From a virus, in the IMG/VR virus record IMGVR_UViG_3300008448_000312, positions 1-35,200 of that record: a DNA stretch of 35,200 nucleotides; one strand, given 5' to 3'. Of this stretch, positions 1 to 35,200 are shown piece by piece (the stretch's first letter is position 1; the number at the start of each line of letters is the position of its first letter). The position numbers and the translations under genes were made by a program. A model generated the notes under the pieces. The model saw only the letters and a program-made list of their open reading frames with translations, made no database searches and was not told the DNA's origin.

Positions 1-1
1 G

Positions 2-205
2 TGCGCTGAGCTTCACGCTGCCTTTAACACCTACGCAGTGGATATGAAGCACCATGACTTACTGGAACGTGCCCGCGCCGCCCTGACCGAGCCCAAGCCG
101 CCGAGCTTGAAGGAGTTGGCGCTTGCCGAATTAGATGCAACTGAGCGTTGCTATCCAGCCGATTACAGCACCATCCGCCGCGCACTGGAGCAACTTGATG
201 ACTAA
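2..205 (+). CDS. Partial small protein, family A of tandem array (C-terminal part)
   Basis: The reading frame is open from the window edge and ends at TAA 203-205, so the 5' end lies outside the window. The visible 67 residues contain EPKPPSLKELALAELD and end in STIRRALEQLDD. This is the same ending as the genes at 401-703 and 887-1270, so it is a third family A copy. Function is unknown. I recognise the family from picocyanobacterial genomes, where such proteins usually begin MTDNHPITPP. Its stop overlaps the start of the next gene (GATGACTAA). Confidence 0.75.
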   Translation, partial: CAELHAAFNTYAVDMKHHDLLERARAALTEPKPPSLKELALAELDATERCYPADYSTIRRALEQLDD

Positions 206-404
206 TCTCTCCCCCGCCGCGCAGGCGGTGTTGGATGCCGCCAACAACAGCAGCGCCTATGGCCCAGAAGATTGCCTCAACGAAGCTCGACAGATAGCCG
301 CCGCCGCCCTTCGCGCTGCTGCGGAACCATTCCATTGGACTTGGAGTGCAGAGATGTGCCATAAGCACTTATTCGCCATCGCCGCCGAGCTGGAGGCCCA
401 ATGA
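198..404 (+). CDS. Small acidic protein, family B of tandem array, copy 1
   Basis: This 68-residue protein begins MTNLSPAAQAVLDAANNSS and ends FAIAAELEAQ. The start at 198 was chosen because the ATG lies inside the stop region of the upstream gene and gives the conserved MTxLSPA N-terminus of all three family B copies (also 696-890 and 1263-1454). It is Ala-rich and predicted helical, with a conserved RQIAAAALRA segment in the middle. Function is unknown. It overlaps the next gene by ATGA, which suggests translational coupling. Confidence 0.8.
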   Translation: MTNLSPAAQAVLDAANNSSAYGPEDCLNEARQIAAAALRAAAEPFHWTWSAEMCHKHLFAIAAELEAQ

Positions 405-703
405 CTGACAACCACCCAATCACCCCACCGGCAAAGTTAATTCTCAAATGGACAAGCAGCCTTAACGGATACGCCCAAGCCGCCCGCTGGGGTGCCGATC
501 AGGAGCTGGAGGCGTGCTGTGAGTGGGTAAACGCTGATCTTGCTTACGACGTAGCTGACAGGCTCCGCGCTGCCCGCCGCCCCAAGCCGCCGAGCTTGAA
601 GGAGCAGGCGTTACTAACGATTGACACCGCAGTTGCCGATGGCCGCCTGTCTCCTGATGTCAGCAACGTTGTCCGCCGCGCTTTGGAGCAGCTCGATGAC
701 TGA
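401..703 (+). CDS. Small protein, family A of tandem array, copy 2
   Basis: This 100-residue protein begins MTDNHPITPPAKLILKW. It has a central QAARWGADQELEACCEWV block and a PKPPSLKEQAL block near residue 75, and it ends VRRALEQLDD. The same blocks occur in the same order in the copy at 887-1270. No catalytic motif is visible and function is unknown. The start overlaps the previous stop (ATGA), and its own stop region contains the next ATG at 696. The nucleotide sequence around the start and around the PKPPSLKE block is nearly identical between copies, which points to recent duplication. Confidence 0.82.
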   Translation: MTDNHPITPPAKLILKWTSSLNGYAQAARWGADQELEACCEWVNADLAYDVADRLRAARRPKPPSLKEQALLTIDTAVADGRLSPDVSNVVRRALEQLDD

Positions 704-890
704 CCTATCCCCCGCCGCTGATGCGGTGCTGGATGCCTACATGGCTAACTGTGGCTGGTTAGATGGCCCTATGGCCAAAGATTATCGCTGTACTGCCGCC
801 GTTCTGCGGGCTGTGGTACAAGAACTTAAGTATTTTGGTATTACTGAGAAAAACGTCCTAGCCATCGCCGACGAACTGGAGGCCCAATGA
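696..890 (+). CDS. Small acidic protein, family B of tandem array, copy 2
   Basis: This 64-residue protein begins MTDLSPAADAVLDAYMAN and ends LAIADELEAQ. It is clearly homologous to the family B copies at 198-404 and 1263-1454. I chose the ATG at 696 over an upstream in-frame ATG at 621, because the longer version would read through the end of the family A gene in another frame. It has the same Ala/Leu-rich helical character and no known catalytic motif. It is coupled to the next gene by an ATGA overlap. Confidence 0.8.
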   Translation: MTDLSPAADAVLDAYMANCGWLDGPMAKDYRCTAAVLRAVVQELKYFGITEKNVLAIADELEAQ

Positions 891-1270
891 CTGACAATCA
901 CCCAATCACCCCACCGCCTGAGTTGGTGGAGCAGTGGCGCAACTTGCCTGAATATGTCAGCCAGTTGCGAACTATGTTCACAGTGACGATCACAACTGAA
1001 AAGTTGCAAGACATCGCCACCCAAGCCGCCCGATGGGGCGCTGATGAGCAGCTAGAACAAGACGCAAGGTGGCTTGACACCTGTGCTTTGTTCAGCACAC
1101 ACTTAACAATCACACCATCTGGAGATGCATTGAAACAAGCAATGCGTTCCAAGCCGCCGTGCTTGAAGGAACAGGCGCTAATTGAACTTGGCGATGTATA
1201 CAACAGAGACAAGATTGATGATGTCACTTACGACACCATTCGTAAAGCACTGGAGCAACTTGATGACTAA
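887..1270 (+). CDS. Small protein, family A of tandem array, copy 3
   Basis: This 127-residue protein begins MTDNHPITPPPELVEQWRN. It has the conserved QAARWGADEQLEQDARWL block near residue 45 and KPPCLKEQALIELGD near residue 87, and it ends IRKALEQLDD. It is longer than the copy at 401-703 because of an extra segment between the start and the QAARWGA block and more sequence after it. Function is unknown. It shares overlapping start and stop codons with both neighbours. Confidence 0.82.
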   Translation: MTDNHPITPPPELVEQWRNLPEYVSQLRTMFTVTITTEKLQDIATQAARWGADEQLEQDARWLDTCALFSTHLTITPSGDALKQAMRSKPPCLKEQALIELGDVYNRDKIDDVTYDTIRKALEQLDD

Positions 1271-1454
1271 CCTTTCCCCTGCTAGTCAGGCAATCTTTGA
1301 TGCTATTGCTGAATGGGAAGTAGAACCTAATTCGTATTCCCGTCAAATTGTTATTGCTACTCTCTATGCATTAGCATCACGCATTAAAGGAGCAGATGAT
1401 ATTCGGCAAGACATTTTAGATATTGCCAACGAACTGGAGAACATCAATGGTTAG
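1263..1454 (+). CDS. Small acidic protein, family B of tandem array, copy 3
   Basis: This 63-residue protein begins MTNLSPASQAIFDAIAEW and ends ILDIANELENING. It is the most diverged and most A+T-rich of the three family B copies and closes the array. The start at 1263 follows the same GATGACTAA overlap used by the other copies. Its end overlaps the next gene, whose ATG is at 1447. Function is unknown. Confidence 0.78.
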   Translation: MTNLSPASQAIFDAIAEWEVEPNSYSRQIVIATLYALASRIKGADDIRQDILDIANELENING

Positions 1455-1722
1455 TTATCTCACCAGGAAGATGACTGATAAAGAGTTCTATCTTTCTCAG
1501 GCATCCAGGCCAAGACCTGCTAATGCTTACAGCAAATACCGTGGTGTAAGCAGAGGCAACAAAGATATGTACAGAGCAATGCTGACCTACAAAGGGAAGC
1601 GCTACTATCTAGGCATGCATGCCAATGAGATTGATGCAGCACGTGCTTATAACAAAGCAGCGCTTGCAATCATTGGTGACTTTGCTTTACTAAACGAAAT
1701 TCCAGGTGATGACAATGTCTAG
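1447..1722 (+). CDS. AP2-domain DNA-binding protein
   Basis: This 91-residue protein is nearly all one AP2-like DNA-binding domain. The pattern is KYRGVSRGNKDMYRAML, then GKRYYLGMHANEIDAARAYNKAAL, which I give as two parts of one fold near residues 37-80. AP2 domains in phages usually occur fused to HNH endonucleases or as free-standing homing-type proteins; no HNH part is visible here. I chose the ATG at 1447, which overlaps the previous stop. The ATG at 1471 (MTDKEFY) is a reasonable alternative. It overlaps the start of thyX by 14 nt. It may be a nuclease-less relic or a DNA-binding regulator. Confidence 0.75.
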   Translation: MVSYLTRKMTDKEFYLSQASRPRPANAYSKYRGVSRGNKDMYRAMLTYKGKRYYLGMHANEIDAARAYNKAALAIIGDFALLNEIPGDDNV

Positions 1723-2350
1723 TGCCAAGCTGGTTTGGGTAACTCCCAATGCAGAAGAAATGATTGTGAAAATGGCACGCGTAAGTGCGCCATCAAACCA
1801 AAACAACATGGATACAGCGCCACGCCTGTTGAAGTACTTGATTAATCACAAGCATCATTCACCATTTGAGATGGCCAATCTTTGTGTTGAGATTGAAACA
1901 ACACGTGGTATCTCAGCGCAAATACTGAGGCACCGTTCATTTTCATTTCAGGAATTTAGCCAGCGCTATGCAGACGTAAGTGCACTTGGCTCATCTGTCA
2001 TTCCACATTTACGTAGGCAAGACAACAAGAACCGTCAGAACAGTATCGACGATCTGTCGCCTGAGCTGATTGGTTCTTACTACCGTCGTATCAATCAAGT
2101 CTTTGAAGATGCAGAGCATCTGTATCGTGAGATGGTTAGCAATGGCGTTGCAAAGGAATGCGCACGTGCTGTGCTGCCCATTGCCACACAAACTAAAATG
2201 TTCATGAACGGCACGTTGCGTTCATGGATTCATTATCTACAATTACGCGAATCAAACGGAACTCAATTAGAGCATCGCGAAATTGCTTTAGCTATTAAAG
2301 ATATTTTTTGTAAAGAGTTTCCAATTATTGGAGAAGCTGTTTGGGGATGA
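1709..2350 (+). CDS. thyX: Flavin-dependent thymidylate synthase ThyX
   Basis: ThyX makes dTMP from dUMP using FAD, NADPH and methylene-tetrahydrofolate, and supplies thymidine for phage DNA synthesis. The signature RHRSFSFQEFSQRY (RHR-x7-S type) is present near residues 74-87, and a helical C-terminal part with TQLEHREIA follows. At about 213 residues it has a normal length. GTG 1706, ATG 1709 and ATG 1715 are all possible starts; the last gives MSSAKLVWVTP. It overlaps the AP2 gene. A second, diverged ThyX C-terminal piece follows at 2407-2535. ThyX is common in cyanophages. Confidence 0.93.
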   Translation: MTMSSAKLVWVTPNAEEMIVKMARVSAPSNQNNMDTAPRLLKYLINHKHHSPFEMANLCVEIETTRGISAQILRHRSFSFQEFSQRYADVSALGSSVIPHLRRQDNKNRQNSIDDLSPELIGSYYRRINQVFEDAEHLYREMVSNGVAKECARAVLPIATQTKMFMNGTLRSWIHYLQLRESNGTQLEHREIALAIKDIFCKEFPIIGEAVWG

Positions 2351-2406
2351 AGGTAATAGAGATAAGGCAGATCTAGCGCTTTAATTACTGGTTTGTTTAT
2401 TAATCA

Positions 2407-2535
2407 ATGCCGTTTAATTGTTCAGCACATGGCCCAAGAACCCAACTTGAACACCGACAAATTGCAGAAGACATCAAGCTCATCTTCTGTGAACAGTTCC
2501 CCGTCATCGGAGAAGCTGTGTTCTCAACAAATTAA
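2407..2535 (+). pseudogene. Remnant of a second thyX 3' end
   Basis: In this frame the sequence reads RTQLEHRQIAEDIKLI followed by FCEQFPVIGEAVFSTN and TAA 2533-2535. This matches the C-terminus of the intact ThyX upstream (TQLEHREIALAIKDI, FCKEFPIIGEAVWG) almost residue for residue. The nucleotide sequence differs at many synonymous positions, so it is not a fresh duplication. The homology starts abruptly near 2440, and no N-terminal ThyX part precedes it. It looks like the displaced tail of an older thyX allele left after replacement or insertion of the upstream copy. It overlaps a different frame that continues as the gene ending at 2713. Confidence 0.8.
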
Positions 2536-2713
2536 AGACTTAATTGAAAAGTATAAAGACCCTGAAGAGGCAAGGAAGTTTCTTCAGGATGCTGGAATTA
2601 TTGATGGGCAAGGTAACTTAATGCCACCGTATGAACCTGTGGGCTTCACAGAAGGATTGGATACAGACGACAAACCAGACGAGCCGCAACGGTTGAGTCG
2701 TTTGTTTTTCTGA
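2429..2713 (+). CDS. Hypothetical protein whose 5' part overlaps the thyX remnant
   Basis: The believable part is the C-terminal half: IKDLIEKYKDPEEARKFLQDAG, in which DPEEARKFL looks like a helix, then GNLMPPYEPVGFTEGL and an acidic tail. The N-terminal part reads a Ser-rich stretch that is only the thyX remnant in another frame, so the original start may have been lost or may lie further in. ATG 2429 is the best visible start. Function is unknown. The KYKDPEEARKFLQDAGIID...GNLMPPY pattern resembles small cyanobacterial proteins I cannot name. Confidence 0.5.
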   Translation: MAQEPNLNTDKLQKTSSSSSVNSSPSSEKLCSQQIKDLIEKYKDPEEARKFLQDAGIIDGQGNLMPPYEPVGFTEGLDTDDKPDEPQRLSRLFF

Positions 2714-2747
2714 ATACTGTTTGAGGTGGTTGGTGTGGTGGATGGTG

Positions 2748-2879
2748 AGTACTCTCTTGTACTGACCTGCCCGCCGTCCACCGGCGACGGAATGCCTAGT
2801 GACTCCTGAAAAACTACGAGCAAATCGTAGCACCGGATCCATTGCGCCGCAGTGGATCTGGTAAGTTCCCGTACGGGAA
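2748..2879 (+). ncRNA. Structured intergenic region with five consecutive hairpins
   Basis: The 178-nt gap between 2713 and 2892 holds five perfect or near-perfect stems in series. They are AGTAC 2748-2752 with GTACT 2759-2763; CCGTC 2774-2778 with GACGG 2786-2790; CTACGA 2814-2819 with TCGTAG 2825-2830; ACCGGATCC 2832-2840 with GGATCTGGT 2854-2862 (one G-U); and a 14-bp palindrome at 2866-2879. None is followed by a T-run, so they are not simple terminators. It may be a structured leader for the gene at 2892 or a small RNA. No known riboswitch class could be assigned with confidence. Confidence 0.45.
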
Positions 2880-2891
2880 TACGGACCTGAG

Positions 2892-3710
2892 ATGTCCCTA
2901 AACTCATTCATTAGTCCAGCTTATCAATCACATTCAACACCAATGCAACTCCTCAAATTTTCCAATGGCAACGGCAAGCTCAAGAACCGTTTGATCTTCT
3001 CGCTGCCTGCTGGCCACTCATGTCCGCACGCTGGTGTCTGCAAGACATTTGCTGACCGTGTCACCGGACTCATTACTGATCTGCCCCAGTACACGGGCAC
3101 AGAAGCAGATGAGTTCCGTTGCTTTGCTGCTATGGCAGAGGTGCGGCCTACCGTTCGTGCGGCACGATGGCACAACTGGGATCTCATCCGTGAGGTCATC
3201 CATTCCAATGGGAACCAGGCCATGCTCCTGCGTGATCTGATCGATCTATCACTCACGTTGCAAGCACCCAAGGACCTGGTGCGTGTCCATGAGTCTGGTG
3301 ACTTCTGGACTGAGAACTACATGCGTGCTTGGCTGATGGCTGCGGCACAGCGTCCCAAGCAAACCTTCTATGCATACACCAAGTCCCTTGGCATGTGGTA
3401 CAACCTGCATGACCAGATCCCTCCCAACTTTTATCTCACTGCATCTCATGGTGGGACACTCGATTACTTGATCCCTAAGTACAAGGATGTGTTCCAGCGC
3501 ATTGCCTATGTGGTCTACACAGAACAGCAAGCGGAGGAGCTAGGCCTTGAGATCGATCATGACGACAGCCATTGCTTAGGTGATAAACCGTTTGCACTCC
3601 TGGTGCATGGCAGCCAACGTGCTGGGTCTGACGCCATGAAAGCGCTGACTCAACGTAAGAAGGAAGGTGGATTTGTGGGATACGGCAAATCAAATCAGAA
3701 GACAACCTGA
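2892..3710 (+). CDS. GP88-like phage protein with CPHAGVC motif
   Basis: This 272-residue protein resembles the mycobacteriophage gene 88 family (GP88, PF17338 from memory). Supporting features are FSLPAGHSCPHAGVCKTFAD near residues 37-56, an internal VRVHESGDFWTENYMRAWL near 134-152, and AYTKSLGMWY followed by LTASHGGTLDYL. The two cysteines plus His in SCPHAGVC could bind metal. The biochemical role of the family is not established. It is followed at once by a strong terminator, so it ends its transcription unit. Confidence 0.7.
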   Translation: MSLNSFISPAYQSHSTPMQLLKFSNGNGKLKNRLIFSLPAGHSCPHAGVCKTFADRVTGLITDLPQYTGTEADEFRCFAAMAEVRPTVRAARWHNWDLIREVIHSNGNQAMLLRDLIDLSLTLQAPKDLVRVHESGDFWTENYMRAWLMAAAQRPKQTFYAYTKSLGMWYNLHDQIPPNFYLTASHGGTLDYLIPKYKDVFQRIAYVVYTEQQAEELGLEIDHDDSHCLGDKPFALLVHGSQRAGSDAMKALTQRKKEGGFVGYGKSNQKTT

Positions 3711-3724
3711 AGTGTCTTGACAAG

Positions 3725-3765
3725 GATGAAAGATCGGATAGTATCTGTCCGTCTTTCATCTTTTT
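3725..3765 (+). terminator. Rho-independent terminator after the GP88-like gene
   Basis: The stem is GATGAAAGA 3725-3733 plus CGGA 3735-3738, pairing with TCCG 3748-3751 and TCTTTCATC 3752-3760. There is a single bulged T, and a five-T run occupies 3761-3765. The stem has 13 bp. The T-run directly abuts the ATG at 3766. Confidence 0.85.
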
Positions 3766-3999
3766 ATGTCATACGTCATTGCTACCTGGAAAGATAGCCG
3801 CCCATTTGCCATCACAGCCTGTAAAACATCCAATGAATTTCAGTTAATTCCGCTAGATTCAGAGGTAGCTCTGAACAAGATCTTTTCCCATCCATACCGG
3901 GCTGGTGCTCAGCAGATCTTGACGTGGATTAACAAAAATGACCGCAGCCTTGCCCGTGAAGAACTCAGCGTTTGCGATGAAGCCCGCTTCCGCAAATGA
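3766..3999 (+). CDS. Hypothetical protein, 77 residues
   Basis: The frame begins MSYVIATWKDSRPFAITACK and ends CDEARFRK. I do not recognise a family. The ATG immediately follows the terminator T-run, so there is no room for a normal Shine-Dalgarno outside the hairpin. Translation would depend on a transcript that reads through the terminator, or the mRNA would be leaderless. No other ATG lies in this frame. It overlaps the start region of the HNH gene. Confidence 0.5.
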   Translation: MSYVIATWKDSRPFAITACKTSNEFQLIPLDSEVALNKIFSHPYRAGAQQILTWINKNDRSLAREELSVCDEARFRK

Positions 4000-4483
4000 A
4001 AAGTGGTACGTCTGCCAATACTGCGGTAACTCTTTTACCGCTAAACGAAAAGACGCAAAGTGGTGTTCTAGTATCTGCGGAAACCGCAGAAGAAATAGGA
4101 CACGCTATAACAAAAGCCCCGAGCGCACTAGAGAAAGATTTAAAAAATCAAGGATTACTTATCGTGAATCCATGATTCTTTCTCGTTGCAAATACAGAGC
4201 AAAACAGAATAACATTCCTTTTGATTTAACAAAAGATGATATTGTTATTCCAAAAGTTTGTCCTGTTCTTGGGATTGAAATCAAACAGTTGTCAATGGAT
4301 GATGAACCTAAAAAAGGTTATCATCCTAATTCTCCATCACTTGATCGAATTATTCCGGGGCTTGGTTATGTGAAAGGAAATGTAAGAGTTATTAGCGCTC
4401 GTGCAAACCTTTTAAAAAACGACGCTACAATTTCTGAACTAGAACTTGTACTAAAAGATTTAAAGAGGTTGCATGCACTTTAA
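3938..4483 (+). CDS. HNH / His-Me finger endonuclease with N-terminal zinc ribbon
   Basis: The N-terminal part has a zinc-ribbon CQYCGNSFTAKRKDAKWCSSIC (first pair CQYC, second pair CSSIC) near residues 26-47. The C-terminal part has CPVLGIEI, SPSLDRIIPGLGYVKGN and VRVISARANLLKNDAT, typical of phage His-Me finger endonucleases. The family nicks or cuts DNA and spreads by homing. The 3' two thirds are much more A+T-rich than the flanking genes, suggesting separate ancestry. The start is uncertain: ATG 3938 or ATG 3980 (MKPASANEKWY). It lies directly upstream of the DNA polymerase and overlaps it by 11 nt. Confidence 0.8.
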   Translation: MTAALPVKNSAFAMKPASANEKWYVCQYCGNSFTAKRKDAKWCSSICGNRRRNRTRYNKSPERTRERFKKSRITYRESMILSRCKYRAKQNNIPFDLTKDDIVIPKVCPVLGIEIKQLSMDDEPKKGYHPNSPSLDRIIPGLGYVKGNVRVISARANLLKNDATISELELVLKDLKRLHAL

Positions 4484-6323
4484 AGATTCTCAATTTTCTT
4501 TAATCCCTAAAAAACATGAACGAGCTTACGTTTTTGATGTGGAAACAGACGGACTTTATGACAAGGCTTCCAAGGTTCACTGCATTGTCATCTATGACAT
4601 CAACGGCCAAAGCACTTTGTCTTTTGGTCCTAGCGACATTGACTCTGCTCTTGAGTATCTGCGTAGTGCTGATGTTCTTATTGGCCACAACATCTGCTTT
4701 TATGACGTACCCGTCTTAAAGAAGTTGTATCCAGACATTAAAATCAACGCACGCATCATTGACACGCTCATCTGTACTCGTTTGATTTGGCCCAAGGAGG
4801 TTCTCTATGAGCTTGACATTGAACAATATCCGCAGGTTCCGAAGAAGAACCGTGGATCCGCATCGCTTAAGACATGGGGATGGCGCTTGTCCAGCCATAA
4901 ACTTGACTTCAAAGACTTCACTGAATACTCAGAGGAGATGCTCAAGTACTGCGTCCAAGACGTGGTGGTCACCTTCAATCTTTGGCAGCTTATCGCCACG
5001 CAAAATTATGAAGCATCGTCCCTTCTCTTGGAGCATGACTTTGCTTTGGCGATTAACAAACAAATTCGATCAGGTGTTCCTTTCGATTTGGATGCTGCTT
5101 TTGATTTGGTGGATAGCTTCCGAGCAAAAGAAGCAGAGCTTGTATCACACCTGAAGAAAATCTTTCCACCCATCAAACATGAATCAACATTCATTCCAAA
5201 AGTGAACAACAAGAGTCGAGGCTACGTCAAAGGAGAACCATTTGTAAAAGTCAGCTATGAAGAGTTCAACCCAGGTTCACGTCAACAAATTGTTGACCGT
5301 CTGTACAAAAAGTATGGATGGACTGCAGACAAAACAACTGAGAAAGGTAACCCAGTTCTCGATGATGATGTATTAGAAAAGCTTCCATATCCAGAAGCTA
5401 AGCCACTGGCAGAATATATGTTGATCAAGAAACGTCTTGGTCAAATTGCTGATGGTAACAATGCTTGGATCAAACTCTATAACAACGACACCGGTTGTAT
5501 CCACGGTGATGTTACTACTAACGGTTGCATTACTGGGCGCTGTTCACACCGCAATCCAAATATGGGTCAGGTCCCAGCAGGTTACTCCCCTTATGGAAAG
5601 GAGTGTCGAAGTCTATTCATTCCTCCTGACGGGTGGGATCTCATTGGTGTTGACGCTAAAGCACTTGAGTTACGCTGCCTTGCTGGATACCTTGCCCTTT
5701 GGGATAACGGTGATTACGCAAGGCTAGTGACTGATGAATCAGTTGACATCCACACCTACAACCAAAAGCAATTTGGTGTAGAGACCAGGGATATCAGCAA
5801 GCGTTTGCTCTATGGCATGCTCTATGGGTGTGGCTCTGTAAAGGCAGGCTCCATCATTGATCCAAACCTTAAGGATGAAGATGAGTTACGCATGCTTGGG
5901 CGCAATGCTATCGATGGTTTTATGCGTGGTGTGCCAGCATTGAAATCATTGAAGTATGAAATTGATAAGACAATTGGTTTACGTGGTTACTTGATTGGCC
6001 TTGATCGTCGTCAGTTGTACTGTCGTTCTGCTTTCAAAGGATTGAATGTGCTGTTGCAATCAGCAGGTGCAATCCTCATGAAACAAGTTGTGATTAACAT
6101 TCACAACAACATCAAAACAAACCTTGGCTTGGAGTACGACCATGACTGGCAGCAACTGCTGATGGTCCATGACGAAGTAGAAATTGCATGCAAACCCCAA
6201 TACACAGAAGCAATTAAAGAACAAGCTATGCTTGCTTTCCCTCAAGCTCAAAAATTCTTCGGCTTCCGTTGTGACATTGAAGGTGACGCACGAGTTGGCT
6301 CAAATTGGTACGAGGTTCATTAA
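4473..6323 (+). CDS. DNA polymerase, family A, T7-like with 3'-5' exonuclease
   Basis: This 616-residue replicative polymerase has a proofreading domain: VFDVETDGL at 20-28 with D22 and E24, IGHNICFYDVPVLKK at 70-84, and YCVQDVVVTFN at 159-169. Its palm and fingers include motif A VDAKALELR at 393-401 (catalytic D393), motif B KRLLYGMLYG at 443-452, and motif C MVHDEVEI at 564-571 (D567). It is shorter than T7 gp5 (704). The motif B position equivalent to E. coli Pol I 762 is Tyr (Y447), as in T7. The gene is flanked by two HNH-type genes. It starts inside the end of the upstream gene. Confidence 0.95.
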   Translation: MHFKDSQFSLIPKKHERAYVFDVETDGLYDKASKVHCIVIYDINGQSTLSFGPSDIDSALEYLRSADVLIGHNICFYDVPVLKKLYPDIKINARIIDTLICTRLIWPKEVLYELDIEQYPQVPKKNRGSASLKTWGWRLSSHKLDFKDFTEYSEEMLKYCVQDVVVTFNLWQLIATQNYEASSLLLEHDFALAINKQIRSGVPFDLDAAFDLVDSFRAKEAELVSHLKKIFPPIKHESTFIPKVNNKSRGYVKGEPFVKVSYEEFNPGSRQQIVDRLYKKYGWTADKTTEKGNPVLDDDVLEKLPYPEAKPLAEYMLIKKRLGQIADGNNAWIKLYNNDTGCIHGDVTTNGCITGRCSHRNPNMGQVPAGYSPYGKECRSLFIPPDGWDLIGVDAKALELRCLAGYLALWDNGDYARLVTDESVDIHTYNQKQFGVETRDISKRLLYGMLYGCGSVKAGSIIDPNLKDEDELRMLGRNAIDGFMRGVPALKSLKYEIDKTIGLRGYLIGLDRRQLYCRSAFKGLNVLLQSAGAILMKQVVINIHNNIKTNLGLEYDHDWQQLLMVHDEVEIACKPQYTEAIKEQAMLAFPQAQKFFGFRCDIEGDARVGSNWYEVH

Positions 6324-6324
6324 C

Positions 6325-6828
6325 ATGAGTTATCACATTTATCTAAAAGAACTTCCAACAAAAGAATATTTAAATCAAATACTTAGATATGAAAAACAAA
6401 CAGGCTATGTATATTGGCGTTCAAATAATAAAGTTGTTAAGTCTTGTTTGAAAAATACGGGATCAAAATATAAACGCATAATGATTGATAAACAACATTA
6501 TGTTTTGCATCGCATTATTTATCAAATGCATTACGGCAATCTTTCCTGCAATGAAGTTATTGATCATATTGATAGAAACAAACAAAACAATAAAATTGAA
6601 AACTTACGTAAAGCAAATGTATTTATAAACAATCAAAATCAAGGAGACAGAAAAAATAATACGTCTGGATGCAAGGGAGTGTCGTGGTCAAAACAAAGAA
6701 GTAAATGGCGTGCCACAATTACAGTGAACAGGCGACACAAGCATCTTGGATTTTTTGTTACAAAAGAAGAAGCTTTTGAATGTTATCAGCAAGCTAAAGC
6801 TATGCTTCATTGCACTGAGGTTAGTTGA
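6325..6828 (+). CDS. HNH-AP2 homing endonuclease
   Basis: This 167-residue protein has an HNH_3-type nuclease: TGYVYWRSNN near residue 30, YVLHRIIYQMHYG near 60, and VIDHIDRNKQNNKIENLRKA near 79-98. An AP2 DNA-binding domain follows: NNTSGCKGVSWSKQRSKWRA near 112-131, then HLGFFVTKEEAFECYQQAK. Such free-standing homing endonucleases cut alleles lacking them and are copied by repair. It starts one base after the polymerase stop and is strongly A+T-rich, unlike the polymerase. Its stop overlaps the next start (TGATG). Confidence 0.92.
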   Translation: MSYHIYLKELPTKEYLNQILRYEKQTGYVYWRSNNKVVKSCLKNTGSKYKRIMIDKQHYVLHRIIYQMHYGNLSCNEVIDHIDRNKQNNKIENLRKANVFINNQNQGDRKNNTSGCKGVSWSKQRSKWRATITVNRRHKHLGFFVTKEEAFECYQQAKAMLHCTEVS

Positions 6829-7088
6829 TGGACTACACCGACATCACCAAGGTAGAGCAGTGCCCAGTCTGCGAAGTCAGCTGGATTCATTCCTACATTC
6901 CTCAAGAGTCTATAGACAAGGGTTATTATTCTTCTACTTCGAAGTTTTTTAGCCGTGTTGTTGGTGTGGAGTATTTGGGGACTGACCGTGTCAATCATTA
7001 TCAGTGTCCTGATTGTAATAGCTGTTGGGATCGAAAAGGTCAATTAGTTAAGATAGACAATCTCCCTGATGTTTCGTCCTTGAGGTAA
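6828..7088 (+). CDS. Small zinc-ribbon protein
   Basis: This 86-residue protein has two Cys pairs, CPVC at residues 11-14 and CPDC near 61-64. Together they would form a four-Cys zinc ribbon. The ATG at 6828 overlaps the upstream TGA. Function is unknown. Between two replication genes, a DNA- or RNA-binding accessory role is an inference only. The last codons form the left arm of the hairpin at 7082-7104. Confidence 0.7.
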   Translation: MDYTDITKVEQCPVCEVSWIHSYIPQESIDKGYYSSTSKFFSRVVGVEYLGTDRVNHYQCPDCNSCWDRKGQLVKIDNLPDVSSLR

Positions 7089-7104
7089 GACGTTAAACTG
7101 CCTC
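7082..7104 (+). promoter_or_regulatory. Leader hairpin with conserved 11-nt loop, copy 1 (before SSB-like gene)
   Basis: The stem GAGGTA 7082-7087 pairs with TGCCTC 7099-7104 (one G-U) and encloses the loop AGACGTTAAAC 7088-7098. The same loop with different but complementary stems occurs at 8195-8217 and 11557-11581. Each copy lies about 20 nt before a start codon. This copy is 22 nt before ATG 7127. Confidence 0.6.
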
Positions 7105-7126
7105 TCACACAACCTTCTGGAATCAG

Positions 7127-7942
7127 ATGAACCAAGCTTTTGTTTGTGCTCAAACCACCGAGGAACCCCGCGAGGTTTCTATCTCTGCTACCTCATACGC
7201 TTTGAGGTGCAATGTTTTGTTGCCGCCCGTGGGTAACAAAGCACCTACTGCAATTGAACTCAACGTCTATGGCAAGAACTCAGAGCGTTTTGCACGTACT
7301 GCAAAGAACTCTCTGATCTATATCCATGGCGCCAAGCTGCGGTATGACCTTGAGTCACGTACGCATTCGCTGCATGGTGGTGTGATCACTTCAGTGACTG
7401 AATCATTTCCGATTCTTAACACCATCATCTTGAGTGGGCGTTGTGTCAAAGACATCCAGCAGGATGATCCACGGGCATTCAAGACAACAGCAGAAGGCTT
7501 GATGATCTGTAACCAGACGTTGTCTGTGAATACTGGTCGCAATCAAGCTGATCTGTTCAACTTCTATGCCATCAATTCACACCAAGACAAACTGAATAAC
7601 GCACAGTTGCTTGTTGACTTTACGCGCAAAGGAACTGGCTTGACGATCAATGGTCGTTTAGTTACTGATTCTTGGCAGGATAAAGAAAGCAACCAACGGC
7701 GTTCCGTTTCCAAGATCCAATTGGTATCCATGACACTGGCACCAAAGGTGTCAGGAGATACTGCTGCCCCATCCATCAAGCCTCAGACTGTTGTGGCTAG
7801 CTCAGACAAGGTTGCTCCCTTGTGGGGCGGCCGTACTGCTGAGGAGGCTGGTGATCCATGGACTGCTGCCTCTGGTGGTGGCCTGCCTGATCTGCCTGGT
7901 CACTATGGCAATGCACCTGACCTCGAAGAAGTTCCCTTCTGA
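7127..7942 (+). CDS. Single-stranded DNA-binding protein-like, two OB folds
   Basis: This 271-residue protein ends DLEEVPF, an acidic tail with a terminal Pro-Phe like bacterial SSB tails that recruit replication partners. Residues about 95-210 look like a full SSB OB fold: LNTIILSGRCVKDI, then LFNFYAIN, then FTRKGTGLTINGRLVTDSWQD. Residues 16-90 contain a second, weaker OB-like pattern (AIELNVYGKNSERFA, SLIYIHGAKLRYD). A Gly/Pro-rich linker joins the fold to the tail. It sits in the replication block and has a conserved leader hairpin. It would coat single-stranded DNA during replication and recombination. Confidence 0.8.
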   Translation: MNQAFVCAQTTEEPREVSISATSYALRCNVLLPPVGNKAPTAIELNVYGKNSERFARTAKNSLIYIHGAKLRYDLESRTHSLHGGVITSVTESFPILNTIILSGRCVKDIQQDDPRAFKTTAEGLMICNQTLSVNTGRNQADLFNFYAINSHQDKLNNAQLLVDFTRKGTGLTINGRLVTDSWQDKESNQRRSVSKIQLVSMTLAPKVSGDTAAPSIKPQTVVASSDKVAPLWGGRTAEEAGDPWTAASGGGLPDLPGHYGNAPDLEEVPF

Positions 7943-8184
7943 TGGCTAAAGCAACTGAAGATCAGTTCACTCTTCTCTACGAAGATGGCAGCAACAGGGT
8001 CTTGCATGAATTCAATGCTTTATTTGCTGATGAAGTTATCCCACACCTTATAGATTTTCTTAAGGGCTGTGGATATATGGAAGAAAGTATCTTTGGCAAC
8101 ATGCAGGCGCTATCTGAAGCCTATTTCGATTCATTAAGCGGGAGCACCTGCGCAATGAAAAAGTGCAAGCCTGAGGCAGAATGA
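7942..8184 (+). CDS. Hypothetical protein, 80 residues
   Basis: The start overlaps the SSB-like stop (TGATG), so it is probably translated by coupling. It begins MAKATEDQFTLLYEDGS. It is acidic with a hydrophobic central stretch (VIPHLIDFLKGCGYM), but that is too short and mixed for a clear membrane segment. No family is recognised. Its position suggests co-expression with the SSB-like protein. Confidence 0.65.
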   Translation: MAKATEDQFTLLYEDGSNRVLHEFNALFADEVIPHLIDFLKGCGYMEESIFGNMQALSEAYFDSLSGSTCAMKKCKPEAE

Positions 8185-8194
8185 TGCCACGTCC

Positions 8195-8217
8195 TGGACA
8201 TGACGTTAAACTGTCCA
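8195..8217 (+). promoter_or_regulatory. Leader hairpin with conserved 11-nt loop, copy 2 (before DUF5895-like gene)
   Basis: The stem TGGACA 8195-8200 pairs with TGTCCA 8212-8217, and the loop is TGACGTTAAAC 8201-8211. Compared with copy 3 the stem has changed at one pair on both sides (GGACA/TGTCC against GGTCA/TGACC), which is compensatory. The hairpin ends 20 nt before ATG 8238, and this supports that ATG as the true start of the next gene. Confidence 0.65.
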
Positions 8218-8237
8218 CCCCTGACTACGAACCCATC

Positions 8238-9254
8238 ATGACCTCTTCCATGGCTACCAAGAAAACTTCTGCGCTTGCAACCCGTGGGCTCGACTCCTTC
8301 CGGATGTTCCAGTCCAAAGAATTTGTATCTGGCTACCAGAACCTTGTCACAATTCAACCCCTAAACAAATCAAAAGTACGTGGTTGGTTTGTACGCAAAT
8401 CCGATCTGGATACATGCGGATGGCTAGCAACTGAAGATCAGTTTGTCAAAGGCTCTGTCATCTGGGATTACAAGCAGACATTTGGCATGGCGCCTAACAC
8501 CTCCATCGAGGAAGGCCTGAACTTTACTGAGCCACGTATTCAAATCCTGCTGCGTTCTCCTCTGATGGTTGAAGAAACCACAGGGATGCGTCAGACGATT
8601 GGTACCTTTGATAACCCAGATGTCAAAGAGTTGTTTGATGCTGACAAGATTGCAGCCGATCTTGCCAACAGCAAAGGTGAAATGTACAAGCGCAAGTACA
8701 GCGTGCGTACAAAGTACCTGATCTACATCCTGACTCAGGAGAACAAGCGTGCTCACAAGATCCCCATGGTTCTTACCCTGAAAGGATTGAATGGCACCGA
8801 CGTGTCTGACAAAGTCAAGATGTATGAAAAGGAAATGTCCAAGTGCCTGAGCAAGGCACTGGACTCTGAAGTACCTCTGGCCTTCAATGAAAAGTTCTAT
8901 GCCACTACCGTATTTGCTCCGGTACTTGCCAATGAAATGCGTGGCGCCAACAACGTTGAGATCTGCGCAATTGAATCTTTTGACATCCCTGATTATGTCG
9001 ATCAAGACACCGCCGTCGAATCGCTGAGCCGCATGTCTATTCCTGATGAAGATCGGGAATCAACCTGGAAGTACCAGGAGATGTTTGGTGATTACATCAA
9101 CCAACATGCACGGCAAGACGCTGAGAAGCTTGGCGGTGCCTACGGGATCAAGCAGGGTGTCGAGATTCTTCCCGTCACCCGCACCACGGATACGGTCGAT
9201 GTGAAAGCATTGCCTTCCCGTGATCCCATGACTGGTGAAGACAGCAGCCTGTGA
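8238..9254 (+). CDS. DUF5895-like protein
   Basis: This 338-residue protein has the N-terminal pattern YQNLVTIQPLNKSKVRGWFVRKSDLDTCGW, a Gly-Trp-rich motif seen in two adjacent blocks, followed by EEGLNFTEPRIQILLRSPLMV. This resembles cyanobacterial and cyanophage DUF5895 proteins, whose function is unknown. The upstream ATG at 8184 lies before the conserved hairpin; I prefer ATG 8238 (MTSSMATKK), which keeps the hairpin in the leader. It sits next to the SSB-like gene and shares its leader element, so a role in DNA replication or repair is likely but inferred. Confidence 0.72.
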   Translation: MTSSMATKKTSALATRGLDSFRMFQSKEFVSGYQNLVTIQPLNKSKVRGWFVRKSDLDTCGWLATEDQFVKGSVIWDYKQTFGMAPNTSIEEGLNFTEPRIQILLRSPLMVEETTGMRQTIGTFDNPDVKELFDADKIAADLANSKGEMYKRKYSVRTKYLIYILTQENKRAHKIPMVLTLKGLNGTDVSDKVKMYEKEMSKCLSKALDSEVPLAFNEKFYATTVFAPVLANEMRGANNVEICAIESFDIPDYVDQDTAVESLSRMSIPDEDRESTWKYQEMFGDYINQHARQDAEKLGGAYGIKQGVEILPVTRTTDTVDVKALPSRDPMTGEDSSL

Positions 9255-9512
9255 TCAGGCTTTGATGTCAGGGTTAGCCAAGTCTGTTTGATCAATAGCT
9301 TTGTTATTGAAAATAAACATGTCTTGGACTAACCCACGAATTACACCTTGACGTTGAGTGGCGATCTGCGCAAGCAAGGTCGCCATTTCTTTTAAGGTGC
9401 TAACCGAGTTGCAATCTTCAATGGAGCGTTTAATTTTCTCAAGCCAAAACTTATCATCAAGCGTTGGTTCAATCTGGAATTGAGTTAACGGTACGTATTT
9501 GATTTCTTCCAT
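9255..9512 (-). CDS. Hypothetical protein, minus strand
   Basis: This 85-residue protein begins MEEIKYVPLTQFQIEPTL and continues with LEKIKRSIEDCNSVSTLKEM and a long amphipathic helix. It looks like a real helical protein, but I recognise no family. A GTG at 9530 could extend it by six residues. It ends directly against the DUF5895-like gene on the other strand and is divergent from the gene at 9592, so 9513-9591 should hold promoters in both directions. Confidence 0.65.
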   Translation of the reverse strand: MEEIKYVPLTQFQIEPTLDDKFWLEKIKRSIEDCNSVSTLKEMATLLAQIATQRQGVIRGLVQDMFIFNNKAIDQTDLANPDIKA

Positions 9513-9591
9513 GGTGTATTTGAATTGCACTCATAGGTTACATCTATAGTAAACCCTAGTTCAAAACTTCAAAATGTATTAACAACCACAA

Positions 9592-9795
9592 ATGAAACCA
9601 GAAGAAAAAGCTGCTGTCAAAGAAGGTGCTGCTACAGCGGCAATTGCTGGAGCCGTAGCACTTGTCATTGGCAACCCCGTGTGCTGGGCGGGCGTTCTTT
9701 ACGGAACGTATCGGATGGCACGCTCAGCCTACAAGCGGTCCAAGTATCGTGATACACTTCACGACAGAGGCCAGGACACTGATCTCTTCATCTAA
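9592..9795 (+). CDS. Small membrane protein
   Basis: This 67-residue protein has one likely transmembrane segment at about residues 14-39 (TAAIAGAVALVIG, then VCWAGVLYGTYRMA). It is flanked by a charged N-terminus (KPEEKAAVKEG) and a basic C-terminal part (RSAYKRSKYRD). Function is unknown. A holin-like or host-membrane role is possible but unsupported; a better holin candidate lies at 33241. Confidence 0.65.
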   Translation: MKPEEKAAVKEGAATAAIAGAVALVIGNPVCWAGVLYGTYRMARSAYKRSKYRDTLHDRGQDTDLFI

Positions 9796-9809
9796 CTCAA
9801 CTCAGACTC

Positions 9810-10751
9810 ATGCAACTCCAAACCGAACTCAATTCAGCTCAAGCCCTTATCTACTCCCGGTCTAACATCCGTCGTGCATACGCAGACTTTGATGACACCG
9901 AAATCTCTGGCATTTATCTGCGAGATGGCAATTGCATCGTGGTGCGTTGTGATGGTAGTGAGCAGGCTTACGACCTGACTTTGATTAAGACTGCGTTCCA
10001 GCAGTATACCCACCGTTTGAAGGATTTCTTTTCTTACCTTGGCCCTAACTATCGTGGCCCTAGTGTATGGCACAACAATGCTTACGTCATGTTTAAAGGG
10101 TGGAACTACACCCACGCGCTAGGACATCTGACTTCCAATGCAAAACTACAACAGCATTGGGCAGACAAGTTCATTCATTTATCTGACCCTAATAAAGTTA
10201 TTGCGCTTCTTCAGAATGACCAAACGGACCTGGGGCATTTGGTTGCACCCGACGGGCTTCGGAGTCCGACTCGGCCAATTGACTTGGAGTCTGACTTGGA
10301 GGAAAACGCCTCCGGTGTTCAGGCCAGCACTCTTGAACCTTACTGCTCATGTGGGTCCTTTCAGCGTCAACTTCTTAATGTTTCGTTATTCCAAGCAGAG
10401 ATCGAAGGATTCAAACCCTGGTGCATCCACCTGACCTGGTTCCATAAGTACCGTGAGCTGCTGTGCAAACGTACTGAGGTACGTAATGCACTGCCTAGTG
10501 GTACGCCAGACAAGTGCGTGGCATGGTGGTACGCTCCGCCCCAAGACCACATCAGTGAGGGCAAGTTTGTACTGCTGCATACCAAGTCAGGTGCTCAGGC
10601 GCCTTTGACTCATTGGCGTACCTACCGACCGAAGGAGGTGTTCAGCCAGGAACATGCCTGGGATCTTTTCTTTAATATGCTTGAATCACACTATGTGCCA
10701 TTCCCTGGTACTGCATTGCCACAATTGCAATCTGCTGTAAAAAAGAAATGA
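9810..10751 (+). CDS. Unknown protein with SWIM-like zinc motif
   Basis: This 313-residue protein is not of a family I can name. Near residues 179-206 it has the pattern CSCGSFQRQLL ... KPWCIHL, that is C-x-C-x(n)-C-x-H. This matches the SWIM zinc-finger layout used by some DNA-binding and recombination proteins. The N-terminal part (residues 1-150) has mixed alpha/beta character and many aromatic residues. The gene begins 14 nt after the previous stop and overlaps the next start by ATGA. A nucleic-acid-binding role is inferred from the motif and the replication neighbourhood. Confidence 0.72.
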   Translation: MQLQTELNSAQALIYSRSNIRRAYADFDDTEISGIYLRDGNCIVVRCDGSEQAYDLTLIKTAFQQYTHRLKDFFSYLGPNYRGPSVWHNNAYVMFKGWNYTHALGHLTSNAKLQQHWADKFIHLSDPNKVIALLQNDQTDLGHLVAPDGLRSPTRPIDLESDLEENASGVQASTLEPYCSCGSFQRQLLNVSLFQAEIEGFKPWCIHLTWFHKYRELLCKRTEVRNALPSGTPDKCVAWWYAPPQDHISEGKFVLLHTKSGAQAPLTHWRTYRPKEVFSQEHAWDLFFNMLESHYVPFPGTALPQLQSAVKKK

Positions 10752-10999
10752 CACTTGATCGAGAGCTGTTTGATAGAGCAATGGATATTGTTGATCGATA
10801 CAGTACACTTCCCAGTAACCCAATTGACAACCCAAAACCCATGCCTGAAATTCACCACTACCATCTTGACATTGATGACGATACCCACTGGGGCCTTGTT
10901 AAACTAGGCGCAGAAATTAAAATAGACTATGAGGTCTATGCAGAGGAGGTATTAAAAGCTCATGTTGAACATGAACTGGGTAAACAAATTAAAGATTGA
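10748..10999 (+). CDS. Hypothetical acidic protein, 83 residues
   Basis: The start overlaps the upstream stop by ATGA. The protein begins MTLDRELFDRAMDIVDRY and contains HHYHLDIDDDTHWG, a His/Asp-rich stretch. It is acidic overall. No family is recognised. It belongs to a run of small overlapping genes from 9592 to 11523 that are probably co-transcribed. Confidence 0.65.
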   Translation: MTLDRELFDRAMDIVDRYSTLPSNPIDNPKPMPEIHHYHLDIDDDTHWGLVKLGAEIKIDYEVYAEEVLKAHVEHELGKQIKD

Positions 11000-11153
11000 A
11001 TACATTGAAGAGGATGACGGCAGTGGTACTATTCAAATTGAATGGGACAACACCGATCCAGATCTTCAATATTGGGCTGACCTTGGTGAAGAAGGTCAAA
11101 AAACGTTTATTCTAGATTCACTCCAACAAGCACTTGATTGCTATGTCGATTGA
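10971..11153 (+). CDS. Hypothetical acidic protein, 60 residues
   Basis: The start is uncertain: ATG 10962 or 10971 (MNWVNKLKIEYIEED). Both overlap the end of the previous gene. The composition is strongly acidic (GTIQIEWDNTDPDLQYW, then EEGQKTFILDSLQQAL). No family can be named. It overlaps the next gene by 11 nt. Confidence 0.6.
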   Translation: MNWVNKLKIEYIEEDDGSGTIQIEWDNTDPDLQYWADLGEEGQKTFILDSLQQALDCYVD

Positions 11154-11523
11154 AACCTACGGCCTCAGCTCTGAACAGTACGCAGAGTTTTTTGGGAACA
11201 ACATCCGCGCTGCAGCTGCACTTTATCTGCAGACTTGTAATGCTTTAGCTTCAGTTAATGTTGACCTCAAAACAATTCTTGATCTGTATCAAGAAAGTGT
11301 TTATGCAACCAACGATGATTGTCGTCGGTACCAGAAAGCTAACAACCCTGAGGCCATTAAAGACAATGACTTGTTTGGGTTGACACCTAGCCGAGAAGAA
11401 CTGATGGAAGAAATTCAATCCGTCAATACTAAAGTCGACGCTCTTGTTGATTACATCTCCAAGCTGGTAGAAACCACAACTGATGGTCTCAACGGACTGG
11501 TTAAAGTGATGGACAAGGATTGA
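11143..11523 (+). CDS. Hypothetical protein with C-terminal coiled coil
   Basis: The 126-residue protein begins MSIETYGLSSEQYAEFFG; I chose ATG 11143 over an upstream TTG at 11134. Residues about 85-120 (REELMEEIQSVNTKVDALV, then DYISKLVETT) show heptad spacing typical of a coiled coil. The rest is helical. Function is unknown. It is the last gene of the small-gene run before the third copy of the conserved leader hairpin. Confidence 0.65.
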   Translation: MSIETYGLSSEQYAEFFGNNIRAAAALYLQTCNALASVNVDLKTILDLYQESVYATNDDCRRYQKANNPEAIKDNDLFGLTPSREELMEEIQSVNTKVDALVDYISKLVETTTDGLNGLVKVMDKD

Positions 11524-11556
11524 TTTTTAAATTGCCACTGTAGATGGTGAAACGTC

Positions 11557-11581
11557 CTGGTCATGACGTAAAACTGACCAG
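11557..11581 (+). promoter_or_regulatory. Leader hairpin with conserved 11-nt loop, copy 3 (before small membrane peptide)
   Basis: The stem CTGGTCA 11557-11563 pairs with TGACCAG 11575-11581, and the loop is TGACGTAAAAC 11564-11574. The hairpin ends 18 nt before ATG 11600. It shares flanking CGTCCTGG on the left and TCCACC on the right with copy 2 at 8195-8217. Confidence 0.65.
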
Positions 11582-11599
11582 TCCACCTCACCTTAACTC

Positions 11600-11719
11600 A
11601 TGTTTGAATCCTTGTTTGCCATCGTCTTTCCCGTGGTTAAAGATCTTCTTTGGGCAGCGGCAGGTATGCTGCTGACCTATGCAATTAACAAAATTCAAAC
11701 CCAATTTAATCCCATCTGA
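11600..11719 (+). CDS. Short single-span membrane peptide, 39 residues
   Basis: The small frame reads MFESLFAIVFPVVKDLLW, then AAAGMLLTYAINK, then IQTQFNPI and TGA 11717-11719. Nearly the whole peptide is hydrophobic and would form one transmembrane helix. Support for it being real comes from its position 18 nt after the conserved leader hairpin and two nt before the next ATG at 11722. Function is unknown; it could be a membrane toxin-like or holin-like peptide. Confidence 0.6.
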   Translation: MFESLFAIVFPVVKDLLWAAAGMLLTYAINKIQTQFNPI

Positions 11720-11721
11720 TC

Positions 11722-12435
11722 ATGACCCACATCACCAAGACAAAGCTTGAAGATCTCAGCATCATCAAGTTATATGACCACTATGGTGCCCTGGAACGCT
11801 CTCTTCCTCTCCTTACTCCTGAGTCCCAGGAATTGGCAAAAGCCGAGCTGGAATGTTGTGCCAACCTACGGTCTGAAAAGATTGATCGTATTTATTATGC
11901 GATGGCTGCCCATGAAGATGCTCTGGAGCGCATCAAAAAAGAAGGGGATCTAATTGCGCAGGCCAAACGTCACCATGAATCTCAGCTGACTCAACTTAAA
12001 AATCTACTAGGCTGGTTGCGGCGGGCACTGCCGCTTAATTCAAATAGAATCCAAGGTAAAAACTATGAGTTTGTCCTTTCTAAAAAGAAGGACTTCACGG
12101 TCGAGATCACGTCGGATCCGGAGTTTTGGCACACTGACGAAAGGAGTAAGTACTGCATCCAGCAGGAAACAACCACAACCAAAAGAATTGTGGTACGTTC
12201 AATATCAGGAGAAGTTCTCTCTGACAGAACAGAACCTAAAACAAAACTTGAAACGCTCCCCAACCTCGATGCCATCCGCAACGCTTACCAAAACGGTGAA
12301 CACCTCCCGTCTGGAGTCAAAGTTGAACAACAATATGCAATCCGAAAGAACCGCCTCTTCTCTGCCAAACGGATGGAAGCACAAGCACCCGAATATTTCG
12401 GAGAGCTTTTACAAGAATCTGATCCCGCCGACTGA
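11722..12435 (+). CDS. Gp157-like phage protein
   Basis: This 237-residue protein has the layout of the siphovirus Gp157 family. An N-terminal helical part is followed by a coiled coil (about 65-100: HEDALERIKKEGDLIAQAK, then RHHESQLTQLKNLLGWLRR), then a small beta-rich domain (YEFVLSKKKDFTVEIT). The Gp157 name derives from a Streptococcus phage protein linked to phage resistance; its mechanism is not settled. The C-terminal extension (LPSGVKVEQQYAIRKNRL) is basic and may contact nucleic acid. I rate the family assignment as moderate. Confidence 0.6.
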   Translation: MTHITKTKLEDLSIIKLYDHYGALERSLPLLTPESQELAKAELECCANLRSEKIDRIYYAMAAHEDALERIKKEGDLIAQAKRHHESQLTQLKNLLGWLRRALPLNSNRIQGKNYEFVLSKKKDFTVEITSDPEFWHTDERSKYCIQQETTTTKRIVVRSISGEVLSDRTEPKTKLETLPNLDAIRNAYQNGEHLPSGVKVEQQYAIRKNRLFSAKRMEAQAPEYFGELLQESDPAD

Positions 12436-12457
12436 CCTAGAGGATGCACATATCTTG

Positions 12458-12685
12458 ATGTGTTGTCACCAGCAGTCAGTTGATGACTTCCAGATGCAAA
12501 TCGAGATGGTTGACATTGAGATCAGTATGCTCTGTGAAGATGGCCGTGATCTTCCTGTCTATCAAGAAAACAAACTTGATGAGCTGGAGGAACGCAAACT
12601 TAAACTGCTGTCTGGCAAGCGGTTCCACCAGAACGCGCGTCATGCCTACTGGTACATCACTGCACGTGGGGATAAAAACAACTGA
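12458..12685 (+). CDS. Hypothetical helical protein
   Basis: The frame stays open far upstream into the previous gene, but the believable part starts at ATG 12458 (MCCHQQSVDDFQMQIEM). GAGG at 12440-12443 could serve as a distant ribosome binding site. The protein is about 75 residues and mostly helical (NKLDELEERKLKLLSG), with a basic end (RHAYWYITARGDKNN). No family is recognised. Confidence 0.55.
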   Translation: MCCHQQSVDDFQMQIEMVDIEISMLCEDGRDLPVYQENKLDELEERKLKLLSGKRFHQNARHAYWYITARGDKNN

Positions 12686-12695
12686 AGTAAAATAA

Positions 12696-12716
12696 CCTAA
12701 CAACGTCGGTTAGGGG
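12696..12716 (+). promoter_or_regulatory. Hairpin that masks a ribosome binding site
   Basis: The stem CCTAAC 12696-12701 pairs with GTTAGG 12709-12714 across a 7-nt loop. The right arm and the next bases (AGGGG 12712-12716) are the only good Shine-Dalgarno for ATG 12721. Folding would therefore hide the ribosome binding site. Confidence 0.45.
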
Positions 12717-12720
12717 TTCC

Positions 12721-12984
12721 ATGGCAAATGAAGAACAGCTTAGTAGATTACTGGCTAGCTTCACTGTCGATGGGACTCCTTTAACTGCGCTCATTGGTAA
12801 CAAGCTGGAGTGGTCGGTCACTATCTTGACTGCTGCCATGCTTTCTAATGAAAATCTTGCGGCCTCTATGGAGCCAGAAGAAATGGTTGATGCTGCAATT
12901 AACTACTCCAATCTGATCCAAGAGCGTCTTGGTTATTACGAAAGTGTTAAGGTTCACTCCCTCGAAAGACTGCTCGGCACCTAA
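12721..12984 (+). CDS. Hypothetical protein, 87 residues
   Basis: It begins MANEEQLSRLLASFTVDG and has a conserved-looking helical centre (TILTAAMLSNENLAASME). The start is supported by AGGGG 4-9 nt upstream. A TAAAATA sequence at 12688-12694 lies about 26 nt before the start and may be a -10 promoter element. Function is unknown. Confidence 0.65.
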   Translation: MANEEQLSRLLASFTVDGTPLTALIGNKLEWSVTILTAAMLSNENLAASMEPEEMVDAAINYSNLIQERLGYYESVKVHSLERLLGT

Positions 12985-13024
12985 TAAAATTGCTGCTAAA
13001 GTACTTGAGTCTTCTTTCGTTTAA

Positions 13025-13222
13025 ATGGAACCTGTTGTTGTGCCTAAGTTAACCGTATCATTTGCGGTTGACATTGATGTTGAATACAATTCCTTTGGCG
13101 GTAGGACTGCCGATGAAATTGCAGAGGCTCTTCAAGATGATCTGGATGATCTTCTCTTTGAACTGAGTCCTCACGTCAAAGGCGTCTATACTTCTACAAC
13201 AGCCATCAACTTCAATGACTGA
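13025..13222 (+). CDS. Hypothetical acidic protein, 65 residues
   Basis: It begins MEPVVVPKLTVSFAVDIDV and contains the acidic helix ADEIAEALQDDLDDLLFEL. The pattern of a beta strand, an acidic helix and a final strand (GVYTSTTAINFND) suggests a small compact alpha/beta protein. No family can be named. It overlaps the next gene by 8 nt. Confidence 0.6.
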   Translation: MEPVVVPKLTVSFAVDIDVEYNSFGGRTADEIAEALQDDLDDLLFELSPHVKGVYTSTTAINFND

Positions 13223-13505
13223 CGACATCCTCAAGAAACTTAACACCACTGGTGCCTTTGATACTCCTTGGCTTAAAGAGCAGCTCCAAAGCTGGAGCGT
13301 GATAAGGGAGCAGCGTAAAGCTGACTTTATGGAGCACATGTATCAATGCTCTGGGCGCCAGGATGGCCTGTACAGCGGCCTGTGGCAAGAGTTCTGCATC
13401 CGTGAAGCTGGCCCCTACTGCCGAGAAGATTACTTCCGTAGGTTGCAGTTTGTTAAAGATCTGGAAGAAGGAAAGTTTAAGGATGAGGAAATGCTCGTCT
13501 CCTAA
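13215..13505 (+). CDS. Hypothetical protein, 96 residues
   Basis: It begins MTDDILKKLNTTGAFDTPW and is rich in aromatic residues and cysteine (YQCSGRQDGLYSGLW, FCIREAGPYCREDY). The start overlaps the previous gene. It is followed by a strong terminator at 13535-13569, so it probably closes an operon. No family is recognised. Confidence 0.65.
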   Translation: MTDDILKKLNTTGAFDTPWLKEQLQSWSVIREQRKADFMEHMYQCSGRQDGLYSGLWQEFCIREAGPYCREDYFRRLQFVKDLEEGKFKDEEMLVS

Positions 13506-13534
13506 AACGTAACCTGAACTACAACTTAGAATAA

Positions 13535-13569
13535 GGGAGTGCTTCATTGTTAAAGCATTCCCTTTTTTT
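13535..13569 (+). terminator. Rho-independent terminator abutting the next start codon
   Basis: The stem GGGAGTGCTT 13535-13544 pairs with AAGCATTCCC 13553-13562 (10 bp, one G-U), followed by seven T at 13563-13569. The ATG of the next gene starts at 13570. This is the same arrangement as at 3725-3766. A TAGAATA sequence at 13527-13533 lies immediately upstream. Confidence 0.85.
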
Positions 13570-13755
13570 ATGGATGATCAATCTCCCATTGCCGCTCTTA
13601 GGCAGCTTGATATTAATTACATCCTTTACGTAGCAGAACGAAATAACCCCAAATGTAAACAAGGAAGGACAGACGAGTGGTTGGAGGGTTATCATCAAGC
13701 TGTTAATGACCTTGCTTCTTACCTTGGCAAAGACAGAAACCCACAGCAATCTTGA
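13570..13755 (+). CDS. Hypothetical protein, 61 residues
   Basis: It begins MDDQSPIAALRQLDINYIL and contains GRTDEWLEGYHQAVNDLASYL, a helical pattern with Gly-Tyr that I cannot assign. The ATG directly follows a terminator T-run, so its expression would depend on read-through. It overlaps the next gene by 50 nt in another frame. Confidence 0.5.
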   Translation: MDDQSPIAALRQLDINYILYVAERNNPKCKQGRTDEWLEGYHQAVNDLASYLGKDRNPQQS

Positions 13756-14137
13756 GAAAATCTACGACGACGCCTTCACTGAATTCACAAGAAAGATGCG
13801 TGAGCCCCAGGGCATGGCAGCTAAAGACCGCAGGGAGGCTGACGAAAAAACCAGTCAGTTCATTAAAGAAAACTTTAAGCCAGAGGCAGACGTGCTTGCA
13901 CCAGCCGACGGGAAGTGGTCCAGTTTCTTTTGTGAATCTAAAGCTAAAGCAAAAGAGAAGCTGCGTGAATATCTTGCAGATACCGTCAGTGAATTCGTTG
14001 ACACTAATGTATTAAGCGGCAACGAATTCTTTGACGTTCTACTGGAAGTTGTTTACGACAACTGGTTGTTCTATAAAAAGAATGCTGACGAAAACGAAAA
14101 GCTTCTTAAGCTGTTGCAAAATGTAGACAACGATTAA
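13706..14137 (+). CDS. Hypothetical charged helical protein
   Basis: The 143-residue frame begins MTLLLTLAKTETHSNLEK, but the first residues overlap the previous gene and the true start may lie further in. The rest is strongly charged and helical (FTRKMREPQGMAAKDRREAD, ESKAKAKEKLREYLADTV). Its stop overlaps the stop of the minus-strand gene at 14134-14472, end to end. No family is recognised. Confidence 0.55.
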   Translation: MTLLLTLAKTETHSNLEKIYDDAFTEFTRKMREPQGMAAKDRREADEKTSQFIKENFKPEADVLAPADGKWSSFFCESKAKAKEKLREYLADTVSEFVDTNVLSGNEFFDVLLEVVYDNWLFYKKNADENEKLLKLLQNVDND

Positions 14138-14472
14138 TTAGCTGCCAGACCAAACGTCACTACGGCGCTAGTACCACCAGCTTCTGAAACAAACACGGGC
14201 TTGATATACTTCACTGGAGTATTAGCAAGCCCGTAATATTGTGTACCATTGCCCGTAATGGTTTGGCCAGTGATCAACTGTGCGTAGTTGATGCCGTCAA
14301 TTGAACCGTCCAGACGCACCACCACATTAGTATCGATGCTGGCAACTGTTACATACAACCCAATGTTCTTGGGTGCATGACGGTTGGGCTGATCAATTGC
14401 ACAAGCAGGCCCTTCTCCTGTGGCCGTCAGGCCACTGGTGAATACATACAAATTCTTTTGGAGATATGCCAC
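14134..14472 (-). CDS. Small phage structural-type protein
   Basis: This 112-residue protein starts at GTG 14472 (MAYLQKNLYVFTSGLTAT). It is beta-rich with many Gly/Thr/Val residues (VVVRLDGSIDGINYAQL, GTSAVVTFGLAAN). Short beta-sandwich proteins of this look occur beside virion genes in many phages. It is next to the virion-type gene at 14538 on the other strand, with a short divergent gap between them. A head decoration or fibre-associated role is an inference. Confidence 0.6.
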   Translation of the reverse strand: MAYLQKNLYVFTSGLTATGEGPACAIDQPNRHAPKNIGLYVTVASIDTNVVVRLDGSIDGINYAQLITGQTITGNGTQYYGLANTPVKYIKPVFVSEAGGTSAVVTFGLAAN

Positions 14473-14537
14473 GTGTTACGTTGTATATTTCTTTTATTTT
14501 AACAGGCGTAGAATAAGTCATATACATATACAAGGCA

Positions 14538-15839
14538 ATGCCTAACTATCGCGACCCCACGGATGAGAATCTATATCCCGTACATAAAGTTCAAACTTGT
14601 AGTGGGCGTCCGTTAGAAATAACAACTGTTAGCGGATACTCAGTATCAATTACCCCCGCTGGTACAACAGCTGCAGATGCTTTCGGTAGGCTGCGTGTAT
14701 CGCAACCGTATACACTTTTTGATAGCCAACATCGTTATCAAGAAAATGATAAGTGGACAAACGTTAGTGGTGGCAGTGCAACAGTAACGTATAGCACTAA
14801 TGAAAGCGCAGTAAATCTAAACGTTACCACTGCATCTGGGGATTACATCTACAGGGAAACGCGAAAAGTTTTTCCTTATCAGCCAGGTAAATCACTTCTG
14901 GTTTTAAACTCGTTTACTTTTGCATCCGGAATTACTAACCGCCGGCAACGTGTAGGTTACTTTGGTACTGAAAACGGTATCTTTTTTGAACAAAGCGGCA
15001 CTACAAATTATTTTGTATTACGTAGTTACGTAAGTGGCGCAGTTAACGAAACGCGAGTTCCACAATCTGAATGGAATGCGGATCGTTTTGACGGTACAGG
15101 AACAAGTCAAAGGGCTTTAGATCCTACTAAAGGAAACATCCTCTGGATGGATGTGGAATGGCTAGGTGTTGGTGATGTGAGAACAGGTTTTGTTGTAGAT
15201 GGCAGTATGGTTATTGCTCATGTTTTTCACAATGAAAACATAAACAACACCACTTATATGACGACGGCTGCTTTGCCGTTGCGGCAAGAGATTGAAAATA
15301 TTGGTGTTGTCTCTGCCAGTGGGACTGCAAAACAAATCTGTAATACCGTTGCCTCGGAAGGCGGGTACGAAGGTTTTACTCGCCGTTACAACATTGCAAC
15401 CAGTACAACACCAAAAACTTTAACGTCTTCTGGTATTACGTATCCCATTGTTTCTATCCGCATGGCCTCTGGTCGTACAGATAGTGTCATTGTCCCATCC
15501 TTTTTAAGTGTTGCGTTAGAACAAACGCAAAACAACAAGCCGGACATTGTTCAATATCGTATTTTGCTTAACCCAACCCTTAGCGGCGCCAGCTGGCAAA
15601 CTCATTACAATGGTAATGTTCAATATGACACTACTGCTACTGGTGTGAGCGGGGGCACCGATGTTATTGGTGGTTACATTGTTTCTGACGGTACACTTTC
15701 TTTAAGTGATGTGCGTGACTTTAACTTCCAGCTTGGCCGTACACAGGCTGGTGTAAGCGATATCTTTACCCTAGTTGCAGCACCTACTATTAGTGGCGCG
15801 AAAATGTACGCAGACCTATCGTGGTTTGAAATTATCTAA
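14538..15839 (+). CDS. Phage virion structural protein
   Basis: This 433-residue protein has the N-terminal AADAFGRLRVSQPYTLFDS motif followed by HRYQEND. I know this motif from many cyanophage and pelagiphage virion proteins, where it marks a fibre or particle-surface protein. The rest is beta-rich (strands separated by Gly/Ser/Thr loops), with no signal peptide. A TAGAATA sequence at 14509-14515 lies 22 nt before the start. It begins a virion-like block running to 18089. Confidence 0.78.
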   Translation: MPNYRDPTDENLYPVHKVQTCSGRPLEITTVSGYSVSITPAGTTAADAFGRLRVSQPYTLFDSQHRYQENDKWTNVSGGSATVTYSTNESAVNLNVTTASGDYIYRETRKVFPYQPGKSLLVLNSFTFASGITNRRQRVGYFGTENGIFFEQSGTTNYFVLRSYVSGAVNETRVPQSEWNADRFDGTGTSQRALDPTKGNILWMDVEWLGVGDVRTGFVVDGSMVIAHVFHNENINNTTYMTTAALPLRQEIENIGVVSASGTAKQICNTVASEGGYEGFTRRYNIATSTTPKTLTSSGITYPIVSIRMASGRTDSVIVPSFLSVALEQTQNNKPDIVQYRILLNPTLSGASWQTHYNGNVQYDTTATGVSGGTDVIGGYIVSDGTLSLSDVRDFNFQLGRTQAGVSDIFTLVAAPTISGAKMYADLSWFEII

Positions 15840-15876
15840 TTAGTTCCCTTTACAATAGAACTACAGCTAAAAAATC

Positions 15877-16431
15877 ATGTATACTCCTGCCCCTCAACAG
15901 TATCAAGCCGTTGAGACCCCACAGACTCAACCGGTTCCTCAGCCCCAGGACAAGCCCAAGGCTCCCCCCAAGTCCAAGGCTGGCGGCGATGTTGGTGCAT
16001 TCATCCAGCAGTGCATCTCCCTTTGCTCTTACCTCAAGGAGCTGGAGACCCAAAGCCATCTGATCCATCTGAACTACGAGGGTGGTAACTTCCTTGGGGT
16101 CCATGCATTCTTAAAAGATCAATATGAAGCGCACCTTGAACAGTTTGATACCCTTGCTGAGTTTATTCGCAGCATGGATTATTTACTCCCTATGTGTGGT
16201 AGTGGGCTTAAGGATGCAGCTCCTCCTATGCAGACTGTGACTTCCTACAAAGGCACTGACATGCTTGGTGTGTACTACAAAAACCTTGAGGAACTTGGCA
16301 TGAAGGCCAAGAAGCTTGAGCCCATTGCTGCCAAGGTAGGGGCCATTGACATTCAAAACTACATGGCTGATCTTGTGGGTCAGGCATTCAAAGCAGCTTG
16401 GTTTGTAAAAGCAACACTGCGAAATAGCTGA
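15877..16431 (+). CDS. Dps-like ferritin-family protein
   Basis: Dps proteins store iron, remove peroxide and often bind DNA. Residues 64-76 (HLNYEGGNFLGVH) match E. coli Dps HWNMRGANFIAVH, and residues 91-95 (DTLAE) match DTMAE. Hence H64, H76, D91 and E95 line up with the ferroxidase ligands H51, H63, D78 and E82 with a constant offset of 13. The D67 equivalent is Lys80. The N-terminal 35 residues are Pro/Gln/Lys-rich and could bind DNA. At 184 residues it is close to family length. TACAAT at 15851-15856 is a possible -10 element. The stop overlaps the next start. Confidence 0.75.
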   Translation: MYTPAPQQYQAVETPQTQPVPQPQDKPKAPPKSKAGGDVGAFIQQCISLCSYLKELETQSHLIHLNYEGGNFLGVHAFLKDQYEAHLEQFDTLAEFIRSMDYLLPMCGSGLKDAAPPMQTVTSYKGTDMLGVYYKNLEELGMKAKKLEPIAAKVGAIDIQNYMADLVGQAFKAAWFVKATLRNS

Positions 16432-18089
16432 TGAGCTTAGAACGCATTAAACAACGTTTAGATCCTAATAGCCCTTATTCATCTGAGCCAGCTCAAAACA
16501 CGGCTGCAGCATTAGGTGCTTTGGGTGCCATTGGTTCTCCCCTTTTAGGCTATTCAATTTCTTCTGGGTCTGCCGCAACAGGAGAACAACTGATTGATCG
16601 TGCTGAACTTGCGGGGAAATATTTTGACAAGGATATTGATCCCCGTCTTAAGGATATTTTTTTAAAAGAAGGTGGCTATGGTTTGCAGTTTAAAGCTGGC
16701 CCAGTACTGCAAGAATTAATTCCTTCTACAAAAACACCTTTTGTTCCGGCTGATCTTTCATTGGCTGGCAAATACGCAGAACAATTAAAAACCGTACAAC
16801 CTGCCAATTATCAAGCAGATATTATTACTGTTACACCAGGTCCTAATCCTGCGCGTTTTGCAACTCCTGAATTAACGCCGGCTGAGATTGGTGAAGGTGG
16901 AGCAAAAGGTTATCTTTGGGGCAACCCAAAGGAACCTCAATGGAGCTATGCACGGGGAAATACAAGAAAAGAAACAGTTGTAACTTCTAACCCAACGCTT
17001 TACATGACGCGTTTGGATTTGATGCCAGAAGCAAAAGGTAAGTTTAAGACAACAGGTGAAGTTGTTGCTGATCCTAGTTTAATTACAAATCGTGCATGGG
17101 GACAACGCGGCACAAACGAAGGAGATATTTATTTCCCAAAAGAAAGCATCAGAGCACGTGGAGAAGTTACAGCTGCAGACCTTTATACAAAACTTGAAAA
17201 CTATGGATTTGCGCCTACACCTATAGCTGATGTCAATCGGCCAGATGAATATTTTATGCAGCTGGCAAATCGTCTTGCGCAGCTAGAAGGTACCCCAGGT
17301 AAACCAAAACCTCTTAATCAAGTTCTTTTAGAAACAGCTTCACCTGTTCCCGCATTAGGCGAGTCAACTCGTGAACGAGGCAGTGTTCCAATTTTTAAAG
17401 ACTTTGATATAGAAGGAGCAACAGCAGAACAAAAAACAAAGGCTGGAATCGATAAAATCTTTATCGATCCAATGAATCCGTCTAGCTATGCCAAACCATT
17501 AAGCTGGGATTATGTTCACGTTGGCAACAAAGAAAGGACTTTGACGTTGCCTGCTGATATTGTGCGAGAGCCTTCTACTTTTGCAGGGCAAATGTTTAGA
17601 AATATTAACCCACTGACTACAGGTAGTTTTGTTGCGGGTGCCTTGTATAGCCCAGAAGTTTTTGAAGATTTTCAAAAAGGTCAGTATGGTGCTGGCTTAT
17701 TAAAAGCTGGGGCCAGTGCAACAACAGGTGCGTTGGCAGAAGGCTTAGTACGTAGTGGTGTGACCAAAGCTGCGCAAGCAGGTATTGCTGCTCCTGCTCG
17801 TGCTTTAGCAGTTGCCAACCCCTTGATTGCTTCTATTGCAACGGCAACATTAGCTCCAAGTTCTTCTCCTCAACCACGAGCTGTTGGTACTTACAAAGGT
17901 TCAACTGTCTTCCGTAATCCACAAGGAGCTTTGGTTGCTGCCCCAGGTGGTCGGCCTGTTCGTTTAGGTACCGCTGTCAAAGGTGGTAAACCAACATTTG
18001 TACCATGGGGTTCTGTTGCAGGAACTAAAGTTGGGCCACGTACTGTTGGTCGTCCTTGGTGGGACCTTGGTCAATTTGTTGGGCGCTAA
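16431..18089 (+). CDS. Large virion-associated or internal protein, unknown
   Basis: This 552-residue protein has a small hydrophobic stretch near residues 25-45 (AAALGALGAIGSPLLGYS) and an Ala/Gly-rich C-terminal third (LKAGASATTGALAEGL, AARAL-like runs, IASIATATLAP). Internal virion or ejection proteins often have such regions. The middle has mixed content with several NPxx and DPSLI segments. I cannot name a family. It is coupled to the Dps-like gene by an overlapping start and ends stop-to-stop with the minus-strand HNH gene. Confidence 0.6.
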   Translation: MSLERIKQRLDPNSPYSSEPAQNTAAALGALGAIGSPLLGYSISSGSAATGEQLIDRAELAGKYFDKDIDPRLKDIFLKEGGYGLQFKAGPVLQELIPSTKTPFVPADLSLAGKYAEQLKTVQPANYQADIITVTPGPNPARFATPELTPAEIGEGGAKGYLWGNPKEPQWSYARGNTRKETVVTSNPTLYMTRLDLMPEAKGKFKTTGEVVADPSLITNRAWGQRGTNEGDIYFPKESIRARGEVTAADLYTKLENYGFAPTPIADVNRPDEYFMQLANRLAQLEGTPGKPKPLNQVLLETASPVPALGESTRERGSVPIFKDFDIEGATAEQKTKAGIDKIFIDPMNPSSYAKPLSWDYVHVGNKERTLTLPADIVREPSTFAGQMFRNINPLTTGSFVAGALYSPEVFEDFQKGQYGAGLLKAGASATTGALAEGLVRSGVTKAAQAGIAAPARALAVANPLIASIATATLAPSSSPQPRAVGTYKGSTVFRNPQGALVAAPGGRPVRLGTAVKGGKPTFVPWGSVAGTKVGPRTVGRPWWDLGQFVGR

Positions 18090-18343
18090 CCAACCCAGTG
18101 CTCAAGCCTGTGGCAGTTGCAGCATAGCGGAATACATTTCTTTATTTCCTCTTCGATGCGGCGCCAGCCGTATCCGTGGTTAACCATATTTGATATGTTA
18201 TGGTCCTTGTCACCAACGTGGTGGAACTCAAGGACACGATGATCATCCAACCCACAGTGCTGGCAATTCAAAGTCTTCTTGTACTCAAGAAACTTTTGTC
18301 TATTGCGCTGGAGCTTTTCTTTGGAGGTTGGCACCAAAGCCAA
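18086..18343 (-). CDS. Small HNH endonuclease
   Basis: This 85-residue protein has CQHCG near residues 27-31, VLEFHHVGDKDHNI near 37-50, and CIPLCCNCHRLEHW near 70-83. This is the C-x2-C ... HH ... CxNCHRxxH layout of small phage HNH nucleases. The start is TTG 18343, or GTG a few codons on. It is the first of several mobile-type nucleases in the minus-strand block. Its stop overlaps the stop of the gene at 16431-18089. Confidence 0.85.
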   Translation of the reverse strand: MALVPTSKEKLQRNRQKFLEYKKTLNCQHCGLDDHRVLEFHHVGDKDHNISNMVNHGYGWRRIEEEIKKCIPLCCNCHRLEHWVG

Positions 18344-18371
18344 GCATTACTGCAGTAAATATAACAGTAAA

Positions 18372-19007
18372 TTACTGGTCGCTTGTGGTTGTTGTTTCGT
18401 ATATAAAATGGTCGGACGTTTCAATCATCCGTGAATTTTCTACGCTGTACTCAGTCAAGTCAATCTCGTAACCAGGGTTCTTTTCAATACGGTTCTTGAG
18501 CCAGGCATCGTCGTACCAGATGATCCGATTATTAGGATACGCATAGAAGTTGCCGTCATCCATCCGGAAGAAGTGTGCACACTTATGCTCAGGTGTTTCA
18601 CTGAAGTTTGTATTAAGAGTTGATTTGGATTCCCATGACCAGTCAAGGGTGAACATGTAGATGCCGCCCTTCTTCTCCCCTTTGAAATTGATCAGTTGGG
18701 CGCGTAAGTTTGAAAGGCGTGACCTGACTTGTACATCGATATACGGAGAGAAACAATCCCACCACATACATTCATTTAATTCGGGCTTAGGGGCATCAGG
18801 TTTCCAGCAGAGAGCATGTATCGGACGCCTTGTCCAGTTGACTCCATTCTCTAGAAAGACTTCAAATAAAGGGACGTGTTTCTCCAGGGAAGCCACTGAG
18901 TGGACATCGCACAACGTCACATCACCATGGCCTTGCTTGTGGTTGTATAGGAATTCGTTTCGGATGTAGCACGTAAACGTAGGCAGGTTGTGGTTCAGGT
19001 AACTCAT
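18372..19007 (-). CDS. Unknown phage protein with FFRMDDGNFYAYPNNR motif
   Basis: This 211-residue protein begins MSYLNHNLPTFTCYIRNEFL. It contains GIYMFTLDWSWES and the motif FFRMDDGNFYAYPNNRIIW near residues 145-163, which I believe recurs in cyanophage genomes; I know no function for it. It is rich in Trp, Tyr and Phe. It starts 17 nt downstream of the tRNA gene, so the two may share a transcript. Confidence 0.72.
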   Translation of the reverse strand: MSYLNHNLPTFTCYIRNEFLYNHKQGHGDVTLCDVHSVASLEKHVPLFEVFLENGVNWTRRPIHALCWKPDAPKPELNECMWWDCFSPYIDVQVRSRLSNLRAQLINFKGEKKGGIYMFTLDWSWESKSTLNTNFSETPEHKCAHFFRMDDGNFYAYPNNRIIWYDDAWLKNRIEKNPGYEIDLTEYSVENSRMIETSDHFIYETTTTSDQ

Positions 19008-19024
19008 CTATTGGCCATGGTGAA

Positions 19025-19096
19025 TCGGGATGGTAGGGATTGAACCTACGACCTTCTGTTCCCAAAACAGACACGCTGCCGCTGCGCTACATCCCG
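19025..19096 (-). tRNA. tRNA-Pro (anticodon TGG)
   Basis: Read on the minus strand, the acceptor arm CGGGATG pairs with CATCCCG, and the discriminator base is A. The D stem is GCGC/GCGT. The anticodon stem is TCTGT/ACAGA with loop TTTGGGA, giving anticodon TGG and G37 as usual for proline tRNAs. The T arm is GTAGG-TTCAATC-CCTAC. The length is 72 nt. CCA is not encoded (TTCA follows). It lies directly downstream of an unusual 76-nt stem-loop. Confidence 0.93.
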
Positions 19097-19102
19097 AGTT
19101 TA

Positions 19103-19178
19103 AGTGATGGGCCAGGTGTAACAAGGACTTACTCGACGGGTCTCCGTATGCCTTGACAGGGACCTGGCCTCTATCACT
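19103..19178 (-). ncRNA. Nested 76-nt stem-loop directly 5' of the tRNA
   Basis: Plus-strand coordinates of the nested arms are: AGTGAT 19103-19108 with ATCACT 19173-19178; GGCCAGGT 19110-19117 with ACCTGGCC 19162-19169; CAAGG 19122-19126 with CCTTG 19151-19155; and ACGG 19136-19139 with CCGT 19144-19147. All are collinear, so the whole folds as one long hairpin. It ends 6 nt before the tRNA 5' end. It could be a processing signal, a small RNA or a DNA-level site. Confidence 0.5.
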
Positions 19179-19190
19179 CAGTAGTATAAC

Positions 19191-19217
19191 AAAAAAACCT
19201 CGGTTGCTCAAGCCGAG
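19191..19217 (-). terminator. Rho-independent terminator on the minus strand
   Basis: On the minus strand the stem CTCGG pairs with CCGAG across a 9-nt loop, and extra TTG/CAA pairing is possible. A run of seven T follows (A-run 19191-19197 on the plus strand). It would end transcripts from the DUF5872-like locus before the tRNA. Confidence 0.75.
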
Positions 19218-19299
19218 ATCTAGAACTAACTACTTACCGCCAATACCTACGGGACGAGACGTGTGTATTGAGCACTGAAAGTATAGCGCGATACTTGTC

Positions 19300-19500
19300 C
19301 TACGATTTGCTATCTTGATAGCGACGGGCTGCACGTCCAGCTAGCTTTGCTTTTTTGGTGTTTGAAACAAACTGTTTGCCTTCGCGACTGGCGGCGCGTT
19401 TCTTTTGATCTGTTTCCGTACGTTCTTCTGGGGACAATGAGGCCCAGGCTTTTTCTGGAAGGTAGCGCTTGGTGTATCCCTTTTGAATTGCCTTATCCAT
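19300..19500 (-). CDS. DUF5872-type C-terminal domain as a separate protein
   Basis: This 66-residue basic protein contains TKRYLPEKAWASLSPEERTE and GKQFVSNTKKAKLAGRA. In DUF5872-type proteins, as I recall them, a TRYLPxKAWxxLS ... GKQFVxNT segment forms the C-terminal end after the GGKPGQWSARK part. Here it has its own ATG that overlaps the stop of the preceding piece by one base (TAATG). The locus therefore appears split into two coupled genes. It is Lys/Arg-rich; function is unknown. Confidence 0.7.
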   Translation of the reverse strand: MDKAIQKGYTKRYLPEKAWASLSPEERTETDQKKRAASREGKQFVSNTKKAKLAGRAARRYQDSKS

Positions 19501-19808
19501 TACTTACTATCTTTGTATTTTTGTGCAGCAGATTTAGCTTCCTTCCTTTTTTTATACTCGTCTTTAGTCATCCATTTTTCACGGCCCCACTTCTCCAAAG
19601 ACTTTTGCTTCTCGCCTTTACCTCCTTTATATCCACCGCCTGCAGACTTGTATTCACTTGCAACAAGCTGAGCTTTCCGTGCCGATATTATTTAGCCTCA
19701 CGGCTACGACCATTCCCCTGGCTTGCCACCACGACCTTCGCGCATTACACGATTCTTAATACGTTCGCGAAGATCAGGTTTGGTGTACTTGCTTTTGTCT
19801 TCAGCCAT
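19500..19808 (-). pseudogene. DUF5872-like gene interrupted by 24 nt with three in-frame stops
   Basis: From ATG 19808 the frame reads MAEDKSKYTKPDLRERIKN, then GGKPGEWS, and then stops at TAG 19704-19706. After 24 nt the same frame resumes at GCA with ARKAQLVASEYKSAGGGY, then KGGKGEKQKSLEKWGREKWM, and ends at TAA 19500-19502. The joined product is exactly the expected GGKPGxWSARKAQLV family sequence. Either the gene is broken by a small insertion or ribosomes bypass the gap. The ATG overlaps the stop of the upstream endonuclease gene. It is listed as a pseudogene only because conventional translation stops early. Confidence 0.75.
19683..19709 (-). other. Candidate ribosomal-bypass or mini-insertion element
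   Basis: On the minus strand TCG (19709-19707) is followed at once by TAG, a perfect 5-bp hairpin TAGCC-GTGA-GGCTA, then AATAATA, then a second TCG (19685-19683). The coding sequence then resumes in the same frame. The loop GTGA is a GNRA tetraloop. GAGG, which could act like a Shine-Dalgarno, lies 10 nt before the second TCG. Three stop codons (TAG, TGA, TAA) lie in frame between the two TCG codons. Matching codons around a stop-led hairpin are the features of the T4 gene 60 bypass. Confidence 0.5.
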
Positions 19809-20409
19809 AGCTTCCTCGCTCTTTAAGATAAATGACTGCATTTGTCAATACATCTATATTATCACCAAACAAGCCTAAGGCCCTATTACATTCTTTGCAA
19901 AGTAAGCCTCTAAACTCATTTGTTTTGTGATTATGATCCATTGCTAAAGAGTGTGTGTCTTTGGGTGGTTGTTTGCAAATTGCGCACAGACCTTGCTGTA
20001 TTTCAAAAACAAGTTCATATTGTTCTTTGGTAATACCTCTTCGTTCATATTTTTTGTGATTTTTGTGCAGTAAATTTTGCCCTTGTTTTTTAACTTTTTG
20101 ATAACGTTCTTTATTATTTTCTACCCATCTGTCCCATTTAATTCTGTTGCATGCTTTGCATGAAGAATGTAAATACAGCTTTCCATCTTGTTTTCTTTTT
20201 CTAAAACAATCCCAATTCAAAAAATGGGCACATTCAGAGCATTGCTTTTGGCCGTCTGTTCCATACAAAAGTCTGAATCTTTTGTTTACTAAAGAGCTGC
20301 AGTCCTTGCAAACGCTGTCACGTTTTATGTTTCCGGCTGATGTGTATCCTTTGTTGTGAAAATTTTCATGCGGTTTTCTGGTGTTGCATTCACGACAAAG
20401 TTTTTGCAT
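19801..20409 (-). CDS. Recombination endonuclease VII-like HNH protein
   Basis: This protein of about 202 residues starts at ATG 20409 (MQKLCRECNTRKP); TTG 20442 is an alternative. The N-terminal half has zinc-type Cys pairs (CRECNTRKPHENF, CKDC, CSEC, CKAC). The C-terminal part has the endonuclease VII signature: CAICKQPPKDTHSLAMDHNH near residues 140-160, then FRGLLCKECNRALGLFGDN. The family cuts branched DNA in T4, and free-standing forms act as homing nucleases. It is A+T-rich and sits between a truncated and an interrupted copy of a DUF5872-like gene, so it is probably a mobile insertion there. Confidence 0.88.
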   Translation of the reverse strand: MQKLCRECNTRKPHENFHNKGYTSAGNIKRDSVCKDCSSLVNKRFRLLYGTDGQKQCSECAHFLNWDCFRKRKQDGKLYLHSSCKACNRIKWDRWVENNKERYQKVKKQGQNLLHKNHKKYERRGITKEQYELVFEIQQGLCAICKQPPKDTHSLAMDHNHKTNEFRGLLCKECNRALGLFGDNIDVLTNAVIYLKERGSYG

Positions 20410-20444
20410 TGGATTGTTTGTGCTTTTCTTACAATAGCACAAAT

Positions 20445-20540
20445 TTATTGACCCGGCTTGCCACCCTTGGAGCCGGCCATCACACGATCTTTAATCCGTT
20501 CGCGCAATTCCGGCTTTGTATAACTATTCTCCTGAGACAT
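20445..20540 (-). pseudogene. Truncated DUF5872-like N-terminal fragment
   Basis: The 31-residue frame reads MSQENSYTKPELRERIKD, then RVMAGSKGGKPGQ, then TAA. It matches the start of the gene at 19808 and stops exactly before the expected WSARK. The endonuclease VII-like gene follows immediately. It is the 5' piece of the original gene, cut off where the endonuclease gene begins. Confidence 0.75.
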
Positions 20541-20700
20541 CAGGATTGTCTTTACGTTCTTTTAGTATTTTAGCCCACTTACATTCCTTGGTATTTACCG
20601 CCCAGTTTGCAGGCGGATTGGGGATTAATTTTTCTAAATCCCAAAAATATTTTTGGAGGCGATCAGCCTCCGATAAACAATGCCTTTGAGGTTTACTCAA
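20524..20700 (-). CDS. Hypothetical protein, 58 residues
   Basis: I chose TTG 20700, which overlaps the previous stop (TTGAGTAA) and gives MSKPQRHCLSEADRLQKYF. The rest is ENPPANW-type sequence (LEKLIPNPPANWAVNTKE), with a basic, then acidic end. An open frame continues upstream to 20775 but would overlap another gene. Its end overlaps the fragment starting at 20540. No family is recognised. Confidence 0.55.
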   Translation of the reverse strand: MSKPQRHCLSEADRLQKYFWDLEKLIPNPPANWAVNTKECKWAKILKERKDNPDVSGE

Positions 20701-20914
20701 AATCTTTGAAAGAACGGGAAGACGAAGGGTCTGCTTTGTTACCAAACTTTTGCATAATCTCATCCATTGATTCAATGCTTTCGCAACGCATCAAGATGTC
20801 AGAGATAGTGCCAATGGTTACGGCATGTTCAGACCGTGCAGCAAAAGCAAGGGCATCACGCAGGTGATTGACTGCCTGGTTGACTGAATCCTTCACCTGC
20901 GTCGAGAGAGCCAT
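20693..20914 (-). CDS. Hypothetical helical protein
   Basis: The preferred start is ATG 20914 (MALSTQVKDSVNQAVNHL), giving about 73 residues. An upstream ATG at 20959 would enlarge the overlap with the neighbouring gene. It is helical throughout (RDALAFAARSEHAVTIGTIS, then CESIESMDEIMQKFGNK). Function is unknown. Confidence 0.6.
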   Translation of the reverse strand: MALSTQVKDSVNQAVNHLRDALAFAARSEHAVTIGTISDILMRCESIESMDEIMQKFGNKADPSSSRSFKDFE

Positions 20915-21062
20915 CTGCGATTCCGTTGGTTGTTTCGTCAGTATAAAGGTTGTTGTCATTTGCTTGTCTCGATAGCAATAAACTTTCTAGAAGTTTGTTG
21001 TGATTTGCGACCAGGGACTTACCCTCTTCTATCGCTTGTACATAGTCTGGCAGCTTTTCCAT
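20856..21062 (-). CDS. Hypothetical acidic protein, 68 residues
   Basis: It begins MEKLPDYVQAIEEGKSLV and continues NHNKLLESLLLSRQAND. The C-terminal part is low-complexity Gly/Ser/Asp and overlaps the next gene in another frame. The first 45 residues look like a real amphipathic helix pair. No family is recognised. Confidence 0.55.
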   Translation of the reverse strand: MEKLPDYVQAIEEGKSLVANHNKLLESLLLSRQANDNNLYTDETTNGIADGSLDAGEGFSQPGSQSPA

Positions 21063-21105
21063 TTAAATCAAATACGGAGAACGTGAATAAACAATACGGT
21101 TTACC

Positions 21106-21843
21106 TTAGTTCCCGAGGTGGGTAAGAAGGATATTGTACAGCCCAATACAGCTGTACCCACGCATTGAAAACTCATAACAGATGTTAGTGGTGTCGCAGT
21201 CCCAGGACTCAGTCAACGGGTTGATGCCGGAGAAACGGGCGCCTTCCGCAAAGGGACGTGCGTAGTACACGCAAAAACAGTTGAAGGTTGCAGCTACACC
21301 AAGGCGGGGCGGCATCTCAAAAATACGTGGGCCTTTGAAGATGTCATCCTCGGCGGCAAGGCGTGTAGCCCAGCTGTCATAAATCCAACGATGACTTTGC
21401 ACATCCATGGGATGCACGCTATAAGGAGAAGCAATGTCATCATCAACCCAAAAGAGCTGGCTAATTTCTTCGGGGTCGAAGTCAATGTCGGGTTCAATGA
21501 ACACAACTTTGTTGTAGTACTTGAGCCCAACTTCTTGCTCAGCTTTTTCCAGGCATTCGTTGCGGGCCTCAGCTAGATACTTAACGCGATCCTCTGCACG
21601 CACTGATCCAAAGTAGGGCCAGTCTTTTTTGACGCATTGGATCCATACATTGTTAAGTTCTTCTTTTAGCTCAGGCTCAATTGATTGCAAATACTCAACA
21701 CTGCCATCGGTTGAGTCGTTCTCAAACACAGATAGGTCAAAGGTGATGCCAGGATTTTCATCCTTAAGGCAAAGGATCTGGTCCTTCCACCCAAACAGGA
21801 ATGGTTCCCTGTTGCGAATGATGCTACAAATTAGTACTCGCAT
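21106..21843 (-). CDS. Glycosyltransferase, GT69 / CAP59-like
   Basis: This 245-residue protein has LICSIIRNREPFLFGWKDQ at the N-terminus, LSVFENDSTDGSVEYL near residues 37-52, and KVVFIEPDIDFDPEEISQLF near 111-130 with an acidic metal-binding motif. A later block reads MPPRLGVAATFNCFCVYYA. This layout resembles the cryptococcal mannosyltransferase / CAP59 family, which uses GDP-mannose. It abuts the sugar 3-dehydratase gene with a one-base overlap, so both probably serve the same glycan. Substrate is inferred. Confidence 0.75.
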   Translation of the reverse strand: MRVLICSIIRNREPFLFGWKDQILCLKDENPGITFDLSVFENDSTDGSVEYLQSIEPELKEELNNVWIQCVKKDWPYFGSVRAEDRVKYLAEARNECLEKAEQEVGLKYYNKVVFIEPDIDFDPEEISQLFWVDDDIASPYSVHPMDVQSHRWIYDSWATRLAAEDDIFKGPRIFEMPPRLGVAATFNCFCVYYARPFAEGARFSGINPLTESWDCDTTNICYEFSMRGYSCIGLYNILLTHLGN

Positions 21844-23021
21844 CAGAATGCCTCGTATTGATCCAGTGCCTTAGACAGTTCTTTGATGTCAGCTTCTTTG
21901 ATGAAGTGATTGTTGCCGATGTAGAACGAATGGGTATGCATCCGCTCACTATTGGGGAGAGCAATTAAAGAGTTGTAGTCTTCCATGAAGGGCTGACGTA
22001 GAAGGTTGCCCACCAAGAACGGTCGCGTCTCAATACCAATCAACTGAAGAAAATTTTTGATTTCAGCGGCTGCCTTAGATTCTTTGCAATGGAACGGAAG
22101 GGTCATTGCACTGTTGCCGGTAGGTTCTGGCAGGGTATCGAACCAAGAGCGGCCAATCATTTCTTCCCTGAACAGCGCATAGTTTTTATTGCGTTGCTCA
22201 TTCCAACTGTCAAGTTTCTTGAGTTGGACGCGCCCCAGGACTGCCCCTGTTTCTACGTTGCGGAAGTTGTAACCCTTGGTGGGGAAAAGGAAGGTGGGGT
22301 CAACATCCGGATACTTCTCTTGGATTTGGCTCCGGTAAGACGGCAGCATCTCACGCGATAAACCGTGAGAACGCTTGGCACGCAACAGGTTGTAAAGACC
22401 TTCGTCCTGCACACAAACCATTCCACCCTCAACGGTGGTCATGTGGTGGCCAAAGTAAAAGGAGAAGGTGGAGCCAATACCTGTGTTGCCGACCTTCACA
22501 TTTGTTTTGGCATCACGAGCACCGTGAGATTCACAGCAGTCTTCAATGATGGTCGCATTGGGCCACAGCTCTTTGATCCTGCCCATGTCATTGGAGATTC
22601 CCAAGACGTGCGTCAGGTAAACGATGTCGGGCTCTAGACCTTTTGAGGCAAGGTCCTCGGCTGACTCTTTGGTTGGGCTGTAGGTTTCATAGTCAATGTC
22701 GTAGAAATATACGTTGTGATGTTGTTGACAAAAAGTTGAGATGTTAGTAGCCCAGTTGATGGCTGGTGCAAAGATTGTTAGCTGCTTCTTGCCAGGGAAG
22801 TAATACTCGTGTACTGCGTCCAGCAGTAGGAAGTTGGCAACGGATCCGTTGGCTACATACAGAGAGTACGGCACCCCTTGCCATTCACTCCATTCGTTTT
22901 CAAACTGGCGGCACTCAGGGCCATTGGTGAAACGGTCAGAAGTCAGGATGAATTTTGCCAGCGTCAGGCGCTCCTTCCAGCCAATTGTGTTTTGTTGGAG
23001 CGGCCAGTTGAACAGCATCAT
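21843..23021 (-). CDS. PLP-fold nucleotide-sugar 3-dehydratase (ColD/RfbH type), DegT family
   Basis: This 392-residue DegT/DnrJ/EryC1-fold enzyme has VANGSVANFLLLDAV near 56-70 and IIEDCCESHGA near 158-168. The cofactor motif FSFYFGHHMTTVEGG lies at 186-200. At the position of the PLP-binding Lys (compare FSFHAIKNITCAEGG in ArnB) it has His192. That replacement is the hallmark of ColD and RfbH 3-dehydratases rather than aminotransferases. With Gmd next door, the likely substrate is GDP-4-keto-6-deoxymannose, leading toward a 3,6-dideoxysugar such as colitose. No reductase/epimerase ColC is visible in the window. Confidence 0.85.
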   Translation of the reverse strand: MMLFNWPLQQNTIGWKERLTLAKFILTSDRFTNGPECRQFENEWSEWQGVPYSLYVANGSVANFLLLDAVHEYYFPGKKQLTIFAPAINWATNISTFCQQHHNVYFYDIDYETYSPTKESAEDLASKGLEPDIVYLTHVLGISNDMGRIKELWPNATIIEDCCESHGARDAKTNVKVGNTGIGSTFSFYFGHHMTTVEGGMVCVQDEGLYNLLRAKRSHGLSREMLPSYRSQIQEKYPDVDPTFLFPTKGYNFRNVETGAVLGRVQLKKLDSWNEQRNKNYALFREEMIGRSWFDTLPEPTGNSAMTLPFHCKESKAAAEIKNFLQLIGIETRPFLVGNLLRQPFMEDYNSLIALPNSERMHTHSFYIGNNHFIKEADIKELSKALDQYEAF

Positions 23022-23070
23022 GACTAAGCGTTGTTTTAATGGTTATACTTTAACCACGCAGATATGGCAA
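23022..23070. promoter_or_regulatory. Divergent promoter region between 3-dehydratase gene and gmd
   Basis: This 49-bp gap separates divergent genes. It holds an inverted repeat GGTTA 23041-23045 / TAACC 23051-23055, with TATACT (23044-23049) overlapping its left arm as a possible -10 element for gmd. No good -35 is visible. Confidence 0.45.
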
Positions 23071-24093
23071 ATGAAACGCGCACTGATCACCGGCATTACT
23101 GGCCAAGACGGCTCGTATTTGGCACGCAACCTAATCGACAATGGCTACAAAGTTTGTGGTGTTGTCCGGAACCACACGCTACCCAACCATCTCGAGAAAC
23201 TGAAATGGGCTTTTGGCGGGGAGCTGCCAGGGGATGTGTCGGTTGAGTACTCGGATCTGACTGATGCACCTTCTTTGACCAGGGTGATCCAGGACTTTGC
23301 TCCTGATGAGGTGTACAATCTGGCTGCCCAGAGTCATGTGGGTGTCAGCTTTAAGTCGCCCGTCAGCACGGCAGCGGCAAACGCTATTGGTGTCATGAAT
23401 GTTCTGGAGGCATGCAGAGCGGGGGCATCTAGTCCACGTTTCTACCAAGCTTCTACCTCCGAGATGTTTGGGAAAGTCAAATCGTTTCCACAAGATGAAG
23501 AAACTGGTTTCTATCCCAGAAGTCCTTACGGTGTCGCCAAATTGTTTGGCTATTGGCTAACCGTCAATTACCGCGAGAGCTACGACATGTTTGGTGCCAA
23601 TGGCATCCTATTCAATCATGAAAGCCCCATCCGTGGTGATAACTTTGTAACCAAGAAGGTGACCAAAGGATTAGTTGCTGTAATGCGCAATAAAATCCCT
23701 GTGCTGGAGCTTGGGAACCTGGAAGCTAAACGCGACTGGGGGCACGCGAAAGATTATGTGGAGGCTATGCGGCTGATCCTCCAGCAAGAAACGCCCCAAG
23801 ACTATGTGATTGCAACGGGTATCCAGCACAGCGTCCGACAGTTTTGTGAGATTGCTGCTGACTACCTGGATCTGGAACTGGAGTGGCAAGGGGAAGGTGT
23901 CAATGAAATTGGGTACAGCCATAAGCTAGGCAAAACAATCATTGCTATCAACCCACAGTTCTACCGTCCAGCTGAAGTCGACACTCTCCTGGGTGATTGC
24001 ACCAAGGCGTATCGGGAGCTTGGTTGGGAACCGCGCATTGGCTTTGAAGACCTTGTGAAGGAAATGATTACCTACGATTTGGCAACCGTCTAA
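23071..24093 (+). CDS. gmd: GDP-mannose 4,6-dehydratase
   Basis: This 340-residue extended short-chain dehydrogenase converts GDP-mannose to GDP-4-keto-6-deoxymannose. It begins MKRALITGITGQDGSYLARN with the NAD(P)-binding GxxGxxG motif. It also has EVYNLAAQSHVGVSF near 85-99, STSEMFGK near 127-134, and the catalytic YxxxK in SPYGVAKLFGYW near 150-161. LFNHESPIRGDNFVTKKV is a typical Gmd signature near 183-200. I chose ATG 23071; the longer open frame upstream is not part of the family. It partners with the divergent 3-dehydratase and with the cupin at 30589. Confidence 0.95.
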   Translation: MKRALITGITGQDGSYLARNLIDNGYKVCGVVRNHTLPNHLEKLKWAFGGELPGDVSVEYSDLTDAPSLTRVIQDFAPDEVYNLAAQSHVGVSFKSPVSTAAANAIGVMNVLEACRAGASSPRFYQASTSEMFGKVKSFPQDEETGFYPRSPYGVAKLFGYWLTVNYRESYDMFGANGILFNHESPIRGDNFVTKKVTKGLVAVMRNKIPVLELGNLEAKRDWGHAKDYVEAMRLILQQETPQDYVIATGIQHSVRQFCEIAADYLDLELEWQGEGVNEIGYSHKLGKTIIAINPQFYRPAEVDTLLGDCTKAYRELGWEPRIGFEDLVKEMITYDLATV

Positions 24094-24290
24094 AGGTCAA
24101 CGCGTAAATAGGGCTCGCCTTCTTGGGTTAAACAATCCTCGAAGGCGTTTGCCTTTGCTGTGTCCACGTCATCAAAGGCCACACCATTCCTGCTGCGATG
24201 CTCAAGCTTTATGAATGACTTGAGATCAATACTTGGGTCACAGTAATAAAAACGAGTAATGTTGCAAGCCATGCCAAAAGCGCAATCCAT
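24090..24290 (-). CDS. Hypothetical protein, minus strand
   Basis: ATG 24290 gives 66 residues (MDCAFGMACNITRFYYCDPS). The frame is open up to TTG 24347. It has a C-rich start and the acidic end AFEDCLTQEGEPYLRVDL. It ends stop-to-stop with gmd. No family is recognised and it could be a remnant. Confidence 0.45.
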   Translation of the reverse strand: MDCAFGMACNITRFYYCDPSIDLKSFIKLEHRSRNGVAFDDVDTAKANAFEDCLTQEGEPYLRVDL

Positions 24291-24372
24291 TTGATCTTGA
24301 TGCAAGTCCAGGTAATTTGCAACAAAACCCCCAGGCAGGACAACCAACCCTCAATGCCCAGTCGGATTTTTG

Positions 24373-24462
24373 TCAGTGGATCCAATGGGGTGCTAGCTGA
24401 CTGATCGATGCCACAAGCATAGCCAACAATATTGTCAAAACAACGAGCTTAAAATCTTCCAT
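24373..24462 (-). CDS. Possible short membrane peptide, 29 residues
   Basis: The minus-strand frame reads MEDFKLVVLTILLAMLV, then ASISQLAPHWIH, then TGA. It would be one transmembrane helix. It lies in the otherwise empty stretch 24348-24510 and is supported only by composition. Confidence 0.3.
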   Translation of the reverse strand: MEDFKLVVLTILLAMLVASISQLAPHWIH

Positions 24463-24510
24463 TCTTAGTTTGAAACCTGTTATATTGTAGCTAATATACA
24501 AAACCTGTTA

Positions 24511-25365
24511 ATGGTTGCTAAACTGAATACATCAGATCCTTGGATTGACGCCAAGGACCAGCAACCAGAAATGATGCGGTCTATTAATAGGACCGCTGCC
24601 AGAATTACGCTTAACGGAAAACGTCATTACACGACGCCGTTACCCACTGGACCAGCGCCGTCCGTAACTACTATCATTAGTGAAACAGCTTCCGAAGCAA
24701 ACAAGCGGAAGCTCGAAATGTGGTCTAAAAATAATCCAGGTGTCAAAGAACAAGCAGCCGAGCGGGGCACTGCCATTCACTATGGTATGGAGCAGTACCT
24801 CAAAGGGAACAAGACTCCGGAAATCAAAGATGAATATTCGGACTTTTGGGCTGGCATGCCGGCAATTCTGGATCAATTCCAGGAAATCCTTTGGGCCGAG
24901 TCTCCGGTTCTGGATAAGTTTGACTTCACTATTGGCGCTGATGACGTTGCTCGCGTCTGGGGTTGTGACGGAGAAGGACGCTCTTGGGCTGGTGCTCCTG
25001 ATATTATTGCTGTGGCTAACAATAAACTGACGCTTGCTGACCTAAAGACCAGCGTCAAACCCTACAGTCGCAAGTGGCCCAAAGACTTAGAGAAGGGCAC
25101 GCCTGAGTGGCGTGATCTCTTAGGTGGGCATCTGAAATTTAAAAAGACTTGCAAGCAGCTCGCTGCGTACGATATCGCTATTGAACAGACCCTTGGCATG
25201 AGAGTACAACAGGCGGCAATCTTGGTGTCGACGCCTGTTCGTACTCAAGTCTTCAAGATCTCCAGGCGCTTCCTGGATTCCCTAAGAGAAGATTGGCTGA
25301 AGATCGTTGCCGAATACTACAGCCAAATTGAAAATTGCAATGTTTATGATCCAGATTTAATTTAA
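24511..25365 (+). CDS. PD-(D/E)XK nuclease, RecB/Cas4-like
   Basis: This 284-residue protein has AAERGTAIHYGMEQYL near residues 87-102, then AGAPDIIAV near 161-169 and LTLADLKTSVKPYS near 173-186. Together the last two give the D-x(n)-D-x-K catalytic core. The later motif CKQLAAYDIAI near 215-225 is the helix with Q and Y typical of RecB-family nucleases. It probably processes DNA ends in replication or recombination. Its start is preceded by TATATT at 24481. It lies upstream of the primase-helicase, separated by a minus-strand gene. Confidence 0.85.
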   Translation: MVAKLNTSDPWIDAKDQQPEMMRSINRTAARITLNGKRHYTTPLPTGPAPSVTTIISETASEANKRKLEMWSKNNPGVKEQAAERGTAIHYGMEQYLKGNKTPEIKDEYSDFWAGMPAILDQFQEILWAESPVLDKFDFTIGADDVARVWGCDGEGRSWAGAPDIIAVANNKLTLADLKTSVKPYSRKWPKDLEKGTPEWRDLLGGHLKFKKTCKQLAAYDIAIEQTLGMRVQQAAILVSTPVRTQVFKISRRFLDSLREDWLKIVAEYYSQIENCNVYDPDLI

Positions 25366-25372
25366 ATCCGGC

Positions 25373-25795
25373 TCAGCGCTTAGCCCCTGGTTTAGGCTTA
25401 TTGCCAATACCAACAGTGCGGCTGCCACCGATACCGCCAGTCCGACTACCGACATTTGCACTGCCAAGCCCAAGTCCTGCTCTACCAAGACGATTTGAAT
25501 AACGCTTATCGTTATTCATCCCAGCTTCTTTCATAGCTGCTTTTTGTGCAGGTGTATAAGTGCGTGGCGGACCGGCAAGGTCAAAAGAAGGAGTTGGAAC
25601 GGGTGCAGGAGTAGGGGTTGGCCCTGCACTTTTAGGTGTTTTACTTGGCGCGTTTGGTGGGGTTGGGGGCGTAGGTTTTGTGGCACCGCGAACAACTTTT
25701 TTCCCGCGAGGCTTAGGCATACTTTTTTTGCCGCCTGCTTTATCAACAGAGGAAGGGCCTGCTTTTTTGTTGCCGCCTGTACTTTGATTACGCAT
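25373..25795 (-). CDS. Basic Pro/Gly-rich low-complexity protein
   Basis: ATG 25795 (MRNQSTGGNKKAGPSS) gives 140 residues. The N-terminal half is Lys/Pro-rich (KPTPPTPPNAPSKTPKSAG), and the centre has TYTPAQKAAMKEAGMNND. The C-terminal part has imperfect Gly repeats (GSANVGSRTGGIGGSRTVG). It looks disordered. It may be a nucleic-acid-binding or virion-packaged protein; this is inference only. Confidence 0.6.
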   Translation of the reverse strand: MRNQSTGGNKKAGPSSVDKAGGKKSMPKPRGKKVVRGATKPTPPTPPNAPSKTPKSAGPTPTPAPVPTPSFDLAGPPRTYTPAQKAAMKEAGMNNDKRYSNRLGRAGLGLGSANVGSRTGGIGGSRTVGIGNKPKPGAKR

Positions 25796-25872
25796 GTTAA
25801 TGCTTCGTATCAACTAATTATATCAACAATATTTAAAGTAGATTAAATTCAAAGTGTTGAAGCCGTTAAGCA

Positions 25873-26055
25873 ATGGGTTACGATCCAGGAGATCCTGCAG
25901 TGCGTCGCAAGCAACACGCCTGGTCTGTTGCGTGTTCATCCTCTATCCAGACGAGGGAGGATCCTCTTCTGATTTACAACAGATTAATGAATCAGTTTGA
26001 GACCATTGATAAAGAAAAGCATATGTCTTTGAATGAGTCCAATAAGTCTAAGTAA
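25873..26055 (+). CDS. Hypothetical protein, 60 residues
   Basis: It begins MGYDPGDPAVRRKQHAWSV and ends charged (KEKHMSLNESNKSK). No family is recognised. The frame lies before the small gene at 26128, without an obvious ribosome binding site. Confidence 0.45.
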   Translation: MGYDPGDPAVRRKQHAWSVACSSSIQTREDPLLIYNRLMNQFETIDKEKHMSLNESNKSK

Positions 26056-26127
26056 TTTTAGGAAACTGTAAAGGCTTGGCTGGATTGTTCGCCGTAGGAT
26101 GAGAAGACACTCAAGACAAGCCCTCCC

Positions 26128-26313
26128 GTGGAAATTCAAATTTTCATGGGGGAGTGGATCAACGCACTCCAGCACCGCATGTCAGACGCGGTCGATGGAG
26201 ACTGCTTTTCTCTCCCCACCCCTATGCACCTTCACGCTTTTTTATTGCTTAAAGAGGCAAGCTTCCCCAATAAAAACTTTAAAGTAGAAGTCCGACAGGA
26301 GTCCCAGGTATGA
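26128..26313 (+). CDS. Small protein upstream of the primase-helicase
   Basis: The start is GTG 26128 (MEIQIFMGEWINALQ) or ATG 26146 (MGEWINALQHRM). The end overlaps the primase-helicase start by ATGA, which strongly supports translation. It has about 61 residues with DAVDGDCFSLPTPMHLHAF in the middle. The GTG lies inside a hairpin (26122-26153, CTCCC...GGGAG plus GTGGAAA/TTTTCAT), which could control initiation. Function is unknown. Confidence 0.65.
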   Translation: MEIQIFMGEWINALQHRMSDAVDGDCFSLPTPMHLHAFLLLKEASFPNKNFKVEVRQESQV

Positions 26314-28937
26314 CCAATACCAATCAGCAAGCTCTCAAGCCTGGTGAAATCAAGCTTGATTACATTCCTGTCGACTGGCCCTTGACCCCTTTGGGTCCGA
26401 ACAAAGATCCGTATGTGGCTGGCTGGCAAAAAAAGCCTTTTAGTCCCCAGGAAATTGAAGAGGAGATCCTGGGTGGGCGCTGCAAAGCTGTTGGCTTACT
26501 TGGCGGTCCGGTCTACAACCACCCCTATGGTTTTGTTTGGGTTGATGTCGATGGTCCTACCGTCTACCAACTCATCGAGGAACTCTCGGAGCTTCCCTTT
26601 GATCAGGCACTTCCACAAACCTTAACAATTCTTAGCGGGAAGGAGGGGCGTGAGCGGAAGCTGTACAAGCTTTCCCGCGATCAGCACAAACAATTCATCC
26701 GAAACAAGTACACCTGGCACTCTGAAGGACCCAAGGAAAAGCTGGAAATTCTGTGGAAGCGGCACCAAGGTGTGTTAATGGGCTTGCACCCAGAAACATC
26801 CGGTTACTTCACCGCTCCAGACCAGGGGTTTGAGTGGATTGAAAACCTGCCTGAGTTTCCGGACTGGTTACTGAATGCCATCGTTCAAAAGAATGTTAAG
26901 CAAGGGGTGCCGGCAAAAGAAACAACGCGCATCATCGGACCTTCCTTTGCAATCAACGCTGAAATTTCCCTTGAGCGGGACATGCAGCTTGCATTGGAAG
27001 CAATGTGGGGCATGCCACCAGAAGCAACAGATGATTACGACATCTGGATCACGGTTGGCCAGTCGCTTCATTCACTAGATGAATCTCTGCTGGATCATTG
27101 GGATGAATGGTCTCGGCAATCTGATAAGTATCGGGATGGGGAGTGCCAGCGGCGTTGGCTTTCCTTCTCGAAAGGTGGTGGTCGCAGCATTGGTTCCATC
27201 GTTCACGTCGCCAAAGAGAACGGTTGGAAGCCGTCTGAAAACCACAAAGCAATGAATGTAGATGATGCCATGCTTGATCACGTGTCCAAACTATTAACAG
27301 AACTGGAAGACGACTTGGGTCTTAACACGCCAGAAACTAGTGAATCTCTGAGGCAAGCGCCGGCAACCGGTCGGCAGCGCCGTACTGATTTTGCGGATAA
27401 GCAAGGGAAAAGCCAAAAATCTCGCAATCCTTCTTCCGATGTAATTACTGGTATCCTCCTGCAGGACTACAAAGGTAACCTTCGCTATAGCCAAGCCCAT
27501 GGCGCATTTTTCATGTATGAATACCAGCGGAAGGGACTGTGGTCACAGCTTTCTGAATATGAAGTAAAGGGCGATATCAAAGGCCGTCTGGATGCCATCA
27601 AAGAAGGCTTGTTGCACAGCGGCTATTCCATGAATCTGATCTCAGATTTGATGGAGCAGTTGCGTATCTCCACCATCTTTGATGACTGGTATGAAGGCAA
27701 CGACCACCTGCTGTTTATGAACGGCATCTTAAAGGTAGACACACGGGAACTTCTTCCCTTCAACCGGGAGATGTACATCACGCAACAGCTGCCATACGAA
27801 TACGATCCTTATGCCACTTGCGAATCAATTGTTAAATGGCTAAAGAGCACGCAACATGACAGCTGGGGTCGTGTCCAGGTACTGAGGGCTTGGCTGCGGG
27901 CAGTGCTACTCAGCCACTCCGACATCCAAAAGTTTGTTGAGATTGTAGGCCCAGGTAAATCAGGTAAGTCCACCTACAGCAACCTTGCCCACGCATTGGT
28001 TGGTGATGACAATGCCATGATCTCCTCGCTAGAGCATCTGGAGAAGAACAGGTTTGAGACCGCCAACTTGTATAAGAAAAAACTACTGCTCTTCAATGAC
28101 GTGGAGCGTTACGGTGGCTCGGTCTCTGTCCTTAAGGCAATCACGGGACGTGACTTGATCCGTAACGAAAGAAAGTTTCAGGCGGGTAGCCAGAAACCGT
28201 TTAAGTTCAATGGACTTGTCATGATCACCGCCAATGAACCTATACAAACCACAGACCCAACTTCGGGCTTGGCTCGCCGTCGTCTTACTATCCCATTCGA
28301 TCAGCCTTTCACTGGTAGCTCCGCTGAGCAACGCACCCTTATCGATATGGATGATCGCGGTCATCCTTTCGGTGAGTTTGCGGCTCTGCTTCCTGGTCTC
28401 GTGAACTGGGTCTTGGATATGACGGAAGCTGAGATGCGTGAGTACCTGATGGAAACCAACCAGAAGGTCAGCTTCTTTGCTAAGCACCATAAGGAACAGA
28501 TCCTTAAGTCCAACCAGATCTTGGATTGGATGCAACATTGTGTGGTGTTTGACCCAGGTATCTCCACTCCTGTTGGTTTGGCTAAGCATGCGCCGGGAGG
28601 TGTATCAAACCTGTACATCAACTGGGATAAGTGGTTGTATGCCAGCTACTGCGAATTCTCCCGTGGTTCAAACAGCAACATCCTTGGTCGCAGCCGATTT
28701 GAATCCCTGCTTATGGACGTATGCGTTCATCAGCTCAAGCTGAATGTCTATCAATTTAAAAACAGTCGTGGCATGCGGGTAGTCAACATTGCTCTTCGGG
28801 CGTTTGGGCCCAAATATGAGCAATATCCTTCCCTTGTTGAGGTTGGGCTTAACAAAGAGGAATGGCGTACGTTCTACGGGGATATTATTGACAAGACATC
28901 TAATGCGACAATGGAAGAAGTGGGAGAAGAACTTTGA
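26310..28937 (+). CDS. Primase-helicase: AEP-type primase, PriCT and SF3 helicase
   Basis: This 875-residue protein starts with a prim-pol-like domain (YVAGWQKKPFS, WVDVDGPTVYQLIEEL near 77-92). A PriCT-like helical domain follows near residues 219-300 (ALEAMWGMPPEATDDYDIW, GQSLHSLDESLLDHWDEWS). Next comes a D5-type linker and an SF3 helicase with Walker A GPGKSGKST near 547-555, LLLFNDVERYGG as Walker B, and LVMITANEPIQTTDP plus LARRRLTIPFD as sensor and arginine-finger region. It would prime and unwind at the replication fork with the family A polymerase. Its stop overlaps the TTG start of speD. Confidence 0.92.
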   Translation: MTNTNQQALKPGEIKLDYIPVDWPLTPLGPNKDPYVAGWQKKPFSPQEIEEEILGGRCKAVGLLGGPVYNHPYGFVWVDVDGPTVYQLIEELSELPFDQALPQTLTILSGKEGRERKLYKLSRDQHKQFIRNKYTWHSEGPKEKLEILWKRHQGVLMGLHPETSGYFTAPDQGFEWIENLPEFPDWLLNAIVQKNVKQGVPAKETTRIIGPSFAINAEISLERDMQLALEAMWGMPPEATDDYDIWITVGQSLHSLDESLLDHWDEWSRQSDKYRDGECQRRWLSFSKGGGRSIGSIVHVAKENGWKPSENHKAMNVDDAMLDHVSKLLTELEDDLGLNTPETSESLRQAPATGRQRRTDFADKQGKSQKSRNPSSDVITGILLQDYKGNLRYSQAHGAFFMYEYQRKGLWSQLSEYEVKGDIKGRLDAIKEGLLHSGYSMNLISDLMEQLRISTIFDDWYEGNDHLLFMNGILKVDTRELLPFNREMYITQQLPYEYDPYATCESIVKWLKSTQHDSWGRVQVLRAWLRAVLLSHSDIQKFVEIVGPGKSGKSTYSNLAHALVGDDNAMISSLEHLEKNRFETANLYKKKLLLFNDVERYGGSVSVLKAITGRDLIRNERKFQAGSQKPFKFNGLVMITANEPIQTTDPTSGLARRRLTIPFDQPFTGSSAEQRTLIDMDDRGHPFGEFAALLPGLVNWVLDMTEAEMREYLMETNQKVSFFAKHHKEQILKSNQILDWMQHCVVFDPGISTPVGLAKHAPGGVSNLYINWDKWLYASYCEFSRGSNSNILGRSRFESLLMDVCVHQLKLNVYQFKNSRGMRVVNIALRAFGPKYEQYPSLVEVGLNKEEWRTFYGDIIDKTSNATMEEVGEEL

Positions 28938-29284
28938 GCAACGGACGCCACCTCATTCTTGATCTCTATGAATGTGATCAAGCTATTCTTGATGACTACG
29001 AGGAGCTTGAGCGGTTGCTTGAGGTGGCCCTCAATATGGCGGGCGCAAATATCTTGCGTATTTTTGGTGAAAAATTTCAGCCGCAAGGGGTCACACTCCT
29101 TGCGTTGCTGGCAGAATCCCATGCATCTATCCACTCATGGCCCGAGTTGGGCTATGCAGCCATCGATCTCTATACTTGTGGTAACACAACGAATACCCAC
29201 AAGGCTGCCGAATTCCTAAAAACTAAACTCAAATCAAAACGATCAGAGGAAAAAGAACTGGTACGGTCTACAACTCCTCAATAA
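28934..29284 (+). CDS. speD: S-adenosylmethionine decarboxylase proenzyme
   Basis: This 116-residue enzyme supplies decarboxylated AdoMet for spermidine synthesis. The autocleavage site LLAESHASIHSWPELGYA has E61-S62, with H67 and C82 at the positions expected for the prokaryotic SpeD family (T. maritima S63, H68, C83). The start is TTG 28934, overlapping the primase-helicase stop (CTTTGAGC). Many cyanophages carry speD as an auxiliary metabolic gene. Confidence 0.92.
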   Translation: MSNGRHLILDLYECDQAILDDYEELERLLEVALNMAGANILRIFGEKFQPQGVTLLALLAESHASIHSWPELGYAAIDLYTCGNTTNTHKAAEFLKTKLKSKRSEEKELVRSTTPQ

Positions 29285-29317
29285 TTCGTATACTATCTTC
29301 AGTCAGTAACTATTTAA

Positions 29318-30592
29318 ATGACTGAAAATAAGCCCAAGCTTTTGTGGGTAGGTGACATTGTTGCTACCACTGGTTTTGCTCGTGTTACCGAAAACGTACT
29401 GAGCCGTCTGAAAGATCGGTATGAGATCCACGTTCTTGGCTGCAACTGGCACGGAGACTATACTCCGTTGCAACAGGAGTACTTCATGTACCCTGCCGCC
29501 AACATGTACCAGAACCAACCTTTTGGTGAGGCGCGGATTCGTGAAATTACAGAACGGGTGCGGCCCGACGTAATCTTTACAATCAATGACTGTTGGATCA
29601 TTAATAATCAATGGTCTCAAGTCAAAGATTTGCGCGATGAGATTGGCTTTAAGTTTGTGGGTTACTACCCCATGGACTCCTATGGCTGGTATGGCTGCTT
29701 GACCGAAACCATGCATGAGTGGGACGCAGCTGTTTGCTACACCAAATTCGGGGCAGAAGAGACGTTAAGTTCTGGTGTAGACAAACCAATCTGGGTGATT
29801 CCCCATGGTGTTACCGCTGGTCAGTTCTATCCCAAGGACAAGGCAGAGTGTCGGAAGAGCTTGGGCCTAAACCCTGATGACTTCATTGTCTTTAACGGGA
29901 ACAGGAACCAATTCCGTAAGCGCATCGACTTGACTATCTCGGCATTTGCCAAGTTTGCAGTCGATAAACCTGATGCCAAGCTGTACCTGCATATGGGGCA
30001 AAAGGACCAGGGCTGGGACCTGATGCCGCTGTTTAATCGGGAGATGAGCCGTCAAGGCTTAGATCCAAACGGTCGCATCATCATGACCGCACCTACGCCC
30101 CACGGCCCTTCTGTGCCTGTAGAGCTGCTTAACACCATCTATAACGTTGCTGATGTTGGCATCAATACTTGTAAAGGAGAAGGCTGGGGACTGGTGAACT
30201 TCGAACATGCTGCCTGCCGCGTGGCACAGGTTGTTCCTGATCACACCTCATGTAAGGAAATCTTTGAAGGCTGTGGTCCCCTGATTCGCAACCTGCACGC
30301 AGATGTAGACACCAACTTTGGTCGCATCATGCCGTGCCCTGATGACAACCATCTGGCAAGCATCCTTACGGATCTTTACAACAACCGCGACAAGCTGGAC
30401 GAAGTGGCGCAGAAGTGCTACGACCGCGTCACTGATACCTGCTTTAACTGGGATACGGTTGCAGCTGATTTCAATGATGTGTTCCAAGAGGTGCTGACCA
30501 CGAAGGAGGAGCCTCAGATCAAAACCAGTAAGCGGAAAAAGAAGCAGGAAAAGACTGAGAAGAAGAAGGAGTTGACCGAGGCAACTGCATGA
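29318..30592 (+). CDS. Glycosyltransferase, GT4 / GT-B fold
   Basis: This 424-residue protein begins KLLWVGDIVATTGFARVTEN, has GYYPMDSYGWYG near 116-127, then VIPHGVTAGQFYP near 162-174 and NRNQFRKRIDLTISAF near 193-208. The C-terminal nucleotide-sugar site has the pattern INTCKGEGWGLVNFEHAAC. This matches GT4 enzymes (E-x7-E type region). The last 35 residues are Lys/Glu-rich and low complexity. TATACT at 29289-29294 is a possible -10 element. It overlaps the cupin gene by ATGA, so both are probably one sugar operon. Confidence 0.88.
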   Translation: MTENKPKLLWVGDIVATTGFARVTENVLSRLKDRYEIHVLGCNWHGDYTPLQQEYFMYPAANMYQNQPFGEARIREITERVRPDVIFTINDCWIINNQWSQVKDLRDEIGFKFVGYYPMDSYGWYGCLTETMHEWDAAVCYTKFGAEETLSSGVDKPIWVIPHGVTAGQFYPKDKAECRKSLGLNPDDFIVFNGNRNQFRKRIDLTISAFAKFAVDKPDAKLYLHMGQKDQGWDLMPLFNREMSRQGLDPNGRIIMTAPTPHGPSVPVELLNTIYNVADVGINTCKGEGWGLVNFEHAACRVAQVVPDHTSCKEIFEGCGPLIRNLHADVDTNFGRIMPCPDDNHLASILTDLYNNRDKLDEVAQKCYDRVTDTCFNWDTVAADFNDVFQEVLTTKEEPQIKTSKRKKKQEKTEKKKELTEATA

Positions 30593-30930
30593 CCTACCGG
30601 GAGGAAAGGCCCTGGGGATCGTTTGAAACGATCTGCTCGGGGCCCAATTACAAAGTCAAGACACTCTCAGTCAAACCTTATGAACGGCTCAGCCTTCAAA
30701 AGCATGAGCACCGCGAGGAGCACTGGGTTGTCGTGGCTGGAACCGGAACCATCACGGTGGGCGACAGGCAACTGATCGCCTTCCCCGGTACCACAGCCCA
30801 TATCCCCAAGGGCGAGATCCATCGCCTAGAGGCTGGGGAGTCGGAACTCATCCTGATTGAGGTCCAGAGGGGCTCTCAACTGTACGAGGATGACATTACG
30901 CGCCTCAGCGACGACTACGGACGCAAGTAG
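30589..30930 (+). CDS. Mannose-6-phosphate isomerase-type cupin
   Basis: This 113-residue protein matches the cupin half of type II mannose-6-phosphate isomerase / mannose-1-phosphate guanylyltransferase proteins. Features are RPWGSFETICSG at 7-18, VKPYERLSLQKHEHREEHW near 28-46 with the metal-binding HxHxxEHW pattern, and HIPKGEIHRLEAGES near 71-85. It would interconvert fructose-6-P and mannose-6-P, feeding GDP-mannose to Gmd. The stand-alone form lacks the nucleotidyltransferase domain. A terminator follows. Confidence 0.88.
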   Translation: MTYREERPWGSFETICSGPNYKVKTLSVKPYERLSLQKHEHREEHWVVVAGTGTITVGDRQLIAFPGTTAHIPKGEIHRLEAGESELILIEVQRGSQLYEDDITRLSDDYGRK

Positions 30931-30958
30931 GGCACAGGGCCCACGGGGAGCTGATCTG

Positions 30959-30990
30959 AGGAGGGGGCTGCGACAACAGCCTCCTTTTTT
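30959..30990 (+). terminator. Rho-independent terminator after the sugar operon
   Basis: AGGGGGCTG 30962-30970 pairs with CAGCCTCCT 30977-30985 (one G-U, small loop), and a T-run follows through about 30990. It ends the unit containing speD, the glycosyltransferase and the cupin. Confidence 0.8.
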
Positions 30991-31000
30991 GTGGGTACGA

Positions 31001-31268
31001 GTCTCAGGTTGAGACTTGAGTGAGGTGTGCAAGAACAGAGAATAGGACCCTGTTACATCCCCCCCTAAGGCGAATTACAGTTTGAGAAAGGGGTGTAATG
31101 TTAAAAAGTGCAGGGAGTCAGCAAAGAGAAATAAAGTACGTACACTGTGGTCAAGCGGCGTCATTTAACTAAGTATAGAGAATAAAATGCCCCATTCTTA
31201 GTTTTTTCCGCACCCTTGACGCTCCGTGCCGACCCTATTACTATGTTTTTCAGTCCCACGGGAGCCGC
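31001..31268 (+). promoter_or_regulatory. Intergenic region with hairpins and a sigma70-type promoter
   Basis: No gene is visible in this stretch. TTACA-T-CCCC near 31055 can pair with GGGGTGTAA near 31092. A weak terminator-like fold (CTAA...GAAT/ATTC-TTAG) with six T ends near 31208. A clear promoter follows: TTGACG 31216-31221, a 17-nt spacer, and TACTAT 31239-31244, placed for transcription start near 31251 and ATG 31269. It is the only promoter in the window with both boxes well matched. Confidence 0.6.
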
Positions 31269-31628
31269 ATGTCTCGCAACCACAAGGAAATGCCACCCCT
31301 TTGGAGGGTTGAAGAGCTTCTCCAACTGTCTGACCGGTATCCCAGTGGCCTGGAGTGGCGTGTCAAGAAGGCTTGCAACCCTGCCGGTAGCCAAGCAGGG
31401 CGCCTCAACAAGGCAACGGGCTACTACATGATCTGCCTCGACAACGTCGTCTACCTTGCGCACCGTGTTGTGTACTATTTGCGCACTGGCACAGACCCTG
31501 TCAATACTGATGTGCTCCACGAAGAGGTGAACAAGGACAAAGACAACCGAAAAACCTTGGTTGCCAGCAAAAAATACGGGAACAAGAAAAAACCTGACCT
31601 CGGTTGCGTCCAAACCGTCCTGTCTTAA
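31269..31628 (+). CDS. HNH_3-like protein with altered catalytic residues
   Basis: This 119-residue protein has NKATGYYMICLDNVVYLAHR near 47-66 and YLRTGTDPVNTDVLHEEVNK near 70-89, followed by DKDNRKTLVASKK. This is the layout of HNH_3 homing nucleases, where VxHxDxNxxDNRxxNL is expected. Here the motif reads VLHEEVNKDKDNRKTL, so the first Asp-His pair is Leu-His and NL is lost. It may be an inactive or re-purposed relative. It has its own sigma70-type promoter. The start is ATG 31269. Confidence 0.7.
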   Translation: MSRNHKEMPPLWRVEELLQLSDRYPSGLEWRVKKACNPAGSQAGRLNKATGYYMICLDNVVYLAHRVVYYLRTGTDPVNTDVLHEEVNKDKDNRKTLVASKKYGNKKKPDLGCVQTVLS

Positions 31629-31630
31629 CC

Positions 31631-32293
31631 ATGGCAAACCTTCATCGTTCCGCAAAAAAAGTAGCGGAAGCTACAAACTTTCGCTTTGTTCAAGCTATTG
31701 ATGCGTTAAGCGATGATGAGTTGGATAAACGTGGTTACTACAGAGGATTTATTTGCCCCCATGGGCATACAATCCGTGATTCACAGCAGCACTGGTGCTA
31801 TCACTGCGTTCACAAGATTCAATCCAATATCTGTGGTTTTGACATCAACTATATTCACGTTGAGTACAAAGCAAAATACCATAAGCTTTGGCCTCAAGTT
31901 GAAGTAGGTGATCCTGAGGCTTGCTGGACGATCAAAACTCCTGGGCTCTATGCGCCAAAGCGTGTGTGTATGCCCTCCTATCGGTCTGCCTACAGCCATC
32001 AAAAGGCTGAGAACCTGAGTTTCCACAAGGCCATCTACACTTGTGCCTGGGGGGACGTGGGGGCAATGATTGTGACACGCACCTGTGGCAACCCAAGGTG
32101 TGGCAATCCTTTGCATTTGGTTTCCAGCTGGAACAGAGCCTTTCCTCCTGAGAGTGTCTATCCGTTTGAATTGGCTTTTGAAGCGGAGAAACTTATGGCC
32201 TATGGCAAACACAAGGAAGACCCCCTGGTCTTTAATCAAGTGTTTCGCAATACCATAACGTTCCCCAAAGATACAGAAATACCAGACGAGTAG
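31631..32293 (+). CDS. HNH-like protein with zinc loop
   Basis: ATG 31631 (MANLHRSAKKVAEATNF) gives 220 residues. The N-terminal region has FICPHGHTIRDS and WCYHCVHKI, a Cys/His metal site, near residues 44-63. The C-terminal region has TRTCGNPRCGNPLHLVSSWN near 147-166, matching the zinc-binding loop of His-Me finger homing endonucleases (zf-His_Me_endon type). An HK-containing segment (FHKAIYTCAWGDVG) lies between. It resembles proteins common in cyanophages. Activity cannot be judged from the sequence. The stop overlaps a TAGAATA motif. Confidence 0.65.
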   Translation: MANLHRSAKKVAEATNFRFVQAIDALSDDELDKRGYYRGFICPHGHTIRDSQQHWCYHCVHKIQSNICGFDINYIHVEYKAKYHKLWPQVEVGDPEACWTIKTPGLYAPKRVCMPSYRSAYSHQKAENLSFHKAIYTCAWGDVGAMIVTRTCGNPRCGNPLHLVSSWNRAFPPESVYPFELAFEAEKLMAYGKHKEDPLVFNQVFRNTITFPKDTEIPDE

Positions 32294-32321
32294 AATACAT
32301 CTAAAGGTTTACAGCATATAA

Positions 32322-33062
32322 ATGGCACGTAGTCAGGATGTTCAACGTCAAAGGACGCAGGACAATCCTTTAAATATGGGGCAGTTTAGTCAACTGTCTC
32401 TACGTAATTTAAAGGGAAGCTTGGGGCCCAAGAACCAGGTAATTGGCCGTAGCGATACCAATCAATTATCCTTTGGCGGCTATGGCGGCGGTTCTTATAA
32501 CCATTGGTTTAGTTTTACCATCACTGCCAATGCCTGGATCATTGTCGCAAAAGGAGGCCCAAGGCCTAAATACATCAACGCGTCTGTATACGATTTGAAC
32601 CTGATTCCGATTCAAGGAAGGGGAATTTTTCAAGATGACAGTATTACCACAACAATTGATGGAGAAATCTACAATCCATATGTAGGGCACGTCATGAATG
32701 CCCAGTCAGATTTATACAATACTTTTGATCCAAACCGTCTTGACAGGGGTGACGACAGGTATTACCCCTTGACCAGGGGGACGTATCTCTTGTGTATTTC
32801 AACAACACGCAACGAACCCTTAGATTACGAGGTTGGTGTTGTTATCGAATTTCCAACTGGTGACTTTGAGTTATTACTGGAAGATTTTACGTATATTTTG
32901 TTTGAGAATAATGACTTTATCTTGAATGATCATACGGAATTTTATGAAGGCCAAGATGTTCACGATCATTCCTTAAATGAATGGGACGAAGCATGGCGGC
33001 GTGAGCACCAGGCTGACGACCGCTTTCCCGCCTTCCTTGTACCTTTTGCTACAGTGCCATGA
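32322..33062 (+). CDS. Virion-type structural protein
   Basis: This 246-residue protein has a disordered N-terminus (MARSQDVQRQRTQDNPLNM). The centre is beta-rich (GGGSYNHWFSFTITANAW, ISTTRNEPLDYEVGVVIEF) and the C-terminal part is acidic (EDFTYILFENNDFILNDH). I recall similar proteins among cyanophage virion proteins but cannot name a family. TAGAATA at 32291-32297 lies 24 nt before the start, as for the virion gene at 14538. It is coupled to the next small gene by ATGA. Confidence 0.65.
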   Translation: MARSQDVQRQRTQDNPLNMGQFSQLSLRNLKGSLGPKNQVIGRSDTNQLSFGGYGGGSYNHWFSFTITANAWIIVAKGGPRPKYINASVYDLNLIPIQGRGIFQDDSITTTIDGEIYNPYVGHVMNAQSDLYNTFDPNRLDRGDDRYYPLTRGTYLLCISTTRNEPLDYEVGVVIEFPTGDFELLLEDFTYILFENNDFILNDHTEFYEGQDVHDHSLNEWDEAWRREHQADDRFPAFLVPFATVP

Positions 33063-33199
33063 TTAAGCTCTACAACTGGTTGATTTGTAAATTGTTTAAA
33101 CAATGTCAGATTGACATCAATAAATGCCCAACAAAAGCCTTTAAACAACACTGCGAAACAGAACCATGGGCGCACGAATGTCGCATCTATGAAGATTAA
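33059..33199 (+). CDS. Small Cys-containing protein, 46 residues
   Basis: The frame begins MIKLYNWLICKLFKQCQID, then NKCPTKAFKQHCETEP, and ends WAHECRIYED with TAA 33197-33199. Five cysteines (Cys 10, 16, 23, 32 and 41) are spaced so that disulfides or metal binding are possible. The ATG overlaps the upstream stop, which supports translation. Function is unknown. Confidence 0.6.
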   Translation: MIKLYNWLICKLFKQCQIDINKCPTKAFKQHCETEPWAHECRIYED

Positions 33200-33240
33200 A
33201 TAGCTAGACGTAGAATATAAAAATCCACTAAGGTTATCCC

Positions 33241-33405
33241 ATGGAACACCTCAATAAATACCTGGAAGTGGCGCTGGCTGTCCATGCCGCTTGCTCTGCA
33301 ATCTGCGCGTTAACTCCGACTCCCAAGGATGACAAAGTTGTCCGCAAACTCTACAAACTTATCGAGATCGGCGGCTTGATAATTGGTCGTGCTAAGCAAC
33401 GCTAA
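33241..33405 (+). CDS. Putative holin
   Basis: The 54-residue protein begins MEHLNKYLEVALAVHAAC. It continues SAICALTPTPKDDKVVRKLY and ends GGLIIGRAKQR. The pattern of a hydrophobic first helix, ALTPTPKDD and a second weakly hydrophobic helix is typical of short phage holin-like proteins. It lies beside the endolysin gene (opposite strand). TAGAATA at 33211-33217 lies 23 nt before the start. Holins permeabilise the inner membrane for lysis. Confidence 0.6.
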   Translation: MEHLNKYLEVALAVHAACSAICALTPTPKDDKVVRKLYKLIEIGGLIIGRAKQR

Positions 33406-33407
33406 AG

Positions 33408-33611
33408 TTAGTCTTCTAAAGCCGTAAACCACCATACACAACCATCGTTGTTTTCAACCCATTTTTTAGTTGCGTAAGCCTCTTCTTTGCTGAGGGTTAC
33501 GCACTTTTTTTCGTCACCAACTTCCCAGCACATATTGATGCGTAGCTTTAAATCTTTATTGCGTTTCACTTTGATACAATAATTGCCCAGCCTGTATTGT
33601 TGCCATCGCAT
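33408..33611 (-). CDS. Hypothetical protein after the endolysin
   Basis: ATG 33611 (MRWQQYRLGNYCIKVKRN) gives 67 residues, but the first part overlaps the endolysin end and the true start may be later. The visible protein has LRINMCWEVGDEKKCVTLS and EEAYATKKWVENNDGCVWWF. The alternating beta/helix pattern suggests a small compact fold. No family is recognised. Confidence 0.55.
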   Translation of the reverse strand: MRWQQYRLGNYCIKVKRNKDLKLRINMCWEVGDEKKCVTLSKEEAYATKKWVENNDGCVWWFTALED

Positions 33612-34678
33612 TCCCAACGGCGCAGCCAATTTTTCCGGCTGTACTTAACACCTTTGCCACGAGAGGCAGAATTGCTGACGTACCCTCCATTCACCATATC
33701 AGCTTCACCGTTTGGATCATTGTGCACAAAGCAATCAGGCGTAAAACCTATACAACAAGTCCAATGTCCACCACCGGTGGGATAGTTAATATTGCCCTGA
33801 TGCAGCCAACCGACTGCTACTGGCCGACCATTGCGTAATTCATTTTCCAACAAAGCAGCATTGCCGTTGGTAATAAATTTTGCTTTGAGTCCCAGGGAAT
33901 GTAACGCAGCCAGCTGTGCGTCTTTGTCTGTAGTGTCTCCGTATTTAGCGCGAATTTTATTGTATTCGTCATCGGTTTTTACTAGGCCGTAATAAGCCGA
34001 AATCATCGCGCAGCTTGAGGAAAAACACTCGCGGTAACCTGTTCCAGATACATTATCAAGCTGGTAGAAATAAGGTACAGACAAAGTTTTTGAAGTGACT
34101 GCATCAGTTGTATTGCCACCGGGAGTGCCAAGCTGCCTATCCAGAATCTGAATTAATTTGGTGCTATAAGCTGGATCCGTGGCGTACCCTTCGGTAACCA
34201 ATAATTGTGCGCAGCTATTCCTGCTTGTGGCTCGATTAACACCTTTGTATGTTCCGTAGTCTTTGTACCACCTATCAACTAAATAGCAAGTGCAGGTGTA
34301 AAGATCTGGAAAATCAATAAAACCAGCTTTAATTGTTACCCATTGACCATTAATAAACTCCTGGGTATTGACCGTTGTACCCGATCCCTTGAGACCGTAG
34401 TAATTATGGGCACCTGAAGTGTCTTTACCCCAATTTGATTCAAGTGCCCATTGAGCGGCAACGCATTCTGGGTATTTTGCGCCTGCGTCTTTACCTGCTT
34501 TCAGTACGCCTTCCCAGGTGTTGGGATAAGAGTTTACTGGTGTTGGCGCGGTGCGATACTTAACTGCAAAAGACTCCAGGGTCTCAGATGAAATCTGAGT
34601 CTGGAGCCAATTCCATGCGTTAATTTGGTGCGGCTGCTCTTTAAAATAACGCGCCGCCTCAACAAGTTTAATAGACAT
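33566..34678 (-). CDS. Endolysin: glucosaminidase-like plus C39-like peptidase
   Basis: ATG 34678 (MSIKLVEAARYFKEQP) gives 370 residues. The first half has AAQWALESNWGKDTSGAHNYYG, a FlgJ/glucosaminidase signature with catalytic Glu in ALES, near residues 75-96. The second half has VPYFYQLDN, then RECFSSSCAMISAYYG with the nucleophile Cys, GGGHWTCCIGF with the His and HNDPNGEAD with the Asp, a C39-like cysteine peptidase. The two domains would cut glycan and peptide bonds of peptidoglycan. No signal peptide is seen, so release would need the holin. Confidence 0.82.
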   Translation of the reverse strand: MSIKLVEAARYFKEQPHQINAWNWLQTQISSETLESFAVKYRTAPTPVNSYPNTWEGVLKAGKDAGAKYPECVAAQWALESNWGKDTSGAHNYYGLKGSGTTVNTQEFINGQWVTIKAGFIDFPDLYTCTCYLVDRWYKDYGTYKGVNRATSRNSCAQLLVTEGYATDPAYSTKLIQILDRQLGTPGGNTTDAVTSKTLSVPYFYQLDNVSGTGYRECFSSSCAMISAYYGLVKTDDEYNKIRAKYGDTTDKDAQLAALHSLGLKAKFITNGNAALLENELRNGRPVAVGWLHQGNINYPTGGGHWTCCIGFTPDCFVHNDPNGEADMVNGGYVSNSASRGKGVKYSRKNWLRRWECDGNNTGWAIIVSK

Positions 34679-34720
34679 CGACCTAGAGCTTTTCATTAAC
34701 TCTAAGCTAGGTGCATCAAG

Positions 34721-34903
34721 TCACTCAACGCCTTCAGTTTTGGTATTAACAGTTTCTTCTAACTCTTCATGCTCAAACTCAATGGTTTCAAGAAGTTGAA
34801 CAAGAAGTTCACCAGCAAAAGCAATGAGCTTCGCGTCTCCAGTGGTACGCGCAGACCCAAAAGAATTAATGGCAGAGATAAGTTCAGACTTTTTACAGGT
34901 CAT
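34721..34903 (-). CDS. Small helical protein, 60 residues
   Basis: ATG 34903 gives MTCKKSELISAINSFGSA and then TGDAKLIAFAGELLVQLLE, with an acidic end (FEHEELEETVNTKTEGVE). It is helical and highly acidic. Function is unknown. It lies upstream of the endolysin on the same strand and is probably co-transcribed. Confidence 0.65.
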   Translation of the reverse strand: MTCKKSELISAINSFGSARTTGDAKLIAFAGELLVQLLETIEFEHEELEETVNTKTEGVE

Positions 34904-34930
34904 TTTAAACAAGTGACTTTATAAATACTA

Positions 34931-35200
34931 TCACCAAGGGACGCCTGCTGCGGATGTCGGATTTAACTTCTGCTGGATTTGGTTGTGAAGTGCTTCTTCA
35001 ATAGAAACAACTTGGTCAACACCAATAGCCGAAAGTGTCCAGTTAATAACTTCTTCTTTTGTCAGCTCACTAAAGGGAGTGAAATCATCTGGGTCTGGAT
35101 CACCAAGGCCAACACTGCCATACGCACCGGCAGCCTCACCATTTTCCTCTAGGGAAGCTGTCCAATGCACGGTGTAAATAGCACCGTCAGGACAGGTTTC
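34931..35200 (-). CDS. Partial phage protein ending in PW (5' end outside window)
   Basis: The frame is open to the window edge and reads ETCPDGAIYTVHWTASLEEN, then YGSVGLGDPDPDDFTPFSEL, and ends PTSAAGVPW. The IYTVHWTA ... DFTPFxELT ... VIxW ... P-W layout is, from memory, a common small cyanophage protein of unknown function. A GTG at 35170 could start it, but the homology-like part begins before that, so the gene is truncated here. Confidence 0.7.
   Translation of the reverse strand, partial: ETCPDGAIYTVHWTASLEENGEAAGAYGSVGLGDPDPDDFTPFSELTKEEVINWTLSAIGVDQVVSIEEALHNQIQQKLNPTSAAGVPW

Follow-up and report, generated by a model that had tools for sequence, protein, structure and literature searches.

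How can a phage gene run into an in-frame TAG and, a short hairpin later, go on in its original frame? The question is raised by a DUF5872-like gene on the minus strand of a virus record of 35.2 kb (IMGVR_UViG_3300008448_000312, positions 1 to 35,200), the whole of which is referred to here as the window. Across 98% of its length the primase encoded in the window shares 65% identity with its counterpart in Synechococcus phage S-EIV1. This places the window in an S-EIV1-like cyanophage, and S-EIV1 carries an uninterrupted version of the same DUF5872-like gene. A protein-level search of isolate phages found the gene in S-EIV1 and a few marine phages, and a DNA-level search of isolate phages gave no matches. 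The DUF5872 profile (PF19197) matches L011, an uninterrupted relative, with E=2e-5 and 25.6 bits, just missing the curated cut-off of 27.5 bits. The elements of the locus, in the direction of transcription, are the following.

20448 to 20540, minus strand: left remnant, the recipient's own DUF5872 5' half, MSQENSYTKPELRERIKDRVMAGSKGGKPGQ, closed by TAA at 20447-20445 (from the sequence)
19686 to 20447, minus strand: whole inserted cassette, about 762 nt (from the left junction and a filled/empty pair)
19801 to 20409, minus strand: endonuclease VII-like HNH (His-Me finger) gene, 202 aa from its ATG, a putative homing endonuclease (PF02945, PHROG)
19707 to 19808, minus strand: cassette-borne replacement 5' half of the DUF5872-like gene, MAEDKSKYTKPDLRERIKNRVMREGRGGKPGEW plus the take-off Ser TCG (from the sequence and a comparison of 5' halves)
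19808-19806, minus strand: ATG of the DUF5872-like gene
19713 to 19718, minus strand: GGGGAA (Gly-Glu codons), just 5' of TGG-TCG, a candidate Shine-Dalgarno-like sequence (from codon comparison)
19709-19707, minus strand: take-off TCG
19706-19704, minus strand: TAG stop directly after take-off
19686 to 19706, minus strand: coding gap of 21 nt, hairpin plus AT-rich linker
19706-19693, minus strand: perfect 5-bp hairpin TAGCC-GTGA-GGCTA, beginning at the UAG stop
19692-19686, minus strand: linker AATAATA
19683 to 19685, minus strand: landing codon TCG
19500 to 19682, minus strand: 3' half, ARKAQLVASEYK...KYKDSK, with stop TAA at 19502-19500

The gene that starts at 19808 reads MAEDKSKYTKPDLRERIKNRVMREGRGGKPGEWS up to the take-off TCG, and its start codon overlaps the stop codon of the endonuclease gene (ATGGCTGA). 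Each element of an earlier description of this locus is present in the sequence: GGKPGEW-TCG on the minus strand, an immediate TAG, the hairpin, AATAATA, a second TCG and ARKAQLV in frame. The three in-frame stops of the gap (TAG, TGA and TAA) and a GAGG (19699-19696) ending 10 nt ahead of the landing TCG were confirmed as well. The 24-nt insertion with a TCG proposed in that earlier note has the right size if one TCG is counted, but 21 nt lie between the two TCGs. The hairpin motif has no second copy within the 35.2-kb window. In a simple fold of the hairpin with its flanks from the window, TAGCC-GTGA-GGCTA is not ranked first.

A search for the same hairpin in related phages, as the note had suggested, found the exact 20-mer in seven other viral contigs, always in a DUF5872-like gene. 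Degenerate patterns and a protein-guided search then gave 42 distinct interrupted alleles by script, or 41 after one truncated copy was set aside, with a window-identical copy (L007) counted once. The search patterns required TAG and could therefore have passed over alleles with another stop, although the script also allowed TAA and TGA at loci in the set. The comparison set consists of 65 uninterrupted alleles with GGKPGQW-S-ARKAQ; further uninterrupted relatives from a second protein-guided search, some of them near a second clade of interrupted alleles, lie outside the 41 and 65. Chance and assembly error are excluded as the origin of the element. Hairpin scans for copies in other genes returned only DUF5872 and unrelated coding matches, and a scan with the loop left free found only GNRA loops in the DUF5872-like gene. 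In bacterial genomes the pattern occurs in at least 119 records of unrelated bacteria, with no interrupted DUF5872 gene among the loci examined.

Across the 41 interrupted alleles, the two serine codons are separated by 20, 21, 24, 25, 26 or 30 nt. These lengths cover all three residues modulo 3, and the 3' half always resumes in the SARKAQ frame; comparison of the 41 interrupted with the 65 uninterrupted genes places resumption at the same serine every time. The occurrence of all frame offsets with one fixed resumption point excludes plain readthrough or a fixed frameshift and fits skipping, thereby favoring ribosomal bypass, one of the two readings that the note had offered. The skipped sequence would not be decoded, and the frame would be set by the landing. 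Readthrough or recoding of the stop was also considered and was ruled out by the three different gap stops and by lengths that are often not a multiple of 3; the same stops and lengths ruled out a pair of frameshifts through another frame.

The codons at the edges of the gap are equally uniform. Take-off is TCG in all 41 interrupted alleles and landing is TCG in 39, with TCT in the related alleles L091 and L160, while the junction serine of uninterrupted genes is TCG in only 2 of 65. UAG directly follows take-off in 41 of 41, as the search patterns required. The stem UAGCC/GGCUA is retained in 40 interrupted alleles, its loops (GTGA, GTAA, GCAA, GGGA and GAAA) are all GNRA, and the linkers that follow are AT-rich and 6-16 nt long. 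The exception is L054 (2970-3010), where the gap, TAGCTATAATATTAAATAATT, has no local hairpin; its UAGC could pair with GCUA just past the landing in a possible alternative fold. RNAalifold predicts that GUCG at take-off pairs with CGGC at landing below the hairpin. This pairing is nearly invariant and covariation is absent; the UAGCC/GGCUA stem itself varies too little for covariation to test it. A search upstream of take-off for a 5' stem-loop like that of T4 gave weak predicted pairs only. T4 uses KKYK as a nascent-peptide signal; here the 5' half contains KSKYTKP about 25-30 residues before take-off, and uninterrupted relatives have a similar stretch.

Two further changes precede the take-off codon. 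Just before TGG-TCG, all 41 interrupted alleles encode Gly by GGA or GGG, as against 23 of 65 uninterrupted ones, and all 41 have Glu in place of Gln, as against 2 of 65, contrasts whose Fisher values overstate independence because the alleles are related. Together these substitutions create a Shine-Dalgarno-like GGRGAR just before take-off, which may assist the ribosome there. The GAGG before landing, the aid suggested in the earlier account, is a doubtful candidate, since RAGG within the hairpin lies at a variable distance, 9-19 nt, from the landing codon; of the two, GGRGAR before take-off shows the stronger conservation.

The gap does not stand alone. It forms the right end of a cassette of ~0.76 kb, overlooked in the note, that sits in the DUF5872-like gene between GGKPGQ and W and contains a degraded remnant of the target, the endonuclease gene (PF02945, E=4e-21; PHROG endonuclease VII, E=6e-33) and a replacement 5' half. 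The remnant MSQENSYTKPELRERIKDRVMAGSKGGKPGQ is stopped by TAA exactly at the boundary between Q and W, and the same left junction is found in about 20 other interrupted alleles. Where sequence was available, nearly every interrupted allele has the endonuclease gene directly beside the gap-bearing gene; of 71 uninterrupted hits, none has it within 2.5 kb. A filled allele, L160, and an empty one, L075, share 98-99% identity over flanks of 1.0 and 3.1 kb and differ by a 764-bp insertion in place of 4 nt, with about 30 nt past the gap resembling the donor. Judged from these alignments, the 3' half is that of the recipient allele except for a short co-converted stretch beside the gap. In 39 of 40 cases the closest relative of an interrupted allele's 5' half is that of another interrupted allele, and the 3' halves mix with uninterrupted alleles; this difference in affinity, along with the filled/empty pair, is by sequence comparison the pattern left by homing. 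Four alleles (L005, L125, L188 and L195) have mostly lost the endonuclease gene and keep the left remnant, the gap and both DUF5872 halves. By analogy with T4 mobA/gene 60, the gap and the altered codons probably also shield the copy within the cassette from its nuclease; the gap may hide the nuclease target.

The note had named decay of the downstream half among relatives as something that would speak against bypass. Purifying selection was found instead. For 15 pairs of interrupted alleles the pooled pN/pS of the 3' halves is 0.087, or about 0.09, and for six second-clade pairs it is 0.099; in L135 and L179, which have the gap and no endonuclease gene, the 3' half is intact with a pN/pS of 0.15. 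Both halves of the gene are under purifying selection, which is strong in the 3' halves. Homing refreshes 3' halves from uninterrupted alleles (the nearest neighbor is uninterrupted in 9 of 40), and some of the intactness seen may therefore be of recent origin. The first five codons past the landing, A R K A Q, show no amino acid change in 41 alleles and all five vary synonymously; they are co-transferred with the gap in the filled/empty pair, which suggests that the interrupted state is probably old. L147 (about 1030) is the one allele that looks decayed, with an altered 5' half, a stem of GGCCA and no in-frame landing.

These observations present a model in which the gene is, very probably, the interrupted target of a mobile homing-endonuclease cassette whose interruption is silenced by programmed ribosomal bypassing. 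The hop from UCG to UCG is modeled on T4. With UCG in its P site and UAG in its A site, where the UAGCC/GGCUA hairpin would form, a ribosome held by the GGRGAR just upstream would not terminate. Peptidyl-tRNA-Ser would then detach, and the ribosome would slide 20-30 nt across the hairpin and the AT-rich linker, pair again at the downstream UCG and resume with Ala-Arg-Lys to give a normal DUF5872 protein. Selection on both halves also favors bypass, as do the two alleles that keep the gap and an intact 3' half without the endonuclease gene. The lack of a local hairpin in L054 and the mismatched UCU landing codons of L091 and L160 count against it, as do the decayed look of L147 and the simple fold in which the hairpin does not come first.

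It is unlikely that the cassette simply breaks the gene, with a selfish endonuclease spreading through interrupted alleles so young that their 3' halves have yet to decay. The partial exchange of 3' halves with uninterrupted alleles through homing and the decayed appearance of L147 are in keeping with such a history, but the codons right after the gap, transferred along with it, vary only synonymously, and second-clade 3' halves have a pN/pS of 0.10 at a best identity of 0.65-0.75 to the first uninterrupted set, some closer relatives having been found later. Alleles whose endonuclease gene is eroded or missing (L135, L179, L005, L125 and L195) still retain the gap together with both halves, and in a dead gene neither the match between the UCG codons nor the GNRA loops and the constant stem would be preserved. 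The comparative evidence and the selection on both halves thus disfavor the note's other reading, a gene broken by a 24-nt insertion; a pseudogene formed by insertion is ruled out by selection and by persistence without the endonuclease gene.

Two ways of explaining the junction without a hop are less likely still. If some unknown process cut the 20-30 nt out of the mRNA and ligated the ends, or if the hairpin were a miniature intron, the product would likewise be joined at a serine codon independent of frame. No Rfam intron match was found in 18900-21100, where the only match is a tRNA, and the immediate UAG, matched codons and T4-like take-off stem are signatures of bypass. A gap of 20-30 nt is, to our knowledge, far too short for any known self-splicing intron, and we know of no bacterial route for such an excision. 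Synthesis of the halves as separate proteins, the 5' half ending at UAG and the 3' half re-initiated near the gap, merits equally little credence. RAGG in the hairpin could serve as a Shine-Dalgarno site for this, and ordinary DUF5872 fissions do occur elsewhere, for example at the TAATG at 19500 and after GGGYK in other phages. However, no usable or conserved in-frame start codon lies ahead of ARKAQ, offsets occur in all frames, an in-frame TGA abuts the landing TCG on its 5' side in many alleles (many of those with 25/26-nt gaps), and the ARKAQ codons that would precede any such start show full conservation. In an AlphaFold2 model of an uninterrupted protein (mean pLDDT 74, about 90 across residues 11-50), the junction falls between the two helices predicted best, with its serine immediately before the second one of a helical hairpin, so that two separate chains would cut a predicted helical domain.

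The T4 record reads GAT-GGA-TAGCC-TTCG-GGCTA...GGA in gene 60; the core stem UAGCC/GGCUA is identical and in both cases starts at the stop directly after take-off. Both gaps contain stops, both genes are small phage genes, and both adjoin an HNH-type endonuclease gene that splits its host gene. The parallel drawn in the earlier note is thus stronger than claimed, extending to the take-off stem and the neighboring endonuclease. The stem must begin with UAG, and agreement with T4 at the two further pairs would arise by chance about one time in sixteen; as a sign of common descent the shared stem is suggestive, not proof. The systems differ in their codons (GGA in T4, UCG here), their gaps (50 nt in T4, a variable 20-30 nt here), their loops (UUCG in T4, GNRA here) and their genes (a topoisomerase in T4, DUF5872 with an endonuclease VII-like enzyme here). 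In addition, the cassette described here carries a whole replacement 5' half and GGRGAR before take-off, and the element recurs across many phages. T4 gene 60 adjoins the defective HNH gene mobA, and, according to the description of the other T4-related phages sequenced up to 2010, none has the T4-type gene split. For more than 30 years gene 60 has stood as the only well-studied example of programmed bypass that is efficient in a bacterial system, and whether it has counterparts is a question posed in reviews.

Other systems share parts of this design. The mobA/gene 60 pair was reportedly treated as a mobile cassette in a 2011 T4 study. In the prfB (RF2) +1 site, a Shine-Dalgarno-like sequence stands a few nt before the P-site codon and a stop comes next, an arrangement like the one found here, except that prfB shifts one nucleotide and the present gap spans 20-30 nt. 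Mitochondria of Magnusiomyces capitatus have byp elements at 81 sites, reflecting relaxed mitochondrial decoding. They too are short inserts in coding genes that translation skips, with imperfect landing codons tolerated, whereas the present element occupies one fixed site in one phage gene and is tied to an endonuclease cassette. A short-gap bypass has been proposed for the terminase of Streptomyces phage Hau3, for which a review notes that a Shine-Dalgarno sequence lies on the 5' side of the gap and that Trp-Gly precedes take-off. Hau3 differs in its gene and in its codon (UUA). We know of no cassette or allele family for the Hau3 terminase.

The DUF5872 element is likely to represent a second phage family of programmed ribosomal bypass, carried by a gene with no relation to T4 gene 60, in which a cassette made silent by a replacement 5' half and a hairpin hop has spread through S-EIV1-like cyanophages and their relatives and been kept long enough for at least six gap lengths to arise. 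A search of open-licence literature found no report of this element; priority is therefore not guaranteed. If the model is correct, it offers about 40 natural variants of a shorter and simpler bypass element for comparison. Bypass would then need a stop, a stem, a GNRA or UUCG loop, matched codons, an upstream Shine-Dalgarno-like site and a flexible linker, and a fixed length and a 50-nt gap would be dispensable. A homing endonuclease joined to a bypass gap would be a recurrent route to harmless mobility and not an accident of T4, the mobile cassette being silenced by a ribosome hop in place of RNA or protein splicing.

A PDB structure search gave nothing informative on the function of DUF5872. 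The next gene on the minus strand (19300-19500) overlaps the DUF5872-like stop at TAATG and encodes MDKAIQKGYTKRYLPEKAWASLSPEE..., a sequence similar to the C-terminal part of the longer DUF5872 proteins that other phages have, such as L018. This similarity suggests that at the TAATG overlap in the window (19500) the family split a second time, by ordinary gene fission. At L334, L336, L340, L364, L376 and similar loci, the DUF5872 frame stops after GGGYK, with an apparent restart at a nearby or overlapping ATG in many other phages, another fission point of the family. Elsewhere in the window, CTAAATA was considered as a late promoter and rejected, its 4 copies being the chance expectation. A tRNA-Pro with a TGG anticodon, also matched by Rfam, lies at 19024-19097 on the minus strand. 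Finally, a small ORF at 18086-18343, also on the minus strand, contains an HNH-like motif (CQHCG...LEFHHVGDKDH...CCNCHRLEH) and may encode a second endonuclease.
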